From: Exiguobacterium sp.
GTDB taxonomy: Bacteria > Bacillota > Bacilli > Exiguobacteriales > Exiguobacteriaceae
Reading direction: 5' to 3'
Length of the DNA stretch: 64,000 bases
Assembly: GCF_020832205.1 (NCBI RefSeq)
Contig: NZ_JAFIFD010000030.1
Span: 1-64,000, forward strand
Shown: piece after piece, positions 1-64,000 of the stretch
Layout: each line of letters begins with the position of its first letter
How positions within the stretch are numbered: position 1 is the first letter of the stretch
The notes under the pieces: generated by a model
The model's input: only the letters and a program-made list of their open reading frames with translations
Told to the model about the DNA's origin: nothing
Databases searched by the model: none
Program-made: the position numbers and the translations under genes

Positions 1-1
1 T

Positions 2-36
2 AAAAAAAAAAAAAACCCCAACCCGGCCGCGTTAGG
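2..36 (-). terminator. leuS intrinsic terminator
   Basis: Read on the minus strand, a CCTAAC/GTTGGG stem (one G-U pair) with a GC-rich loop is followed by G and a run of 14 T. A second hairpin (34-58) and a perfect CGTGTGACA/TGTCACACG palindrome (61-79) lie between it and the leuS stop. Confidence 0.7.
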
Positions 37-88
37 CTACGTGTTGCGTCAACAGCCTGAACGTGTGACAATGTCACACGCGCTTCAC

Positions 89-2491
89 TTATCCGACAAC
101 GATATTGACAAGTTTGCCAGGGACGACGATGACCTTGCGGACCGTCTTCCCTTCCGTGAACTCTTGGACGCGTTCGTTTCCGAGCGCTTCTGCCTCGAGC
201 ACTTCTTTTGAAGCGTCACGGCCAACGTGCATCTTCGCGCGAAGTTTCCCGTTCACTTGGATGACGACTTCAATCGTGTCACTGACGAGTTTTGACTCAT
301 CGAACGTCGGCCAAGCCGCATACGTCAAGTCTTCCGTCATGCCGACACGCTCCCACAACTCTTCGGCCAAGTGCGGCGCGACCGGCGCGAGCATCTTGAT
401 GAAGGCGAGCATCTCTTGTTTCGGAAGCGTCTCTTGCTTATACGCTTCGTTGATGAATACCATGAGTTGCGAGATCGCCGTGTTGAAACGGAGTGCCTCG
501 TAATCTTCGGTCACTTTTTTCACCGTCTGATGATATGTGCGTTCGAAGTCGGCCGTCGGAGCGCCGTCTTCGAGTTTTGTCTGTTCGAAGAGACGCCAGA
601 CGCGGTCGAGGAAGCGACGGGCTCCGTCAAGACCGTTCGTCGACCAAGCGATCGCCGCATCGAGCGGGCCCATGAACATTTCGTAAAGTCGGAGCGTATC
701 GGCTCCGTGCGACTTGACGATATCGTCCGGGTTGACGACGTTGCCTTTTGACTTCGACATCTTCTCATTGTTCTCACCGAGGATCATTCCTTGGTTGTAC
801 AGCTTTTGGAACGGCTCGTTCGTCGGGACGATGCCGATATCGTAAAGCACTTTGTGCCAGAAACGGGCGTAAAGCAAGTGGAGCACCGCATGCTCGGTAC
901 CGCCGATATACAAGTCGACCGGGAGCCAGCGCTTGAGTTTCTCAGGGTCGGCGATCATGTCTTCGTTATGCGGGTCGATGTAGCGGATATAGTACCAGCA
1001 GCTGCCGGCCCATTGCGGCATCGTGTTCGTCTCGCGACGACCTTTTTCACCGGTGACAGGGTCTGTGTACGTCAACCACTCATTAGCGTTGGCGAGCGGT
1101 GATTCCCCTGTTCCAGACGGTTTAATCTCATCGATGATCGGGAGCTCGAGCGGGAGGTCCTCGACCGGTACCGTCTTCAGTGTGCCGTCTTCCATGTGAA
1201 CGATCGGAATCGGCTCGCCCCAATAACGTTGGCGGCTGAACAACCAGTCACGGAGACGATACGTCGTCTTCGCACGGCCCGTCCCGGCAAGCTCGAGCTC
1301 TTCGATGATTTTGGCGATGGCGTCAGCTTTGTTGAGGCCGTCGAGACTGCCTGAATTGACGTGGACGCCGTCCTCGACGTAAGCCGCCTCATCCAAGTTG
1401 CCGCCTGTGACGACTTCGCGGATCGGAAGGTCGAACGTCTTCGCGAACTCGTAATCGCGCTCATCATGTCCCGGTACGGCCATGACCGCACCTGTCCCAT
1501 ACGTCGACAAGACGTAGTCGGCGATCCAAATCGGGAGTTTCTCGCCGTTGACCGGGTTGATGGCGTAGGCACCCGTGAACACGCCCGTTTTCTCTTTGGC
1601 GAGGTCGGTCCGTTCAAGGTCCGTCTTCTTCGATACTTCTTCGATGTACGCTTCGATGGCTACCGCTTGTTCCGGCGTCGCAATCGCCTTGACGAACGGA
1701 TGCTCCGGCGCGAGCGTGACATACGTCGCTCCGTAGAGAGTATCAGGGCGCGTCGTGAACACCGTCACGACTTTTTCATGGCCATCGACTTTAAAGTCGA
1801 CTTCGGCCCCGACCGACTTGCCGATCCAGTTGCGTTGCATCTCTTTCACGCTCTCTGGCCAATCGAGCCCTTCCAAATCATCAAGCAACCGTTCCGCGTA
1901 TTCCGTGATGCGGAGCACCCACTGTTTCATCGGGACACGGTATACCGGATGATTCCCGCGCTCTGACAGACCGTCGATGACTTCTTCGTTCGCGAGTACC
2001 GTGCCGAGTGCCGGGCACCAGTTGACGGCAACTTCATCGACATAGGCGAGGCCGCGGTCGTAAAGTTGCGTAAAGATCCACTGCGTCCACTTGTAGTATT
2101 TCGGGTCGGTCGTGCTGATTTCACGGTCCCAATCGTACGAGAAGCCGAGATCTTTCAACTGACGGCGGAACGTCCCGATGTTGCGCTCTGTGAACTCACG
2201 CGGGTCATTCCCTGTATCGAGGGCGTACTGCTCGGCCGGAAGACCGAACGCGTCCCATCCGATCGGGTGCAGGACGTTATAGCCTTGCATCCGCTTCATG
2301 CGGGCGATGATATCCGTTGCGGTGTAACCTTCCGGGTGACCGACGTGAAGTCCGGCTCCTGACGGGTACGGGAACATGTCGAGGACGTAGAAACAATCTT
2401 TATCCGGGTCTTCTGTCGTCCGGAACGAGTCTCGCTCTTCCCAACGTTTTTGCCATTTCGGCTCGATGTCTTGATGTTTAAAATAACTCAA
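89..2491 (-). CDS. leuS: Leucyl-tRNA synthetase
   Basis: Charges tRNA-Leu with leucine in the cytoplasm (class Ia aminoacyl-tRNA synthetase). At 800 aa it has the usual bacterial length. Visible are the HIGH-type motif HVGH (residues 49-52, after FPYPSGAG), an editing (CP1) domain in the middle with TTRPDT, the KMSKS loop near residue 575, and a C-terminal anticodon-binding region. I chose the TTG start at 2491 because AGGAGG lies just upstream and the peptide then begins MSYFKHQDI, typical of the family; the open frame continues further upstream only into T-box leader RNA. A T-box riboswitch precedes it, so expression should respond to uncharged tRNA-Leu. The gene appears monocistronic. Confidence 0.97.
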
Positions 2492-2513
2492 AATTCTTCC
2501 TCCTCTGCATAAT

Positions 2514-2760
2514 AAAAAGCCTTCCGCCCCGGTAATGGGACGAAAGGCTTGAAAGCTTTCCGCGGTACCACCCATGTTGCATTTCTGCCACTTGAGACGC
2601 CGATAACGTGGCGTAACTCCGGTTCTCCCTACTCTTCGTTCAGGCGAACTGCTCCAAGGCGAGTTCTCATGGTCCATATACCGGTTCACACCACCCACCG
2701 GCTCTCTACAATACAGACGACACGATACTATTCCTTTTCATCGCGATTATTTATCTCACT
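2514..2760 (-). ncRNA. T-box leader (tRNA-Leu sensing)
   Basis: The conserved T-box sequence (minus strand GGGTGGTACCGCGG, 2560-2573) sits just before an intrinsic terminator with a 14-bp stem, AAGCCTTTCGTCCC pairing with GGGGCGGAAGGCTT (2517-2550), and a T-rich tail. Upstream, in the expected specifier-loop context, GAACTC offers CTC (2661-2663), a leucine codon, matching leuS downstream. Known mechanism: uncharged tRNA pairs with the specifier and the T-box bulge and stabilises the antiterminator. The specifier assignment is my inference from position; the exact fold was not computed. Confidence 0.92.
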
Positions 2761-2765
2761 TCTTT

Positions 2766-2795
2766 ATTCTATCTCAAGATAAAAAACCGCGTCAA
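2766..2795 (-). promoter_or_regulatory. leuS promoter (SigA-type)
   Basis: Minus strand TTGACG (2790-2795), an 18-nt spacer and TAGAAT (2766-2771), placing the transcript start just upstream of the T-box. The -35 box lies within 20 bp of the rhodopsin stop codon. Confidence 0.65.
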
Positions 2796-2808
2796 CGTCA
2801 ACTTTCCG

Positions 2809-3555
2809 TCACGTCTTGATTTGTTTCATCGTCGAGATCGTTTTGACGGCGAAGAAGGCGATCAAACCGAACCCGACTTTGTTCACCAAGTCGGCCACGT
2901 TGTAAATCAATTCACGCACCAATTGCACTTCGACTCCTGTCGCAAACAGCGTGACGGCATAACCGATCGGGTAAATCGCCCAGCCGATCAAAATGAACAG
3001 CCGCATATTGAGGAGCGCTTTCCGAATCGGTGCAGGCGATGATTCGGCCGCTTTCGTGACGTTCGTGAACAGAAGGTAGATGATATAAATCCACGCCAAA
3101 CAGCCAATCAAATATCCCCATAGTCCGAGTTGCGTGAAGCCGCCGTTCAAGTTGATTGAGGATTCCCCGAGATACCCGGCGACGATCATGATCACGTCCG
3201 CGACAATCAGCTTCGTCAACAACCCCGACTTCATCTTTCCTTTCAGACTGAGCAAGAGCGGAAACTTGACGAGCAGGAGCGGCGTCGTGACGAGCCAGTC
3301 GATATACCGTATCTCCGTCGGGAAGCCTGTGATCTCTGACAACAACCCTGTATCGCCGACCGCGTCTTTCATGAAGTAATAGTGAATCGCGGCGACGAAC
3401 GTGACGAGTGCCGCGACGGTCGCGACCGAACGATATTCCGGGTCCAAACTGTTCCGTTCCACTAAAAAGTAAAGCGTCGCTGCTGCCATCCCGACAAAAC
3501 CGACCCAAAACATATACTGTGTCGCCAACACGAGCAAATTGACTTCTTCGTTCAT
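2809..3555 (-). CDS. Light-driven proton-pumping rhodopsin (E. sibiricum rhodopsin type)
   Basis: A 248-aa seven-helix retinal protein of the inner membrane, expected to export protons in light. The retinal Schiff-base lysine is K226 in helix G (ADLVNKVGFG). The counter-ion D86 sits in RYIDWLVTTP, T90 follows, and the usual carboxylic proton donor is replaced by K97 (LLLVKFP). H58 (AIHYYF) matches the histidine that pairs with the counter-ion in E. sibiricum rhodopsin; all these positions are that protein's numbering plus one. I start at the ATG at 3555 (RBS AAGGAG, 9-nt spacing); an upstream in-frame start would add 14 non-family residues. No retinal or carotenoid biosynthesis gene is near. 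No intrinsic terminator is visible before the leuS promoter. Confidence 0.95.
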   Translation of the reverse strand: MNEEVNLLVLATQYMFWVGFVGMAAATLYFLVERNSLDPEYRSVATVAALVTFVAAIHYYFMKDAVGDTGLLSEITGFPTEIRYIDWLVTTPLLLVKFPLLLSLKGKMKSGLLTKLIVADVIMIVAGYLGESSINLNGGFTQLGLWGYLIGCLAWIYIIYLLFTNVTKAAESSPAPIRKALLNMRLFILIGWAIYPIGYAVTLFATGVEVQLVRELIYNVADLVNKVGFGLIAFFAVKTISTMKQIKT

Positions 3556-3680
3556 TCTGTCCCTCTCCTTCGCATGAGAACAGACTAAAGACGACAACTG
3601 ATTTTATGTGAAAGGATCCTTTACTTTATTTTATAGGAAAGAACAAGCATGCGACGCGTTTGAAAATGCTCCCGATATGC

Positions 3681-4871
3681 TCATTGTTCCGATGTTTGAC
3701 GATTCAGTGAACTCGCTTTCGTGAAGAAGAATAGACCGGTCGAACTTAAGACGATGAGCAAGACGAAGACCGCATTCATCCCCATCACATCATACAATAG
3801 ACCTGATAACGTCGGACCGACCATCCGTCCGACCGAAGCTGCGATATTGACGAGCCCTTGATACTGACCGGCTTTTCCTGGAGGCGCGAGTTTCGCGGCG
3901 ATCGTCGGAACGGCCGGCCAGATGAACATCTCCCCGATCGTCATGACGATCATCGCCACCATGAACATCGAGAACGCACCCGCGAACGGTACGATCGCGA
4001 ACGCGGCGAGGAAGATGACACCGCCGATGACGAGTTGACGTTTCAAGTCGTCTTCAAATTGTCGGAGCATCCGGTTAAGGAGCGGTTGTGCGAACACGAT
4101 CATCGCCCCGTTCACCGTCCATAAAAGTGAATACTGGCTGATGCTGACGCCAAGCCCTTGCGAATGGACGGCGATCGTCCCTTGCCATTGGACGTACACG
4201 AACCAGAGGACGGCATAACCGATGGCAACATACCACATCGATTTCATCGTCGCACCTGACAACGTCGTCGCAGCGGCCTCGAGTTGAGACTGAACGACCG
4301 GGCGACCCGGGTTCTTCAAGTAACGGAAGCCGAACAAGAGGACGACGACGAACAATACCGACAAGAAGAAGTTCGCATAGAAGATCCACTCGATGTTGAT
4401 GCGTGCAACTTGGCCGCTCATCGCCGTCCCGAGGGCGACCCCGACGTTTTGGGCGACGTAAATCGCGTTGAAAGAGCGGCGCCCCCCTTCTGGCCAAATC
4501 AAACCGGCGAAAGCGTATACGGTCGGAAAGACGAGACCGCCCGAGAAGCCGATCATCCCGAGCCAAGCTAAATAGCCGAAGAACGTCGCGTGGAACAATA
4601 AGAAACCAAGCGAGCTCGCAAGCAACAGCGTGACCGAGATGACGAGCGTTTTCTTGCCGCCGAGCCGGTCGAACAACGTCCCGCCGATATAGTTCCCGGC
4701 AATCGCGAGCGCCGAGTTGACGAGCAATGCGACGCCAGCGAGTGTCATCGATTCACCGAGATGACCGTTGATATACAGTGTGTTAAAAGGCCACAAAAAA
4801 GACGCCGCCGTCGTGTTGAGCGCCATCGCAATGACCAGAATCCAAATAGAAATCGGCATTTTATTGTTCAC
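3681..4871 (-). CDS. MFS transporter (DHA1-like)
   Basis: A 396-aa integral membrane protein with about 12 predicted transmembrane helices and the MFS loop 2-3 signature (GGTLFDRLGGKKT, after helix 2), so it is probably a proton-coupled exporter or uptake carrier; the substrate cannot be read from sequence. The GTG at 4871 is preferred because AAGGAAGGAGGAG ends seven bases before it; an ATG nine codons earlier would place the RBS inside the coding region. A terminator-like hairpin lies between its promoter and RBS (see 4896-4924), which hints at regulated readthrough or transcript stabilisation. It is divergent from the mnmL/mnmM pair. Confidence 0.85.
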   Translation of the reverse strand: MNNKMPISIWILVIAMALNTTAASFLWPFNTLYINGHLGESMTLAGVALLVNSALAIAGNYIGGTLFDRLGGKKTLVISVTLLLASSLGFLLFHATFFGYLAWLGMIGFSGGLVFPTVYAFAGLIWPEGGRRSFNAIYVAQNVGVALGTAMSGQVARINIEWIFYANFFLSVLFVVVLLFGFRYLKNPGRPVVQSQLEAAATTLSGATMKSMWYVAIGYAVLWFVYVQWQGTIAVHSQGLGVSISQYSLLWTVNGAMIVFAQPLLNRMLRQFEDDLKRQLVIGGVIFLAAFAIVPFAGAFSMFMVAMIVMTIGEMFIWPAVPTIAAKLAPPGKAGQYQGLVNIAASVGRMVGPTLSGLLYDVMGMNAVFVLLIVLSSTGLFFFTKASSLNRQTSEQ

Positions 4872-4895
4872 GCCAACTCCTCCTTCCTTTATAAA

Positions 4896-4924
4896 CAATA
4901 AAAATTCGGCACGGTGGCCGAATC
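4896..4924 (-). promoter_or_regulatory. Terminator-like hairpin in the MFS leader
   Basis: On the minus strand GATTCGGC-CACCGT-GCCGAAT is followed by TTTTATT, a canonical intrinsic terminator shape, but it sits upstream of the RBS of the MFS gene. A promoter lies directly before it (TTGACA 4966-4971, 17-nt spacer, TAGCTT 4943-4948), leaving roughly 12 nt between predicted transcript start and hairpin. It may be an attenuator or a 5' stabilising hairpin. Confidence 0.5.
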
Positions 4925-5043
4925 TGAAATAAGTCCTTCTCCAAGCTAACGGAACCGTGTATAACTGTCAAGAAAAAGTACTCATTCTGAAGTTTATGAA
5001 CGACTTGCTTGTGATAGCATGAGCAAAGAAGGAGAGGATGACC

Positions 5044-6021
5044 ATGAACCACCCATTTGGCGAAGCCAGATACAACAAATTGAATGAAGCGTATCGTCGC
5101 GAATACGGCGGAAAAGTATTCAAAGTCCCACTCGACGGAGGCTTCACGTGCCCGAACCGGGACGGTCTCGTCTCTCGAGGCGGCTGCACGTTCTGTTCTG
5201 ACGATGGGAGCGGAGATTTCGCGGGGAACGCCTGTGACCCGATTTCGGTCCAGTTCGCAGAAGGAAAAGCCCGGCTGCATCGTAAATGGAAAGACGCGCG
5301 CTATATCGCTTACTTCCAAGCGTTCAGTAACACGTACGCCCCTGTCGAGCGTTTGCGTGAACTGTTCGAGCCGGCACTTGAAGAAGAAGGCGTCGTCGGT
5401 CTGTCGATCGCGACACGTCCTGACTGCCTTCCGGATGACGTCGTCGACTACCTCGCCGAGCTGAACGGACGGACGTCTCTATGGGTCGAGCTTGGACTGC
5501 AGACGATTCACGACAAGACCGGCAAGAAAATCAACCGCGGCCACGACTACGCGACGTTCCTAGACGGGTTGGCCAAACTGCGGCGCCACAACATTCGGGT
5601 GTGTGTCCATATCATTAACGGACTTCCGGGAGAAACGACGGAGATGATGCTCGACACAGCCCGAGAAGTTGCTAAAATGTACATACAAGGAATCAAGATC
5701 CATTTGCTCCACGTCTTGAAACAGACGCCGCTCGCACGCCAATACGAATTAGGTTTGCTCAAACTGATGGACGAGAAGACGTACGTCTCACTCGTCTGCG
5801 ACCAGCTGGAATATTTGCCTGAAGATGTCATCGTCCATCGATTGACGGGCGACGGTCCGCCCGACTTGTTGATCGGACCGATGTGGAGCCGGCAAAAGAT
5901 GGCTGTCTTGAACGCCATCCACGCCGAATTGGAGCGCCGCGATTCCTTCCAAGGAAAAAAGAAGGATGAGAGATATGGGATTAATGAGAGTGTTACCGTT
6001 CGCGAAACATCTGTTACGTGA
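5044..6021 (+). CDS. mnmL: Radical SAM protein YtqA (MnmL), tRNA U34 modification
   Basis: A 325-aa cytoplasmic radical-SAM enzyme of the TIGR01212/YtqA family. The [4Fe-4S] cysteines are C36, C48 and C51 in CPNRDG...GGCTFC, with the family's long first spacing instead of CxxxCxxC. In B. subtilis the ytqA product (MnmL) has been linked to the cmnm5-to-nm5 step at tRNA wobble uridine 34, acting before YtqB (MnmM); I carry that over by homology and by the adjacent partner. The start is the ATG at 5044 (9 nt after AAGGAG) rather than 5038, which is too close to the RBS. Its 3' end overlaps mnmM by 47 nt, suggesting translational coupling. Confidence 0.85.
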   Translation: MNHPFGEARYNKLNEAYRREYGGKVFKVPLDGGFTCPNRDGLVSRGGCTFCSDDGSGDFAGNACDPISVQFAEGKARLHRKWKDARYIAYFQAFSNTYAPVERLRELFEPALEEEGVVGLSIATRPDCLPDDVVDYLAELNGRTSLWVELGLQTIHDKTGKKINRGHDYATFLDGLAKLRRHNIRVCVHIINGLPGETTEMMLDTAREVAKMYIQGIKIHLLHVLKQTPLARQYELGLLKLMDEKTYVSLVCDQLEYLPEDVIVHRLTGDGPPDLLIGPMWSRQKMAVLNAIHAELERRDSFQGKKKDERYGINESVTVRETSVT

Positions 6022-6544
6022 ACACGCCATACCTGGAACGGTCGCCATCGACATGACGGCCGGAAACGGGCATGATACGTTATTTTTAGCTGAACTCGTC
6101 GGAGACGGCCATGTGTATGCGTTCGACGTCCAAGAAGCTGCGGTCCTCGCCACTCGGCGACGTCTCGAGGAAGCTGGGCTGATGGAACGCGTGAGCGTCA
6201 TCCATGACAGCCACCATACCGTTCAAGACGTTGTGACGGACGAGACGCGTCCGATCACGGCAGCTGTTTTCAACCTCGGTTACTTACCGGGAAGCGACAA
6301 GACGGTCACGACTTCCGGGAAAACGACGATTGACGCCATCGAACAGTTGCTTGCTGTCATGGCAATCGGCGGGGTCATCGTCGTCGTCATCTACCACGGG
6401 CATGACAGCGGCAAAGCGGAGCGCGACGACGTGCTCGCCTATGTGGAAGCACTCGATCAAACGAAAGCCGGGGTGCTTCGTTACGGCTTCATCAACCAAG
6501 TGAACCATCCGCCATTTATCGTGGCGATTGAAAAACGGGCATGA
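5975..6544 (+). CDS. mnmM: tRNA (mnm5s2U34)-methyltransferase YtqB/MnmM
   Basis: A 189-aa class I SAM-dependent methyltransferase of the YtqB family. The SAM-binding motif I is DMTAGNGHDT (residues 26-35), followed by an acidic strand end FDVQEAAV. The characterised homologue adds the methyl group to nm5U to give mnm5U at the tRNA wobble position. The ATG at 5975 aligns with the B. subtilis N-terminus (LMRVLPF, residues 3-9) and has AAGG nine bases upstream; ATGs at 5966 and 5984 are alternatives. It overlaps the 3' end of mnmL in another frame, forming a two-gene unit closed by a strong terminator. Confidence 0.85.
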   Translation: MGLMRVLPFAKHLLREHAIPGTVAIDMTAGNGHDTLFLAELVGDGHVYAFDVQEAAVLATRRRLEEAGLMERVSVIHDSHHTVQDVVTDETRPITAAVFNLGYLPGSDKTVTTSGKTTIDAIEQLLAVMAIGGVIVVVIYHGHDSGKAERDDVLAYVEALDQTKAGVLRYGFINQVNHPPFIVAIEKRA

Positions 6545-6545
6545 C

Positions 6546-6572
6546 AAAGGCGACTCTACTCGAGTCGCCTTT
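6546..6572. terminator. Bidirectional terminator, mnmM / hydrolase
   Basis: AAAGGCGACTC-TACTC-GAGTCGCCTTT, 11-bp perfect stem with T/A-rich flanks on both sides, between two converging genes. Confidence 0.8.
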
Positions 6573-6574
6573 CC

Positions 6575-7291
6575 TTATTCTTGAATCAATTCATAAAACG
6601 TCAATAGCGTCTCGGCGAACTTCGTGTTCAACCGTTCATATCCGAAATGCGGGAAACCTTCGAGTCGGCGGATGTATACTTGGTCGCCGCCGATCTTTCG
6701 GCAGACGTTCAGCGTCAGTTTCACATCGGCAAAGCGATCGTCCGGTGCGTAAAAACAAGCGAGCGGCAACCGCGGCAAATGTTTCTTCTCTTCCTGATGT
6801 TCGACGATCTCTTCTTCGATTTCCCGATACTGGGCGTAGGTGATTTCTCCGAACCGTGAAGCTTCTTCTCCGCCTCCTGTGAACGTCATCATGCCGAGCG
6901 GCAAATCGGGACGGAATCGGTCGACCGCGCTGGCGACGGCTTGTTTCAATCCGCCGATTTGGCGAGACGCATGCCAATCAAACAACGGTGAGATGTACGT
7001 CAAGCTGCCGAGCGGCACATCGTATTCTTGCAACAAGCGGTTCGTCAAGAGCGCTCCTAGGCTGAACGCGACGACGTGAATCGGCACTTTGTACTGGCCC
7101 GCCTCACGAAGCGTCTTCTTGATCAGTTGCTTATGCTCTTCCGCCGTGATTCCGAGCGCTTGGCCGCTCACGACGAGTACTTCATAGTCTACGCTCAAGC
7201 GTTGCAAGAACGCTTCGCTGACGCGCGACGAGAACTGGAGCGGATAAACGATCACGATGACCCCTTTTCGTGATGTTTCTTCATATGTCAT
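6575..7291 (-). CDS. Alpha/beta-hydrolase fold protein of unknown substrate
   Basis: A 238-aa soluble protein with the order of an alpha/beta hydrolase: a hydrophobic strand VIVIVYPLQ, a nucleophile elbow AFSLGA (Ser near residue 77), an acid in YAPDDRF (near 188) and a histidine in FPHFGYE (near 217). These suggest a working Ser-Asp-His triad, but nothing fixes the substrate. Start ATG with GAGGTGA 3-4 bases upstream. It is transcribed toward mnmM and shares the terminator. I do not recognise a named orthologue. Confidence 0.7.
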   Translation of the reverse strand: MTYEETSRKGVIVIVYPLQFSSRVSEAFLQRLSVDYEVLVVSGQALGITAEEHKQLIKKTLREAGQYKVPIHVVAFSLGALLTNRLLQEYDVPLGSLTYISPLFDWHASRQIGGLKQAVASAVDRFRPDLPLGMMTFTGGGEEASRFGEITYAQYREIEEEIVEHQEEKKHLPRLPLACFYAPDDRFADVKLTLNVCRKIGGDQVYIRRLEGFPHFGYERLNTKFAETLLTFYELIQE

Positions 7292-7330
7292 GCTGTCACC
7301 TCATTATTAGTATGTCTGTTTAATTCTAAC

Positions 7331-7357
7331 AAAAAACATCAGCCGCGACTGATGTTT
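7331..7357 (-). terminator. Terminator of the GNAT gene
   Basis: Minus strand AAACATCAG-TCGCGG-CTGATGTTT followed by TTTGTT, directly downstream of the acetyltransferase stop. Confidence 0.75.
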
Positions 7358-7379
7358 GTATGAAAATCCGTCTGGAGTC

Positions 7380-7850
7380 TTAGCGCGGATCATAGCGCAA
7401 ATGGATGAGTTCCATCGGTTGGTCATATACTTCTTCTTGGATCCGGTTCAACTCGATAAAAGATTGGTGGTTCAAGAATCCGATCGCCTGCTCGTTCGAG
7501 CTTTCGACGTACAGTTCGATCGGTTGCGTCTTCCGCTCCTCTAGATGCGTCAGCAACTCTGCCCCTAACCCTTGACGGTGATGGGCCGGGTGAAGATAAA
7601 GACGAAGCACTTCCCACATATCGCCCCGGTCGATGGCGTGGTAAAATCCGATGACGTCGCCGTCAGACTCGCCGACGATGAACAACTGTTCTTTCGCTTC
7701 CTCACTCGAACTGATGGCTCGGACGATCTCTTCGAGCTGATAAGCCCGTTCCATAACTTTCGATCGGACGTCGTTCGATACACTCGTCGTCGCGAGCGCG
7801 ATTTCTCGAATCAACGCGGCATCTTCCGGCACGGCTTCCCTCATCTTCAT
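7380..7850 (-). CDS. GNAT family N-acetyltransferase
   Basis: A 156-aa GCN5-type acetyltransferase. The acetyl-CoA pyrophosphate-binding motif A is visible as RLYLHPAHHRQGLGAELL (near residues 83-100; Q/R-x-x-G-x-G/A type), followed by the motif B strand IELYVESSNEQAIGFL typical of the family. Substrate unknown; members acetylate small amines, ribosomal proteins or drugs. The start ATG has AAGGGGGA upstream with normal spacing. A single-gene unit with its own terminator, lying divergently from the YtxH gene. Confidence 0.85.
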   Translation of the reverse strand: MKMREAVPEDAALIREIALATTSVSNDVRSKVMERAYQLEEIVRAISSSEEAKEQLFIVGESDGDVIGFYHAIDRGDMWEVLRLYLHPAHHRQGLGAELLTHLEERKTQPIELYVESSNEQAIGFLNHQSFIELNRIQEEVYDQPMELIHLRYDPR

Positions 7851-7951
7851 GACAGCTTCCCCCTTTTGGCCAATCTAGTACTATCATTCCCTCTCCCGAT
7901 AAAAATATCCTGCTGTTTCATTACTTTTTCATGTCGAATTCGGATGGAACG

Positions 7952-7977
7952 TTACTTTCTAATTTGACAAGGGTATA
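7952..7977 (+). promoter_or_regulatory. Candidate SigB promoter
   Basis: GTTACT (7952-7957), 14-nt spacer, GGGTAT (7972-7977), close to the general-stress sigma-B consensus GTTTaa-N12-14-GGGTAT, about 35 bp before the YtxH-like start codon. Confidence 0.65.
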
Positions 7978-8012
7978 AAGGTACCAATGCCAACTTACAA
8001 AGGAGTGTTTTT

Positions 8013-8501
8013 ATGCAACCACCATTACAAAATGACACACAAGCCAACAACCCGAACCGCCAGTTTGACCAGCACGAGTCGGGCGGTCCAAAGATCAACG
8101 TCGTCACCGGTATGTTGCTCGGCGCGCTCGTCGGCGGTCTGATCGCTATGCTTAGCTCATCGAACCGTGAAAACACGAAACAGTCGCTCACGAATGCGAA
8201 AGCTTCGGTCGGCGGACTCGTCGACACGGTGAAAGAAGATCCGGCCGGCAAAGCGTCGCAAGTGATCGATCAAGTGAAATCGGCCTCAGGGATCATCCAA
8301 GAAGTCGCGACAGACGTACAGAACGTGTACGAAAAAGTCGCCGGTGAAGCCGATACGGTCAAGCAAGACGTGAACAAAGTCGTCGAGACGGCGCAAGAAG
8401 CAAAAGCCGACCTGCAAGAAATCGGCGAAAAAGTCGTCGAGGCGAAAGATACGGCTCTCGGGCAAGAAGATACATCGACTGACCAAAAATCACAAACGTA
8501 A
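8013..8501 (+). CDS. YtxH-domain general stress protein
   Basis: A 162-aa protein: a polar Asn/Gln-rich N-terminus, one hydrophobic glycine-rich helix (GMLLGALVGGLIAML, about residues 33-47), then about 110 residues of charged heptad-like helix rich in Val, Lys, Glu and Asp, ending in a Thr/Ser/Gln tail. This is the YtxH architecture: a membrane anchor followed by a coiled-coil or amphipathic (apolipoprotein/LEA-like) region. B. subtilis YtxH belongs to the SigB regulon, and the promoter here has the SigB pattern, which supports a stress role. Molecular function is unknown. RBS AAAGGAG, start ATG. Ends at a bidirectional terminator shared with metK. Confidence 0.8.
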   Translation: MQPPLQNDTQANNPNRQFDQHESGGPKINVVTGMLLGALVGGLIAMLSSSNRENTKQSLTNAKASVGGLVDTVKEDPAGKASQVIDQVKSASGIIQEVATDVQNVYEKVAGEADTVKQDVNKVVETAQEAKADLQEIGEKVVEAKDTALGQEDTSTDQKSQT

Positions 8502-8540
8502 AAAAAGACGACCTTTCACGAGAGAAAGGTCGTCTTTCAT
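8502..8540. terminator. Bidirectional terminator, YtxH / metK
   Basis: AAAGACGACCTTTC-ACGAGA-GAAAGGTCGTCTTT, 14-bp perfect stem; A-run on the left and T-rich on the right serve both converging genes. Confidence 0.85.
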
Positions 8541-8544
8541 TTGG

Positions 8545-9753
8545 TTAAGCGAAGCGTTTCGCGCCTTCTTCAAGCACTGCCGCTTTGTCCGTCTGCTCCC
8601 AAGGGAGTTCAACGTCCGTACGACCGAAGTGGCCGTAAGCTGCTGTCTGCTTGTAGATCGGGCGACGAAGGTCGAGCATCTTGATGATGCCGGCCGGACG
8701 GAGGTCGAAGTTCTCACGGATGAGTTCAACGAGCTCTGTCTCGCTCAATTTGCCAGTGCCGAACGTGTCGACCGCGATCGATACCGGGTGAGCGACACCG
8801 ATTGCGTACGCGAGTTGTACTTCCGCTTTGTCAGCAAGGCCTGCTGCGACGAGGTTTTTCGCCACGTAACGAGCCGCGTATGCTGCTGAACGGTCAACTT
8901 TTGTAGGATCTTTCCCTGAGAACGCACCGCCGCCGTGACGAGCGTAGCCGCCGTACGTATCAACGATGATTTTACGTCCTGTGAGACCTGCATCACCTTG
9001 TGGCCCACCGATTACGAAACGGCCAGTCGGGTTGATGAAGTATTTTGTGTCTGCATCGATCAATTCAGTCGGGATGACTGCGTCGATGACGTGTTTCTTA
9101 AGATCCGCTTGAATTTGCTCGAGCGTGATCTCTTCAGCGTGTTGTGTCGAGATGACGATCGTGTCGATGCGGACCGGGTTGTTGTCTTGATCGTATTCGA
9201 CTGTCACTTGCGTCTTCCCATCCGGGCGAAGGTAAGCGAGCGTACCGTTCTTGCGGACTTCCGCCAAACGGCGTGACAATTTGTGTGCGAGCGAGATCGG
9301 GAGCGGCATGAGTTCCGGTGTCTCTTTCGTCGCATAACCGAACATGAGACCTTGGTCTCCGGCACCGATTGCGTCGAGCTCTTCTTCAGTCATCTGACCT
9401 TCACGTGCTTCGAGTGCTTGGTCGACACCTTGGGCGATATCGACTGATTGCTCATCGATCGAAGTGAGGACAGCACATGTCTCTGCGTCGAAACCGTATT
9501 TCGCACGTGTGTAGCCAATCTCACGAACTGTTTCACGAACAACTTTCGGGATATCCACGTAAGTTGATGTTGTGATTTCACCTGCTACAAGCACGAGACC
9601 TGTCGTGACAGATGTCTCAGCCGCAACGCGGGCGTTTGGATCTTCAGCTAAAATCGCGTCCAAAATCGCATCTGAGATTTGGTCACAAATTTTATCCGGA
9701 TGTCCTTCCGTGACGGACTCCGAAGTGAAAAGACGACGGTTTAAGTTTGCCAT
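8545..9753 (-). CDS. metK: S-adenosylmethionine synthase
   Basis: Makes SAM from methionine and ATP, releasing phosphate and pyrophosphate; cytoplasmic tetramer. 402 aa, the family length. Signature motifs are present: EGHPDK near the N-terminus, GAGDQG (130-135, ATP binding) and GGGAFSGKD (274-282, P-loop-like). Start ATG is nine bases after AGGAGG. A SAM-I riboswitch in the leader gives feedback by its own product. Back-to-back arrangement with pckA is the same as in B. subtilis. Confidence 0.98.
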
Positions 9754-9829
9754 TTCGAAAAACCTCCTATAATAAGGGTGATGTGTGGACGGTACTCGTT
9801 CCCCTTACGCGTTGCTTTGGGACGGTAAT

Positions 9830-10003
9830 GAAAAAAACCTCTCGCCACGTTCAATGGGAAAGGTTGAATCGTTCTTCCTTACCCTCTTATCGTTCGAAGC
9901 TTACGCTTCGCTTCAGGATAGCACCTTTTCCGAAAAACTTTGACAAATCGGACGGTTGCTGGGCTTCGTAGGGCCTTGTTCCCTCCACCGCTCAGAATAA
10001 GAG
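9830..10003 (-). ncRNA. SAM-I (S-box) riboswitch
   Basis: On the minus strand the conserved core reads CTCTTAT...GGTGGAGGGA...GGCCC...GAAGCCC-GCAACC, closed by a P1 3' strand GATAAGAG (9884-9891). A terminator (AACCT...AGGTT stem, 9831-9866, then seven T) lies between the aptamer and metK. Known mechanism: SAM binding sequesters the anti-antiterminator and ends transcription. Confidence 0.95.
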
Positions 10004-10020
10004 TATCCGTTACGAAGACC

Positions 10021-10049
10021 ATCATATAAATGCCGTACCGTTCTGTCAA
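10021..10049 (-). promoter_or_regulatory. metK promoter
   Basis: Minus strand TTGACA (10044-10049), 17-nt spacer, TATGAT (10021-10026); start predicted just upstream of the S-box. Confidence 0.8.
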
Positions 10050-10096
10050 GCGTATCGACCGAATTCGTAAAACTTTTCACGAACTCGCTAATAGTT

Positions 10097-10118
10097 ATGT
10101 TTGTGAAATAACAAACAT
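10097..10118. repeat. Inverted repeat between metK and pckA
   Basis: ATGTTTGT-GAAATA-ACAAACAT, eight-base perfect arms followed by seven T on the plus strand. It could be an operator or a minor terminator; AT-rich and not assigned. Confidence 0.4.
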
Positions 10119-10137
10119 TTTTTTGTCCGTTTCCGTT

Positions 10138-10243
10138 TTTGTACTATGACCTGGTACAGAATATGTTAGAATGACAGTGTAAGAAAGCGCTTACTTTACA
10201 GAATGAATTAACTCTTGTTTTTGATTAGTGTGTCACATATAAT
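10138..10243 (+). promoter_or_regulatory. pckA promoter region with cre
   Basis: Two SigA-type candidates: TTGTAC-N17-TATGTT (about 10138-10166) and TTGTTT-N17-TATAAT (10215-10220, 10238-10243). A palindromic cre-like site GAAAGCGCTTAC (about 10183-10194) lies just downstream of the first and upstream of the second, consistent with CcpA control of gluconeogenic pckA. A stem TTGATTAGT (10221-10229) / ACTAATCAA (10255-10263) overlaps the second promoter. Confidence 0.55.
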
Positions 10244-10319
10244 AAAAACGTCATACTAATCAATCGCGGAAGTATGCGGATTTCATCCACATCTATTTAG
10301 GGGAAAGGTGGGATTCGGG

Positions 10320-11891
10320 ATGGCGACAACGCTCCTGAAAATCGAAGAATTAATTAACGGTACCGATGTATTGCGGAACTTGACGGTTCCGCAACTGGTG
10401 GAAGAGGCCATTCGCAACGGGGAAGGTGTACTGACGAAAGACGGGGCTTTATCAGTCAGTACCGGCAAATTCACAGGACGGTCACCAAAGGACAAATTCG
10501 TCGTGAAAGATGAAGTCAGCAACAACTTGGTCGACTGGGGTCCAGTCAACCAACCGATCGCCGAAGAAAAGTTTTCGGCACTGCTCGACAAAGTGCTCAC
10601 CCACCTCGAGACGAAAGACAAACTTTACTACCTCGAGGCGTCAGCCGGGGCTGACGAACATTACACGTTACCGGTACGGGCCATCACTGAATACGCATGG
10701 CACAACTTGTTCGCCAAGCAGTTGTTCTTGCGGGAATGGCCGACTGCTGGCGCCTTCGACCCGTTCACGGTCATCTACGCGCCGAGCTATAAGGCCGACC
10801 CGGCTGTCGACGGGACGAACTCTGAGACGTTCATCCTCGTCTCGTTCGCCAAACGCACGATTCTGATCGGGGGAACAGAATACGGCGGCGAAATTAAAAA
10901 ATCGATTTTCTCGGTTATGAACTTCCTGTTGCCTGAGCAAAACGTCCTCTCGATGCATTGCTCGGCGAACGTCAATGACGCAAACGAGACCGCGCTCTTC
11001 TTCGGCCTGTCAGGGACCGGCAAGACGACGCTGTCAGCTGACACGGAACGCCACCTCATCGGGGACGACGAGCACGGCTGGTCACCGGACGGCATCTTCA
11101 ACATCGAGGGCGGCTGCTACGCGAAGACGATCAACTTGTCGCGCGAGAACGAACCGCAAATCTATGATGCGATCCGCTTCGGGTCACTCATCGAAAACGT
11201 CGTGTTGAACGATGACCGGTCACCGGACTATAAAAACATCTCATTGACAGAGAACACGCGAGCGGCTTATCCGATCAACTATATCGATAACGCCATGCTC
11301 CCATCGCGAGCCGGTCATCCGAACACGATCGTCTTCTTGACGGCCGATGCTTACGGGGTGTTGCCTCCAATCAGCAAGTTGACGAAAGAACAGGCGATGT
11401 ATCACTTCCTCTCTGGTTATACGTCGAAATTGGCCGGTACCGAGCGCGGTGTCACCGAGCCGCAAGCGACGTTCTCGACTTGCTTCGGCTCACCGTTCTT
11501 GCCGCTCGCACCGGAGCGCTACGCTGACATGCTCGGCAAGTTGATCGAGAAACATGATGTCGACGTCTATCTCGTCAACACGGGCTGGACGGGTGGCGCG
11601 TACGGAGAAGGATCACGCATGAAACTTCCTTATACTCGGGCGATGGTGAATGCGGCCGTCAACGGCGAACTTCGTGACGTCGAGACGATGCGGCACGACA
11701 TCTTCAACGTGGAAATCCCGCTCGATATCCCAGGCGTACCAAAAGACGTGCTCAACCCACGCGAGACGTGGAAAGACGGCGAACGTTACGATGCCGAGGC
11801 AAAAGCACTCGCTCGTAAATTCCAAGACAACTTCAAGCGATTCACAAAAGCGAGTGAGTCGGTCGTCGCGGCCGGCCCGATCGTCTTCTAA
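10320..11891 (+). CDS. pckA: Phosphoenolpyruvate carboxykinase (ATP)
   Basis: Converts oxaloacetate and ATP to PEP, CO2 and ADP, the first committed gluconeogenic step. 523 aa, the family length. Visible are TGRSPKDKF (52-60), the metal/substrate region with MHCSANV (212-218), the kinase-1a P-loop [11 protein letters not shown] (229-239) and the acidic kinase-2 segment LIGDDEHGW (247-255). I start at the ATG at 10320 with AAAGGTGG upstream; an in-frame GTG at 10308 overlaps that RBS. Control region: cre plus two promoter candidates. Closed by a bidirectional terminator. Confidence 0.97.
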
Positions 11892-11895
11892 CCAC

Positions 11896-11934
11896 AAAAT
11901 GACTAGTGCCCCGAGCGGCACTAGTCATTTTTTG
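11896..11934. terminator. Bidirectional terminator, pckA / ytmA-like
   Basis: AAAATGACTAGTGCC-CGAGC-GGCACTAGTCATTTTTT, perfect long stem; it overlaps the stop codon of the converging hydrolase gene. Confidence 0.85.
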
Positions 11935-12682
11935 TCGTCTTCTCGAGCATCCAATCCATCGCCCGTTCCGTCGTCTCCCACTTCTTCCAAAATGGCAGTT
12001 GGTGGGCATACGGCACGACCCACAGTTCGGCTTGATCCCCGAGCTTCTCGGCGACTGCCGTCGCGTGACGCAGCCGCACTTGCTCATCGTCGGTGCCGTG
12101 AATGAGCAGCGTCGGTGCTTGCCATTCCTTAAACAGTGGTGACCGCTCGACATACGCCTCTTTAGCCGTCTCCGGATCTCCCCCGGTCATGCGGCGAAGC
12201 ATCTTTCGCATCGTCCGTTGCTCCTCATACGTCCATGCCAGATTTGTCACACCCGCCCATGAGGTGACCGAAGCGAGCGGGCGCGCTGCGGCCAAGGAGA
12301 GCGCCATCATGCCGCCACGTGAGAAACCGAGCGCGTGGATCGTCGGGCATGTATCGTTGACCCGGTCGTACAATGACAACACGTCTTCTAAATCGTCTCC
12401 TCCAAAATCTTCTTTCCCACTGCCGCCGTGGTTGCCGCGATAGACCGGCGCGACGACGTGGAAGCCGCGGGCGGCGAATTGCATCAAGCGAGGAAGCCGG
12501 ACGTCACCGATTCGGCCCGTCCCGCCGCGCAAATAGAAGAGGACTTGTCCGTTCGGACGTTTCGGCGTGATCGTATACGCGACGACATCCTCGCCGTCGC
12601 GCGTCTCGTACCATCCACGATGGACCGGGTATCCAGCGTAAGGCGGGAGCACCTCGACCCGGTCAAACCATTTTTTGGGCAT
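11921..12682 (-). CDS. Prolyl-oligopeptidase-like alpha/beta hydrolase (YtmA-like)
   Basis: 253 aa. Alpha/beta-hydrolase of the peptidase S9 type, without the beta-propeller. Nucleophile elbow GFSRGG (near residue 119), catalytic acid in HGTDDEQV (near 197) and histidine in PYAHQLP (near 228) give a complete triad; VAPVYRGNHGGSG is the oxyanion/loop region usual in this group. B. subtilis has a hydrolase gene (ytmA) in the same place beside pckA and ytkD. The substrate is unknown. Its start overlaps the 3' end of rppH by 20 nt, so the two are probably co-translated. Confidence 0.8.
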   Translation of the reverse strand: MPKKWFDRVEVLPPYAGYPVHRGWYETRDGEDVVAYTITPKRPNGQVLFYLRGGTGRIGDVRLPRLMQFAARGFHVVAPVYRGNHGGSGKEDFGGDDLEDVLSLYDRVNDTCPTIHALGFSRGGMMALSLAAARPLASVTSWAGVTNLAWTYEEQRTMRKMLRRMTGGDPETAKEAYVERSPLFKEWQAPTLLIHGTDDEQVRLRHATAVAEKLGDQAELWVVPYAHQLPFWKKWETTERAMDWMLEKTTKND

Positions 12683-13136
12683 GGAGCACCTTCATCGTTT
12701 CCGGGAGCACCCGGTCTTTCATCATGAAGCTGTATTGGTGATTGCGGAGCAAATTTTTCGGCAACTCATCGAGAAGAACGGCGCCGTCCGTCTCTTCGAT
12801 GGCCGGATGATCCTCGAACCGTTCGATGACGGCGAAGTAGATGTTTTTAATGACCGTGTCCCCTCGTCCGAGCACCCGGTATTGCCCGAGATAATGGAGC
12901 GACTCGACGATGCCCCCGGTCTCTTCGAACACTTCGCGGATTGCCGCGTCATCTTCATGCTCCCCAGGCTCCACTTTTCCCCCAGGAAATTCGAGACCTC
13001 GCTGTTTATGTTTCGTCAAAACCCATTTGTCGCCGTAACGGGCGACGACCCAGACGTGGAGCGGCTTATCTGAGAACGGATAGTGGGTGAAGCTCAACTC
13101 GACTTGATTATGATAGTAGTCCGTGAATGTCAACAT
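12663..13136 (-). CDS. rppH: Nudix hydrolase RppH/YtkD
   Basis: 157 aa, close in length and sequence to B. subtilis YtkD (for example FTDYYHNQVELSF at the N-terminus and FMMKDRVLP near the C-terminus). The Nudix box is GGKVEPGEHEDDAAIREVFEETG (about residues 52-74) with the metal-binding REVxEE glutamates intact. The B. subtilis enzyme removes 5' pyrophosphate from mRNA, triggering RNase J decay, and also acts on oxidised dNTPs. RBS AAAGGG at seven bases. Upstream gene of a two-gene unit with the YtmA-like hydrolase; pckA-ytmA-ytkD order is conserved with B. subtilis. Confidence 0.9.
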   Translation of the reverse strand: MLTFTDYYHNQVELSFTHYPFSDKPLHVWVVARYGDKWVLTKHKQRGLEFPGGKVEPGEHEDDAAIREVFEETGGIVESLHYLGQYRVLGRGDTVIKNIYFAVIERFEDHPAIEETDGAVLLDELPKNLLRNHQYSFMMKDRVLPETMKVLHAQKMV

Positions 13137-13199
13137 AGTCCATCCCTTTCTTTCCCGTGTCTACTCTCACTTTACCTTGTCTCACCCTAGTTTCAAACA

Positions 13200-13227
13200 A
13201 AAAAATCGGTCCACCGAGGTGGACCGA
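13200..13227 (-). terminator. pgi terminator
   Basis: Minus strand TCGGTCCACC-TC-GGTGGACCGA followed by TTTTTTTG. Confidence 0.85.
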
Positions 13228-13237
13228 CTTGGATTCG

Positions 13238-14587
13238 TTACTTCAAACGCTTTTCAAGCTCTGCTTTTTGCTCTTCATAGCCCGGTTTTCCGAGAAGCGC
13301 GAACATGTTCGCTTTGTATGCTTCAACACCCGGCTGGTTGAACGGGTTCACCCCGAGGATGTAACCGCTCATCGCACATGCCTTCTCGAAGAAGTAGAAC
13401 ATGTAGCCGAGGTGGTACGGCGTCATCTCCGGCAATTCGACGACGAGGTTCGGAACGTTTCCGTCCGTGTGGGCGAGGAGTGTTCCTTCTGCCGCCTTGT
13501 CGTTGACGAATTGGATTGTCTCGCCGGCAAGGAAGTTCAAACCGTCAAGGTCTTGCGCGTCTTCCGGTACGTTCATCGTGTGGCGGACGTTCGTGACACG
13601 AATGACCGTTTCGAACAAGTCACGGCGTCCTTCTTGGATGTATTGTCCCATCGAGTGCAGGTCTGTCGAGAAGTCGACCGCCGCCGGGAAAATCCCTTTG
13701 TTGTCTTTTCCTTCTGACTCGCCGTAAAGTTGTTTCCACCATTCCGAGACGTAATGGAGAGCCGGCTCATAGTTGACGAGAAGCTCAATCGACTTCCCTT
13801 TCGCGTACATGGCGTTACGGACGACCGCATATTGATACGCTTCGTTCTCGCTTAGCTCAGGTGAGCTGTATGCATTCTCTGCGTCGCGCGCACCTTCCAT
13901 GAGGGCGTCGATGTCGATGCCGGCAGCGGCGATCGGAAGCAGTCCGACTGGCGTAAGGACCGAGAAACGGCCGCCGACGTCATCCGGAATGACGAACGTC
14001 TCGTAGCCTTCAGCGTCAGCGAGCGTCTTGAGCGCTCCGCGAGCCCGGTCTGTCGTCGCATAAATGCGGTCACGGGCGCCGTCTTGACCATACTTCTCTT
14101 CCATGAACTGTTTCAACACACGGAAAGCGATGGCCGGTTCAGTCGTCGTCCCTGATTTCGAGATGACGTTGACCGAGACGTCTTTGTCTTTCAAGACGTG
14201 AAGCAACTCTGTCATGTAAGTTGACGAGATGTTATGTCCGGCAAAGAACACTTGCGGCGCTTGGCGCTCTTCTTTTGACAACACGTTAAAGAACGAGTGT
14301 TGAAGCATCTCAATCGCCGCGCGGGCACCGAGATAAGAACCGCCGATTCCGACGACGACGAGAACGTCCGAGTTGTCACGGATCCGTTTCGCTGCCGCTT
14401 TGATGCGGGCGAACTCGTCCGTATCGAAGTTCGTTGGAAGGTCGACCCAGCCTAGAAAATCACTGCCCGCCCCACTGCGGTCGTGGATGACCGAGTGAAG
14501 TGCTTTTACCGTTTCTTGCATTTGATCGATCTCATGTTCCCCGACGAAAGACAGGGCGTTAGAATAATCGAAACGTACAGTTGACAT
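13238..14587 (-). CDS. pgi: Glucose-6-phosphate isomerase
   Basis: Interconverts glucose-6-phosphate and fructose-6-phosphate in glycolysis and gluconeogenesis. 449 aa, the Firmicute length. Visible are GIGGSYLGA (sugar-phosphate loop), SKSGTTTEP (SIS fold phosphate site), the [11 protein letters not shown] signature and the C-terminal catalytic region with QPGVEAYK. Start ATG at 14587 with AAAGGAGG at normal spacing; 17 extra upstream codons are not family-like. Next to an iron alcohol dehydrogenase, as in B. subtilis (yugL-yugK-yugJ). Confidence 0.97.
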
Positions 14588-14693
14588 ATCATTTCCTCCT
14601 TTAAATCGCTCATCAAAGAGCCATACATGACTCATCATAAACGGAAACGCCGGATTCGTTCAATCATTATTGCAAAATAGGCATGAAATCGCC

Positions 14694-15857
14694 TTATTTG
14701 CTCAACTCGAGAATCGCCGCCACATCTTCACGCTCAAGCGTGCGGAAACGCCCGAACGACCCGCGCTTCATCGCCGAGTCAAGGATCGCATCAAACGTCG
14801 ACTCGTCAATCTCGTAATCACGCAACGAGCTCGGCGCGCCTAGTTTGTCAAAGAAAGCACGGATCGCTTGAATCGTCCGTTTCGCCGTCTCGAGGTCGCT
14901 CTCCCCTGGCTCGACGTCGAACACTTCTGTCCCGAGGCGGGCGAAGCGTGCCGCATTGTCCTCATCAAGGACGTGTTCCATCCAACGCGGGAACAAGATG
15001 GCGAGACCGCCGGCATGGGGAATATCGTGGACGGCCGAGACGGCGTGCTCGATATTGTGAGACGCCCAGTCCCCTGATGCGCCCATTTGCAAGACGCCGT
15101 TCAAGGCAATCGTGCCAGCGAACAAGATGATGGCGCGCAAATCAACGTTTTCTAAATCGTCGACAAGTTTAGGCGCCGACTCGACGACCGCCTTTAAGAC
15201 GCCTTCGGTCATGCGTTCTTGGACCGGTGCATGGTTCGGGTGGAAGTATTGTTCGAAGCAATGGCTCATCATGTCGACGATGCCGTAAATCGTTTGGTCT
15301 TTCGGGACCGACACGGTGTAGCGCGGGTCGAGGATCGAGAACGTCGGATAGACGAGCGGATGGCCCCAGCCATACTTCTCTTGTGTCTCCCAGTTCGTGA
15401 TGACCGAGCCCGAGTTCATCTCAGAACCGGTCGCCGCGAGCGTGAGCACCGTTCCGAACGGTACTGCTTCCGCCGGGATGTGGTCGCGAAGGACGATATC
15501 CCAAGCGTCGCCTTCATATGGGATGGCCGCCGAGATGAGTTTTGTACAGTCGATGACCGATCCGCCGCCGACTGCGAGCAAGGCGTCGACGCTTTCTTCG
15601 CGCGCTTGTTTGACAGCACGACGTACCGTCTCGATGCGCGGGTTCGGCTCGACGCCAGAGAAGTCGACGAAATCGATGCCGGCTTTGTTTAACTCGGCGA
15701 CGACTTCTTCATACGTCCCGTTCTTTTTGATGCTCCCGCCTCCATAGACGAGCATCACTTTCTTCGCGTCGAGCGCTGTGAGCTCACCGGCGAGCTTTTC
15801 GATTTGATGTGTCCCGAAAATCAATTTTGTCGGGTTTTTGTATTCAAAGTTGTGCAT
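14694..15857 (-). CDS. Iron-containing alcohol dehydrogenase (YugJ/BdhA-like)
   Basis: 387 aa, group III Fe-ADH. The NAD(P)-binding GGGS motifs ([10 protein letters not shown] near residue 40, AVGGGSVID near 96) and metal ligands are present: D in DMMSHCFEQ (D-x3-H region near 195), then H near 268 ([11 protein letters not shown]) and H near 282 (DIPHAGG). B. subtilis carries two such genes (yugJ, yugK; annotated as NADH-dependent butanol dehydrogenases) next to pgi; only one is here. Likely reduces short aldehydes during fermentation. RBS GAGGAGG, ATG start. Confidence 0.92.
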
Positions 15858-15925
15858 GATTCATCCTCCTCACGAAAATATGTAACACCTACACTATATA
15901 CCCTGTTTTTCTGGAATGAAAAGCA

Positions 15926-16924
15926 TCATGCCTCCCCGTAGATGCGATCGATGATTGTATGCAAGATGACGGCTTGTTCCCCCTGCTCAAACTCTGGCTC
16001 TCGCTGACAAGCGTCAAGAAACGTTTGAATTTGGACGGCGTACGGGTCGACATGTTCGAGATGGGCTGGCGTCTGATCGAACAAGGCGCCGTATGCTTCC
16101 GTATGGACGTGGAGGGGGAATAAGGTTGCCCCGCCTTCAGTCCCGCGCAATTCGACACGCATCGTGTCTCTCGGCCCGATATTGGCCATGAAGCTCCCAT
16201 CAAATAAGAGCGACGCCCCGTCATCAAACTTCACCATCGCCCGCGCTGTGTCTTCGACAGAAAACGTGTCCGGATCCCATGTCCCCATCAAGCCGACACC
16301 AGGCCGTGTCCCGAGATATTGACCGGTGTGACCGATCACGTCCACCGGTTTCGGATACCCCATCAAGTAAAGCGCCAAATCGAGCATATGGACGCCGTGA
16401 TCTAACAGTGCGCCGCCCCCTTGCAGCTCTTTGTCCGTGAACACACCCCACCCCGGGATGCCGCGGCGCCTTAGCGCGATCGCGGTCGCCGCATAAAGAT
16501 GACCGAGTTCGCCCGCCTCAATCATGCGCTTCAGCAGTTGGGTATCTGACCGGTGGCGGTAATGAAACCCATAATGGAGCGTCCGGTTCGCGGCTTTGGC
16601 TGCTTCTAACATTTCCCCCGCTTCTCGGGCGGAGATGGCGGGCGGCTTCTCACACAGGACGTGACAGCCTGCTTCGAGCGCTGCGATGACATGATCTTTA
16701 TGCAGAGCGTTCGGCGTGCAGACGCTGACCGCGTCGAGCTGTTCGTTCGCCAACAACTCTTTCACCGTTTCGTATACCCGCTCGATCCCGAACTGACGAG
16801 CGGCCGCCTCACCGCGCTCACGTGTCCGGTTCATGACGGCGACGACGTCCGCTCCGGCGGCGATGTATTGCGGGATATGGGCGCTTGTCGCAATCCCGCC
16901 TGTACCGATAATACCTAGGTTCAT
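15926..16924 (-). CDS. Gfo/Idh/MocA family oxidoreductase
   Basis: 332 aa NAD(P)-dependent dehydrogenase of sugar or inositol-like substrates. N-terminal Rossmann fold with GIIGTGGIA (residues 4-12), the family CEKPPA motif (lysine near 95) and the DHGVHMLDLALYL helix (catalytic histidine near 180) in the C-terminal domain. The substrate cannot be inferred; no sugar transporter or regulator lies beside it. RBS AAGGAGGGG before ATG. Same direction as, and downstream of, yugI, whose terminator separates them. Confidence 0.85.
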   Translation of the reverse strand: MNLGIIGTGGIATSAHIPQYIAAGADVVAVMNRTRERGEAAARQFGIERVYETVKELLANEQLDAVSVCTPNALHKDHVIAALEAGCHVLCEKPPAISAREAGEMLEAAKAANRTLHYGFHYRHRSDTQLLKRMIEAGELGHLYAATAIALRRRGIPGWGVFTDKELQGGGALLDHGVHMLDLALYLMGYPKPVDVIGHTGQYLGTRPGVGLMGTWDPDTFSVEDTARAMVKFDDGASLLFDGSFMANIGPRDTMRVELRGTEGGATLFPLHVHTEAYGALFDQTPAHLEHVDPYAVQIQTFLDACQREPEFEQGEQAVILHTIIDRIYGEA

Positions 16925-16980
16925 GTTAACCCCTCCTTTTCTGTACTGTTCGGGAAGGGGTCGCCGATTTCCTGTACAAC

Positions 16981-17010
16981 AAAAAAGACGACCTACGAAT
17001 AGGTCGCCTT
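16981..17010 (-). terminator. yugI terminator
   Basis: Minus strand AAGGCGACCTA-TTCG-TAGGTCGTCTT followed by TTTTG; belongs to the recurring GTCGTCTTTTTTG terminator group seen in this window. Confidence 0.8.
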
Positions 17011-17016
17011 AATCAC

Positions 17017-17409
17017 TTACTTTTTGAAGTTCGTGTTTTTGATCCAGTCTTCGAGCTTGTCCTTGAGGACAGTGAAGCCTGGTGCTTCTTCTTGCTTGAA
17101 GTTAGAAGCTTCGTTGCGGCGTTGACCACCACGGCGAGCTGGCTTAGCAGACTTCTCGCGTTTTGGAGCTTCTTGTGTCGCTTTCATTGAAAGCTTGATT
17201 TTCTTAGAAGCTTCATCAACTTCAAGAATTTTCACTTCAACTTCTTGACCGACTTGAACGTACTCGTTCACGTCTTTCACGTAGTCGTGTGAGATTTCAG
17301 AGATGTGGACAAGACCTTGAGTCTCGTCGTCGAGTGCGACGAACGCACCGAAAGGTTGGATTCCTGTTACTTTACCTTTTAAAACTTGATCTTTTTCGTA
17401 TTTTGCCAT
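17017..17409 (-). CDS. yugI: S1-domain RNA-binding protein YugI (general stress protein 13)
   Basis: 130 aa, the same length as B. subtilis YugI/GSP13. One S1 domain fills residues 1-75 (GKVTGIQPFGAFVAL, GLVHISEIS, VKILEVDEASKKIKLSMK), followed by a basic Lys/Arg/Gln linker and a short C-terminal helix (LEDWIKNTNFKK). S1 proteins of this type bind RNA and often ribosomes. I use the ATG at 17409 with AGGAG eight bases before it rather than the GTG three codons earlier. Lies between metabolic genes as in the B. subtilis yug region. Confidence 0.9.
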   Translation of the reverse strand: MAKYEKDQVLKGKVTGIQPFGAFVALDDETQGLVHISEISHDYVKDVNEYVQVGQEVEVKILEVDEASKKIKLSMKATQEAPKREKSAKPARRGGQRRNEASNFKQEEAPGFTVLKDKLEDWIKNTNFKK

Positions 17410-17519
17410 TACAAACACTCCTATGCTAAATTCATCAACTTACTATAACATACTTTTTTCGATAAAGTGTAGAAATTCCTAAAAAAGATTATTCGAAAAC
17501 ATTTTTACGTTTCAAAGTC

Positions 17520-17601
17520 GAACTTCGGGGTAAATACAAATCAAGCAAGACTTCAAGTATTCCCCCCTGATTCCGCTAGGCTGAGGCCTAGCCCTTTTTT
17601 T
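17520..17601 (+). ncRNA. Candidate small structured RNA ending in an intrinsic terminator
   Basis: In the gap between two minus-strand genes, the plus strand has a hairpin GGGGTAAATAC (17527-17537) / GTATTCCCC (17557-17565), then a strong terminator GCTAGGC-TGAG-GCCTAGC-CC with seven T (17575-17601). No plus-strand gene ends here, and on the minus strand the hairpin has no T tail, so it does not serve the flanking gene. The 5' end and promoter are unclear. Confidence 0.45.
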
Positions 17602-17603
17602 GT

Positions 17604-18848
17604 TCAAAACGTCGTAAACGGCTTTTGACCACCCACTTCATAGAGCGTTTCTCCCGCCATCTCGTTCACGATAATCGCGTTTCGATACACGGCCATGCCG
17701 AGGTTCGTCGCGGCCGGTCCATGGGAATGTTCGAGATTCGTATGGGTGAACAACTTTCCACTTAACTCTTCTTCCATGCGCACCTCGTATGTCTCACCTA
17801 CACGCCATTCACGCTCAGCTTCCCAGACGATCGGCAGTCGATCAATCCAAGACGGAAGAACCGGACGATATCCCGTCGCAACGACGACGAGGTCGTACGT
17901 TCGTTCAACCTCTTCTCCCGTGTACATTTTTTTACCTGTCAACTGATGGGTCAACCAATCGTATGTGATGGATTCGACTTCAACTTGTGTGAGTAACTCC
18001 GCTTTCGTTGAGTCACGTTCTGCGGTTCGGTGATACAACGTCTCGTAAATCGCTGTCATCGTCTCCGGATTGACACCATGACGAAAGCGTTCGAACGAGC
18101 GTATCAACTCTTTTCGTGACGTGTACGATAAGCTGTGAAAGTACTTCACGTAGTCGACACTAAAGATTTCATCCCCTAACTTGCCTGCCTCCAGTGTCTC
18201 GAAATGGTCTGATCGTGTGATCCAGTCGACACGTTGCTCATCTGTCGCGTCACGAAGCAAATCTAGGAACACTTCCGCCGCGCTTTGCCCGCTGCCGACG
18301 ACGGCAACACGATATCGGTCTTTCAATACATCTCGATACGTCATGTATTCGCTCGTATGGATCACTTGTTCAAATCCGGCTGGAACGAACGGCGCCATCC
18401 CCGTCCCGAGCACAAGGTGTTTAGCACGAAGTTGCTTCGTCTGTCCTGCCGACTCGACTGTCACGAGAAAACCTTCAGCTTCGAGAGTCACGTCTGACAC
18501 CTCGTGACCAAACTCAATCGTCGACAAGCGTTCGGAAACCCATCTGAGATAACGATTGTATTCCGTACGAGGAATCGTGTTTCGCTCTTGAGTGATGAAC
18601 GTCTGCAGTCGCCCCGTCTTATTCAAGTAATTTAAAAAGCTTGCCTCATTCGTCGGGTCAGCGAGCGTGACGAGGTCTTGCAAATAATGTGTTTGCATCG
18701 TCATGCCTTCGATAAGCATCCCTTCGTGCCACATCATCTCGGTACGTTTCTCAAAACAAATCCCTCGTAACGTCGTCTTTTCCGCTAGCGCCATCAATCC
18801 CAGATTGTATGGCCCACAACCGACGGCGACAAAATCCACTCGTTCCAT
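17604..18848 (-). CDS. Lysine N6-/ornithine N5-monooxygenase family protein (siderophore type)
   Basis: 414 aa flavin-dependent N-hydroxylase of the IucD/PvdA family. Visible are the FAD-binding GCGPYNLGL (near residue 11), the substrate-region MTMQTHYLQDLVTLADP (near 50), the NADPH-binding VVGSGQSAAE (near 165) and the family C-terminal ATGYRP (near 330) followed by TNLEHSHGPAATNLG. Known members hydroxylate lysine or ornithine as the first step of hydroxamate siderophores. No siderophore synthetase, acyltransferase, export gene or Fur box is near, so the product is unclear. The start is ATG 18848; GTG at 18857 is equally possible. Nothing else appears to be co-transcribed. Confidence 0.85.
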   Translation of the reverse strand: MERVDFVAVGCGPYNLGLMALAEKTTLRGICFEKRTEMMWHEGMLIEGMTMQTHYLQDLVTLADPTNEASFLNYLNKTGRLQTFITQERNTIPRTEYNRYLRWVSERLSTIEFGHEVSDVTLEAEGFLVTVESAGQTKQLRAKHLVLGTGMAPFVPAGFEQVIHTSEYMTYRDVLKDRYRVAVVGSGQSAAEVFLDLLRDATDEQRVDWITRSDHFETLEAGKLGDEIFSVDYVKYFHSLSYTSRKELIRSFERFRHGVNPETMTAIYETLYHRTAERDSTKAELLTQVEVESITYDWLTHQLTGKKMYTGEEVERTYDLVVVATGYRPVLPSWIDRLPIVWEAEREWRVGETYEVRMEEELSGKLFTHTNLEHSHGPAATNLGMAVYRNAIIVNEMAGETLYEVGGQKPFTTF

Positions 18849-18906
18849 TTGCCTCACCCCGTCCCTTTATTCCCGTTCACTATACCGATAAAACGTCAAC
18901 AGACCC

Positions 18907-20091
18907 TCACTGCTGAGAGTCTGATGTGACGGTCACTTCGAACTGGCTCATAAACCGGTCGATGCGACGAATCGCTTCTTGTAACTGTTCGATCGACGTC
19001 GCGTAACTGGCGCGGACGAACCCTTCCCCGCTCGCTCCAAACGCGTTGCCCGGGACGACGGCGACCCGTTCCTCGAGCAAGAGCCGCTCAGCGAACTCTT
19101 CACTCGATAGGCCCGTATGACGAATCGACGGGAACGCATAAAAAGCTCCCCCTGGGACGTGGGTCGGCAGTCCGGCATCATTGAGCGCTTGAATGAAGTA
19201 GTTTCGGCGCTGGCGATAGCTCTTCACCATCTTCGGGACGTGTTGGTCTCGGGTCCGGAGCGCCTCGAGACCGCCGAACTGGACGAGCGTCGGAGCGCAC
19301 ATCATGCCGTATTGATGAACTTTGAGCATCTCGCGCGTCACGACTTCCGGTGCGCACGTGAAGCCAAGCCGCCATCCCGTCATCGCGAACGCCTTCGAGA
19401 AGCCGTTGACGACGATCGTCCGGTCGCGCATATCATGAAGCGTCGCAAAGCTCGTGAACGGTTCATCGTACGATAGTTCCGCATAAATCTCGTCACTGAC
19501 GACCCAAAGGTCATGCTTCGTCGCGAGCTCTGCGATTTGACCGAGTTCTTCCCCGGTCATCGTCGCGCCAGTCGGGTTTGACGGGAAACAGAGCAAGATG
19601 GCTTTCGTCCGTTCCGTGATCGCCGCCTCGACGTCGTCACGGTTTAAACGGAAGCCGGTCTCGGGACGACAGGCGACGGAGACGACTGTTCCGCCCGCCA
19701 GTTCGATGAGCGGACCGTACGAGACGAATGCCGGCTCGACGACGATGACTTCATCCCCTGGGTTCAATAAAGCCCGGAAGGCGATATCGAGCGCTTGAGA
19801 CGCCCCTGTCGTGACGATCAACTCGGTGCCCGCGTCGTAACCGACGTCGAACCGTTCTTTCATATAGCTGGCAATCTCTTCTCTCAATTCCAGCAGTCCG
19901 GCGTTGGCGCTGTACGCGGTATAACCTTGTTCAAGCGCCGCGTAACTCGCCTCACGCACGTTCCAAGGCGTGATGAAGTCAGGCTCCCCCACCCCGAGGG
20001 AGACGACGTTTTCCATCGTTTGCGCCAAATCAAAGAAGCGGCGAATGCCGGACGGCTTCATCGAGACGACTTGATTTGATAGCGACTTCAT
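18907..20091 (-). CDS. alaT: Alanine transaminase AlaT (YugH), class I aminotransferase
   Basis: 394 aa PLP-dependent aminotransferase of the aspartate fold. The PLP lysine lies in NGFSKAFAMTGWRLG (Lys near residue 234), with SNPTGATMT near 171 and the phosphate-binding Arg in GEGFVRASYA near the C-terminus. The neighbouring Lrp-type gene and the order match B. subtilis alaR-alaT (yugG-yugH), where AlaT makes alanine from pyruvate; I transfer the function on that basis. The ATG overlaps the alaR stop by 4 nt (ATGA), so the two are translationally coupled. Last gene of a five-gene minus-strand operon. Confidence 0.88.
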   Translation of the reverse strand: MKSLSNQVVSMKPSGIRRFFDLAQTMENVVSLGVGEPDFITPWNVREASYAALEQGYTAYSANAGLLELREEIASYMKERFDVGYDAGTELIVTTGASQALDIAFRALLNPGDEVIVVEPAFVSYGPLIELAGGTVVSVACRPETGFRLNRDDVEAAITERTKAILLCFPSNPTGATMTGEELGQIAELATKHDLWVVSDEIYAELSYDEPFTSFATLHDMRDRTIVVNGFSKAFAMTGWRLGFTCAPEVVTREMLKVHQYGMMCAPTLVQFGGLEALRTRDQHVPKMVKSYRQRRNYFIQALNDAGLPTHVPGGAFYAFPSIRHTGLSSEEFAERLLLEERVAVVPGNAFGASGEGFVRASYATSIEQLQEAIRRIDRFMSQFEVTVTSDSQQ

Positions 20092-20582
20092 GGCGTGATG
20101 TTCAACCGTTTATCTTCGACGTGCGGGGTGAACAAGATGCCGTCATGTTTATACGTCTTCAACTTGAAGTGTGTCGTCGTCGAGACGACCGAGTCGAGCG
20201 GCGACAGTTTGTCGGACACGAACGAGGCGACGTCTTGAAGCGAGTTCGCCCGGATGACGACTTGCAGGTCGTAAGCGCCTGACATCAAGTAGAGTGCCGT
20301 CACTTCCGGGAAGCGATAAATCCGCTCGGCTACTTCATCGAATCCGCGTCCGCGTTTCGGCGTCACTTTGACATCGATGAACGCCGTGACGTCGTGCCGA
20401 TTGATTTTTTGCCAGTTCACCATGGCCCGGAACCCGAGTAAGATGCCGTCCTGTTTGAACTTCTCAAGCATCGCCTCGACTGTCGCGACGTCGGTCGCGA
20501 GCATCTCTGCGAGGATCTTCGTCTCGAGATACCCTTTTTCTTCAAGCAACTCTAACAGTTCTAGTTCTTTTGATGTATACAT
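20088..20582 (-). CDS. alaR: Lrp/AsnC-family regulator AlaR (YugG)
   Basis: 164 aa. N-terminal winged helix-turn-helix (LLEEKGYLETKILAEML...VEAMLEKFKQDGIL, about residues 10-45) followed by a RAM/ligand-binding beta-alpha-beta-beta-alpha-beta domain (TAFIDVKVTP to the C-terminus). In B. subtilis AlaR activates alaT in response to alanine; the same tight gene pair is present here. The RBS AAGGAG is eight bases before ATG, and only 3 nt separate it from the preceding glycosyltransferase stop. Confidence 0.88.
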   Translation of the reverse strand: MYTSKELELLELLEEKGYLETKILAEMLATDVATVEAMLEKFKQDGILLGFRAMVNWQKINRHDVTAFIDVKVTPKRGRGFDEVAERIYRFPEVTALYLMSGAYDLQVVIRANSLQDVASFVSDKLSPLDSVVSTTTHFKLKTYKHDGILFTPHVEDKRLNITP

Positions 20583-20585
20583 GAT

Positions 20586-21386
20586 TTATTCTCCTTCCGT
20601 TCTACCGGGGAATGCCCCTGTGAACGTTCTTTCTGTCCGTCTCACATAGTCCCGCCGCTCGGACTGGACGATGTGAAAGTTTTTCATCTCCATGTCGGTG
20701 AGCCCGTGCTTTTGACAGAAACGATCAAAGTAGCGGCGGCGCGTCTCATCTTGTTTCGCCGACAAGTTGTCCGAGCCGTTAAACGCATACAACACGGTCG
20801 CCCGTGCCGGATGAACGATCGTGCCGTGCTCACTCACCCGCAAAATGAAGTCCCAGTCCCAGTAGTTGTACACCGACTCATCGAACGGACCGATTTGATC
20901 GTGGATCCGTTTGCGGTATAACGTGCCGGACGGGATATATGTCGAGTCCTGCCGGAGACGCTCGAGATCGAGGTCGTAGGCGAACGCCTCCCAATCGGTG
21001 ACGACACGGCGGCCGTCTTTCCATTCGAAGCGAAACAGTTCGGCATCGGTAAAGACGAGGTCGGCCGTCTCTAAGTCTTGAAGTGCCTGCTCGATATGCG
21101 TCGGCATGAGCAGGTCATCATCGTCGAGCAACAAAATATAGTCACCTTTCGCCTCGTTCACGCCACGGTTTCGCGCCTTGACGTGATGGTTCTCTCCGAG
21201 TTCGACCAACCGAATCGACAAGCGATTCAAAAAAGGCGCCAAAAGATGTTGTTTTGGCGGCCCGTCATTATTGATTACGACGACTTCGAACTGCTGGAAC
21301 GTCTGAACGACGAGACTTTCGAGCAGTTCGGTCAGTTCCGTCTCCCGTGAATAGACCGGGATGACGATTGATACGAGCGGGTTCAT
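20586..21386 (-). CDS. Family 2 glycosyltransferase
   Basis: 266 aa, GT-A fold. The N-terminal SIVIPVYSRETELTELL strand-loop and the metal/nucleotide-binding acidic run LLLDDDDLL (near residue 93) are typical of GT2; YWDWDFILRV near residue 180 matches the ED/WD acceptor-site motif. Probably transfers a sugar from a nucleotide sugar to a cell-surface polymer or lipid; acceptor unknown. No membrane helix. It is an unexpected member of this otherwise regulatory/metabolic operon: its ATG overlaps the upstream Nfu-N gene by 4 nt and its stop is followed 3 nt later by alaR. Confidence 0.85.
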   Translation of the reverse strand: MNPLVSIVIPVYSRETELTELLESLVVQTFQQFEVVVINNDGPPKQHLLAPFLNRLSIRLVELGENHHVKARNRGVNEAKGDYILLLDDDDLLMPTHIEQALQDLETADLVFTDAELFRFEWKDGRRVVTDWEAFAYDLDLERLRQDSTYIPSGTLYRKRIHDQIGPFDESVYNYWDWDFILRVSEHGTIVHPARATVLYAFNGSDNLSAKQDETRRRYFDRFCQKHGLTDMEMKNFHIVQSERRDYVRRTERTFTGAFPGRTEGE

Positions 21387-21631
21387 CCGCGGTAAGCAGT
21401 TTCGACGTGCGGCAAAATCGTTTCCCAGCTGACGCCGTTCTCTTTTGATACGGTGACGAAATCACCATACGCGAAGACGCTCTCGACGCCTTCGATTTCG
21501 ACGAGTTTCGCGAGGAGCGGTTGGTCTGTCGCCTCGCCCGCTTTCACGCTTTGGCTTTTTGCTCCAAAGACGTTTTCCGGAAGTGTGATTTTCATTGCGT
21601 TTGGATTAGGTGTTGGATCGATTCGTAACAT
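21383..21631 (-). CDS. Stand-alone Nfu/NifU N-terminal domain protein
   Basis: 82 aa, consisting only of the Nfu_N domain (starts MLRIDPTPNPNAMKI, with the diagnostic TPNPNAMK; then VFGAKSQSVKAG and LAKLVEIEGVESVFAYGDFVTVSK). In larger Nfu proteins this domain precedes the CxxC cluster-binding domain, but here no cysteine is present. A separate protein carrying only the CxxC domain is encoded at 49907-50134, so the two might cooperate; that is inference. It overlaps the glycosyltransferase start by 4 nt. Confidence 0.8.
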   Translation of the reverse strand: MLRIDPTPNPNAMKITLPENVFGAKSQSVKAGEATDQPLLAKLVEIEGVESVFAYGDFVTVSKENGVSWETILPHVETAYRG

Positions 21632-21643
21632 GTAAGTTCCCCC

Positions 21644-21877
21644 TTATAGTTGACAAGATTGTGAAGACGCGAGTAATCGGATCGCCATGGCGCGCGTCTC
21701 AGACGGAGGCGGGCATTCGCCGAACGCTTCCGTCAACACGTGTCGGATGCGTGCGTCTAATTCGCCTGCTGTGTCGAGTTGCGTGAGCGCCACCGCGATG
21801 TCATCAAACTCTGGTCCATACGACCCGACCCCGTAACCGAGTGGGTCCCATGCTAATAATAAGTCTTCTGCTCTCAT
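21644..21877 (-). CDS. DUF1871 family protein (YugE-like)
   Basis: 77 aa, acidic, no signal or membrane segment. Features W10-D-P-L-G (LLLAWDPLGYG), EFDDIAVALTQ and a C-terminal helix with TRAMAIRLL match the DUF1871/YugE family, whose B. subtilis member is also encoded in the yug region near alaR. Function unknown. First gene of the operon yugE-nfuN-GT2-alaR-alaT; RBS AGAAGGG before ATG. The C-terminus SSQSCQL is poorly conserved in the family. Confidence 0.65.
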   Translation of the reverse strand: MRAEDLLLAWDPLGYGVGSYGPEFDDIAVALTQLDTAGELDARIRHVLTEAFGECPPPSETRAMAIRLLASSQSCQL

Positions 21878-22037
21878 TTGTTAAACCCTTCTTTTTAAGC
21901 TGATATCAAACCTTACTCCCTCAATCTACCTCACTTTCACTCTCGATGCTAGCACCCGCTCCGATTTCCCTCTTTTCAAAAGTTCGGCATTTCTATATAT
22001 AGTATGTGAAGATAAGCGAGAAAATGGAATGGATTCA

Positions 22038-22053
22038 TGTGAAAATAATCACA
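22038..22053. promoter_or_regulatory. FNR/Rex-like palindrome
   Basis: TGTGA-AAATAA-TCACA, a perfect match to the Bacillus FNR box spacing (TGTGA-N6-TCACA), flanked by A/T to give ATGTGA/TCACAT. It is about 330 bp upstream of nrdE and 160 bp upstream of yugE. Confidence 0.4.
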
Positions 22054-22274
22054 TATACCTTTTCTTATCCCTTTTTCCTCAATTGACCGCTTACATAAAA
22101 ATCTGGACCTTCCTCCGATCGATGACGCATAAATTTTTTTCTATCTCAAATCCCATCTCAAATCGGATGACAGCGCCATTTTACGGTGAAAGCAATATAT
22201 GGGGCAACAGTTTGGCGAATGTCAAGCATTGCAAAACTAAATATAGGTGATTTATGATTAAAAAGACAAAAAAA

Positions 22275-22323
22275 CGTCAATATATAGTTAAAAGCAAAAA
22301 CGACGCTTCGCTATATATTGACG
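22275..22323 (+). promoter_or_regulatory. Paired NrdR boxes and nrd -35
   Basis: CAATATATAG (22278-22287) and CTATATATTG (22311-22320) are inverted copies within 13-bp perfect arms CGTCAATATATAG/CTATATATTGACG, centres 33 bp apart (about three helical turns), the usual arrangement for the ATP/dATP-sensing repressor NrdR. The second box overlaps TTGACG (22318-22323), a likely -35, so binding should block RNA polymerase. Confidence 0.75.
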
Positions 22324-22385
22324 GTATGCAGGGTATTACGAGTTATACCTTTATAATATCTACATCTTAAGAAGGAGTGATCATT

Positions 22386-24653
22386 TTGACATCCCCTATC
22401 CACCACGAGACGATGTTGCCTGTGACACCAACGCTCACAGACGTCTCGACCTTGATCCAATCCATCACACAACGCTACCCACAACTCAGTGTGGAACGAT
22501 ATGAAGAACGCTTGGTCCGGGCGCTCGAATCTAAAACGCTGACACAAGATGTAGTATATGACCTCATGACGATGCACGCCCTCGATATGCTGAAAGCCGA
22601 GGAGCCGGACTGGACGTTCGTGGCGACCGAGATGTACTTGAACCGCCTCTATCTCGAAGCGGCACGCAACCGCGGCTACGATGCGTCGATGCGTTATGGT
22701 GCGCTCTATCCGATGATCGAGACGCTCACGAAGAAAGGCATCTTCACGTCAGCCTTGATCGACACGTATTCAAAAGAAGACGTCGACTACTTAGAGACGT
22801 TGATCGATCCGTCACGCGACCGCTTGTTCACATACATCGGGCTCCGGACGTTGTCGGACCGTTATCTCGGACGTGACCACGTCAAAAACTTGTACGAGCT
22901 CCCGCAAGAGCGGTTCATGGTCATTGCCATGACGCTCATGCAAAAAGAAAACCCGACGCAGCGTGTCAAGCTCGTCGAAGAAGCCTACTGGGCGCTCTCT
23001 AACCTATATATGACGGTCGCGACGCCGACGTTGTCAAACGCCGGCAAGTCTTACGGTCAACTCAGCTCGTGCTTTATCGACACGGTCGACGATTCGCTCC
23101 GCGGAATCTATGACTCGAACACGGACGTCGCCACCCTTTCAAAAGGCGGCGGCGGGATCGGCGTCTATCTCGGCAAGATCCGCTCGCGCGGCAGTGACAT
23201 TAAAGGATTCAAAGGCGTCTCAAGCGGCGCGTTGCCTTGGATGAAGCAATTGAACAACACGGCTGTGTCAGTCGACCAGCTCGGCATGCGCCAAGGCTCG
23301 ATCGCCGTCTATTTGGACATTTGGCATAAAGACATTTTCGAGTTCCTCGATGCGAAACTCAACAACGGCGATGAGCGCCTCCGGACCCATGACTTGTTCA
23401 CGGGCGTCTGTTTGCCGGACTTGTTCATGCGTACCGTAGAAGCACGCGGCGACTGGCATCTGTTCGACCCGCATGAAGTTCGGACGGTCATGGGCTTTAG
23501 CCTCGAAGACTTCTACGATGAGACAGAGAACGGCGGTTCATTCACCGAGAAATATATGGCTTGCGTCAACACGCCGGAACTGTCGCGTGTGACTGTCCCA
23601 GCCATCGACCTCGTCAAACGATACATGCGCTCACAACTCGAAACGGGCACTCCGTACATGTTCTTCCGGGACGCCGTCAACCGCGCCAACCCAAATAAAC
23701 ATGCCGGCATGATCTACAGCTCGAACCTTTGTTCAGAGATCGCTCAAAACATGTCTCCGACGGTCATCGATGAAGAGTATACCGCAGACGGGAAAATCGT
23801 CATCACGAAGACACCGGGTGACTTCGTCGTCTGTAACTTGAGCTCGATCGCCTTGGCCCGGGCTGTCAAGTCGGACGTCCTTGAACGACTCATCCCGATT
23901 CAAATGCGCATGCTCGATAACGTCATCGACTTGAACACGATCGAAGTGCCGCAAGCGATGATCACGAACCAAAAATATCGGGCCGTCGGTCTCGGTACGT
24001 TCGGCTGGCATCACCTGCTCGCACTCGAAGGCATCCGCTGGGAATCGGTCGACGCCGTCCAATATGCGGAGAAGCTGTATGAGAAAATCGCTTATCTCAC
24101 GATTCAAGCGTCGATGGAACTCGCCAAAGAAAAAGGTGCGTTCGGTGTGTTCGAAGGCTCCGAATGGCACACAGGCGAATATTTCAAGCGTCGCAACTAT
24201 CGTTCGCACGATGAGCTCGACTGGGACGGCCTCGCGGCTGAAGTTCACCAAAACGGTGTTCGTAACGCCTACATGATGGCAGTCGCCCCGAACTCGTCGA
24301 CAGCGATCATTGCCGGTAGCACCGCTTCGATCGACCCGATCTACAAGAAAGTATATTCAGAAGAGAAGAAAAACTATAAGATTCCGGTCACGGTTCCTGA
24401 CCTCAACCCGGAAACGAACTGGTTCTATAAATCAGCGTTTGAAGTCGACCAACTCTGGAGCATCCGTCAAAATGCGGCGCGCCAACGTCACATCGACCAA
24501 GCAATCAGTTTCAACTTGTACGTCAAAAATGACGTCAAGGCGACTGAAATGTTGGCGATGCACCTCGAGGCGTGGTCGCTCGGTATGAAATCAATCTACT
24601 ACACGCGTTCAACGACCGTCGAAGTCGACGAGTGTGAATCTTGCGCTTCTTAA
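22386..24653 (+). CDS. nrdE: Ribonucleoside-diphosphate reductase, alpha subunit
   Basis: 755 aa class I RNR large subunit; reduces NDPs to dNDPs. The catalytic set is complete: C229 (LSSCF) and C483 (VVCNLSS) as the redox pair, C449 with N447 and E451 in NLCSE as the thiyl-radical site, and a C-terminal CESC that re-reduces the active site. The N-terminus lacks an obvious complete ATP-cone. The TTG start at 22386 is nine bases after GAAGGAG; a GTG at 22377 abuts the RBS and cannot be used. First gene of nrdE-flavodoxin-nrdF, controlled by paired NrdR boxes. Confidence 0.93.
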   Translation: MTSPIHHETMLPVTPTLTDVSTLIQSITQRYPQLSVERYEERLVRALESKTLTQDVVYDLMTMHALDMLKAEEPDWTFVATEMYLNRLYLEAARNRGYDASMRYGALYPMIETLTKKGIFTSALIDTYSKEDVDYLETLIDPSRDRLFTYIGLRTLSDRYLGRDHVKNLYELPQERFMVIAMTLMQKENPTQRVKLVEEAYWALSNLYMTVATPTLSNAGKSYGQLSSCFIDTVDDSLRGIYDSNTDVATLSKGGGGIGVYLGKIRSRGSDIKGFKGVSSGALPWMKQLNNTAVSVDQLGMRQGSIAVYLDIWHKDIFEFLDAKLNNGDERLRTHDLFTGVCLPDLFMRTVEARGDWHLFDPHEVRTVMGFSLEDFYDETENGGSFTEKYMACVNTPELSRVTVPAIDLVKRYMRSQLETGTPYMFFRDAVNRANPNKHAGMIYSSNLCSEIAQNMSPTVIDEEYTADGKIVITKTPGDFVVCNLSSIALARAVKSDVLERLIPIQMRMLDNVIDLNTIEVPQAMITNQKYRAVGLGTFGWHHLLALEGIRWESVDAVQYAEKLYEKIAYLTIQASMELAKEKGAFGVFEGSEWHTGEYFKRRNYRSHDELDWDGLAAEVHQNGVRNAYMMAVAPNSSTAIIAGSTASIDPIYKKVYSEEKKNYKIPVTVPDLNPETNWFYKSAFEVDQLWSIRQNAARQRHIDQAISFNLYVKNDVKATEMLAMHLEAWSLGMKSIYYTRSTTVEVDECESCAS

Positions 24654-24682
24654 GTTGAGTGAAAAGAAAGGTGGGACCGACC

Positions 24683-25189
24683 ATGAACATCGCAATCGTC
24701 TATAGTTCAATGAGCGGAAATACGGAAGAAGTCGCCTCGCTCGTCGAGGCGACCCATCTCGAACGCGGCGACCGGGTCGTCACGTTTGAGGCCGACCGAA
24801 TCGGGCATCGGGAAGCGATGTCTCTCGCGACGTATGACCTCGTCTACTTCGGGTCATACACGTGGGCCGACGGGGTGCTCCCTGATGAGATGAAAGATAC
24901 GTTCCGTCTCGTTTTAAAAGAACTGTCCGTACCGATTCGACAAGCGGCCGTGTTCGGCACCGGCGACAAAATGTTCGTCCACTTCTGCCGAGCCGTCGAC
25001 GAGATGGCGTACCACCTTTCGAAATATGGAATCCCCCTCGTCGGCGAACTGTTGAAAATCGAACAGTCGCCGCGCAACCAGCCGTACAACGTCCGCCACT
25101 GGACGGAGCGGTTGGCACGAAACGCCGAAGAAGGAGTATACGCTTATGACCATTCAAAAGATCAAACTTCTGTCGCCCAAACATCCTAA
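24683..25189 (+). CDS. Flavodoxin in the NrdI position
   Basis: 168 aa flavodoxin-like electron carrier. The FMN phosphate loop is SSMSGNTEEVA (residues 8-18); GSYTWADG (about 57-64) and FGTGDKMF are the isoalloxazine-contact loops. It is a true flavodoxin in length and loop pattern, not the short NrdI protein that usually sits between nrdE and nrdF; by context it may supply electrons or an oxidant for assembling the NrdF cofactor (inference). ATG 24683 has AAGGTGG eight bases upstream. Its last 44 nt overlap the beginning of nrdF in a different frame, so its tail (YAYDHSKDQ...) may be a by-product of that overlap. Confidence 0.85.
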   Translation: MNIAIVYSSMSGNTEEVASLVEATHLERGDRVVTFEADRIGHREAMSLATYDLVYFGSYTWADGVLPDEMKDTFRLVLKELSVPIRQAAVFGTGDKMFVHFCRAVDEMAYHLSKYGIPLVGELLKIEQSPRNQPYNVRHWTERLARNAEEGVYAYDHSKDQTSVAQTS

Positions 25190-26186
25190 CCGGGCGACAG
25201 CCATCGTCGGGGGCGAGACAAGTTCTATCGTCAACTGGAACGATATCGCCTACCCGCAATTTTATACGATTTATAAACAGTTGCTCTCGAACTTTTGGAT
25301 CCCAGATGAGATCTCGATGTCGAAAGATATGCAGCAATGGCCTCAATTGAGCGAACGCGAGCAAGACGCGTTCAAACGCATTATCGGCTTGTTGTCGATT
25401 CTCGACTCTGTTCAGACGCGTTACATCCTCGAATCGTCGATGTTCTCGTCTGATTCGTCGGTTCATGCGGTACTCGCGGTCATCGCCCAACAAGAAGTCG
25501 TGCATAACCAGTCATACAGCTACGTGCTGTCAAGTCTCGTTCCGCTCAGCGAACAAAACCGAATTTTCGATATCGCCAAAGACGACGAGATGGTCATGAA
25601 ACGGAACCAGTTCATCTTGAACTTATACGAAGATTTCCGGGCCGAGCAAACGGCTGAAACGTTCGCCAAATCACTCGTCGCTTCAATCATTCTCGAAGGG
25701 ATCAACTTCTATTCCGGATTCGCTTACTTCTATAACTTGGCCCGTCACCAGAAGATGGTCGGGACATCGACGATGATCAGTTACATCCAACGCGATGAGA
25801 TGCAGCATTCGTACTTCGTCAGCCAGTTGCTCCGTGCCGTCTTGACGGAAAACCCTGAAATCGACGCTGACGGCAGCTTCAGCCAGTTCGTCTACGACAC
25901 GATGGCAGAAGCAGTCGACCTCGAGATCGAATGGTGCGAATACGTTCTCCGTGACCTCGACGGCCTCGATGTCAGCGAGATGCGCGACTACGTCAAATAC
26001 CTCGCCAACAAACGCTTGCGCGTCATCGGCTTGAACGACTTGTACGAAGGTTTCAACGAAGACGTCATGCCTTGGATTCGTGCCTACTCGGACGACTCGC
26101 TCAACGCGACGAAATCGGACTTCTTCGAACAAAAATCCCGCTCTTACGCAAAAGTCACGGACGCCAACGGCTTCGACGACTTGTAA
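25146..26186 (+). CDS. nrdF: Ribonucleoside-diphosphate reductase, beta subunit
   Basis: 346 aa R2 protein holding the dimetal centre and tyrosyl radical. All ligands are visible: D87, E117, H120, E184, E218 and H221, with the radical tyrosine Y124 four residues after H120 (EVVHNQSYSY). The C-terminal tail ends acidic (GFDDL), usual for docking to the alpha subunit. Whether the metal is Fe or Mn cannot be told by eye. GAAGGAG is nine bases before ATG, inside the flavodoxin gene. Operon ends at a strong terminator. Confidence 0.93.
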   Translation: MTIQKIKLLSPKHPNRATAIVGGETSSIVNWNDIAYPQFYTIYKQLLSNFWIPDEISMSKDMQQWPQLSEREQDAFKRIIGLLSILDSVQTRYILESSMFSSDSSVHAVLAVIAQQEVVHNQSYSYVLSSLVPLSEQNRIFDIAKDDEMVMKRNQFILNLYEDFRAEQTAETFAKSLVASIILEGINFYSGFAYFYNLARHQKMVGTSTMISYIQRDEMQHSYFVSQLLRAVLTENPEIDADGSFSQFVYDTMAEAVDLEIEWCEYVLRDLDGLDVSEMRDYVKYLANKRLRVIGLNDLYEGFNEDVMPWIRAYSDDSLNATKSDFFEQKSRSYAKVTDANGFDDL

Positions 26187-26192
26187 GCCACG

Positions 26193-26237
26193 AAAAAGCG
26201 CAAGACCTCATCATTCGGATGGGGTCTTGCGCTTTTT
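26193..26237 (+). terminator. nrd operon terminator
   Basis: AAAAAGCGCAAGACC...GGTCTTGCGCTTTTT, 15-bp stem and T-run. Confidence 0.88.
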
Positions 26238-26252
26238 AATCGTCCATTAGAA

Positions 26253-26276
26253 AGCCCTCGACCGTGGTCGAGGGCT
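26253..26276 (-). terminator. Amidase gene hairpin
   Basis: AGCCCTCGACC-GT-GGTCGAGGGCT, very stable 11-bp stem just beyond the amidase stop; the T tail on the minus strand is short (TTCTAAT), so termination is less certain. Confidence 0.55.
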
Positions 26277-26309
26277 ATATTCATATCGTCCTGCGCGAGC
26301 AGGTCAGAA

Positions 26310-28220
26310 TCAATGGTATGCTCTGACGTATTGGGCGATTCCTTCAGCGATGGCTTCAGCCATGCGCTGACGTGATGCATCACTACGTAAATGAATGATA
26401 TCTTGCGGTGAAGAGATGAAACCAAGTTCGACGAGCGCTGACGGCATTGTGTTGTAACGGATGACATAATAGTTCGCCGTTTTGACACCGCGATTCGTCA
26501 TGCCTGACATCGTCGATACCAAGTTCGACTGGATGTTCGTCGCCAACACACGGCTCCGGGCGCTATGGGCAGAAGACGATGAGTAGAACGTCTCGATCCC
26601 TTTGGCCGCCGATGAAGTCGCTGCGTTCGCATGGAAGCTGACGAACAGGTCGCCACGAAGGTTCTTCGCGATTTGTACACGTTGGTCAAGTGTCAAATAA
26701 ACATCCGTTGAACGAGTCAAACGTACTTGATAGTCGTACTTCGAACGGAGGTACGCTTCAGCTCGTTTCGTCACGTCGAGGACGACCGTTTTCTCATAAA
26801 GCGATCCGCTGACGGCCCCTGGATCGGTTCCGCCATGGCCGGCATCTAAGACGATGACAGCACCGCTCGATACGCTCGGTTTCGTCGCCATCGTGAACGC
26901 CGCCGAGATGAAGCCGTCGCGTCCATTGTACTTGATCTTATAGAAACCGTTCGTCAATCCGTAATGGTCGACTTGCGTCCCGTGAGCAAGTTTGCCGAGA
27001 ATGGCTGAACTTGCCGACGCCGTCGAACGAACGTTCAATGCGTCGCCCGGTGTGTTCGTGAACACTTTTCCTTGCGGTTGCGCGACCGGTGCTGACGGTG
27101 CCGTTCCAGCTGTCAACCATGACGTCGGTGTGTAATACGTCTTTGACCCGATATGAACTTCCGACCAGCTCGAGTTATGCTTGCTGTACGTCACGGCCGA
27201 GTATTGCGGTAACACGAGCAATATTGGCGAGCTCTGAAGAGTTTGACCGAACAAGTTGATGTTCCGGTTCGCGTACCCTTGTACTTTTGTCGGTTCCGGC
27301 GTCGTTGTCGTCGGCGGTTGGACAGGTGGTGCGCCTGGCGTGATCCATGCCGTCGGGGTGTAGTACGTGGCGCTTCCGTCGTATACAATTGACCAACTCG
27401 AATTGTATACACTTGAGACGACCGGTGTATGCAGCGGAAGTACTTTCATAACTTTGGAAGTTTGGATTTGAGTTTCGAACAGCCTCATCTCACGGTTCGC
27501 ATAGCCGTTCTGTTTCGTGACTGATGGTTGGAGTGCTCCCGCCGTAATGCCTTGTGTCGGCGTGAAATAAGTACTTGTCCCTTCATAGACGACGGACCAG
27601 CTCGAGTTGTGAATGCTGAACGTGACTGTACGGTTCGCAGGAATCGTCTTGACGACCGGAGACGTCTGTAGCGTCCGATTGAACAATTCGATTGTCCTGT
27701 TTGTATAACCCGTTTGCTTATGCGAGACTGTCGCCCCGACTTTAGGTGTAATGTAAGCCTTCGACGCATAATACGTTTGTCCACTTAAAAATACTTTTAC
27801 CCACGATGTGTTGTGGGAAGTATATTGAACTTCAGTTCCCTTTTTTAGCGTTCGTACAATTCCAGCACTACTAGAAGCAGAAACACGAATGTTTAAATTC
27901 ACGGTAGTCACGCCCGTGGAAGATACGGCTTGAGTAGTGATGTTTGTTGGAATTGTAATCTTTTTAATGTACTGGGCCGAGGCATAATAAGTACGGTTAT
28001 TTAAATACACTTTATGCCATGATTGGTTATGAATACCATACTTTACTTTTGTACCTTTCGGCAACGTCGTGAAGACGGTTCCCGTCGTACTTGCTGTCGT
28101 ACGTACGTTCAAATTGACAGTCGTTTCGCCATCTAACGTCGAGGCCTCAACCGCTGGGATTTGGGCACCGAACAATAAAAGCGACAAGATAAGAGCAACC
28201 TTCAATAGTTTCATTTTCAT
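26310..28220 (-). CDS. Secreted N-acetylmuramoyl-L-alanine amidase with six SH3-like repeats
   Basis: 636 aa cell-wall hydrolase. Signal peptide 1-26 (AVEAS). Six SH3-type wall-binding units follow: 33-88, 104-157, 171-228, 239-296, 315-372 and 390-443. Units 1, 2 and 6 have the NLNVR/ALNVR pattern; units 3-5 are a different subtype (GYxNRxxxLF...HNSSWxxVY...TYYTP). The C-terminal Amidase_3 domain (455-634) has the zinc ligands H462 (DAGHGG), E476 and H530 (SFHAN) and the catalytic E598 (VELGF). RBS AAGGA at nine bases. The DNA for the first two repeats looks more AT-rich than the rest, which suggests a different history for that end. Confidence 0.93.
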   Translation of the reverse strand: MKMKLLKVALILSLLLFGAQIPAVEASTLDGETTVNLNVRTTASTTGTVFTTLPKGTKVKYGIHNQSWHKVYLNNRTYYASAQYIKKITIPTNITTQAVSSTGVTTVNLNIRVSASSSAGIVRTLKKGTEVQYTSHNTSWVKVFLSGQTYYASKAYITPKVGATVSHKQTGYTNRTIELFNRTLQTSPVVKTIPANRTVTFSIHNSSWSVVYEGTSTYFTPTQGITAGALQPSVTKQNGYANREMRLFETQIQTSKVMKVLPLHTPVVSSVYNSSWSIVYDGSATYYTPTAWITPGAPPVQPPTTTTPEPTKVQGYANRNINLFGQTLQSSPILLVLPQYSAVTYSKHNSSWSEVHIGSKTYYTPTSWLTAGTAPSAPVAQPQGKVFTNTPGDALNVRSTASASSAILGKLAHGTQVDHYGLTNGFYKIKYNGRDGFISAAFTMATKPSVSSGAVIVLDAGHGGTDPGAVSGSLYEKTVVLDVTKRAEAYLRSKYDYQVRLTRSTDVYLTLDQRVQIAKNLRGDLFVSFHANAATSSAAKGIETFYSSSSAHSARSRVLATNIQSNLVSTMSGMTNRGVKTANYYVIRYNTMPSALVELGFISSPQDIIHLRSDASRQRMAEAIAEGIAQYVRAYH

Positions 28221-28347
28221 CCAAAATATTCCTTTCCTCTCGCGCTACTTACTACTAACAACAACTTCATATTAGCATACTGCTTTTTAAAAAAAAGTAA
28301 GTATTTGAAAAAAAGATGAATATTTTTGATAAAAAGGGGAATGATTT

Positions 28348-29127
28348 TTAGTTAGGTTGTCGAATGACAATGTATTTGTCATTCCCATATATTTCTTCTT
28401 CGATGTAAAACCCAGGAATGAGTTCGACCGATCTCTCCGTCAGCGTCCAACGTTGATCACCTAACCGAATGACAAACCCGTCCAGACCCTCTACCGGGGC
28501 AATCTTACAAAACCGGGCCACGTTATGGTCTCGCTCTATATATCGGTCAAACGTTTCAGAAGGTTTAGGCCCAATTCCTCCCCAATATCGACCTGTCTCC
28601 TGACGCGGATAGGAACGGACCGACGGCTCGGTGATCGGATCCGGTGTATGGTCAAACCGTCCAAAGTCCCGTGACGATTTTTCTTCCACGAGCGCCCCGA
28701 TCGATGCGTATACATCCAGCCCAATTCGTTCGGCCATCGCCACGACTGCACGCTGGACGCCTTCGATGTGCCGCTTCAACGAACCCGGTGTGGCCGAAGC
28801 CTTCAGCTTCTTGTCTCCTTCATATGCGTTTAAGATGCGAGCGACCTCCCCCGCCTCGCGGACGAGCGCAAAATACGTCACATGAATCGGAACCTCGTTC
28901 GCTTCACTCGTCTGAGGCTGAAGCGTGATCGCGTACTGATTGGCGAGACACGTCGAAATGACGAACACGTCTAGCAGTTCTTCGACGAGCGCCGTTTCGT
29001 CGTGATCGTGAAGCGCAGCCCCGACTTCCCCGACCTCTTCCAACAAACGGGCTAAGCCCGACAACGGTCGCCAATACCCCCCTAAATGAATGATCATCTG
29101 ATCGACTTGTCGTTGAATCTCTCTCAT
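28348..29127 (-). CDS. Tandem MazG-like protein with a C-terminal extension
   Basis: 259 aa. Residues about 20-70 form an all-alpha MazG-type NTP pyrophosphatase unit with the metal-binding pattern EExxE...ExxD (LLEEVGEVGAAL...VEELLDVFV). A second, degenerate copy appears at about 85-150 (LVREAGEVARIL...). The last 90 residues, with TGRYWGG and a beta-rich end, are not recognised. MazG-like enzymes clear non-canonical NTPs, but here the substrate is unknown. I use ATG 29127; GTG 29136 is too near its RBS. Divergent from the AI-2E family gene. Confidence 0.6.
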   Translation of the reverse strand: MREIQRQVDQMIIHLGGYWRPLSGLARLLEEVGEVGAALHDHDETALVEELLDVFVISTCLANQYAITLQPQTSEANEVPIHVTYFALVREAGEVARILNAYEGDKKLKASATPGSLKRHIEGVQRAVVAMAERIGLDVYASIGALVEEKSSRDFGRFDHTPDPITEPSVRSYPRQETGRYWGGIGPKPSETFDRYIERDHNVARFCKIAPVEGLDGFVIRLGDQRWTLTERSVELIPGFYIEEEIYGNDKYIVIRQPN

Positions 29128-29211
29128 ATCCGTCACCTGTCCTTCTGCTCTATTAACCGGTCACATGGTATACTATGCTCAATCCACTTGTGCGGAAAGG
29201 GGCAATGCCTC

Positions 29212-30345
29212 ATGTCGTCTGTCCGGCTTTGGCAACTCGTTCGTCTCGTCCTCGTCGTGATCGGGATGAGCGCTGTCATCTGGTTGCTCAGCATCATCTT
29301 TCAGTACACGTATCCTTTCGTCCTCGCGTTCTTGTTATCCTTGTTGACCGTACCGCTCGTCAACTTGTTCGAACGAAAAGCCAACATGCCGCGCGCCCTC
29401 GGGACGCTCCTCGCCCTCCTCATCGTCATGGGGCTCGTCTCCGGCGTGATTGTCATCGTCATTTCCCAGCTGATCCGTTACGCGACAATCGCGGCGGAAA
29501 AACTTCCGACTCAAATCGAGACGTTCACCGCTTTCGCCCAGCGCGTCTTCAATGAGAAGATCGCCCCGTTCGTCAATGACGCTTACGACAGCATCGAGCG
29601 GCTAAACCCGAGTCAGACGACGTCCCTCGAAGGCGGCATCACCGAGCTCGGCGTGCAACTAGGTGCTGCGATCGGGGTGCTCTCGCGCGGCCTCGCGGGC
29701 ATGCTGCAAAGCTTGCTCGGCGCCTTGCCGCTCGTATTGTTGCTCTTCATCGTCATCGTCCTCGCTTGGTTTTTTATCACGAAAGACTGGCCGTCTTACA
29801 TGCGGCAAATCGAACGCTTGAACGAACGCAAAGGGTTTAACGAATTCGAGGAGGTCATGTTGAACCTGCGGGCGGCTCTTTTCGGTTACGCCCGGGCCCA
29901 GTTGACACTCATCTCCATCACGTTCGGGATCGTGCTCGTCGGCATGTTCATCCTCCGAGTCGAGAACCCGCTCTCGTTCGCCCTCCTTGCCGCTTTCTTT
30001 GATTTACTGCCTTACCTTGGTGTCGGGACATTGTTAGTCCCGTGGGCCGCTTATGCCGCCATCTCGGGTGACTGGTTCGTCGCCATCGGCGTGCTCGTCC
30101 TTTACATCATCGTCATCGTCCAACGCAACTTGGCCGAGCCGAAGATCGTCGGTTCGCATATCGGGTTGAACCCGCTCGCCGCGCTCGTCTCAATTTTCGT
30201 CGGGCTCAAACTGTTCGGTGTCCTCGGCTTTATATTAGGGCCGGTCATCGCCGTATTGTTGAAAGCCCTATACAACGCTCGCGTCTTCTACTACGTGTGG
30301 CGCTTCATCGTCGGACCGAAACCGGTGACACCAAAAGAGCGATGA
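29212..30345 (+). CDS. AI-2E family transporter (YtvI-like membrane protein)
   Basis: 377 aa with about eight transmembrane helices in the AI-2E/PerM pattern: two N-terminal helices, a cytoplasmic or extracellular mid region (residues 75-160), then a C-terminal bundle with the family segments DLLPYLGVGTLLVPWA, EPKIVGSHIGLNPL and GVLGFILGPVIAV. Members export various solutes (some are sodium/proton antiporters); the AI-2 name does not imply quorum sensing here. ATG 29212 is nine bases after AAAGGGG; the longer upstream frame lacks signals. Confidence 0.85.
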   Translation: MSSVRLWQLVRLVLVVIGMSAVIWLLSIIFQYTYPFVLAFLLSLLTVPLVNLFERKANMPRALGTLLALLIVMGLVSGVIVIVISQLIRYATIAAEKLPTQIETFTAFAQRVFNEKIAPFVNDAYDSIERLNPSQTTSLEGGITELGVQLGAAIGVLSRGLAGMLQSLLGALPLVLLLFIVIVLAWFFITKDWPSYMRQIERLNERKGFNEFEEVMLNLRAALFGYARAQLTLISITFGIVLVGMFILRVENPLSFALLAAFFDLLPYLGVGTLLVPWAAYAAISGDWFVAIGVLVLYIIVIVQRNLAEPKIVGSHIGLNPLAALVSIFVGLKLFGVLGFILGPVIAVLLKALYNARVFYYVWRFIVGPKPVTPKER

Positions 30346-30363
30346 CACGTCATCGCTCTTTTA
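30333..30363. terminator. Bidirectional terminator
   Basis: AAAGAGCGATGA-CACG-TCATCGCTCTTTT; contains the stop of the AI-2E gene and overlaps the stop of the DUF429 gene. Confidence 0.8.
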
Positions 30364-31009
30364 TCGTGGGTACCGCCACGAACGGTTCTCCTTCAGATCG
30401 GTCGGGATAAGTCGACATTCCCGTCGTGCCCGCTTCATAAGCGGCGACGGCCAGTATACAGGCATCGATAATGTCATCGACCTGTACGTTCGACATCTTC
30501 CATTTCCATGGCGAGCTGTTCGAATAACGGCGTAACAGTTCAATCCGTTCTGCCTCGCCGGCTTCCGTCTTCTTGCTGAACTCGGCCTCGCGACCCGTCA
30601 TGACCGCAAAGCAGACTTCTGGGTGGGACTCGAACACATCATCACGGTCTAACGCTTGGAACTCCCGGATTCTCGGGACGAGGTTCCACGCTTGTTTGCT
30701 GATCCCTTTCCCGATGAGCTCGCGACTCTTAAGGCTTGCCGCTTCGTACGTGTCCTCGTTCAACACTTCTTCAATCGGAGGTGTGAAAATCGAAGACTTC
30801 CGTTGTTTCAACTGCGACCGCATAAACGCGTCACACGAACGGCCCGGTTGCTCGATCGTCCCTAAATCTTTCGGCATATCGACGAAATGCACGGCCCCGT
30901 CGATTAATAAATCTTCCAACTGTTCTGAGATGGTCAAACAGAGCGAGATGCTGTCGTACGTGATTCGTACCCAACCCCCGCGCGCGCCATCAATTCCTAC
31001 TCCTACCAC
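30350..31009 (-). CDS. DUF429 domain protein (predicted RNase H-like nuclease)
   Basis: 219 aa. The N-terminal VGVGIDGARGGWV (first acidic residue D7) plus VDMPKDLG (D44) and the C-terminal VDDIIDACILAVAAYEA resemble DUF429 proteins, predicted to adopt an RNase H-like fold with an acidic active site. Activity is not established. Starts with GTG, AGGAGG six bases upstream; that RBS lies inside the 3' end of a small membrane ORF, giving a 20-nt overlap. Third gene of the unit pepA-small ORF-DUF429. Confidence 0.75.
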   Translation of the reverse strand: MVGVGIDGARGGWVRITYDSISLCLTISEQLEDLLIDGAVHFVDMPKDLGTIEQPGRSCDAFMRSQLKQRKSSIFTPPIEEVLNEDTYEAASLKSRELIGKGISKQAWNLVPRIREFQALDRDDVFESHPEVCFAVMTGREAEFSKKTEAGEAERIELLRRYSNSSPWKWKMSNVQVDDIIDACILAVAAYEAGTTGMSTYPDRSEGEPFVAVPTIKER

Positions 31010-31148
31010 GTCGTACCTCCTGTATGAAAACTAACAATCCAAACACCGCACAAAAGACGGTGATCCCTAACAACCATTGATTCGGCCACACCGTATACCC
31101 GAAGCCGGATACGACGGCAAAGCCGAACAAAGTCAATCCAAGTTTCAA
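30990..31148 (-). CDS. Small two-helix membrane protein (52 aa)
   Basis: Reads MKLGLTLFGFAVVSGFG, then TVWPNQWLLG, then ITVFCAVFGLLVFI and a basic tail RRGRSRN: two hydrophobic helices separated by a short polar turn. The TTG start overlaps the pepA stop (TTGA), with GGGTGG five bases upstream, and the stop lies beyond the DUF429 GTG, so it is wedged between two genes in a coupled chain. Function unknown. The overlap on both sides and the hydrophobic pattern argue that it is real. Confidence 0.55.
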   Translation of the reverse strand: MKLGLTLFGFAVVSGFGYTVWPNQWLLGITVFCAVFGLLVFIQEVRRGRSRN

Positions 31149-32584
31149 CGGTTCCACCCGTCCAACAGTGAAGCGAGTGTCCTCACCATGACCCCGGTCG
31201 GCCCTTTAGGCCCGAGCTCGTTCGCAGCCGAGCGTTCACTCGTGCCGGCGATGTCCAAGTGAAGCCACGGTGTATCGCCGACGAACTCCCCGACGAACGC
31301 GCCGCCGAAGATCATGTGACCGAAACGGCCAGGCGAGTTGTTCAGATCGGCTACTTCCGACTTGCGAACTTTATTGATGAAGACGTCGAAGTACGGCATT
31401 TGCCAGACAAGTTCGTTCGTCTCACGGCTGGCCACCTCGAGCGCACCGTAGAGCGTGTCGTCGTTCGTCAGACAGCCGGTGACGTCTGTCCCGAGCGCGA
31501 CGAGCACACCGCCCGTGAGCGTCGCCACATCGATGATTGCTTGCGGGTCATACGTTTTTGCGAACGTCACCGCGTCAGCCAGGACGAGGCGCCCCTCGGC
31601 GTCCGTGTTCAACACTTCAATCGTCTTCCCGTTCATCGCTGTGATGACGTCATCCGGTTTAAAGGCGTCGCCAGAAATCATGTTGTCCGTCGCCGGAATG
31701 ACGCCAAGCACATTGACAGCCGGTTTCGTCGTCGCGAGCGTCTCGAACAACCCGATGACGGTTGCCGCTCCACCCATATCACCTTTCATACCGACGATCC
31801 CATCTTTCGGCTTAATCGAGTAACCGCCCGTATCGAACGTGACGCCTTTGCCGACGACGGCGATCGGAGCTTCGTCCCCGGCTCCGTTGTATTCAAGCAC
31901 AATCAGTTTCGGTGGAAGTTTCGATCCTTGGTTGACCGCGAGCAACGCGCCCATCCCGAGCCCTTCCATCTCTTCCTTCTCCAAGATACGATGGTTAAAC
32001 CCATGACGTTCCGCCAATTCGACCGCATAGTCGGCAAGCGCCTCTGCTGTCAAAATGTTTGCCGGCATCATCGTCAGCTTTCGGGCCACGTTGACTCCAC
32101 GGCCTCGGGCCGCGCCTTTGTCGACTTCCGCCTGATCGATGTCCCCAAGCAAGGTGATCGTCACCTCAGGCGCACTGTCTTTCGGCGCCGACTTGTATGT
32201 AGGATGTTCGTAAGTCGCCATCTCATAAGCCTCGGCGAACAACGCACCGTTCGACTCGAACGTCTCGAGCGCGATCGCCACGTCCGTGAACGCGCGGGCC
32301 TTGATTTCTTTCGCGACTTTGCCAAACCAGTTGCGGACGTTTTCTGTCGAGTTCTCGTTGCGTTGCCCGAGTCCGACAAATAAGATGCGCTTCACTGTCC
32401 CCTCAAACGTCGGCACGACTGACAATTCTCCTGTCTTCGTCGAGATATCCGCTGATTGAATGAGCGACTTGACCCGCCCGTTATATAAGGCATCGAGCCC
32501 TTCATCAATTGTATCGGCAGCCCCGATTCCGACGACCATCGTGTCATATGAACCGTTCCAATCCAAGTCTTTTACTTGATACAT
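31145..32584 (-). CDS. pepA: Leucyl aminopeptidase (M17)
   Basis: 479 aa cytosolic metallo-aminopeptidase releasing N-terminal residues from peptides. The C-terminal catalytic domain shows VGKGVTFDTGGYSIKP (metal Lys/Asp), GMKGDMGGAA and the M17 signature NTDAEGRL, then the PFDVF..-like and DIAGTS segments. Similar to B. subtilis YuiE. Start ATG 32584 with AAGGGAAG at eight bases; a GTG three codons earlier is too close to it. First gene of a three-gene chain with a small membrane ORF and a DUF429 gene. Confidence 0.95.
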   Translation of the reverse strand: MYQVKDLDWNGSYDTMVVGIGAADTIDEGLDALYNGRVKSLIQSADISTKTGELSVVPTFEGTVKRILFVGLGQRNENSTENVRNWFGKVAKEIKARAFTDVAIALETFESNGALFAEAYEMATYEHPTYKSAPKDSAPEVTITLLGDIDQAEVDKGAARGRGVNVARKLTMMPANILTAEALADYAVELAERHGFNHRILEKEEMEGLGMGALLAVNQGSKLPPKLIVLEYNGAGDEAPIAVVGKGVTFDTGGYSIKPKDGIVGMKGDMGGAATVIGLFETLATTKPAVNVLGVIPATDNMISGDAFKPDDVITAMNGKTIEVLNTDAEGRLVLADAVTFAKTYDPQAIIDVATLTGGVLVALGTDVTGCLTNDDTLYGALEVASRETNELVWQMPYFDVFINKVRKSEVADLNNSPGRFGHMIFGGAFVGEFVGDTPWLHLDIAGTSERSAANELGPKGPTGVMVRTLASLLDGWNR

Positions 32585-32914
32585 GTGTGTCACTTCCCTT
32601 CTTTATATATAGTTAGCATAACGAACTTCTGTAAAATAATGAAACGGTATGCGTAAGAGTCAAGAAATCTTCGAATTCAAGCGCTATCTCCTCGTTGTGA
32701 CGATGTTTTATTTTATGATAGGATAAGTTAGTACGCAATCCGGCACCCCTCAGTCTTGAGGTGAGGCCATTTTGTCCGGTCGAGGCTTCCCCTAGTCGCA
32801 GACCGTTGCTACTCTAAACTTCCGTCTTTTCGTTAATTCCTTTTTCAATTCGGGTAAGAACTAACGAGACAACGTCGGAAACAAACTATTTCTTTGAAGA
32901 GAGGGACTACGCTT
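32585..32914 (+). promoter_or_regulatory. ptsI promoter and structured leader
   Basis: 330 bp without a gene. Promoter candidate TTGTGA-N18-TAGGAT near 32696-32725, then a leader of about 180 nt with several stems: CCTCA-GTCT-TGAGG (about 32747-32760), CGGTC/GACCG (about 32777-32804), and a long hairpin with outer TTCCG/CGGAA (about 32820-32880) and inner CGTTAATTC/GAACTAACG. No T-run follows them. It resembles no riboswitch I recognise. Confidence 0.45.
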
Positions 32915-34633
32915 ATGTCACACATTAAAGGTATTGGCGCATCTGCAGGAATCGCAGTTGCGAAAGCATTCGTCATGGAGACACCTTCATTTGACATCCC
33001 AACGAACAAAATCGAGGACGTAGCAGCTGAGAAAGCACGCTTCCAAGCAGCCATCGCTCAGTCGAAAACAGAACTCGAAGAAATCCGTGAAATCACACTC
33101 CGTGAACTCGGCGAAGACAAAGCAGAGATTTTCTCGGCTCACTTGCTCATCGTGGAAGATCCGGAAATCGTTTCACAAGTGAACGACAAAATTGAAAGCG
33201 AACACATGAACGCTGCGAAAGCGCTCGACGAAGTCGCTCAAACAATGGTGATGATCTTCGAATCGATGGACAACGAGTACATGCGTGAACGCGCAGCTGA
33301 CGTTCGTGACGTCACAAAACGCGTCATGGCCCACATCCTCGGTGTCACGTTCATGACGCCGGCCTCAATCTCAGAAGAAGTCATCATCATCGCTGAAGAT
33401 TTGACACCGTCTGACACGGCGCAGCTCAACCGTAAATATGTCAAAGGCTTCGCGACGAACATCGGCGGACGCACGTCTCACTCGGCCATCATGTCACGCT
33501 CACTTGAAATCCCTGCCGTCGTCGGGACGAAAGTAGCACTCGAAGAAATCAAAAACGGCGACCTCGTCGTCATCGACGGGACAGAAGGAGACGTCTTCGT
33601 CAATCCGTCTGAAGAACTCGTCAATGAATATAACGCGAAACGCGCTTCATTCGAAGCGTATAAAGAAGAATTGAAGCAACTCGTCAACGAAGAGTCAATC
33701 ACAGCTGACGGCCACAAGGTCAAACTCGCTGCGAACATCGGGACACCGAACGACCTCGAAGGCGTCTTGAAAAACGGTTCTGACGCGATCGGACTTTACC
33801 GTACCGAGTTCCTTTACATGGACTCAGAGACGTTCCCGACCGAAGAAGAACAGTATACAGCTTACAAAACAGTGCTCGAAGGTATGGAAGGCAAACAAGT
33901 CGTCATCCGTACACTCGACATCGGTGGAGATAAAGAATTGTCTTACCTCGACCTTCCGAAAGAAATGAACCCGTTCCTCGGCTACCGCGCGATTCGCCTT
34001 TGCCTTGAGGAAACTGACTTGTTCCGTACGCAACTTCGCGCCCTTCTCCGTGCCTCTGCTCACGGTGACCTCGCCATCATGTTCCCAATGATCGCGACGC
34101 TCGAAGAGTTCCGTGCCGCAAAAGCACTTCTCCTCGAAGAAGAAGCGAAGTTGAAAGCTGAAGGCATCGCTGTCGGCAACTACGAGACAGGGATGATGGT
34201 TGAGATCCCTTCGACTGCCGTCATGGCGAAACAATTCGCGAAAGAAGTCGACTTCTTCTCAGTCGGCACGAACGACTTGATTCAATACACGATGGCAGCG
34301 GACCGGATGAACGAGAAAGTCTCGTACTTGTACCAACCGTTCAACCCGGCCATCTTGAACCTTCTCCACAACGTCATCACAGAAGCACATAAAGCAGGCA
34401 AATGGGTCGGCATGTGTGGCGAGATGGCAGGGGAAGAGCTCGCGATTCCAATCCTTCTCGGACTTGGTCTCGATGAGTTCTCGATGTCAGCTTCGAGCGT
34501 CTTGCGCGCACGTAGCCTCGTGAAACGTTTGACGAAATCGGAAACAGAAGCGATCGTCAACGACGTCTTGAACATGGATACAGCAGAAGAAGTCGTGAAC
34601 TTCCTCAGTGAAAAATTCGATATTAAAAAGTAA
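32915..34633 (+). CDS. ptsI: Phosphoenolpyruvate-protein phosphotransferase (enzyme I)
   Basis: 572 aa. First enzyme of the sugar PTS: takes phosphate from PEP and passes it to HPr. Active-site His is H189 in [13 protein letters not shown]; the PEP-binding C-terminal barrel has FRTEFLYM-like ([11 protein letters not shown]), DIGGDK and the catalytic cysteine in VGMCGEMAG (near residue 500). ATG 32915 follows AGAGAGG; a TTG seven codons earlier is less likely. ptsH is not adjacent, unlike most Firmicutes, while two glucose EII genes lie on the opposite strand. Ends at a bidirectional terminator. Confidence 0.97.
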
Positions 34634-34641
34634 CCTGCTAT

Positions 34642-34682
34642 AAAAATAAGCTTCGTCTCTCGTCGAGACGAAGCTTATTTTT
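34642..34682. terminator. Bidirectional terminator, ptsI / ptsG
   Basis: AAAAATAAGCTTCGTCTC-TCGTC-GAGACGAAGCTTATTTTT, 18-bp perfect stem. Confidence 0.88.
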
Positions 34683-34717
34683 GATTGTTTCAATGGACTG
34701 ATAGAAGCGAAGATACG

Positions 34718-36742
34718 TTACTCGATGCGATCAACAATTTGGAAGTCTAGTTTTTCCCCGATGACGATCGACTCGCCGTACGAGACAATGACCTGTTTCC
34801 CGTCACCATTCGTAAGAATGATTGGTGTGATTAAGGATGGGACCTTGTCTCGTATCGAATCAAGATTGACTTCCAATAGGACGTCACCTGCTTTTACGTG
34901 ATCGCCTTCTTTCACTTTAGCGTCGAAGCCTTCACCCTTAAGGTTGACCGTATCTAGACCGACATGGATGAGAATCTCGCGTCCATCATCCGAGAGCAAT
35001 CCGATGGCATGCTTAGTTGGGAAGAATGTGGTGACTGTGCCGGTGAATGGTGCAACTACTCTTCCATCACTCGGTTCAATCGCAAATCCATCTCCCATCA
35101 TCCGTCCAGAGAAGACTTGGTCCGGTACATCATCAAGCGACAAAATCGTTCCCGACATCGGCGCTAAGAATCCTTCTTCTTCAGGGTTCGACGTACCGGA
35201 TGTGACGACCGGTTTCTCTTTCGGCTTGAACTCGCCCCCTTCGATGATTGCGGCGATTTGAGATTTGAGCGTATCCGACTTCGGTCCAAAGATCGCTTGG
35301 ATGTTGTCACCGACTTCGAGTACGCCAGCTGCACCAAGGTCTTTGAGCAAGTCTTTGTCGACTTGTTTGACGTCGTTCACGGTGACGCGAAGTCGCGTGA
35401 TACAGGCGTCAAGGTGTTTGATGTTCTCAGGCCCACCTAGACCGACGAGTACTTCGTACGGTAAATCATCACCGACGACGGCTCGTGCCACTTTCCCTTC
35501 CGTCGACTCACGACCCGGGATTTTCAAGTCGAACTTTTGAATCGCGAAGCGGAACCCGAAGTAATAGATGACAGCGAACACGAGACCGACTGGAATGACG
35601 AGCCACCAGGCTGTCCGGTTCGGCAACACCCCGAACAACAGGTAGTCGATGAGTCCGCCCGAGAACGTCATCCCGATTTTCACGTTCAGTAAGTGCATCG
35701 TCATAAAGGATAGTCCGGCAAATACGGCGTGAATACCGAAAAGAAGCGGCGCGACGAAGACGAACGAGAACTCGACCGGCTCCGTGATCCCTGTCAAGAA
35801 CGATGTCAATGCGGCAGAGAAGTATAACCCTTCGACGTTTTTCCGACGTTCTTTCGGTACGGTGTGATACATCGCGAGACAGGCAGCCGGCAACCCGAAC
35901 ATCATGAACGGGAATTTCCCTGTCATATACGTCCCGGCCGTGAACTCGACACCGTCACGCAATTGGGCGAAGAAGATCCGTTGGTCCCCTTGTACGAGAT
36001 CACCGGCTTGGTTCGTATATTCTCCGAACTGGAACCAAAACGGAGAGTACCAGATGTGATGAAGCCCGAACGGAATCAATGACCGTTCGACCAATCCGAA
36101 GACGAATGCCGAAACCGCCACGTTCGCCTCGATGATCGTGCGTGAGAACGTGTTGATCCCGACCCCAATCGGCGGCCAGATGTAGGCGAGCGCGATACCG
36201 ACGACCAAGCTGAAAGCTGCCGTGGCAATCGGGACGAACCGCTTCCCGGCGAAGAACCCTAAAAACTCCGGCAACTTGATGTTGAAGTATTTGTTGTAGG
36301 CAAATGCGGCAATCAGACCAGCGATAATCCCCCCGAACACCCCCATCTGGAGCGTCGGAATCCCGAGCACCGTCGCATACTGCGGGTCCCCTTGGACGAT
36401 TTCCGAGGTAATCCCGTTCCACGTGCTGATGACTTTGTTCATAATCAAATACCCGACGATAGCTGCTAACCCGGCGACACCGTCCCCGTTGGCAAGCCCG
36501 ATGGCGACCCCGACGGCGAACAACAGACCTAAGTTGGCAAACACGATATCCCCGGCATCGGTCATGACCTGCCAGATGAGAACGAGTGAATCGTTTGCCA
36601 AGAAAGGTAAGAGTGCAACGAGATCAGGATTTTGGAATGCGGTACCGAACGCCAGTAAGAGACCGGCTGCCGGCAAAATCGCAACCGGAAGCATGAGTGC
36701 CTTCCCGATCCGTTGCAAAACACCAAACACTTTCTTCCACAT
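34718..36742 (-). CDS. ptsG: Glucose PTS enzyme IICBA
   Basis: 674 aa membrane permease fused to its phosphotransfer domains. EIIC spans residues 1-405 ([32 protein letters not shown]); EIIB follows with phosphocysteine C447 ([11 protein letters not shown]); EIIA fills the last 150 residues with H578 (TKHAIG) and phospho-His H593 (ILIHVGLDTVNL), spaced 15 as in EIIA-Glc. Takes up and phosphorylates glucose. Downstream of a paralogue that lacks EIIA; a terminator and a cre-like site in the gap give it its own control by CcpA. RBS AAAGGAGGG before ATG. Confidence 0.94.
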   Translation of the reverse strand: MWKKVFGVLQRIGKALMLPVAILPAAGLLLAFGTAFQNPDLVALLPFLANDSLVLIWQVMTDAGDIVFANLGLLFAVGVAIGLANGDGVAGLAAIVGYLIMNKVISTWNGITSEIVQGDPQYATVLGIPTLQMGVFGGIIAGLIAAFAYNKYFNIKLPEFLGFFAGKRFVPIATAAFSLVVGIALAYIWPPIGVGINTFSRTIIEANVAVSAFVFGLVERSLIPFGLHHIWYSPFWFQFGEYTNQAGDLVQGDQRIFFAQLRDGVEFTAGTYMTGKFPFMMFGLPAACLAMYHTVPKERRKNVEGLYFSAALTSFLTGITEPVEFSFVFVAPLLFGIHAVFAGLSFMTMHLLNVKIGMTFSGGLIDYLLFGVLPNRTAWWLVIPVGLVFAVIYYFGFRFAIQKFDLKIPGRESTEGKVARAVVGDDLPYEVLVGLGGPENIKHLDACITRLRVTVNDVKQVDKDLLKDLGAAGVLEVGDNIQAIFGPKSDTLKSQIAAIIEGGEFKPKEKPVVTSGTSNPEEEGFLAPMSGTILSLDDVPDQVFSGRMMGDGFAIEPSDGRVVAPFTGTVTTFFPTKHAIGLLSDDGREILIHVGLDTVNLKGEGFDAKVKEGDHVKAGDVLLEVNLDSIRDKVPSLITPIILTNGDGKQVIVSYGESIVIGEKLDFQIVDRIE

Positions 36743-36795
36743 CTTGGTTCCCTCCTTTTGTCAGAATACTTACTTTTCCCCATCTGACATATGGC

Positions 36796-36809
36796 TGAAA
36801 CCGTTTCCC
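36796..36809. promoter_or_regulatory. cre-like site before the IICBA gene
   Basis: Minus strand GGGAAACGGTTTCA, palindromic core GAAACGGTTTC, close to the CcpA consensus. It lies between a weak TTGTGT -35 and CATATG -10. Confidence 0.5.
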
Positions 36810-36814
36810 GACAC

Positions 36815-36842
36815 AAAAAAGCCAACCCACGAAGGATTGGCT
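36815..36842 (-). terminator. IICB gene terminator
   Basis: Minus strand AGCCAATCC-TTCGT-GGGTTGGCT followed by TTTTTG. Confidence 0.85.
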
Positions 36843-36854
36843 CATACGTTTACA

Positions 36855-38381
36855 TTAGTTTGCTTTCTTTTCGTTACCTGAAGCGATGACCGCTTGCATT
36901 TCTGATTTCAATGCATCCGAACGCGGACCGAAGATGGCTTGAATGTTGTTTCCGACTTCAAGGACACCAGCTGCGCCGAGGCGTTTCAACTCTTCTTTGT
37001 TTACTTGGTTCTTATCTTTAACTTCAACGCGGAGACGTGTGATACATGCGTCTAGGTGTTTGATGTTTTGCGAACCACCGAAACCAACGAGGATATCTTG
37101 TGCAAGTTCCGAACCAGTAGCTGTTGATTGCTCAACGACTTCATCTTCACGGCCCGGTGTTTTAAGGTTGAACTTGCGGATTACGAAACGGAATCCGAAG
37201 TAGTAAACGACTGCGAATACGAGACCGACCGGAATGACGAGCCACCAGTCTGTACGGTTAGGAAGAACACCGAAGAGAAGGTAGTCGATCAAACCGCCCG
37301 AGAACGTCATCCCGATTTTGACGTTCAAGATGTGCATGACCATGAATGAAAGGCCAGCGAAAACGGCGTGTACTGCGAACAAGAGTGGAGCGACGAACAA
37401 GAATGAGAACTCGATCGGCTCAGTGATACCAGTCAAGAACGATGTAAGTGCTGCCGAAGCCAAGAGACCACCGACGACTGCTTTACGTTCAGGACGTGCT
37501 TCATGGTACATCGCGAGTGCTGCTGCTGGAAGACCGAACATCATGAACGGGTATTTACCAGTCATGAACGTACCAGCTGTAAGTTCAGCGCCGTCACGAA
37601 TTTGTGCGAAGAAGATCGCTTGGTCACCACGGACGATCGTACCCGCTGCATCCGTGTACGAGCCGAACTCGAACCAGAACGGCGAGTAGAAGATGTGGTG
37701 AAGACCGAACGGGATCAAAGAACGTTCAATCAAACCGAAGACGAACGCCGCGAGCGTGCGGTTTTCAGTCAACATGAAGTTTGAGAATGAGTTCAAGCCG
37801 TGCTGAACTGGTGGCCAGATGAGAAGCATGACGAAACCAGCGACGACTGCCAAAACAGCCGTGACGATTGGGACGAAACGCTTACCAGCGAAAAAGCCAA
37901 GGAATTGCGGTAGTTGAATGTTGAAGTATTTGTTATACGCCCAGGCGGCAATCAGACCGACGATGATACCACCGAATACCCCTGTTTGAAGTGTTGGGAT
38001 ACCAAGAACTGACGCGTAAGCCGGGTCACCTTGTGCGATAATTTCAGGCGTGAGCTCGAGCCACACACCCATAACTTTGTTCATGATGAGGAACCCGACG
38101 ATAGCTGCGAGTCCGGCAACGCCGTCCCCTGCTAAACCGATCGCGACACCGACAGCGAACAAGAGTGCCAAGTTCGAGAAGATAATGCCACCCGCTTGCT
38201 CCATGAGCTGAGCGAATTTCACGACGCCTGCGTTCGTTAACCAACCAGCGCGTGATGTAAGGGCCGGGTTTTGCATCGCGTTACCGAATGCAAGAAGAAG
38301 ACCGGCGGCCGGCAAGATCGCAACAGGAAGCATAAGCGCTTTACCGACTTTTTGAAGAACACCAAAAATCTGCTTAAACAT
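36855..38381 (-). CDS. Glucose-type PTS enzyme IICB (paralogue without EIIA)
   Basis: 508 aa. Strongly similar to the neighbouring EII along its whole length (same [36 protein letters not shown] blocks) but ends after the EIIB domain (C446 in [11 protein letters not shown]; last residues ASGNEKKAN). It must borrow an EIIA, most simply from the adjacent IICBA protein. ATG 38381 has AAAGGAGG seven bases upstream. The leader contains a GlcT antiterminator target and terminator, so its expression is induced via GlcT. Substrate is probably glucose, though a related sugar is possible. Confidence 0.92.
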
Positions 38382-38469
38382 GATAAATCCTCCTTTTGAA
38401 ATGGTTTGTACGGAAAGACGACTGTAGATGTCAGACAACCGACGTATCTAAACGTTTTCATAATAAACG

Positions 38470-38581
38470 TTTATAAAAACAGAAACAGGCATGAACAAGG
38501 GATAGAACGTAGACCTCTCCCAATGGAGAAATCGTAAGCCGTTCCACTCCTTACTCATGCCTGATCGAATCAGTAACACGT
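38470..38581 (-). promoter_or_regulatory. GlcT RAT element and overlapping terminator
   Basis: On the minus strand the RAT runs from ACGTGTTACTG to CAGGCATGAGT (38553-38581), very close to the B. subtilis ptsG target. Its 3' part is also the 5' arm of a long terminator: CAGGCATGA...TCATGCCTG (38556-38564 with 38486-38494), extended inward by AAGGaGTgGAACG/CGTTCTATCCCTT, then T-rich. Bound GlcT would block terminator formation. Confidence 0.88.
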
Positions 38582-38598
38582 AAGATACGTGGTATCAG

Positions 38599-39444
38599 TT
38601 ATCTACTTGTAAGGCGCTGGAGATGCATCGTCAAATATGTCGCTTCACCTCGCGGGACAGGACGCTTTAACTCGCGTTCCATGATACCCATCAGCTCCCA
38701 AGCAGTACTATAGCATAGCGGATATTCTTCACGCAATACCTTTTCTATTTTTTGTGGAGCCTCGACGAGCTCACCGGTCGCAACCCGCTCAACGGCGTAC
38801 CTTAAGTGCCGAAGTAAGCGCTTATAATCGAGTGAAGTCCGGTCCATTTTGACGTTCAACCGACTCTCAATCGTCTGAACGATTTGCCCGATGATTTGAT
38901 TGTGACGGTTCACTTCGAGCACATTTTTAAACGTCGTCGCCGAATGGATATGAAGGGCGATGAACCCGACCTCGGCGTCCGGCAACAATACGTCGAGCCG
39001 TTCATGAATCATATCGACGATGCGTTCGGCGAGTGCGTACTCATTCGGATAAAGCGATTCGGTCTCGAGCAAGAACGGATTTGTCACTTCCATCCCTTGT
39101 TCGATTCGTTTCATCGTGAAGAACAAGTGGTCGGTCAAGCCGATATGGATATGTTCATCGACTTTCTTGCCTGTACTCATCTCGATGAAGCCGACAATCT
39201 CTTGCATGAACGCGATGAAATCCTCGTCGACGTGCTTGACGAGTTCACGGTACTGCGACTGTTCTTCTTTATCGGTCAACTGATACACTTTCTCCGGGAC
39301 GCTGGCGGGGTCGACGAGATCGCCTGCCTTCTTGCCAAAGCCAATCCCCTTACCGAGTAGAATGACTTCCGGATCCGTATCATGTTGACAAATGACAACG
39401 CTATTATTCAACACTTTTTTGATCGTATACATCGGTAATGTCAT
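38599..39444 (-). CDS. glcT: PtsGHI antiterminator GlcT
   Basis: 281 aa BglG-family regulator. N-terminal CAT RNA-binding domain (residues 1-60: KKVLNNSVVIC, GKGIGFGKKAGD), then PRD1 (about 70-175, HIHIGLTDHLFF) and PRD2 (about 180-281, with HSATTF before and TYLTMHLQRL at the end). Phosphorylation of PRD histidines by the PTS controls its activity; active dimers bind the RAT and allow transcription of the EII gene just downstream. The first ATG is kept (AAGGG, 11-nt spacing); one four codons later lacks its own RBS. Confidence 0.93.
   Translation of the reverse strand: MTLPMYTIKKVLNNSVVICQHDTDPEVILLGKGIGFGKKAGDLVDPASVPEKVYQLTDKEEQSQYRELVKHVDEDFIAFMQEIVGFIEMSTGKKVDEHIHIGLTDHLFFTMKRIEQGMEVTNPFLLETESLYPNEYALAERIVDMIHERLDVLLPDAEVGFIALHIHSATTFKNVLEVNRHNQIIGQIVQTIESRLNVKMDRTSLDYKRLLRHLRYAVERVATGELVEAPQKIEKVLREEYPLCYSTAWELMGIMERELKRPVPRGEATYLTMHLQRLTSR
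38606..38634 (-). promoter_or_regulatory. IICB gene promoter inside the glcT 3' end
   Basis: Minus strand TTGACG (38629-38634), 17-nt spacer, TACAAG (38606-38611), directly upstream of the RAT and inside the last codons of glcT. Confidence 0.55.
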
Positions 39445-39523
39445 TCGTATCGCATCCCTTACTAATTAAATCGTTATCTTATCTAGTATATCGGTTCAGC
39501 TTCTAAAAAAGTAGGCGGAAAAC

Positions 39524-39551
39524 AAAAAAGACGAACATTTCTGTCGTCTTT
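39524..39551 (-). terminator. yuiB terminator
   Basis: Minus strand AAAGACGA...TTCGTCTTTTTTG (stem closed by AGACGA/TCGTCT), immediately after the yuiB stop. Confidence 0.75.
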
Positions 39552-39867
39552 AGAACATCGAATAACCGCTCTTGCGCAAAAATCGAATCGTCACGCCAGC
39601 CAAAATGGTGCCGAGCAAGCCGAAACCGAGCATGAAGATGTCAAGAAACTGCAGCCCGAGCAGACGTTCATATACGTTCGCGAGTGCCGTCGACGTCTCT
39701 GTGACGTAACTTGAGAGCTTGACGTTATCAATCATCAAAATGACGAAAATCGGATAGATGAACACGAGCGTCCATGTTTTTTTCAGCAACATGTTCAAGA
39801 TGAAGCCGATGCTAAAGAAGATGACCAAATATAAAATCGCGCCGATGACGGCCTGGATGATATGCAT
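39550..39867 (-). CDS. YuiB-like membrane protein
   Basis: 105 aa with three or four hydrophobic helices (AVIGAILYLVIFFSIGFILNMLL, TLVFIYPIFVILMI, FMLGFGLLGTILAGVTIRFL) and a short polar tail (RKSGYSMF). B. subtilis YuiB has the same length and the same neighbour (NADH dehydrogenase). Function unknown. RBS AAGGGGG seven bases before ATG. Lies downstream of ndh but separated by a strong terminator. Confidence 0.75.
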   Translation of the reverse strand: MHIIQAVIGAILYLVIFFSIGFILNMLLKKTWTLVFIYPIFVILMIDNVKLSSYVTETSTALANVYERLLGLQFLDIFMLGFGLLGTILAGVTIRFLRKSGYSMF

Positions 39868-39947
39868 GCGATTGCCCCCTTTTCCCGATATCTATTATAC
39901 CGAATCGCCTTCCGCTTGGTCAAAGAAGTTCGCCGGATTGTCGACAT

Positions 39948-39980
39948 GAAAAAGCAGCCCGTTCTCACGAACGGGCTGCG
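39948..39980 (-). terminator. ndh terminator
   Basis: Minus strand GCAGCCCGTTC-GTGA-GAACGGGCTGC followed by TTTTTC. Confidence 0.85.
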
Positions 39981-39996
39981 CGTTGGCTCAACTGAA

Positions 39997-41208
39997 TTAG
40001 AACTTACCCTTTTTAAGGACAAGACCATATTTCTTGAGCTCGATGAAGTGTTTGTTGTCGATCACTTTCTTCATGAATGAAGCGTTGCGACCGAAGATTT
40101 TTTTGCCCATGACGATACCAATTCCGTCGTTATGGCCAAGTGATGCGACTGTCCCTTTGCTCTCATACGTGAACTTCGAAGTCGATTTTCCGTTGATGAG
40201 CGCCGCGATGTTTTTCGCAACGTTATGAGCTTGTTGCGTCGCGATTTGGGCTGTCGGCGGGTATGGGCGGTTTGATACCGGGTCCATGACAGCTGAGCAG
40301 TCACCGATGATGAAGACGTTGTCGTGACCAGGGGCACGGTTATCCGCTTCGACCATGACGCGGTTACGGACCGCTTCAAAGCCAGACTTCTCGATGATCG
40401 GGCTACCGCTGACGCCGCCTGTCCAAAGGATCGTGTTCGCCGCGATCGTCTCGGTCGTGTCGCCTTGGAGTGGGCCGAACGTGACGAGACCAGGCTCAAC
40501 GCCTTTGATCCCGTTGCCGAGTTTCATTTCGACGCCGTTACGCTCGAGCCATTTCTGCGCGTACGTCGTGAGTTCCGGGTCGAAACCTGGAAGAACCGTT
40601 GGCGCCGCCTCGATGTTGACGATGCGAACCGCTTCACGCGGTACATCGTACTGCTTGCAAAGCTCAGGGATCCGGTTGACGAGCTCACCGAGGAACTCGA
40701 TTCCTGTGAACCCTGCGCCACCGACGACGATCGTCACGTATGAACGGTCAGTCGAACCGTTTGATTTATATTCTGAGAACGAGTACTCAATGTGGTTTTT
40801 GATTTTACGAACGCTGTTGAGTGAGCTGATCGTCATCGCGTTCTCTTTGAGACCTGGAATACCGAACGTTTCAGGTACGCCACCGAGTGCAAAGACGACA
40901 TAATCGTATTCAACCGTCGAACCGTCTTCGAGCAACACTTGTTTAGCCGTAGTATCGACGCGATCGACGATCCCTTTGACAAATTTCACACGTGACGGGT
41001 TCACGACGTCGTTAATGTAAACGCGCGCTTGTTCCGGTTTCATCGTTCCTGCCGCCGGCTCGTGAAGCCACGTCGTCTGGTAATGGTAATCATGCTTGTT
41101 GATCAGCGTGATGTTCGCATCTCCGGCTGAAAGTGTCTTCTGAAGATTGACTGCTGTGATAAGCCCGCCAAAACCTGCGCCGAGAATAACAATGTTAGGT
41201 CGTTTCAT
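39997..41208 (-). CDS. ndh: Type II NADH dehydrogenase
   Basis: 403 aa membrane-associated flavoprotein that oxidises NADH and reduces menaquinone without pumping protons. FAD-binding VILGAGFGGL (residues 6-15), NADH-binding VVGGAGFTGIEF (near 165), and the second FAD contact NVFIIGDCSAV (near 305), followed by the quinone-site PPTAQIATQQA pattern characteristic of NDH-2. C-terminal amphipathic region with KYGLVLKKGKF for membrane contact. ATG 41208 has AAGGTGG eight bases upstream; longer starts at 41256 add non-family residues. A Rex-like operator lies upstream. Confidence 0.93.
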   Translation of the reverse strand: MKRPNIVILGAGFGGLITAVNLQKTLSAGDANITLINKHDYHYQTTWLHEPAAGTMKPEQARVYINDVVNPSRVKFVKGIVDRVDTTAKQVLLEDGSTVEYDYVVFALGGVPETFGIPGLKENAMTISSLNSVRKIKNHIEYSFSEYKSNGSTDRSYVTIVVGGAGFTGIEFLGELVNRIPELCKQYDVPREAVRIVNIEAAPTVLPGFDPELTTYAQKWLERNGVEMKLGNGIKGVEPGLVTFGPLQGDTTETIAANTILWTGGVSGSPIIEKSGFEAVRNRVMVEADNRAPGHDNVFIIGDCSAVMDPVSNRPYPPTAQIATQQAHNVAKNIAALINGKSTSKFTYESKGTVASLGHNDGIGIVMGKKIFGRNASFMKKVIDNKHFIELKKYGLVLKKGKF

Positions 41209-41257
41209 GTTCATTTCCACCTTATGTTTCATAGTTTTGTTTTCTTGAACAACCATG

Positions 41258-41275
41258 TTGTGTGTTTTTTCACAT
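41258..41275. promoter_or_regulatory. Rex-like operator upstream of ndh
   Basis: TTGTGT-GTTTTT-TCACAT, ten of twelve positions of the Rex half-sites TTGTGA/TCACAA. Two further GTTCACAAT copies (about 41281 and 41318) lie in the same ndh/yumC divergent region. Rex senses NADH/NAD and is known to control ndh in B. subtilis. Confidence 0.5.
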
Positions 41276-41475
41276 GATTGTTCACAATAAAGCCTAAACC
41301 TTGTTCAACCAATGTTCACAATTGCTTCTATGTCATTGTACGCTCTTTGTTTCGTTTTCTCAATGGAAAAGCTTATCTTCTTGATTTTTTTTTGAACGTG
41401 TAGCATGTTTGTACAGAATGGATTTAATTGACGATTGTCACTATAATAGATGTATACGTTTTGAGGAGGAATTCG

Positions 41476-42453
41476 ATGAAATCGACGAAAGATGTGATCA
41501 TCATCGGTGGCGGCCCGGTCGGACTGTTCACCGCATTTTATGCAGGTATGCGACAACTCGATGCGACGTTGATTGAAAGTTTGCCACAACTAGGCGGACA
41601 ATTATCAACGCTCTATCCAGAAAAATATATTTACGACATCGCCGGCTTCCCGAAAGTGAAAGCCCAAGATTTGATTGACCAGCTGAAAGCTCAGGCTGAC
41701 CAGTTCGAGCAAGACTACCGTTTAGGCGAGACCGTCGAGACAGTCGAACGTCTCGAAGACGGCACGTTCCACATTACGACGAACAAAGACGAATACCACA
41801 CGAAAGCGATCATCATCACTGCTGGGAACGGGGCATTCGCCGCACGTCCGCTCGGAATTGATGGTTGTGAAGACTTTGCGAACCTTCATTATTTCGTCGA
41901 CAACATGGAGAAATTCCGTGACCGCCGCGTCATGATCGCCGGTGGTGGCGACTCAGCCGTCGACTGGGCGCTCATGCTTGAAGGCATCGCCAAAGAAGTT
42001 CATATCGTCCACCGCCGCGACCGTTTCCGTGCCCACGAGCACACGGTCGAACAGATGAAGGCGTCGACGATCAACGTCTGGACACCATACAATATCGAAT
42101 CACTCTCAGGTGAGACGCACATCGAATCGGTCGAATTGACCGACAAAGACGGTGCATCAAAATTCGTCGAGATCGACGACCTCATCTGCAACTACGGTTT
42201 CGTCTCGTCACTCGGCCCGATCAAGAACTGGGGCATGGAGTTCGAGAAAAACACGATCCGCGTCGACTCGCGCATGGAGACGACGGTCGCCGGTATCTTC
42301 GCATGCGGTGACATCGCCACGTACGAAGGAAAAGTGAAACTGATCGCGACTGGCTTCGGAGAAGCCCCGATCGCCATCAACCAAGTGAAGCAGCTCGTCG
42401 ACCCGACAGCGCGCCACCCGCAACACTCGACCTCGGTATTTGCCGGGAAATAA
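41476..42453 (+). CDS. yumC: Ferredoxin/flavodoxin-NADP reductase (YumC type)
   Basis: 325 aa thioredoxin-reductase-like FNR without redox cysteines. FAD motif [10 protein letters not shown] (residues 9-18), NADPH motif [11 protein letters not shown] (near 157) with [10 protein letters not shown] for the phosphate, and [14 protein letters not shown] near 277. Transfers electrons between NADPH and ferredoxin or flavodoxin; it could serve the flavodoxin of the nrd operon, though that is inference. ATG 41476, RBS GAGGAGG six bases upstream. Divergent from ndh, as found in Bacillus relatives. Confidence 0.92.
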
Positions 42454-42491
42454 AAAATTGGCCTCTCATCGTTGATGAGAGGCCAATTTTT
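42454..42491. terminator. Bidirectional terminator, yumC / epimerase
   Basis: AAAATTGGCCTCTCATC-GTT-GATGAGAGGCCAATTTTTT, 16- to 17-bp stem overlapping the epimerase stop. Confidence 0.88.
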
Positions 42492-43345
42492 TATTTACGG
42501 ATCGTTTGAATGATGACGCGGTCGATCCAGTCATCAAGTTGCGTGAAGACGAACCCGGCTTTTTTCGCCTCAGCGATCGACATATAATAGTCGACGTCCG
42601 TGTCATACGGGGACGACTCCCCGTCCTTGATGATGTGGACCGGTTTGCCGAGGTGGTGGCCAATCCGTTCCATGAGTGCCCCCACGGACATCACCCCTTC
42701 GCTCGCTGCGTTGAACGGGCCGGTGACGTTCGCTCGGCCGACCCATTCTAAAAAGGCGGCCGCCTCAAAACTTGAGATGAAGCCCATTTTCGCTTCCGGG
42801 TGATGAAGGACGATCGGCTCTTCCCGACGAATCGCATCGACATAAAATTTGAGCCGGTCCGTATAGTCGTCCGGACCGAGCACAATCGGAAAACGAACGG
42901 TCGCGACCGGGAATGAGGCGCGATGGAAGAAATACGACTCGGCCTCCCGCTTCCCTTGCCCGTAGTCATGTTCTGCTTCGAGATGATAATCGAAATGAAG
43001 CGGGTTGAAGTCACTTTCCTTTAAATTGGCGCCAGGGGCATATACGGACAACGTGGATGTCAGCACATACTTGCCGACGTGGTCCAAAAACGCATCTGCC
43101 GCGATTTTCGCCTGGTACGGCGAGAAACAAATATTGTCATAGACGAGATCGTAATGGTCACGCGATAAGTCTTTCATCGTCGCGACCGACTGCCGGTCCC
43201 CTTTGATCGAACGGATCCCTTCCGCCTCAGGTACTTGCAGTTGCCCTCGCGTCACGATCGTCACGTCGTCCCCTGCCTCGGCCAAGCGGAGCGCCAATCG
43301 CTTCCCGAAATAGCGCGACCCACCGAAAATCAGTACTTTTCTCAT
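42491..43345 (-). CDS. NAD-dependent epimerase/dehydratase (extended SDR-like)
   Basis: 284 aa. Rossmann glycine motif FGGSRYFGKRL (residues 7-17; GGxxxxG variant), an Arg after strand 2 (VTRGQ) suggesting NADP preference, and YGQGKREAE (Tyr-x3-Lys, near residue 135) as the catalytic pair. The GGSRYFGK start is shared with CSP41/RhaT-like epimerases of Gram-positives. Substrate unknown. ATG 43345 has AAGGGGG eight bases upstream; the 33-codon longer frame begins in intergenic DNA. Downstream of, and co-directional with, the HesB-type gene but separated by its terminator. Confidence 0.8.
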   Translation of the reverse strand: MRKVLIFGGSRYFGKRLALRLAEAGDDVTIVTRGQLQVPEAEGIRSIKGDRQSVATMKDLSRDHYDLVYDNICFSPYQAKIAADAFLDHVGKYVLTSTLSVYAPGANLKESDFNPLHFDYHLEAEHDYGQGKREAESYFFHRASFPVATVRFPIVLGPDDYTDRLKFYVDAIRREEPIVLHHPEAKMGFISSFEAAAFLEWVGRANVTGPFNAASEGVMSVGALMERIGHHLGKPVHIIKDGESSPYDTDVDYYMSIAEAKKAGFVFTQLDDWIDRVIIQTIRK

Positions 43346-43413
43346 CCTGTCTGCCCCCTTTTCATCCTTCTCTCTCCAATATTCCCGTTCATTTCCTTGG
43401 AATAACCTGCGAA

Positions 43414-43447
43414 CAAAAAAAGGTCGCAGACGAAATGTCTGCAACCT
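43414..43447 (-). terminator. HesB-type gene terminator
   Basis: Minus strand AGGTTGCAGAC-ATTTC-GTCTGCGACCT followed by TTTTTTTG. Confidence 0.85.
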
Positions 43448-43453
43448 GTATGT

Positions 43454-43810
43454 TCAGCAATCTCCCGGCGTACCGGCGTTCGACGCCGTCCGGAAACTCG
43501 AACCGCAACCACACGTCGCGATGGCGTTCGGGTTTTTAATCGTGAAGCCGCCCCCGAGCATCGACTGTTTATAGTCGATCTCGAGTCCGTCGACGACTCC
43601 GTGATCGGCCTCGGCGACGATGACGCGGACTCCGTGATGGTCAAACTGGACGTCTTTGTCCGTCTTCTCCTCATCGAATCCCATTCCATAAGACAAGCCG
43701 GTACATCCGCCTCCTTGCACTTTAATCCGTAAATATTGACCCTCGGGGCGTTCGGTCTGTTTCATCATATCGATGACCTGAAGCGCCGCTGACTCAGTCA
43801 AATGAATCAT
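43454..43810 (-). CDS. A-type Fe-S carrier (HesB/IscA/ErpA family, YutM-like)
   Basis: 118 aa. The three cluster-ligating cysteines are in GGGCTGLSY (near residue 36) and CGCGSSF (near 100-102), the standard A-type pattern. Carries Fe-S clusters to target enzymes. The C-terminus has an extra NAGTPGDC tail with a fourth cysteine, absent from typical members. RBS GGAGG seven bases before ATG. SufB and two Nfu-type domains are encoded elsewhere in the window. Confidence 0.9.
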   Translation of the reverse strand: MIHLTESAALQVIDMMKQTERPEGQYLRIKVQGGGCTGLSYGMGFDEEKTDKDVQFDHHGVRVIVAEADHGVVDGLEIDYKQSMLGGGFTIKNPNAIATCGCGSSFRTASNAGTPGDC

Positions 43811-43852
43811 CTGAACTCCTCCTTCATTATCTTCATATCAAGTCAACTCACT

Positions 43853-43880
43853 TGAGATTTTGTGAAATATCTTGTATAAC
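43853..43880 (+). promoter_or_regulatory. ribU promoter
   Basis: TTGAGA (43853-43858), 16-nt spacer, TATAAC (43875-43880), about 25 bp before the FMN aptamer. Confidence 0.65.
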
Positions 43881-43910
43881 TAAACTGTAACAAAAAAAAT
43901 TAAATCGTTC

Positions 43911-44160
43911 CATCTTCGGGGCAGGGTGAAATTCCCGACCGGCGGTATTGAAGACAAGTTCTTCTCAGCCCGTGAGCGAGCAAGGCGTTGCTTGCTGATT
44001 TCGTGAGATTCGAAAGCCGACAGTATAGTCTGGATGGGAGAAGATGGCGGCATCCGACCGATATCCGGATGTTTTCTTTGGCGTGGTCTCCATACCGATG
44101 AGAACATCTATTTCGTATGCGCGTAAACTCTCCCGATTGTATGATGCAATCGGGTTTTTC
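43911..44160 (+). ncRNA. FMN riboswitch (RFN element) with terminator
   Basis: Aptamer 43911-44047: closing stem CATCTTC/GAAGATG, conserved GGGGCAGGGTGAAATTCCCGACCGG-type core, AGCCCGTGAGC, and GAAAGCCGACAGTATAGTCTGGATGGGAG. Expression platform: terminator CCCGATTG...CAATCGGG then TTTTT (44132-44159). FMN binding should favour termination before ribU. Confidence 0.95.
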
Positions 44161-44208
44161 TATGCGACGGGTGCCATTCATCAAGGAGCGACAAAAGGAG
44201 AGATTTTG

Positions 44209-44796
44209 ATGAAAACAACGCGTAACAAACGATTGACAACACTGGTGACGTTATCGATGCTCGGGGCGATCTCATTCGTGCTCATGCTCTTTAACTTCCC
44301 GCTGCCTTTCCTGCCACCGTTCTTAAAAGTGGACTTCAGTGACATCCCAGCGCTCGTCGCCGGTATCGTCTTTTCCCCACTCGCAGGCGTCGTGGTCGTC
44401 GCTCTAAAAAATGTCCTTTATTATGTCTTTAACGGCGGCGGCGTGCCGGTCGGTGAACTCGCGAACTTCTTCGCAGGTGTCGCCTTCATGTATCCGGTCG
44501 CTTGGTTCTACCATAAACGTAAAACGAATAAAGCGCTCGCTTCAGGCCTTGTGGCCGGAACGATCACGATGGCGCTCAGCTTGGCCATCTTAAACTATGT
44601 ACTCATCTTACCGGCCTACGCGTTCTTCTTCGGGATGGCTGAAATGGCGGACCCGGCCGTGAAAACAAACCTCGTTCTTTACGGGATCTTGCCGTTTAAC
44701 TTCATTAAAGCTTTGCTGATCACCGCCTTGTTCGTCCCGCTCTTCATCAAGTTGAAGCCGTGGATCGAACGTCAGCGCATGCAGCTTCAAGCGTAA
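44209..44796 (+). CDS. ribU: Riboflavin ECF transporter S component RibU
   Basis: 195 aa, six transmembrane helices, the S (substrate-binding) subunit of an energy-coupling-factor importer; the shared EcfA/A'/T module must be elsewhere. Features: an N-terminal helix with AISFVLMLFNFPLPFLPPFLKVDFSDIPALVAG, the RibU pattern, and GGGVPVGELANFFAG. The FMN riboswitch directly upstream supports the substrate. ATG 44209 has AAAGGAG eight bases upstream; a longer frame runs through the riboswitch and is not coding. Followed by a terminator. Confidence 0.94.
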   Translation: MKTTRNKRLTTLVTLSMLGAISFVLMLFNFPLPFLPPFLKVDFSDIPALVAGIVFSPLAGVVVVALKNVLYYVFNGGGVPVGELANFFAGVAFMYPVAWFYHKRKTNKALASGLVAGTITMALSLAILNYVLILPAYAFFFGMAEMADPAVKTNLVLYGILPFNFIKALLITALFVPLFIKLKPWIERQRMQLQA

Positions 44797-44800
44797 CACG

Positions 44801-44834
44801 AACGCGTCTAGGAACATTCCTAGACGCGTTTTTA
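44801..44834 (+). terminator. ribU terminator
   Basis: AACGCGTCTAGGAA-CAT-TTCCTAGACGCGTT followed by TTT. Confidence 0.88.
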
Positions 44835-44898
44835 CGTCTTCGCCCCTCATCAATACCAACACAACCCTACTACACGACCACGACCAGCCCTAGCCCAC

Positions 44899-44930
44899 AA
44901 AAAAAGAGTGACCACCGAAGTGATCACTCT
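44899..44930 (-). terminator. nupC terminator
   Basis: Minus strand AGAGTGATCA-CTTCGGTGG-TCACTCT followed by seven T. Confidence 0.8.
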
Positions 44931-44947
44931 GCGTATACCGTGTTTGA

Positions 44948-46159
44948 TTAGAGAAGAAGTCCAGCGAGTGTCGCCGACATCAAGTTGGCAAGCGTACCTG
45001 CGAGAATCGCGAGGACACCCATGCGCGCGATATCACCACGACGGTTCGGCGCCATACCACCTAGACCACCGAGAAGGATCGCGAGTGACGAAATGTTAGC
45101 GAATCCACAGAGCGCGAACGCTATCATCGCTTCTGTACGAGCAGACAACTCACCAGAACCGATAATCGGTGCGAATTCTGAGAAGGCAACGAATTCGTTC
45201 AAGACGAGTTTTTGTCCAAGGAAGCTACCGAACTGGACAGCATCTGCCCATGGTACACCGATGACGAATGCGAGCGGAGCAAACACATAACCGAGAATCA
45301 ATTGAACCGTAAGACCGTCGAATCCGAACAAGCCACCGATTCCACCAAGAATCAAGTTAACGAGGGCGATGAGTGAAACGAATGCGAGAAGCATCGCACC
45401 GACGTTCAAGGCGAGGAAGAGACCGTCTGACGCACCACGAGCAGCTGCATCGACGAAGTTCGCCGGTTTGTTCTCTTCATCGACTGCGATGTCGATGTTA
45501 TCATCCGGTACATCCGTTTCCGGAACGATGATTTTCGCGAACATAAGACCAGCTGGTGCTGCCATGAAACTTGCAGCGAGCAAGTATGAGAGCGGTACAC
45601 CGAGCGCAGCGTATCCGGCAAGTACTGAACCGGCAACCGACGCGAGACCACCGACCATGACTGCAAAGAGTTCAGATTGCGTCATTGAAGGAAGATACGG
45701 TTTGATGACGAGTGGTGCTTCGGTTTGACCGACGAAAATGTTCGCCGTTGCCGAGAGCGACTCCTTACGTGACGTACCGAGTGCTTTCGAAAGTGCCGTA
45801 CCGAGAATCCGGATGACCCACTGCATAACTCCTACATAGTATAGAAGAGCGATGAGTGATGACATGAAGACGATGATCGTCAACACTTGGAACGCGAAGA
45901 CGAAGTTGTCCCCGCCTACGGCTGTGCCGAAGACGAAGCTAATTCCTGCGTTCGCCGTGTTCAAGACGTTTTGAACCCCTTCCGAGATCCAAAGCAAGAC
46001 CGCCCGTCCTGCTGACGTATAAAGTACGAGGAAGGCGAATAAGAACTGAATAGCGAATGCCGCGAGGACGGTGCGCCACTTGATCGCTTTACGGTTGGTT
46101 GAGAAGATGTAAGCGATTCCAATTAATACCAAAATACCAACCACACTCATGATTTTCAT
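44948..46159 (-). CDS. nupC: NupC-type concentrative nucleoside transporter
   Basis: 403 aa, CNT family. About ten membrane segments; the nucleoside-binding motif GQTEAPLVIKPYL (near residue 142) and the second half signature ALCGFANISSLAILLGGLGGMAP (near 345) are clear. Imports nucleosides by proton or sodium symport. The start ATG has AAAGGAG ten bases upstream. A CcpA-type cre lies in the promoter region, consistent with carbon catabolite control of nucleoside use. Confidence 0.93.
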   Translation of the reverse strand: MKIMSVVGILVLIGIAYIFSTNRKAIKWRTVLAAFAIQFLFAFLVLYTSAGRAVLLWISEGVQNVLNTANAGISFVFGTAVGGDNFVFAFQVLTIIVFMSSLIALLYYVGVMQWVIRILGTALSKALGTSRKESLSATANIFVGQTEAPLVIKPYLPSMTQSELFAVMVGGLASVAGSVLAGYAALGVPLSYLLAASFMAAPAGLMFAKIIVPETDVPDDNIDIAVDEENKPANFVDAAARGASDGLFLALNVGAMLLAFVSLIALVNLILGGIGGLFGFDGLTVQLILGYVFAPLAFVIGVPWADAVQFGSFLGQKLVLNEFVAFSEFAPIIGSGELSARTEAMIAFALCGFANISSLAILLGGLGGMAPNRRGDIARMGVLAILAGTLANLMSATLAGLLL

Positions 46160-46234
46160 TAGTGTTTTGCTCCTTTCATATTAAGAAAAGCCGTTATAAT
46201 GTGTCATACCCGAAAAGAGATGTGTCCTACCGTT

Positions 46235-46248
46235 TGAAACGCTTTCTT
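46235..46248. promoter_or_regulatory. cre-like site before nupC
   Basis: TGAAACGCTTTCTT (minus AAGAAAGCGTTTCA), a good match to the CcpA consensus, about 75 bp upstream of the nupC start. Confidence 0.6.
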
Positions 46249-46332
46249 TTTCTGATGTTAAACGTCAGACAACCTACATTCGAACCTCTTTGAATATACC
46301 AGACCACTTTTAAAAAAGCAACGGGTCAAAAA

Positions 46333-46364
46333 GAAAAAAAGTTTGAAGAAACTCCAAACTTTTT
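46333..46364 (-). terminator. yuzB terminator
   Basis: Minus strand AAAAAGTTTG-GAGTTTCTT-CAAACTTTTTTT, overlapping the stop codon. Confidence 0.75.
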
Positions 46365-46596
46365 ACCATGCCATTTCTTCGATTTTTTCATATACGTTCG
46401 TCACGAGTTCTTCCGGTGTCTCCCCTGTCACGACTTCACCGTCGACGAGACAAAACAAGTCGAGGGCACACACACCGCAGTAACCGGTGCAGCCATATTC
46501 CACGACGTCAAGGTCAGGGTCAGACTCGAGCTTGGCGCGGGCGATTTGTGAGCCCATTGCTAAGTTCGAGGCACAGAACTCGATGATTGGATTCAT
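46363..46596 (-). CDS. yuzB: YuzB-like DUF1450 protein
   Basis: 77 aa. Begins [13 protein letters not shown], like B. subtilis YuzB, with C8 and a second cysteine group [16 protein letters not shown] (about residues 35-50) that could bind an Fe-S cluster or metal; [14 protein letters not shown] closes the domain (thioredoxin-like ferredoxin pattern). Function unknown. Divergently transcribed from yutJ, the same pairing as in B. subtilis. Start chosen by that alignment; GGTGAA is seven bases upstream. Confidence 0.82.
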
Positions 46597-46697
46597 CATT
46601 TCTTTCACCGTCTTTCTTTCCTTTATTCTAAGGAAAATGGTTCTTCTACGGCAGATTATAACATGATACAGTTAAAGAGTAACAAAGGGGGATTTTT

Positions 46698-47753
46698 ATG
46701 CGCAAATTAGTCGTCTTAGGAGGCGGTTACGGGGGAATGCGTGTCATCGAACGTGTGCTCAGCCATCAGCTGAACGACGTGTCGATCACACTCGTCGATC
46801 GTCTGCCTTATCACGGATTAAAAACAGAGTATTATGCACTAGCCGCTGGAACGGTGTCAGACCGTGACATTCGGGTCGACTTCCCGGAAGGAATCGACTA
46901 CATATACGGCCAAGTGGCGGACATCGACACGACAGATAAAATGGTCTTGCTCGCAAGCGGGGAAAAAGTACCGTATGACGACCTCGTCATCGGGCTAGGT
47001 TGCGAAGACAAGTACCACAACGTGCCTGGAGCAGCTGAATTCACGTACAGCATCCAAACGCTTGAAGAATCGCGGAAGACGCAACAAGCGATCAACGGCC
47101 TCTCGCCCGGTTCTGTCGTCTCGATCGTCGGTGCCGGCCTGTCCGGAGTCGAGCTCGCGAGTGAGCTTCGGGAAAGTCGGCCCGACTTGACCGTTCGTCT
47201 CTTCGACCGTGGCCCGTCCGTCTTGTCATTCTTGTCAAACCGCGTCTCGATGTACGTCCAGTCCTGGTTCGAAGATCATGGCGTCGACGTCATCAACAAC
47301 GCCAACATTACGCGCGTCGATGCGGACGGGCTTTGGAACCATGAAGAGCTGTTCGCATCAGACATGATCGTCTGGACGGCGGGCATTCAACCGGTCGCGG
47401 TCGTCCGCAACCAAGGTTGGGAGCTCGATGGCGGTGGCCGTGTCAAATTGACACCGCACCATCACGTCCCGGAAGCACCGGACGTCTTCATCGTCGGGGA
47501 TAACGCGAGCCTTCCGTACGCGCCTTCGGGCCAACTTGCCGAAGCCCAAGCCGAGCAAATCGTCCAAGTGCTCCTCTGCAAATGGAAAGGCGTCGCTTAT
47601 CCAGACCTTCCCGCCATCAAACTGCGGGGCACGCTCGGTTCACTCGGAAAGAAAGCCGGGTTCGGCGTTTTCATGGGCAAACAATCGCTCACGGGGAAAG
47701 TCGCACGACTGCTCAAGTCGGGCATCTTGTGGAAGCATAAAGTCATCAAATAA
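46698..47753 (+). CDS. yutJ: NADH dehydrogenase-like flavoprotein YutJ
   Basis: 351 aa pyridine-nucleotide-disulphide oxidoreductase of the NDH-2 type. FAD loop VVLGGGYGGMR (residues 5-15), NAD(P) loop VSIVGAGLSGVELASEL (near 142-158) and FAD contact DVFIVGDNAS (near 262). Shorter than Ndh (403 aa) and lacks the long membrane-docking C-terminus, but keeps a basic amphipathic end (ARLLKSGILWKHKVIK). Electron acceptor unknown. AAAGGGGG precedes the ATG. Confidence 0.88.
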   Translation: MRKLVVLGGGYGGMRVIERVLSHQLNDVSITLVDRLPYHGLKTEYYALAAGTVSDRDIRVDFPEGIDYIYGQVADIDTTDKMVLLASGEKVPYDDLVIGLGCEDKYHNVPGAAEFTYSIQTLEESRKTQQAINGLSPGSVVSIVGAGLSGVELASELRESRPDLTVRLFDRGPSVLSFLSNRVSMYVQSWFEDHGVDVINNANITRVDADGLWNHEELFASDMIVWTAGIQPVAVVRNQGWELDGGGRVKLTPHHHVPEAPDVFIVGDNASLPYAPSGQLAEAQAEQIVQVLLCKWKGVAYPDLPAIKLRGTLGSLGKKAGFGVFMGKQSLTGKVARLLKSGILWKHKVIK

Positions 47754-47765
47754 GCGCTCGTTACG

Positions 47766-47799
47766 ACGTGTTGTGCCGAATTCGGCATGACACGTTTTT
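47766..47799 (+). terminator. yutJ terminator
   Basis: ACGTGTTGTGCCGAA/TTCGGCATGACACGT (15-bp stem with G-U pairs) then TTTTTG. Confidence 0.85.
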
Positions 47800-47875
47800 G
47801 TATGGACGCAATCGTTGTCGTTTGAGGACGCCCGTGACAAAAGTCCTGGACCGATGTCCCCGATTTCGCATTTTA

Positions 47876-47926
47876 AATATTCTGAATATTGATACGATTG
47901 ACATCTACATCCCGATGGAAATACTT
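47876..47926 (+). promoter_or_regulatory. Subtilase promoter with CodY-like box
   Basis: AATATTCTGAATATT (47876-47890) matches 13 of 15 positions of the CodY consensus AATTTTCWGAAAATT and is a perfect palindrome. It sits 7 bp before TTGACA (47898-47903), which has a 16-nt spacer to AATACT (47920-47925). Confidence 0.5.
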
Positions 47927-48020
47927 GTTACATTATGGACACGGCATGAACGACACGTTGCTCTTATCCACGATGCGAGCAAATGTCAGACCGCCTACAT
48001 AACCTAAAGGGGGAACCACA

Positions 48021-49451
48021 TTGAAGAAAATCTGCAGCACTGTACTCGCCTCGCTTCTCGTCTTGTCATCAGCTCCACAAATCGCGGATGCGTCTAGCGA
48101 TAACGGCAAAGAACGCGTCATCGTCGTCTTCAAAGACTCGGCCAAAAAGAATCCGCTCTCGATCCCGGGACTTGAAGTTCGTCAGCAATACGCGAACATT
48201 CCGGCCGCGGCGCTTGAAGTACCGAAAGCTGCCTTGAACGGCTTGAAGAACAACCCGAACATCGCCCACGTCGAAGTCGACCAAACCGTTCAAATCGAAA
48301 ACCAGACGCAAGACTGGGGCATTCCAAAACTAAAAGCACCGGCGGCATGGCAGAGCGGTTTCACCGGAAAAGGCGTCAAAATCTCCGTCGTCGATACCGG
48401 CATCTCGGCACACCCTGACTTAACGATTTCGGGCGGTGCCTCATTCAGTAGCGTGACGAGCTCATACGCCGACGACAACGGTCACGGAACTCACGTTGCC
48501 GGGATTATCGCCGCTCGCAACAACAGTATCGGTACGGTCGGGATCGCCCACGAAGCGAGCATCTATGCCGTCAAAGCGCTCGAAGCGAACGGTAGCGGTA
48601 GCCTGTCGAGCATCATCGCCGGAATCGACTGGTCGATCTCGAACCAAATGGATATCATCAACTTGAGTTTAGGTACGACGAGCCATTCGTCAACGCTTCA
48701 GCAAGTCGTCGACCGGGCGAACAACGCCGGCATCCTCGTCGTCGCGGCAGCAGGCAACAACGGACGGGCCGACGGTTCAGGCGACCTCGTCAACTACCCG
48801 GCTCGATACAGTTCAGCCATCGCGGTCGCAGCGACGGACATCAACAACAACCGCGCCTCGTTCTCAGCAACAGGCAGCACGGTCGAAGTCGCAGCGCCAG
48901 GCGTGAACATCAACTCGACGCTCTACAATGGCGGCTACGGTCCATTGAGCGGAACGTCGATGGCGACACCTTACGTCGCCGGTAACTTGGCGCTCATGAA
49001 ACAAGCGTATCCATCACTCTCGGCGTCACAGCTCCGGACTCGCTTGTCGCAAGACGTGATCGACCTCGGCCCAACTGGCCGCGACACATGGTTCGGTAAC
49101 GGACTCGTTCAAGCTCCAGCTTCTGGCGGCACGTCGCAACCTGTTCAAGCACTCTCGACGACAGTCACGACGTCAAAAACGACGTACAATGCCGGCGAGC
49201 AAGTCTCGATCGCTTCAACAGTACGTGACGCGAACGGTCAAGCGGTTGCCAATGCGGACGTCCGCGTGACGGTCACACAACCGAACGACGCAACGTTGAC
49301 AGGGACAGGCAAAACGGCATCGAACGGTTCGATCACGTTCACTCTCTCGACGACGTCTTCTTCACAAAAAGGTACGTACCAAGTGAAATCGGATGCGACG
49401 CTTTCTGGCTACACAGCCGGGTCGGCAACGACATCATTCCAGCTTCGCTAA
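48021..49451 (+). CDS. Secreted subtilisin-like serine protease
   Basis: 476 aa. Signal peptide 1-25 (cleavage after IADAS), inhibitor I9 propeptide (about 30-92: RVIVVFKDS...HVEVDQ), peptidase S8 domain (about 98-365) with the triad D125 (VVDTG), H158 (NGHGTH) and S313 (GTSMATP) and oxyanion N246. A further 100-residue beta-rich Ig-like (Big/invasin-type) domain follows (376-476: TTVTTSKTTYNAGEQVSI...TTSFQLR), which may bind the cell surface or polymer. Starts with TTG, AAAGGGGG seven bases upstream. Extracellular protein degradation for nutrition; the CodY-like box fits. Confidence 0.95.
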   Translation: MKKICSTVLASLLVLSSAPQIADASSDNGKERVIVVFKDSAKKNPLSIPGLEVRQQYANIPAAALEVPKAALNGLKNNPNIAHVEVDQTVQIENQTQDWGIPKLKAPAAWQSGFTGKGVKISVVDTGISAHPDLTISGGASFSSVTSSYADDNGHGTHVAGIIAARNNSIGTVGIAHEASIYAVKALEANGSGSLSSIIAGIDWSISNQMDIINLSLGTTSHSSTLQQVVDRANNAGILVVAAAGNNGRADGSGDLVNYPARYSSAIAVAATDINNNRASFSATGSTVEVAAPGVNINSTLYNGGYGPLSGTSMATPYVAGNLALMKQAYPSLSASQLRTRLSQDVIDLGPTGRDTWFGNGLVQAPASGGTSQPVQALSTTVTTSKTTYNAGEQVSIASTVRDANGQAVANADVRVTVTQPNDATLTGTGKTASNGSITFTLSTTSSSQKGTYQVKSDATLSGYTAGSATTSFQLR

Positions 49452-49455
49452 TAAA

Positions 49456-49504
49456 AACGAGTCGGACGGGTCCAGTGGACTCATCCGACTCTTCTTATTT
49501 TTGA
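49456..49504. terminator. Bidirectional terminator, subtilase / yuzD
   Basis: GAGTCGGA...TCCGACTC stem with inner GGTCC/GGACT pairing, T-rich on the right; also covers the yuzD stop. Confidence 0.75.
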
Positions 49505-49776
49505 TCGATGGCCGCATATACTTTTCGGAGTTGGACGACCCCTTCGTCCACCACTTCGCCATCCAACAGAACGAGCGGATAGAACCACTCATCTTGTTTG
49601 ATCGCCTCCGCAATCTCATCATCGACCGTCTCGAAATCGATATATTCGAACTCGAAATGATGTTCCGGATATTTACGCCCGAGCGCGCTCTGCAACCATT
49701 CGTACGTCTCTGTCGAACTCGGTGCCCCAACACAACTCGCGCATTGGACTTCGGCCCCGTATACCGTGATTTTCAT
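49495..49776 (-). CDS. yuzD: YuzD-like DUF1462 protein
   Basis: 93 aa. Begins MKITVYGAEVQCASCVGAPSS with a CxxC (C11, C14) at the start of a thioredoxin-like fold, then YEWLQSALGRKYP, FEYIDF and FYPLVLLDGEVVDEG (cis-proline region). Matches B. subtilis YuzD, whose neighbours yutJ and yutI are also here. Perhaps a redox or metal-handling protein; unproven. ATG 49776 is seven bases after AGGGGG; the ATG two codons earlier abuts the RBS. Confidence 0.85.
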   Translation of the reverse strand: MKITVYGAEVQCASCVGAPSSTETYEWLQSALGRKYPEHHFEFEYIDFETVDDEIAEAIKQDEWFYPLVLLDGEVVDEGVVQLRKVYAAIDQK

Positions 49777-49906
49777 CTCCATTCCCCCTCTTCTTTCCTA
49801 TTATACAAAATCAAGAGCACCCTCGTCATAAAACGCTCGGCGTTAATGATTGAGAAACAATCTCAAAATTGCTAGAATGAAAGAGAACCAGAAAGGGGTA
49901 GATACC

Positions 49907-50134
49907 ATGGAAATGTTCGATCAAGTCCAAGAAGTACTCGATAAATTACGCCCGTTCTTGCTTCGCGACGGTGGTGACGTTGAACTCGTAGATGTAGAAG
50001 AAGGCATCGTCAAGCTTCGTTTGATGGGTGCTTGCGGCAGTTGCCCGTCTTCAACGATTACGTTGAAAGCCGGGATTGAGCGCGCGCTCATCGAAGAAGT
50101 ACCTGGCATCGTCGAAGTTGAACAAGTATTCTAA
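49907..50134 (+). CDS. nfu: NifU C-terminal domain (Nfu) Fe-S scaffold, YutI
   Basis: 75 aa, only the Nfu domain: [22 protein letters not shown] then [11 protein letters not shown] with the cluster-binding CxxC, and [14 protein letters not shown] at the end. Such proteins carry [4Fe-4S] clusters as dimers. ATG 49907 follows AAAGGGG by eight bases; 19 upstream in-frame codons are unconserved. Encoded apart from the stand-alone N-terminal domain at 21383-21631. Confidence 0.92.
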
Positions 50135-50154
50135 TTAGAAAAGGGAGACACGTG

Positions 50155-50934
50155 TCATCCCTTTTTTTCGTGCGTCCATTCGTCCAGGCTCTCGACCATG
50201 TAGGTCGGGAGCTTTTCTTGTTCCTGGATGAACGCCGGACCGTGCACGCCTGAGTTGACGTGGAGCGTCCGGATCCCGCCGTTGATGCCGAACAAGATGT
50301 CCGTATGATAGTTATCCCCGACCATGACGACCTCATCTTTCGTGAGACCGATCATCTCAAGAGCGATATCGACCATGACCGGCTCCGGCTTGCCGATAAA
50401 GAACGGGTCTTTTTCGGTCGTGACGGCTAGGACCGAGGTAAGCGCTCCGTTCCCTGGCAGGAAGCCGCGTTCTGTCGGGATGGCGATGTCCCCGTTCGTC
50501 GAAATAAAGCGCGCCCCGTTACGGATGGCCAATGCTCCTTTTGCCAGCTTTTCGTACGTGATGTGGCGATCGAGACCGATGACGACGTAATCCGCTTTCG
50601 GCTCATCCGTCACCGTAAAGCCGCGCTCTTCAAGTGCGAGGCGAAGCCCGTCTTCCCCGATCATATAAATCGTCGCTTTCGGTGTCATCTTCTCGATGTA
50701 GCGCGCTGTCGCCATCGCACTCGTCAAAACGTGCTCAGGCGTCACGTGCACACCCATCTTCACAAGTTTATCGGCCACTTGTCCAGGTGTCATCGAAGCG
50801 TTGTTCGTCACGAACAAGTACGGGAACCCCGTCGCCTCGAGCCGGTTCACGAAGTCGACCGCTGCTTTGATTGGTTCGGTCCCGGCGTACATCGTTCCGT
50901 CTAAATCAAATAAGTATCCTTTAATCGTTTCCAT
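50155..50934 (-). CDS. yutF: HAD-family phosphatase, NagD/YutF type
   Basis: 259 aa HAD superfamily IIA phosphatase. Motif I FDLDGTMY (D9, D11), motif II VTNNAS, C2-type cap in the middle, and motif III/IV lysine and acidic residues FIGKPEPVM...MVGDNYHTDI. B. subtilis YutF is the close relative; members act on small phosphorylated metabolites (for example nucleotides, 4-nitrophenyl phosphate or glycolytic side products). The ATG at 50934 removes 40 non-family residues. Begins 4 nt after the yutE stop, forming a two-gene unit as in B. subtilis. Confidence 0.9.
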   Translation of the reverse strand: METIKGYLFDLDGTMYAGTEPIKAAVDFVNRLEATGFPYLFVTNNASMTPGQVADKLVKMGVHVTPEHVLTSAMATARYIEKMTPKATIYMIGEDGLRLALEERGFTVTDEPKADYVVIGLDRHITYEKLAKGALAIRNGARFISTNGDIAIPTERGFLPGNGALTSVLAVTTEKDPFFIGKPEPVMVDIALEMIGLTKDEVVMVGDNYHTDILFGINGGIRTLHVNSGVHGPAFIQEQEKLPTYMVESLDEWTHEKKG

Positions 50935-50938
50935 CCAA

Positions 50939-51382
50939 TCACTCACTTTCTGGTAGAAATGCCGACACGGGCCCAAGCTCGACTTCGATATACCGGCGAA
51001 CTTGTTCCGGAAATTTAGCGAACGTTTCTTGATTAGCAGTTGCCCACCCGTCAAAGCGTGATGAATCTGACGTCACGAATTCCCGGACGTAATAGGCACG
51101 GAGCAAAACGAGCTCTTTCGCCGCTCGCGCCGTCTCGTCATCGAGCACTCGCTCATCAAGCAAGATGTCGACGATATCTTCGTAACTTCCCGGGTCGCGC
51201 ATAATGAAACCATCAATCATCGAGTTCCCGACGTCAATCACGCCTTCCATCAGATGGACGGCAAGACGCTCTTTCGCAAGTTCGACCGTGAACGCATCCC
51301 CTTCAAGCTTGTCGATTCGCTCGAGCATCGATTCCATATGGGCCAATGTCGCATTGATTTTTTCTCTGTTAACAAAATACAT
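50939..51382 (-). CDS. yutE: YutE-like DUF86 (HepT-fold) protein
   Basis: 147 aa all-alpha protein: LERIDKLEG, then RLAVHLMEGVIDVGNSMID (the HepT-fold core helix) and LLRAYYVRE. DUF86 proteins are the toxin-like half of MNT/HepT pairs, but no nucleotidyltransferase gene is adjacent here and B. subtilis YutE is likewise an orphan beside yutF. The classical R-x4-6-H-Y RNase motif is not obvious (RLAVH is the closest). Function unknown. AGGGGGG precedes the ATG. Confidence 0.8.
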   Translation of the reverse strand: MYFVNREKINATLAHMESMLERIDKLEGDAFTVELAKERLAVHLMEGVIDVGNSMIDGFIMRDPGSYEDIVDILLDERVLDDETARAAKELVLLRAYYVREFVTSDSSRFDGWATANQETFAKFPEQVRRYIEVELGPVSAFLPESE

Positions 51383-51540
51383 CGTGATCCCCCCTGCCCC
51401 CTATCATAAGCCTTTTTTTAACGCGAGAAAAGAAACTCCCCTATTTACATCATTTATTTCATTGTGATACACTAATCAACGGATTAACGTTGCAAAAAGT
51501 ATAACACATTAAAAATAGATCACGTGGAGGGTACAACACT

Positions 51541-52521
51541 ATGGAACGAGAATTAGCGTTAGAGATCGTACGGGCAACTGAGGCGGCAGCACTTGCCTCA
51601 TCAAAATGGATCGGTCGCGGTCAAAAGAATGAAGCCGATGATGCGGCAACGTCTGCGATGCGAGAAGTGCTCGGTACGGTCAACATGGATGCGACGGTCG
51701 TCATTGGTGAAGGTGAGCTTGACGAGGCGCCGATGCTTTATATCGGTGAACGTCTCGGTACGACGTTTGGTCCTGAAGTCGATATCGCCGTCGACCCGCT
51801 TGAAGGCACATCGATCGTCGCCAAAGGGCTCGGAGACGCGATGGTCGTCATCGCTGTCGCTGATAAAGGCGCCCTCCTCCACGCGCCAGATATGTATATG
51901 GATAAACTCGTCGTCGGACCGAACTTGAAAGGGAAAGTCTCGCTCGATGAGCCGCTTGAGTCAATCATCGAGAAGGCCGCCCTTTACAACGGGAAACGCA
52001 TCGAAGAAGTGACGGTCATCATGCAGGACCGGGACCGTCATGAGCATTTACGCCAAGCCGCCATTAAAATGGGCGCCCGCGTCAAATTGTTCGAAGATGG
52101 CGACGTATCAGCCGGAATCGCCGCAGCCGTCAAATCAAACCCGATCGACATCTTCATCTCGACGGGTGGCGCACCGGAAGGCGTCATTACGGCAGCCGCC
52201 GTCAAGGCGCTCGGCGGTGACATGCAAGCCCGTCTGCATCCGATGAACGAAGAAGAGACGGCACGCGTCATCTCGATGGGTATCGAAGACCCGCTTCAAC
52301 TGCTCACGCTCGACGACCTCATCAAGAGCGACGACTGCATTTTTGCCGCGACAGGTGTCACAACGGGCGAACTGCTCGACGGCGTCAAGTTCTTGACGGA
52401 CGATATCGTCGAGACGACTTCGCTCGTCATGCGCTCGAAAACGAAGACGATTCGCAAAGTCGTCGCCGAGCATACGCTCTCGCTCAAACCATATTTACAG
52501 AAGCAACCGGTAAACGCCTGA
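51541..52521 (+). CDS. glpX: Fructose-1,6-bisphosphatase class II (GlpX)
   Basis: 326 aa. Hydrolyses fructose-1,6-bisphosphate in gluconeogenesis. Metal and substrate motifs: GRGQKNEADDAA (near residue 25), VIGEGELDEAPML (near 58), VDPLEGTS (near 85) and the C-terminal GGAPEGVITAAAVKALGG, all standard for GlpX. GGAGGG is nine bases before the ATG. Stands alone with its own terminator; together with pckA and pgi it gives the window most of the gluconeogenic bypass. Confidence 0.95.
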   Translation: MERELALEIVRATEAAALASSKWIGRGQKNEADDAATSAMREVLGTVNMDATVVIGEGELDEAPMLYIGERLGTTFGPEVDIAVDPLEGTSIVAKGLGDAMVVIAVADKGALLHAPDMYMDKLVVGPNLKGKVSLDEPLESIIEKAALYNGKRIEEVTVIMQDRDRHEHLRQAAIKMGARVKLFEDGDVSAGIAAAVKSNPIDIFISTGGAPEGVITAAAVKALGGDMQARLHPMNEEETARVISMGIEDPLQLLTLDDLIKSDDCIFAATGVTTGELLDGVKFLTDDIVETTSLVMRSKTKTIRKVVAEHTLSLKPYLQKQPVNA

Positions 52522-52535
52522 TTTGTTCGCTTTGA

Positions 52536-52582
52536 ACCCTGTGTGGCCTCCCTATGTAAGGGACGCGACACAGGGATTTTTT
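52536..52582 (+). terminator. glpX terminator
   Basis: CCCTGTGT...ACACAGGG stem with inner TCCCT/AGGGA, then ATTTTTTT. Confidence 0.8.
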
Positions 52583-52616
52583 TCTGGTCGAACGCGTTCC
52601 ATCGGCAATCACCTCA

Positions 52617-52650
52617 CAAAAAAGATGGCCCGGAGCAAGACCGGAGCCAC
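52617..52650 (-). terminator. YibE/F gene terminator
   Basis: Minus strand GGCTCCGG-TCTTGCT-CCGGGCC-A then TCTTTTTT. Confidence 0.7.
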
Positions 52651-52688
52651 CTGAAATGATTGGACTGATGGATTGTTTACGAGATTGG

Positions 52689-53894
52689 TTATGACCCGGT
52701 GTCTCGGTCACCGATCACAGTCGTTGAATCTTCTTCTGTCCGGATGTCTCCCTTACTCAACAGGAAGGCCGAGACGAGCGCTGTAATCGGAATGGCGAGC
52801 ACGAGACCAATGCTTCCGGCAAGCGTCCTCAGAATTTCTACGCTATAAACCTCCATATGAATCAATTCTCCAAATGGATACTCATAGGCATTCATCAATA
52901 AAAGAATCGGGAGGGAAGCACCTACATAAGCTAAGATCAACGTATTCGCCATCGTACCCATGATGTCCCCGCCTACGTTCATTCCGGACTTGAATAAGTC
53001 TTTATACGTCGCCTCGCGGTTATTACGTTTTACTTCTTCAAGCGATGAAGCAATCGAAATCGCGACATCCATGACGGCGCCTAACGCGCCGATGATAATC
53101 CCAGCAAGCAACAGGCCGGAAAGGTCAATCGCGTTTTCCGAATCGAGCATGCCGAGCATGATTTCTTCTTCCCCATGAAAACCGGACATTTTCATCAGAC
53201 TCATGAAAACAAAGGAAATCAAAGCCGCCGCGCCCAATCCGCCCACGGTTCCGGTAATCGCAGCAAGCGTTTTTCGGGAAATTCCGCTTACAATCACGAA
53301 AGTCAGCGTCGTGACAATCGCGCCGGTAACGAGTACGAGCAATACCGGATTATAGCCTTCCAACAAATAAGGAATCATAAACTTGAAGAGAATGAAGACG
53401 GTCAACCCTAACGTAATCACAGACTTAAGACCTTTCATCTTGCCGAAGAAGATCAACAGCGCGATGAACAACCCGCCTAGAATATAGGTTGGAACGTCTC
53501 TCGTATATCCGATCGGATAAGCACGAGTGATTTCTCCATTTTCAATTTGAAGTCCGACGGTAATGCGGTCCCCTTCTTTAAACCAGAAATTGCTGTTCGC
53601 AAAATACGTATCGACATAATTGAAACCTTCAATTTCGATTTCCTGGCCTTTGTATTCACCAGATAAAATCTCGACATTTAATCGTTGAAATTCTCTTTCT
53701 TCTTGTGTGATTTCCTCGATTTCTGTTCTTTCCTCAATGACTTCAACAACACGGGCAGTTGTGTTGACTGTCTCCGGCATATCCTGCATCATTTCCTCTT
53801 CGCCAGGGTTCATCGGCGGAGGCGTATAGCTTGCAAGGGCAGTAGACGGGATTGTTAGAAACGTGAATAAAATGAGTATGAATAATCTAGACAT
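52689..53894 (-). CDS. YibE/F family membrane protein
   Basis: 401 aa. Signal peptide or first helix (1-22), an extracytoplasmic beta-rich domain of about 110 residues (VVEVIEERTEIEEIT...TVGLQIENGEI) and about seven C-terminal helices with the YibE/F hallmark GALGAVMDVAISIASSLEEV and the SGMNVGGDIMGTMANTLILAYVGASLP segment. Function unknown in this family (a transport role is often guessed). The RBS AAAGGAG is 12 bases before the ATG, longer than usual. Its codon use and GC look more AT-rich than its neighbours, and inverted repeats lie upstream, so acquisition by transfer is possible. Confidence 0.85.
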   Translation of the reverse strand: MSRLFILILFTFLTIPSTALASYTPPPMNPGEEEMMQDMPETVNTTARVVEVIEERTEIEEITQEEREFQRLNVEILSGEYKGQEIEIEGFNYVDTYFANSNFWFKEGDRITVGLQIENGEITRAYPIGYTRDVPTYILGGLFIALLIFFGKMKGLKSVITLGLTVFILFKFMIPYLLEGYNPVLLVLVTGAIVTTLTFVIVSGISRKTLAAITGTVGGLGAAALISFVFMSLMKMSGFHGEEEIMLGMLDSENAIDLSGLLLAGIIIGALGAVMDVAISIASSLEEVKRNNREATYKDLFKSGMNVGGDIMGTMANTLILAYVGASLPILLLMNAYEYPFGELIHMEVYSVEILRTLAGSIGLVLAIPITALVSAFLLSKGDIRTEEDSTTVIGDRDTGS

Positions 53895-54090
53895 GACGTT
53901 AAAGTTCTCCTTTGCGCGCAATCAACCTGTCAGACAATGCGAACCTATTATAACAAAGAAGTACGAATACTCGTTTGGTGCCTCCGTTTTTAAATCAAAT
54001 TGTAACAAAAGGAACGAATGGTTCTGATTAACTCCCTTCGTCCATTCATTCGTTCATTTCCAAGCGTTTGGAAATGATCCATTCACTACA
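53895..54090. repeat. Inverted repeats upstream of the YibE/F gene
   Basis: CATTTCCAA (54055-54063) / TTGGAAATG (54068-54076) and GAACGAATG (54013-54021) / CATTCGTTC (54047-54055): two perfect nine-base inverted repeats that share the base at 54055. No gene seen in this gap. Confidence 0.5.
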
Positions 54091-54130
54091 AAAAGCGACC
54101 ATCCCTCTATTGTAAGGGACAGTCGCTTTC
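54091..54130 (-). terminator. DUF975 gene terminator
   Basis: Minus strand AAAGCGACTGTCCCT...AGGGATGGTCGCTTT followed by TTG. Confidence 0.8.
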
Positions 54131-54152
54131 ATCATGTCGTGCGTTTACAAAT

Positions 54153-54830
54153 TTAGAATCCAGTCGGGGCATCCGCAGAATGATCGTTCATATATTGCGG
54201 TTCTGGTCGCTTGTCTTGTTGAATCGAATCGTAGAACGTCGCGTACGCCGTCGAGAAGTACGGATAGATGAACAAGAAACCGATTCCGAGCGTCAAAATC
54301 CCGACGAAGAACCAGCCGATGAACGATAAGACGAGCTTGAACGCTTGCATCTTATGGCCGTCCATCAAGCGACGCGATTCCGTGATCGCCTCAAGTGCCG
54401 AGAGTTCCGGCTCGTCACGCATGATGTAATACGTGAGCGAGTACGAGAACGCTTTGATGATCCCTGGAATCAGTAAGAGCAGCGACCAGAGGAAGATGAA
54501 GATTCCCATGAGAAGCGGCGCCAGAACGTGCTTCACATACCCGTTCCGGAACGGTTCAAACAGTTGCGAGACAGCCGGCTTGTCGCCACGCGACACCGAA
54601 AGGACGACCCAAGACCATCCGAGCGTGAGCGGGGCAATTAAAATCGTGAGCAAAAGTGACAAGAACGTAAGTGACGTCTCCGTCGCCGTCGGTACCGTCT
54701 CTGCATCCATCGTCGGGGCGAACGTCTGCGGAATCGCGTTCAAGACGGTGAACACGATCAAGATTCCGGCGAGAAGCCACCATTTCCCTTTTAACATTTG
54801 TCGTGCATGTTGTTTCCATTGTGCTGTCAT
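54153..54830 (-). CDS. DUF975 family integral membrane protein
   Basis: 225 aa with five or six helices: ALKGKWWLLAGILIVFTVL-type N-terminus (QMLKGKWWLLAGIL), LTILIAPLTLGWSWVVL, GIFIFLWSLLLLIPGIIKAFSYSLTYYI, ending in a cytoplasmic tail (EPQYMNDHSADAPTGF). The R/K-G-K-W N-terminus, PLTLG and LLIPGIIKAF..Y segments match DUF975. Function unknown. ATG 54830 follows AAGGGTGG by five bases. Confidence 0.82.
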   Translation of the reverse strand: MTAQWKQHARQMLKGKWWLLAGILIVFTVLNAIPQTFAPTMDAETVPTATETSLTFLSLLLTILIAPLTLGWSWVVLSVSRGDKPAVSQLFEPFRNGYVKHVLAPLLMGIFIFLWSLLLLIPGIIKAFSYSLTYYIMRDEPELSALEAITESRRLMDGHKMQAFKLVLSFIGWFFVGILTLGIGFLFIYPYFSTAYATFYDSIQQDKRPEPQYMNDHSADAPTGF

Positions 54831-54902
54831 ATATTCCACCCTTTTTTATCAGTCTTTCCTTAGTGTACGTGAAAGCAGTGAAAAAGTTTCAGGAAAATGC
54901 GA

Positions 54903-54931
54903 AAAAAGGGAAAAGGTTTTTCCTTTTCCCA
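54903..54931 (-). terminator. Terminator of small membrane protein gene
   Basis: Minus strand GGGAAAAGG-AAAAA-CCTTTTCCC-TTTTTT. Confidence 0.85.
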
Positions 54932-55237
54932 TCAGTACATCACGTTGCCTAAGAAGAATTGCGACATCGATAAAATCAATAAGAGCACCCCGACAGCAAC
55001 CGCCGCGAGCGACGTTGCCTTGAACAAACGAGTTCTTAAAAATGCGTGTCGATATTCGAAGCGACGGATGAACAAGACGTGCGTCAATTCAAATAAAAGG
55101 ACTGCGGCTGTAAAATAAAAGGTCATGATGCTTCCTAGTCCGAAAAACAGCATCGTCAATAGTCCTAACCCTAAGTTATGAATCCGGTTATGGACGTCGT
55201 CACGATCGCCGACAGTCGTCACTTGTGCGTGTTGCAT
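54932..55237 (-). CDS. Small membrane protein, three helices, unknown function
   Basis: 101 aa. A polar N-terminus (MQHAQVTTVGDRDD), then NLGLGLLTMLFFGLGSIMTFYFTAAVLLFELTHVLFI (two helices), a basic loop with RRFEYRHAFLRTR, and one more helix (SLAAVAVGVLLLILSMSQFFLG). I do not recognise a family. ATG 55237 has GAGGTGA upstream; an earlier ATG 11 codons away lies in an RBS-poor region. Confidence 0.65.
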   Translation of the reverse strand: MQHAQVTTVGDRDDVHNRIHNLGLGLLTMLFFGLGSIMTFYFTAAVLLFELTHVLFIRRFEYRHAFLRTRLFKATSLAAVAVGVLLLILSMSQFFLGNVMY

Positions 55238-55364
55238 CCGATCACCTCTCTCGTACCACCCAAACGCCAAAAAATCATCTTATAGATAAGGTATCACAAT
55301 TTATAAGCTCCTAAACCTGTCACACCGTCTTTTCACGTAAACGAAACACTTTGGAAAAGATTGT

Positions 55365-55392
55365 AACAAAAAAAGCGCCGATGTCATCAGCG
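55365..55392 (-). terminator. yutD terminator
   Basis: Minus strand GCGCTGATG-A-CATCGGCGC followed by seven T. Confidence 0.75.
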
Positions 55393-55394
55393 CG

Positions 55395-55775
55395 TCATGT
55401 TTCCGGGGCAGTTTCAACTTCCCCAGCCTTCTTGAATTTTCGTTTAAGTTTGAGCGGTTGCTTCGTTCCACCGAACACCGGTCCGTCTTCCGACTCATCG
55501 ATCTCAGTCTCTTTCTTCAAGACGAAGAACGGGCAACCAAAATTGCAATACTCGTACACGTAATCCATCACATGGTCGATCCGATTATCGTACGTAGCAA
55601 ACTTCGATTTCGCCTCATAGAAGCCTTTCAAGCGAAGCTGGCCGTGTCCCCAATCGCCGACGATATAGTCATACTTATCGAGCACATCGCTATAGCGAGC
55701 GATGAACGCCTCCTCGTCAAATCCGTCTCGTTTCTCTTCGATGACGGTATAGCCGTGGCGATTCACTCTAATCAT
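55395..55775 (-). CDS. yutD: YutD-like DUF1027 protein
   Basis: 126 aa. Core YDYIVGDWGHGQLRLKGF (near residues 35-52), YDNRIDHVMDYVYEYCNFGCPFFVLKK (CxxxC near 78-82) match YutD of B. subtilis. The C-terminus is a charged, probably unstructured tail (GGTKQPLKLKRKFKKAGEVETAPET). Function unknown, widely conserved in Bacillota. Position between small membrane genes and yunD follows the B. subtilis yut/yun region. Confidence 0.85.
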   Translation of the reverse strand: MIRVNRHGYTVIEEKRDGFDEEAFIARYSDVLDKYDYIVGDWGHGQLRLKGFYEAKSKFATYDNRIDHVMDYVYEYCNFGCPFFVLKKETEIDESEDGPVFGGTKQPLKLKRKFKKAGEVETAPET

Positions 55776-55824
55776 GTCTCACACCTCCACTCTCCTATCA
55801 TATCATGAGGTCCGACTCATCGCC

Positions 55825-57168
55825 TTACCCTTTTCGAATCGTGTCACGGCGCTTGATCGTCTCGCGCAATACGTCACGCAACAACTCGGGCATGAAATAG
55901 CGTTTCGGCTGTTCGGCCAAATAAGGAAGCAACGGTCCGAACGTGAACATATCGACCGTGGCGATACGGTACGTCCGTCGCGGGTCAATCACTTTACCGC
56001 CGAGCAACCAGCTCCCCTCATTTGCTTCGACGTTGTGAAGCGTCGGCCAACCGAGGACGGTGCCACGAAAACCGAGGCCGCGCACATGCATCGTCGTGAA
56101 CGACCGTTCGTGCACGTCTTCTAAGAAACGCACGAGCGTGTCCCCGTCAAGCGTCAACAGACACGGGTTGATCGGGTGCGGACAAATCCGGTGCAACATA
56201 TTGAGCGTCACCGCACCGGGCGCCAACCGGTCGAGCAAGACGCCCGACGGCACGATACTCGCCTCAGCCGCGCACCAGTCGGCAAGACCGCCCGCCAACA
56301 AATCCGCGATCGGGGAAGGCCCGAACCAATCCGACGCATACCCCGGCGATTGTGCGATCGTCACGTCGAGCAATCGCTCCGCTTCTTCATACTCCGTTTG
56401 CAGCACTTTCGCCGTCGCCTCATCTAACGGCCGCTCCGACAGTTCGTGAAGGGTCGCCCGTTTGTCGAACACTCGCCCTGCCTTGACCGTGAGCGTCACT
56501 TCTCCGACGTACTGACCGTATTTTCCGGCCTGGGCGATCAACACCCCGTTTTTCAAGACGCCGTCATCGAGCACATGATGCGTATGCGCCCCGAGAATGA
56601 CGTCTAGCTCCGGGAACGCCTCGGCCAGCCGTTCGTCAGCATAAAACCCGAGATGGCTCAAGGCGATGAGAACATCACAATCGGACAGTTGATCGATTGC
56701 ACGAGCCGCCGCCTCATGGGGTGATTCGACTTGCCAGCCAAGTTCTGGATAAAGCTCTTCATAAGGTGCCGTCACCCCGAACAGACCGACCCGCACTCCT
56801 GCTCGTTCGACGACGAGCGTCTCCGTCACCCAATCCGGGCGACTTCCATCCTCACGGTAAACGTTCGCAAGCAATACCGGGAACGTGGCGTCCTCGTAGA
56901 GCGCATCGAGCCAGTCATGCGGAAACGTGATGCCTTCGTTGTTGCCGATCGTCACTGCCGTCGGCTGCAAGCGATTGAGCAGACGCACGTTCACTTGCCC
57001 GCGTGTCACTTCCGTCGCCGGGTGGGTCCGGTCGGCGTGATCACCGAGATCAAACACGAGTGACGCTTCATCCCGTCGTTCATTTAAAAAAGAAACGAGT
57101 TGAGGCCACGTATGAAGTTTGGAATGCAAATCATTGTAATGAAAAATTGAAATCGTACGCACGGCCAT
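55825..57168 (-). CDS. yunD: Metallophosphoesterase / 5'-nucleotidase family (YunD)
   Basis: 447 aa. N-terminal calcineurin-type domain with FHYNDLHSK (metal Asp/His), DLGDHADR, GNNEG (Asn), SHLG and GAHTHH; C-terminal 5'-nucleotidase domain with IADLLAGGLADW and the substrate-stacking region (DMFTFGPLLPYL). It has no signal peptide, like B. subtilis YunD, so a cytoplasmic nucleotide or sugar-nucleotide substrate is likely. ATG 57168 is close to its GGAAGAGGGG RBS; GTG two codons later is an alternative. Starts 9 nt after the yunF stop. Confidence 0.9.
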   Translation of the reverse strand: MAVRTISIFHYNDLHSKLHTWPQLVSFLNERRDEASLVFDLGDHADRTHPATEVTRGQVNVRLLNRLQPTAVTIGNNEGITFPHDWLDALYEDATFPVLLANVYREDGSRPDWVTETLVVERAGVRVGLFGVTAPYEELYPELGWQVESPHEAAARAIDQLSDCDVLIALSHLGFYADERLAEAFPELDVILGAHTHHVLDDGVLKNGVLIAQAGKYGQYVGEVTLTVKAGRVFDKRATLHELSERPLDEATAKVLQTEYEEAERLLDVTIAQSPGYASDWFGPSPIADLLAGGLADWCAAEASIVPSGVLLDRLAPGAVTLNMLHRICPHPINPCLLTLDGDTLVRFLEDVHERSFTTMHVRGLGFRGTVLGWPTLHNVEANEGSWLLGGKVIDPRRTYRIATVDMFTFGPLLPYLAEQPKRYFMPELLRDVLRETIKRRDTIRKG

Positions 57169-57177
57169 CCCCTCTTC

Positions 57178-58023
57178 CTAAAACAAGCTGATTTGACTCG
57201 GAGCGAGCTCATACTCGGCACCGAGAATCTCAATCAAGCGCTTCGCGTTCGGTACAGCATCGCCGGCCGAATTGTTGTTGAAATAAACATACACATCGTC
57301 CGCTTCTGCGTCGACTTGGCGGAGCGCCGCTGCGAGCTCCTGCAGTTCTTCTTCGCTGTAACGATACAAGCAGCGGACGTGCCGCCACTCTTGACTCGTC
57401 ATCCCCGGCTTCCTAAGCCAACCGGCCGTATTACGCCCATGAAGACGGACGACAGCGACAGAAGGATGAGTCACGACCGGGACGAACGGGATGCTGCTCT
57501 CTTTCGTCTGCGGTTCGTCACAAATCGTGTTGATGAACCGTTGTTCCGTCAAAAACGCGAGCGTCCGGTCGCGAAACGCTTCCGAGAACCACGTCGGGTT
57601 CCGGAACTCGATGGCGATGTCGTAATCTTTTAGCTCCGACCGAATCGTCCGTAAATAATCGAGGTGTGGCTTCGACACGTCGAACCAAGGCGGCAACTGA
57701 ACGAGAACGGCCCGTAGTTTCCCGGCCTGCTTCAACGGTTCGACCGACGTCCGGTATCGTTCGAACAGTTCGGCGAGCGGCAGTTTCGGTTCCCGGTCGT
57801 GCCCGCTCATTTCCCTGGAAACTTTGACGACGAATTGAAACGTGGATGGCGTCTCATTGTTCCACTTCTCGTAATTCTTCACGGGCTGTATGGCGTAAAA
57901 CGAGGAATCGATCTCCACGGTCGGGAAATGACCCGCGTATGTCGCCAGTTTATGTTTTCGTTCTTCTGGGGTCGTATAGAGGAGATCATGATCCCCCCAA
58001 CCTGTCACACCGACATAAATCAT
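57178..58023 (-). CDS. yunF: DUF72 protein (YunF)
   Basis: 281 aa TIM-barrel-like DUF72 protein. IYVGVTGWGDHD at the start, FPTVEIDSSFYAIQPV, FVVKVSREMSGH, VLVQLPPWF, IAIEFRNPTWF and a C-terminal DDVYVYFNNNSAGDAVPNA are the family blocks; active-site-like acidic residues are retained. The biochemical role is unknown. ATG 58023 has AAGGAGG seven bases upstream. Its stop is followed closely by yunD; the divergent-looking MFS gene upstream ends only 17 nt away, so all three may be co-transcribed. Confidence 0.88.
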   Translation of the reverse strand: MIYVGVTGWGDHDLLYTTPEERKHKLATYAGHFPTVEIDSSFYAIQPVKNYEKWNNETPSTFQFVVKVSREMSGHDREPKLPLAELFERYRTSVEPLKQAGKLRAVLVQLPPWFDVSKPHLDYLRTIRSELKDYDIAIEFRNPTWFSEAFRDRTLAFLTEQRFINTICDEPQTKESSIPFVPVVTHPSVAVVRLHGRNTAGWLRKPGMTSQEWRHVRCLYRYSEEELQELAAALRQVDAEADDVYVYFNNNSAGDAVPNAKRLIEILGAEYELAPSQISLF

Positions 58024-58040
58024 CCCGGTCCCTCCTTCAT

Positions 58041-59222
58041 TCACTGTTCGTAAGTGGCCACACGCTTCCGTCTCGTCCAGTTCAGCGTCCCGCCGAACGT
58101 GATCAAGAGCAAGACGAGGCCCATGATGAACGGGTAACGCATATCGATATCAAACGCGATCCCGGCGAGTGTCGGCCCGACGATATTTCCGATGCTCATA
58201 TAGGCGTTGTTCATCCCCATCGCAAACCCTTGCTCTTTGTCAGCCATTTTCGAGACGAGCGTGTTGAGCACCGGCCGAAGGATTGACGTCGACAAGAAGA
58301 TGATGAGCGTGACGGCGAAGAAGATGGCGTATGATCCCGCGAAGATCGAGAACAAGAAGCCGAACGCCGCGAGCATGATAAAGATGAGCACGACTTTGAT
58401 CTCGCCGAACAACGTGACGAGCCGATCGACCGCGAACAGCTGCACGATGACACTGACGATTCCGGTCCCCGTGATCATGACAGCAATCTGTTGCGGCGTC
58501 GCACTGAACGTCTCGCTCACGAACAGACCGAGCACCGACTCGTACGCCATGAGTCCAAACGCCATGACCAAGTTGATGACGAGGACGAAGAAATATGGTT
58601 TCTTCGTCGAAGAGATCAGCTGGCGCGGCAACGACTCGGTATCGGACGTGACCGGCATGACTTCACGATCCGGTTCTTTCAATAGAATGACCGACGAGAT
58701 GACAGCGACGAATGAAACGACGGCTGACAATAACAGCGGCGCTTTCAAGCCGAACTCGGCGAAGAAACCGCCGATTCCCGGCCCGATGACGATCCCGAGC
58801 GACATTGCTGCGGAAATATAACTGTTCCCTTTCGCCCGTTGTTTGATCGTCGTGATGTCCGCCACGTAGGCAAAAATCGCCGGAATGAGCAAGGCGGCCC
58901 CGACGCCGCCGATTGCCCGAGAAATAAGTAAAACGGTCAAATTATCCGATAAGTAAAATACGCCCATCGAAATCGTAAAGCCGATGAGACCCGCAATGAT
59001 CATCGGCCGGCGTCCATACACGTCCGCCCATTTCCCCGCTACGGGAGACATGAGCAACTGGGCCCCGGCGAACACGGAAATCATCAAGCCTGCGGCCGTT
59101 CCGCCTTCTCCGATCATTTTCAAATAATCGGGAATGATCGGAATGATGATCCCGAATCCGGCCACAGCGATGAACATGTTCAGCATGAGAATCGCCAATT
59201 GTTTATTTTGTTTTCTAGTCAA
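58041..59222 (-). CDS. MFS multidrug/tetracycline-type efflux transporter
   Basis: 393 aa, 12 helices, drug:H+ antiporter family 1 (Bmr/NorA/TetA-like). Motif A GKWADVYGRRPMII (near residues 63-76), motif B region LISRAIGGVGAALLIPA (Arg in helix 4) and motif C GIVIGPGIGGFFAEFG (helix 5, antiporter signature) are all present, so efflux is likely; the drug is unknown. Starts with TTG (AAGGA about 11 bases upstream). No local regulator gene. Possibly the first gene of the run MFS-yunF-yunD. Confidence 0.88.
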   Translation of the reverse strand: MTRKQNKQLAILMLNMFIAVAGFGIIIPIIPDYLKMIGEGGTAAGLMISVFAGAQLLMSPVAGKWADVYGRRPMIIAGLIGFTISMGVFYLSDNLTVLLISRAIGGVGAALLIPAIFAYVADITTIKQRAKGNSYISAAMSLGIVIGPGIGGFFAEFGLKAPLLLSAVVSFVAVISSVILLKEPDREVMPVTSDTESLPRQLISSTKKPYFFVLVINLVMAFGLMAYESVLGLFVSETFSATPQQIAVMITGTGIVSVIVQLFAVDRLVTLFGEIKVVLIFIMLAAFGFLFSIFAGSYAIFFAVTLIIFLSTSILRPVLNTLVSKMADKEQGFAMGMNNAYMSIGNIVGPTLAGIAFDIDMRYPFIMGLVLLLITFGGTLNWTRRKRVATYEQ

Positions 59223-59297
59223 CGTATGTCACTTCCTTTTCACCTATTCATTTTACTTGTAGATGAAGGGAATGGGCAAACGATAAGACAACAAAAA

Positions 59298-59322
59298 ACC
59301 CATCCTTGACCAGAGGATGGGT
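59298..59322 (-). terminator. brnQ terminator
   Basis: Minus strand ACCCATCC-TCTGGTCAA-GGATGGGT followed by TTTTT. Confidence 0.85.
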
Positions 59323-59332
59323 GTTGACTCAT

Positions 59333-60652
59333 TTAAGAGATGCGTGATTGTACGAGTTGTTCTCGCGACTGACGTTTCGGAAGAAACAACGTGATCACGT
59401 AGACGATCAACGTCGGTACTGCCCAGGCGAGCCCGATCTCAGCCATTGGCAAGTTCGTGATCCAAGCCGTCACAGCAGATGGCTGCAGGCCGTGCGCCGT
59501 TTCAAAGAGCGAGAAGACGAGCGCCGTATACACGGTCGCTTTCATCGCGACGTGCGGGTTGCGTTGAACCCGTTCTGTGATCGACACGAGTACGAGTGCG
59601 ATCATGACCGGATACAAGAGTGTGAGAAGCGGTACCGCGATTTGAATCAACGTACCGAGTCCGACGAGTGAGATCAAGTAGCCGAAAAGTGTCGTTGCGA
59701 TGACGACTTGGTGGTACTTGAGTGACTCGAACGTGTTGCTGATGAAGCGTGAAAACTCAGAGATGAGCCCGACCGCTGTCGTCAAACAAGCGAGGAAGAC
59801 AGCTGCACCGAGGGCGAGCATGCCGACTTGGCCGTACGACGAACCAGCGAATGTTTGGAGCAACGTCGCCCCATCTGTCGCCCCTGTCACGCCCGTCATG
59901 TTCGCACCGATCGAACCGAGTGAGATGTAGACGAGCATCAAACACGTGACAGCGAGCATACCTGACGTCCGAAGAAGCGATGAAGCTTCTTTTTGATCCG
60001 TCATCCCGTTCGCTTTAAGCGTGACGAGAACGATGGCCCCGAAGACGAGTGCGCCGAAGACGTCCATCGTCAAGTAGCCTTGTTTAAAGCCTTCACCGAG
60101 GGCACCGATCCACGTCTCATATCCAGCTGCCGGTGCTGACGGCGTCCCGAGTGGAGCCACGAGGTTCGTGATTCCGATGGCCGCGAGCAAGAGCAAGAGG
60201 ATTGGTGTGATGATGCGTCCGATGATTTCAATCAACTTCTGGGCGCGGAGCGTCAAGAAGAATGTCAATCCGAAGAAGACAGTTGAGCTGAGGGCGAGCG
60301 TGAGCGTCGATGGTGCACTGAGGAACGGCACGAGTCCCATTTCATACGTGACGGCTGCCGTCCGTGGAATCCCGAAGAACGGTCCGATTGCCACGTACAT
60401 TAGTCCCGTCAAGAGGAGCGCCAGACGCTTCGGAATGTACCGAGCGATTTGGTCAGAACCTCCGCCGACTCGCGCGACCGCGAACAAGGCGAGTAACGGC
60501 AGGCCGACGCCAGTAATGACGAAGCCAACCATGGCTGGGACGAGGTTCTCGCCCGCCATCGCACCTAGCATCGGTGGGAACAGCAAGTTCCCGGCCCCGA
60601 AGAATAACGCGAAAATCGTAAACGCTAACGGGAATAATGTCGATTTTTTCAT
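59333..60652 (-). CDS. brnQ: Branched-chain amino acid carrier BrnQ
   Basis: 439 aa, 12 helices, LIVCS family sodium/proton symporter for Leu, Ile and Val. Family starts: PLAFTIFALFFGAGNLLFPPMLG, then GIGPFFGIPRTAAVTYEMG and FKQGYLTMDVFGALVFGAIV. RBS GGAGG seven bases before the ATG. A strong CodY box in the promoter region agrees with the known control of branched-chain amino acid uptake by CodY. Monocistronic with a terminator. Confidence 0.95.
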   Translation of the reverse strand: MKKSTLFPLAFTIFALFFGAGNLLFPPMLGAMAGENLVPAMVGFVITGVGLPLLALFAVARVGGGSDQIARYIPKRLALLLTGLMYVAIGPFFGIPRTAAVTYEMGLVPFLSAPSTLTLALSSTVFFGLTFFLTLRAQKLIEIIGRIITPILLLLLAAIGITNLVAPLGTPSAPAAGYETWIGALGEGFKQGYLTMDVFGALVFGAIVLVTLKANGMTDQKEASSLLRTSGMLAVTCLMLVYISLGSIGANMTGVTGATDGATLLQTFAGSSYGQVGMLALGAAVFLACLTTAVGLISEFSRFISNTFESLKYHQVVIATTLFGYLISLVGLGTLIQIAVPLLTLLYPVMIALVLVSITERVQRNPHVAMKATVYTALVFSLFETAHGLQPSAVTAWITNLPMAEIGLAWAVPTLIVYVITLFLPKRQSREQLVQSRIS

Positions 60653-60711
60653 ACAACTACCTCCACATACATTGTAATACCTTCCGTGTTGACAACTTGA
60701 TTAAATGACTA

Positions 60712-60726
60712 AATTTTCTGACAAAT
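60712..60726. promoter_or_regulatory. CodY box upstream of brnQ
   Basis: AATTTTCTGACAAAT matches the 15-bp CodY consensus AATTTTCWGAAAATT at 13 positions. It lies about 60 bp before the brnQ start, just downstream of a TGGTCA-N16-TATAAT promoter, so binding would block elongation or initiation. Confidence 0.7.
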
Positions 60727-60826
60727 AAGCGCTTGGTCTATTTCATTATACACACTTTACTTATTTTGACCACCCTATCTGCAAAAAAGATGTTTATTTT
60801 TCGGAAGAGTGGATTTTCCACATATC

Positions 60827-60855
60827 AAAAGCCCCCTCCACTGACAGAGGGAGCC
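60827..60855 (-). terminator. acyP terminator
   Basis: Minus strand GGCTCCCTC-TGTCAGTG-GAGGGGGC followed by TTTTG. Confidence 0.8.
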
Positions 60856-60896
60856 TAAATGTCAAGCTGATTTCTTGGAATTAATTGATAAACTGG

Positions 60897-61169
60897 TCAA
60901 TATCGGATGTCGAATTTTCGATGCCCTTCTTGCGAACTGGATGTCTCCTCGATGTGCTCGACACCGACGAACCGGTTCCCATCTCGAAGCGCCTGCTTGA
61001 ACGATTCATAGTTCGACTCTTCCCCTTCGACATGGATTTCGACCGTTCCATCACTCAAATTACGGACCCACCCTTTCAACTTATAGGCGAGCGCCGTCGA
61101 CTGGGCGAAGTAACGGAAGCCGACACCTTGCACGCGACCGGATACGATCAATCGTTTAGCGATACTCAT
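60897..61169 (-). CDS. acyP: Acylphosphatase
   Basis: 90 aa, the typical size. Catalytic R19 in GRVQGVGFR and N37 in GWVRNLSDGTVE are both present, as is the C-terminal beta strand. Hydrolyses acyl phosphates such as carbamoyl- or acetyl-phosphate, clearing metabolic side products. GGAGGAG is seven bases before the ATG. Lies alone, back to back with the AGCS transporter. Confidence 0.95.
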   Translation of the reverse strand: MSIAKRLIVSGRVQGVGFRYFAQSTALAYKLKGWVRNLSDGTVEIHVEGEESNYESFKQALRDGNRFVGVEHIEETSSSQEGHRKFDIRY

Positions 61170-61263
61170 CCATCTTCTCCTCCTTCAATTTGACGATTCA
61201 GGTTTAACCGGTCCCCAGATAGGAAACAATATATAAGTAAAATAATGGAACAGGAGTGGTTCG

Positions 61264-62646
61264 GTGAATACGATCATTAACAGCGTCACAACGTTTTCGG
61301 ATTGGCTATGGGGGGTCCCGATCATCTCATTGCTCGTCTTGTCTGGTATTTTCTTAACGATCAAACTTGGCTTTTTTCAATTTCGATACCCGTTATACAT
61401 ATTGAAGCAAACGTTTGGCAGCGTCTTTAAAAAACCAAAAGGTGAAGGCGACATCAGCCCGAGACAAGCGCTCACATCCGCCTTGTCTTCAACAGTCGGT
61501 GCCGCGAACATTATCGGTGTCCCGGCAGCGATCATGTTCGGGGGACCGGGTGCGATTTTCTGGATGTGGGTCATCGCCGTCGTCGGGATGGCGATCAAGT
61601 TTTCGGAGAGCGTGCTCGCCGTCCGGTATCGTGAGAAAAACGAGGCCGGTGAATTTGTCGGCGGTCCTGTCTACTATATGGCAAAAGGGTTGAAGATGAA
61701 GTGGCTCGCCTCATGGTTCGCCTTCGCCCTCATGATCGAGCTCATCCCGAGCATCATGGTCCAAGGCAACGCCGTCAGCTCAGCCGTCCGTGAAACGTTC
61801 AATGGCGACACGCTCATCACTGGCCTGATTGTCGCCGCACTCGTCAGCCTCATCGTCTTCGGCGGAGTGAAACGAATCGCGAAAGTGACTGAAGTCATCG
61901 TCCCGGTCATGGCTCTCGTGTACGTCGGGGCAGGGTTCATCATCGTCTTGATGAACATGTCTCAAATACCGGAAGTGCTCGCGCTCATCTTCTCATACGC
62001 GTTTCAACCGATGGCCGCACTCGGTGGGTTTGCCGGGGCAGCCGTCGCCGAGACGATTCGCTGGGGCTTCGCCCGCGGACTATATTCGAACGAGGCCGGA
62101 CTTGGTACAGCGCCGATCGCCCATGCGGCTGCCCAGACCGACCATCCGGTGCGCCAAGGGTTTTGGGCCGTCATCGGGATTGTCATCGATACGCTCATCA
62201 TCTGTAGCACGACCGCGTTCGTCGTCTTGTCTTCCGGCGTCTGGACCCGCGATGGTGCGATGAGTGACCCGGCCGCGCTCACGACGATCGCGTTCCGCGA
62301 ATACTTCGGATATACAGGCAGTCTGCTCGTCACAATCTCGCTCATCTTCTTCGTTTTGTCGACGATCATCGTCATCATCTTTTACGGGTCGCGCCAAGCC
62401 GAGTACTTGTTCGGTTTGAAAGCTGGGTTCCTGATGAAAGTCGTCTATATCGCTTCGATCGTCATCGGATCAATCGGTGGGGCGCAAATGATTTGGAACT
62501 TCCTCGACTTGATGCTCGCGATGATCCTCATCCCGAACATGATCGCCGTCTTGCTGCTCAGCGGCGAAGTGAAACGCCTAACGACCGAGTTCTTCACGTC
62601 AGAGCTTTATTATAAGAAAGACGTCGCCGAAGAAAAGGCGTCCTGA
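61264..62646 (+). CDS. Alanine/glycine:cation symporter (AGCS family)
   Basis: 460 aa, about eleven helices. AGCS hallmarks: LTSALSSTVGAANIIGVPAAI near residue 70, GAIFWMWVIAVVGMAIKFSESVLAV, and AETIRWGFARGLYSNEAGLGTAPIAHAAA near 270. Imports alanine or glycine with Na+ or H+. GTG start, AGGAG seven bases upstream. The GC-rich hairpin after the stop (62654-62678, GCTGCC/GGCAGC) has only a weak T tail. The substrate preference cannot be told from sequence. Confidence 0.92.
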   Translation: MNTIINSVTTFSDWLWGVPIISLLVLSGIFLTIKLGFFQFRYPLYILKQTFGSVFKKPKGEGDISPRQALTSALSSTVGAANIIGVPAAIMFGGPGAIFWMWVIAVVGMAIKFSESVLAVRYREKNEAGEFVGGPVYYMAKGLKMKWLASWFAFALMIELIPSIMVQGNAVSSAVRETFNGDTLITGLIVAALVSLIVFGGVKRIAKVTEVIVPVMALVYVGAGFIIVLMNMSQIPEVLALIFSYAFQPMAALGGFAGAAVAETIRWGFARGLYSNEAGLGTAPIAHAAAQTDHPVRQGFWAVIGIVIDTLIICSTTAFVVLSSGVWTRDGAMSDPAALTTIAFREYFGYTGSLLVTISLIFFVLSTIIVIIFYGSRQAEYLFGLKAGFLMKVVYIASIVIGSIGGAQMIWNFLDLMLAMILIPNMIAVLLLSGEVKRLTTEFFTSELYYKKDVAEEKAS

Positions 62647-62687
62647 CCGACAAGCCCCGGCTGCCTAGGCAGCGGGGTCTTCTACGT

Positions 62688-63644
62688 TCAGTCGACTTTC
62701 GCGATGGCACGATGAATTCGTTCAGCCGATGCGTCGAACTGTTTTTGCTCTCCGTCAGTCAAATCAATCTCGATGATCTGACGAATGCCGGTCCGGTCGA
62801 TGAGGGCCGGTACCCCGATATGAAGTCCTGACGCCCCGTACTCCCCATCCAGATGCGCCCCGATTGTGACGACCGAGTTCTCGTTCCGGACGATAGCCCG
62901 GACGATGCGGAGCAGTCCGAGACCGATCGCGTAATAAGCCGCGCTCTTATACTCGATGATCTGATTCGCCGCGTCGCGGACGTCTTGATAGATCGCGTCT
63001 AAGTCTTCTTGGCGATACGAATCGTTCTCTTCAAGCAGCTGCTTCATGGACTTGCCATAAATCCGCGCGTTGTCCCAGGCGACAAAGCCCCCTGCCCCAT
63101 GCTCGCCCATATAATAGACGTGACAGTTGCGCGACGACAAGTCGAAGTACTCGCCGACCTTATAACGCAAGCGCGCCGTATCGAGCACCGTCCCCGATCC
63201 GATGACACGGTGTTTCGGTAAGCCGGACGCTTTCCAGGCGACGTGGGCCATGACGTTGACCGGGTTCGTCGCGACGACGATGATGCCGTCAAAGCCGCTC
63301 GCCATCACTTGCTTCGTCACGTCACGGACGACGAGGGCGTTTTGTTCAGCGAGGTCCATCTGGGTTTGGCCGAGCTTTTGCGCGGCACCGGCCGTGATGA
63401 CGACGATATCCGCGTCACGGCAATCCGTGTAATCTCCTGCCCAAATCCGGACCGGGCTCGGCGCAAACGAGATGCCGTGGTTGAGGTCCATCGCTTCCCC
63501 TTCAGCTTTCGCATGGTTCGAGTCGATTAAGACGAGCTCTTCACAGAGCGCGGCCATCGACAATTGATAGGCGAAACTGATACCGACCCAGCCGGCGCCG
63601 ACGACGGCGATTCTCGTAATGTCTTTTGGATCAATTGTTTCCAT
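62688..63644 (-). CDS. L-lactate dehydrogenase-like protein with altered active site
   Basis: 318 aa of the lactate/malate dehydrogenase superfamily: Rossmann GAGWVGISF, NAD-binding D41, catalytic H182 (GEHG), D155 and R158 (LDTAR) are present, and Q89 at the LDH substrate-specificity position (Gln102) suggests LDH rather than MDH. But the mobile-loop arginine (Arg109 of LDH) is Gln (Q95, GQTQM), the Thr246 position is Ala (A236), and the usual GEHGDS is GEHGAG. These changes predict a different substrate or reduced LDH activity. ATG 63644 fits an RBS AGGGAGG at eight bases. No Rex-like site was seen upstream. Confidence 0.85.
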   Translation of the reverse strand: METIDPKDITRIAVVGAGWVGISFAYQLSMAALCEELVLIDSNHAKAEGEAMDLNHGISFAPSPVRIWAGDYTDCRDADIVVITAGAAQKLGQTQMDLAEQNALVVRDVTKQVMASGFDGIIVVATNPVNVMAHVAWKASGLPKHRVIGSGTVLDTARLRYKVGEYFDLSSRNCHVYYMGEHGAGGFVAWDNARIYGKSMKQLLEENDSYRQEDLDAIYQDVRDAANQIIEYKSAAYYAIGLGLLRIVRAIVRNENSVVTIGAHLDGEYGASGLHIGVPALIDRTGIRQIIEIDLTDGEQKQFDASAERIHRAIAKVD

Positions 63645-63705
63645 ATACATAACCTCCCTAATTGCTTGCTCTCTTTTAGCATACCCGACTCACACGCGTT
63701 TCACG

Positions 63706-63741
63706 ACAAAAAAGACGAACTCCCGCGTACGAGAGTTCGTC
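63706..63741 (-). terminator. sufB terminator
   Basis: Minus strand GACGAACTC...GAGTTCGTC followed by TTTTTTG, same closing type as several other terminators in the window. Confidence 0.85.
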
Positions 63742-63751
63742 CATCCTATGA

Positions 63752-64000
63752 TTATCCGATCGATCCTTCCATCTCAAACTTGATGAGACGGTTCATTTCG
63801 ACAGCATATTCCATCGGTAATTCTTTCGTGAACGGCTCGATGAAGCCCATGACGATCATTTCCGTCGCTTCTTCTTCCGAGATTCCACGGCTCATGAGGT
63901 AGAAGAGTTGCTCTTCTGACACTTTTGAGACTTTCGCTTCGTGCTCGAGTGACACCTGGTCGTTCAAGATCTCGTTGTACGGGATCGTGTCCGACGTCGA
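63752..64000 (-). CDS. sufB: Fe-S cluster assembly protein SufB (3' end only)
   Basis: The last 82 codons run off the right edge of the window; the open frame continues to base 64000. Visible are [71 protein letters not shown], the highly conserved SufB C-terminus (beta-helix end plus GIxExEAxxMIVxGF). Part of the SUF scaffold complex SufBCD. The terminator after it suggests it is the last gene of its operon; the rest would lie to the right. Confidence 0.95.

Follow-up and report, generated by a model that had tools for sequence, protein, structure and literature searches.

Background

Arg109 counts among the textbook catalytic residues of the lactate/malate dehydrogenase (LDH/MDH) superfamily. 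It and Thr246 have been mutated in the laboratory in the LDH of B. stearothermophilus: Clarke et al. in 1986 reportedly made R109Q and found catalysis to be much slower, Wilks et al. in 1988 are said to have shifted specificity from lactate towards malate with each of D197N and T246G, and work by Bur in 1989 reportedly belongs to the same set of mutant studies (R109Q, T246G, D197N). We found no description of an R109Q mutant LDH in the open-access literature.

In the described enzymes, the transition state is stabilized by R109, while R171 holds the carboxylate of the substrate and Q102 serves to recognize pyruvate (PMC9486893). T246, which is unfavourable for oxaloacetate, has been described for all LDHs, while MDHs carry M199 and A/S246; an acid at position 199, which gives charge neutrality on loop closure, has likewise been described as present in all LDHs (PMC9486893). 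Even the hydroxyisocaproate dehydrogenases (HicDHs), whose loops are rebuilt, still keep R109 (PMC4109310; PMC9486893).

In this work, a divergent L-lactate dehydrogenase paralogue was analysed in a window of 64,000 nucleotides from an Exiguobacterium genome, together with its counterparts in related genomes. The name LDHx is our own label for this second LDH homologue of Exiguobacterium. It is, judged by its sequence, an unusual variant of a known family. Like the B. stearothermophilus mutants it is altered at the mobile arginine and at Thr246, but here the changes arose naturally, occur together and have become fixed in a lineage. The close relatives form a natural series, all under purifying selection, from the canonical LDH through LDHx with R109 and an altered pocket to LDHx without R109. 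This series allows direct tests of how an enzyme moves towards a new substrate or becomes a pseudoenzyme, and of whether the mobile arginine is indispensable for LDH chemistry.

Results and discussion

The LDHx gene and its genomic context

The gene and its surroundings in the window comprise the following features.

62688..63644, minus strand: LDHx, divergent L-lactate dehydrogenase paralogue (318 aa, METIDPKD...), with the start placed by RBS spacing and homology
63645..63650, minus strand: alternative upstream start codon of LDHx (MYMETID..., 320 aa), 2 nt past the RBS and less likely
63653..63659, minus strand: ribosome-binding site AGGGAGG, 8 nt ahead of the ATG at 63644
61264..62646, plus strand: AGCS-type Na+/alanine symporter homologue, the convergent neighbour
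63752..64000, minus strand: 3' end of sufB (suf Fe-S operon), the neighbour upstream of LDHx on the same strand

Read from the first ATG the open reading frame spans 62688-63650 (320 aa), and from the second 62688-63644 (318 aa). The second ATG (63644) is preferred because of its 8-nt spacing from AGGGAGG and its agreement with the coordinates and residue numbering of an earlier, sequence-only reading of this DNA. The names AGCS and sufB are ones that we presume from the sequences of the two neighbours.

The position of the locus is constant in every genome whose context was read, with the suf operon on one side and the genes for AGCS, acylphosphatase, BrnQ and an MFS protein on the other. In two checked genomes of the sister genus (L111, L112), the interval from sufB to a DUF72 gene does not contain the block LDHx-AGCS-acylphosphatase-brnQ-MFS. 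The AGCS homologue belongs to this genus-conserved context. Deducing the function of LDHx from the neighbouring AGCS and BrnQ transporter genes was rejected as an argument from proximity alone, and the AGCS gene is missing in one genome; none of the neighbours points to a substrate. In that relative (L096, G003), LDHx adjoins the acylphosphatase gene, and in the other genomes read the AGCS gene follows LDHx.

Duplication within the Exiguobacterium LDHs

The genome, of 2.78 Mb, belongs to Exiguobacterium; among its close matches that bear a species name are E. alkaliphilum, E. chiriqhucha, E. aurantiacum and E. qingdaonense. A search for a canonical ldh elsewhere in it, as the sequence-only reading had advised, recovered a gene whose product is 64% identical to LDHx and carries GETRLDL, GATYY and GEHGDTE; LDHx is therefore an extra copy. 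The mdh gene is separate again, and its product is 35% identical to LDHx. All three genes (canonical ldh, mdh and LDHx) occur in 19/19 genomes of the genus-level clade of the window. Each of the 19 genomes of the sister clade has a single LDH and none has LDHx; the 15 LDHs sampled from this clade are all canonical.

In the phylogeny, LDHx forms one clade inside the Exiguobacterium LDHs with a support of 100, and this nesting identifies it as a duplicate, not as an import from another family. Its stem branch is long (0.66-0.77). Duplication before and after the split from the sister genus both fit the data (support 65/31, p-AU 0.42).

Substitutions at catalytic and specificity positions

LDHx was aligned with 62 canonical LDHs, 19 and 15 of them from Exiguobacterium and 28 from other Bacilli. 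From all 62 it differs by R109Q, D197A, T198G, E199G, T246A and D143N, the last of these turning NPVD into NPVN; both R109 and T246 are present in 62/62. Against the LDHs of B. stearothermophilus, B. subtilis and B. cereus, GETRLDL is replaced by GQTQMDL, GATYY by SAAYY, and GEHGDTE by GEHGAGG. The altered segments lie at approximate codon coordinates as follows.

63352..63387, minus strand: mobile-loop segment AAQKLGQTQMDL, in which Gln95 occupies the Arg109 position and Gln89 corresponds to Gln102
63076..63108, minus strand: GEHGAGGFVAW, in which His182 (H195) is kept and D197A, T198G and E199G are found
62923..62955, minus strand: EYKSAAYYAIG, in which Ala236 occupies the Thr246 position

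Other functional residues are retained: H195 (His182), D168 (Asp155), R171 (Arg158), N140 and Q102. The alignment thus bears out the earlier assignments of Gln95 and Ala236 to the Arg109 and Thr246 positions and of H182, D155 and R158 to the kept catalytic residues. The change that had been read as GEHGDS to GEHGAG is real as well, and the stretch in fact holds three substitutions (D197A, T198G, E199G), while D143N had been missed. The same reading had raised the possibility of another arginine in the loop, and none was found in the LDHx segment: its sole basic residue is the conserved Lys90, and the nearest arginine after the loop lies at least 12 residues further, in helix C. Sequencing error is ruled out for R109Q, which is carried by 13/13 genomes of one subclade.

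Comparison of the 19 LDHx copies resolves the order of these changes. T246A, E199G and E107Q are common to all copies (19/19). R109Q, D197A, T198G and D143N are found only in the 13-genome subset that includes the window, and the other six copies keep R109, D197, T198 and D143. LDHx was remodelled in two steps: the pocket changed first, and the catalytic arginine was lost later. Across both groups (13/13 R109Q and 6/6 R109 copies), the catalytic dyad, R171, N140, Q102, the NAD site (G16/G18/G21, D41) and R173/H188 are invariant. Losses at canonical-conserved columns of LDHx are not significantly concentrated in the active-site segments (11/41 vs 10/70, Fisher p = 0.13).

A scan of 398 Bacillota genomes with a degenerate nucleotide pattern that allows Lys, Gln or Glu at position 109 matched an LDH only in the window; the pattern requires the local motif and could miss loops that differ from it. 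Four further matches were discarded as not LDH, and their number equals the chance rate given by the reversed pattern.

As a separate observation, both LDHs of Exiguobacterium appear to have Ala, in the segment IWAGDY, where allosteric LDHs have His68; this replacement may affect allostery by fructose 1,6-bisphosphate (FBP).

Fold and family membership

An AlphaFold2 model of LDHx built from 40 aligned sequences reached a pLDDT of 93.6 and a pTM of 0.91 (pLDDT 68 with 12 sequences only). The best structural match of this model is 1ldn, the ternary complex of B. stearothermophilus LDH (Z 47.8, rmsd 1.4 A over 314 residues), and the modelled LDH fold is intact. The nearest solved relatives are Bacillus LDHs, at ~50% identity. 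Both Pfam domains, Ldh_1_N and Ldh_1_C, were found. LDHx scores above the cut-offs of the NCBIfam L-LDH models over its full length (404.5 bits vs 339 for PRK00066; 360.5 vs 303.55 for TIGR01771) and below those of the MDH models (202.7 vs 351.85 bits for TIGR01763; 264.1 vs 283 for PRK06223).

The residues that distinguish the members of the superfamily give a mixed picture. Among those expected of an L-LDH, His195-Asp168, Arg171 and Gln102 are invariant in 19/19 LDHx copies, whereas Arg109 is Gln in 13/13 copies of the window subclade and Thr246 and acidic 199 are Ala246 and Gly199 in all 19. The rule of an acid at 199 is not absolute, as two of the 28 outgroup LDHs have Gln there. In comparison with the canonical Bacillota L-LDH, LDHx shares the fold, the NAD site, the His195-Asp168 couple, Arg171, Asn140, Gln102 and R173/H188, but differs by its six substitutions (R109Q, D197A, T198G, E199G, T246A, D143N), by another type of promoter, and by being always a second copy. 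The type 3 LDH-like MDHs and the MDH/LDH intermediate group resemble LDHx in a non-acidic residue at 199 and in Ala246 (M199 and A/S246 in MDH); however, LDHx has Gln, not the Arg of MDHs, at 102, lacks R109 and is nested in Exiguobacterium LDH. HicDHs are also LDH-superfamily enzymes with the loop or pocket altered for larger 2-oxo acids, but they possess R109, carry insertions in the loop and have neither Gln nor Arg at 102 (PMC4109310), while LDHx has no loop insertion, Gln102 and Gln109.

By descent and predicted fold, LDHx is a member of the L-LDH family that departs from it at residues described as universal (R109, T246 and the acid at 199). Since these are missing, its annotation as a proven lactate dehydrogenase is not warranted. 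The models TIGR01771 and PRK00066 nevertheless label it L-lactate dehydrogenase, although its activity on pyruvate is doubtful, which serves as a warning for annotation.

Selection on LDHx

Pairwise dN/dS (NG86 medians) is 0.059 in the R109Q group, 0.031 in the R109 group and 0.015 for canonical ldh, at synonymous divergences of 0.65 to 1.35 in these comparisons and near 0.9 for the R109Q group. LDHx is thus under clearly purifying selection, weaker than that on canonical ldh (dN/dS ~fourfold higher). That the gene is intact and not a decayed copy, as had been proposed from its sequence, agrees with this selection, with the uninterrupted reading frame and with the AGGGAGG placed 8 nt from the start.

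These data bear on the explanation of LDHx as a redundant paralogue in slow, late-stage decay under relaxed selection. The long stem branch, the raised dN/dS and the loss of catalytic residues one by one would all be expected of such a gene. However, a dN/dS as low as 0.059 at this synonymous divergence, the lack of any frameshift or stop in 19/19 genomes, the fixation of the substituted catalytic positions in 13/13 copies and the conserved position of the locus argue against decay, which we consider very improbable.

Upstream elements and expression

A promoter-like block precedes the gene.

63681..63704, minus strand: GTGAAA-N12-GGGTAT, with a sigma-B-like -10 element (GGGTAT) at 63681-63686 and a weak -35 element

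The 11-base sequence GGGTATGCTAA precedes the assigned LDHx start by 36 to 45 bases in 9/13 R109Q copies and 6/6 R109 copies, and it occurs upstream of canonical ldh in 0/19. The GGGTAT element is possibly of the sigma-B type; a sigma-A reading (TATGCT) of the same block is also possible. The genome contains sigB (413.6 bits vs a cut-off of 315), and GTTTAA-N13-GGGAAT is found upstream of its rsbV. Genome-wide, the exact sigma-B consensus is not enriched (15 occurrences vs 18 in the reversed control), so that the sigma-B assignment for LDHx draws on conservation only. The upstream region of canonical ldh carries TTGTGAATGATGTTACAA instead (L002). We take this sequence to resemble a Rex site. 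The two genes are probably controlled differently.

A difference in control could in itself account for the second copy, if LDHx were an ordinary stress-time LDH isozyme that reduces pyruvate with lowered activity and is kept for its sigma-B type promoter. The conserved GGGTAT element and the presence of sigB are consistent with such a role, as are the scores above curated L-LDH cut-offs and the retained pyruvate specificity residue Gln102. On the other hand, T246 and the acidic residue at 199 are missing in every LDHx copy and R109 in 13/19, and four copies lack the promoter element, so that we judge an ordinary isozyme improbable.

Function of LDHx

Probably LDHx either catalyses slowly, on a 2-oxo acid other than pyruvate, or serves as a helper protein that binds NAD. 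We tentatively favour the former, at a little under even confidence: a slow, specificity-shifted NAD-dependent 2-hydroxyacid dehydrogenase. Its catalysis, its slowness and its class of substrate are inferred. After duplication of the Exiguobacterium L-lactate dehydrogenase, T246A and E199G, with E107Q in the loop, made the pocket larger and less negative in every copy while R109 was kept; R109Q, D197A, T198G and D143N then followed in the lineage of the window. Hydride transfer would depend on NADH, with His195 as the acid/base and Arg171 holding the carboxylate, and would be slow because the polarization of the carbonyl by Arg109 has no replacement. As acids are lost at 197 and 199 and a base at 109, the pocket should be about one charge more positive than that of LDH, and a larger and/or more anionic 2-oxo acid would be favoured over pyruvate. 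Residues 199 and 246 distinguish LDH from MDH, and their alteration fits a changed 2-oxo acid specificity; action on a bulkier or differently charged 2-oxo acid, as suggested in the sequence-only reading, is plausible. The copies that retain R109 look like an active, specificity-shifted intermediate.

The title of that reading, which names a possibly new 2-hydroxyacid dehydrogenase, goes beyond the evidence; the loss of R109 equally fits a very slow enzyme and a non-catalytic protein. R109 has its part in stabilizing the transition state and persists even in HicDH, so its loss may have ended useful catalysis. The main rival explanation is a pseudoenzyme: a folded LDH-type subunit that binds NAD(H) and perhaps FBP, and that forms mixed tetramers with the canonical LDH or modulates it, or else acts as an NADH- or FBP-responsive protein. 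Such a protein could dispense with the transition-state arginine, D197, T198, E199, T246 and D143, all of them lost, while its NAD site and R173/H188 stayed invariant; the fold is predicted to be kept, and every genome with LDHx also encodes a canonical LDH. Conversely, His195, Asp168, Arg171 and Asn140 would be dispensable for pure binding, yet they are kept. The persistence of these residues and of Gln102 is weak evidence for an enzyme, since the R109Q group is invariant at 76% of its alignment columns; the lack of a significant concentration of losses in the active site and the ~fourfold higher dN/dS also count against the favoured reading. The promoter type, unlike that of canonical ldh, does not indicate co-expression of the two. 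On balance, we regard the pseudoenzyme as possible but doubtful.

A more specific form of the favoured dehydrogenase reading is that LDHx is a natural LDH-derived dehydrogenase without the mobile-loop arginine, acting on an anionic or bulky 2-oxo acid in a charge-compensated pocket, with R109 and D197 lost together after the earlier loss of E199. We consider this form unlikely. If it were true, nature would have made, and kept, the very R109Q change that engineers used to define LDH catalysis.

An R109Q copy in an R109-type genome

E. qingdaonense groups with the R109 genomes by its canonical ldh (100/99), its brnQ (100/98) and its AGCS gene adjacent to LDHx (100/100). Its LDHx is of the R109Q type (100/100), with a mean identity of 87% to the R109Q group and 80% to the R109 group, and the LDHx gene tree is in conflict with the ldh, brnQ and AGCS trees (loci compared: L028, L014 and L058). 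Recombination probably brought the R109Q gene into this genome, in which case one breakpoint would fall within the short LDHx-AGCS gap; alternatively, the pattern could stem from an ancestral polymorphism. On the other side of LDHx lies an insertion hot spot with a defence-type cassette, with which the gene possibly hitch-hiked. The E. qingdaonense copy suggests the spread of an intact, kept gene.

Genus-wide, the gap that separates sufB from LDHx (63650-63752) is a hot spot for insertions, and it is empty in the window itself. Its cargo in the relatives includes a Hen1/Pnkp RNA-repair pair (L012), an ABC-3C middle component with a Lamassu LmuB-like ATPase (L014), LVIVD-repeat and DUF6678 genes (L009), and an alpha/beta hydrolase (L096); L016 was a further locus compared.
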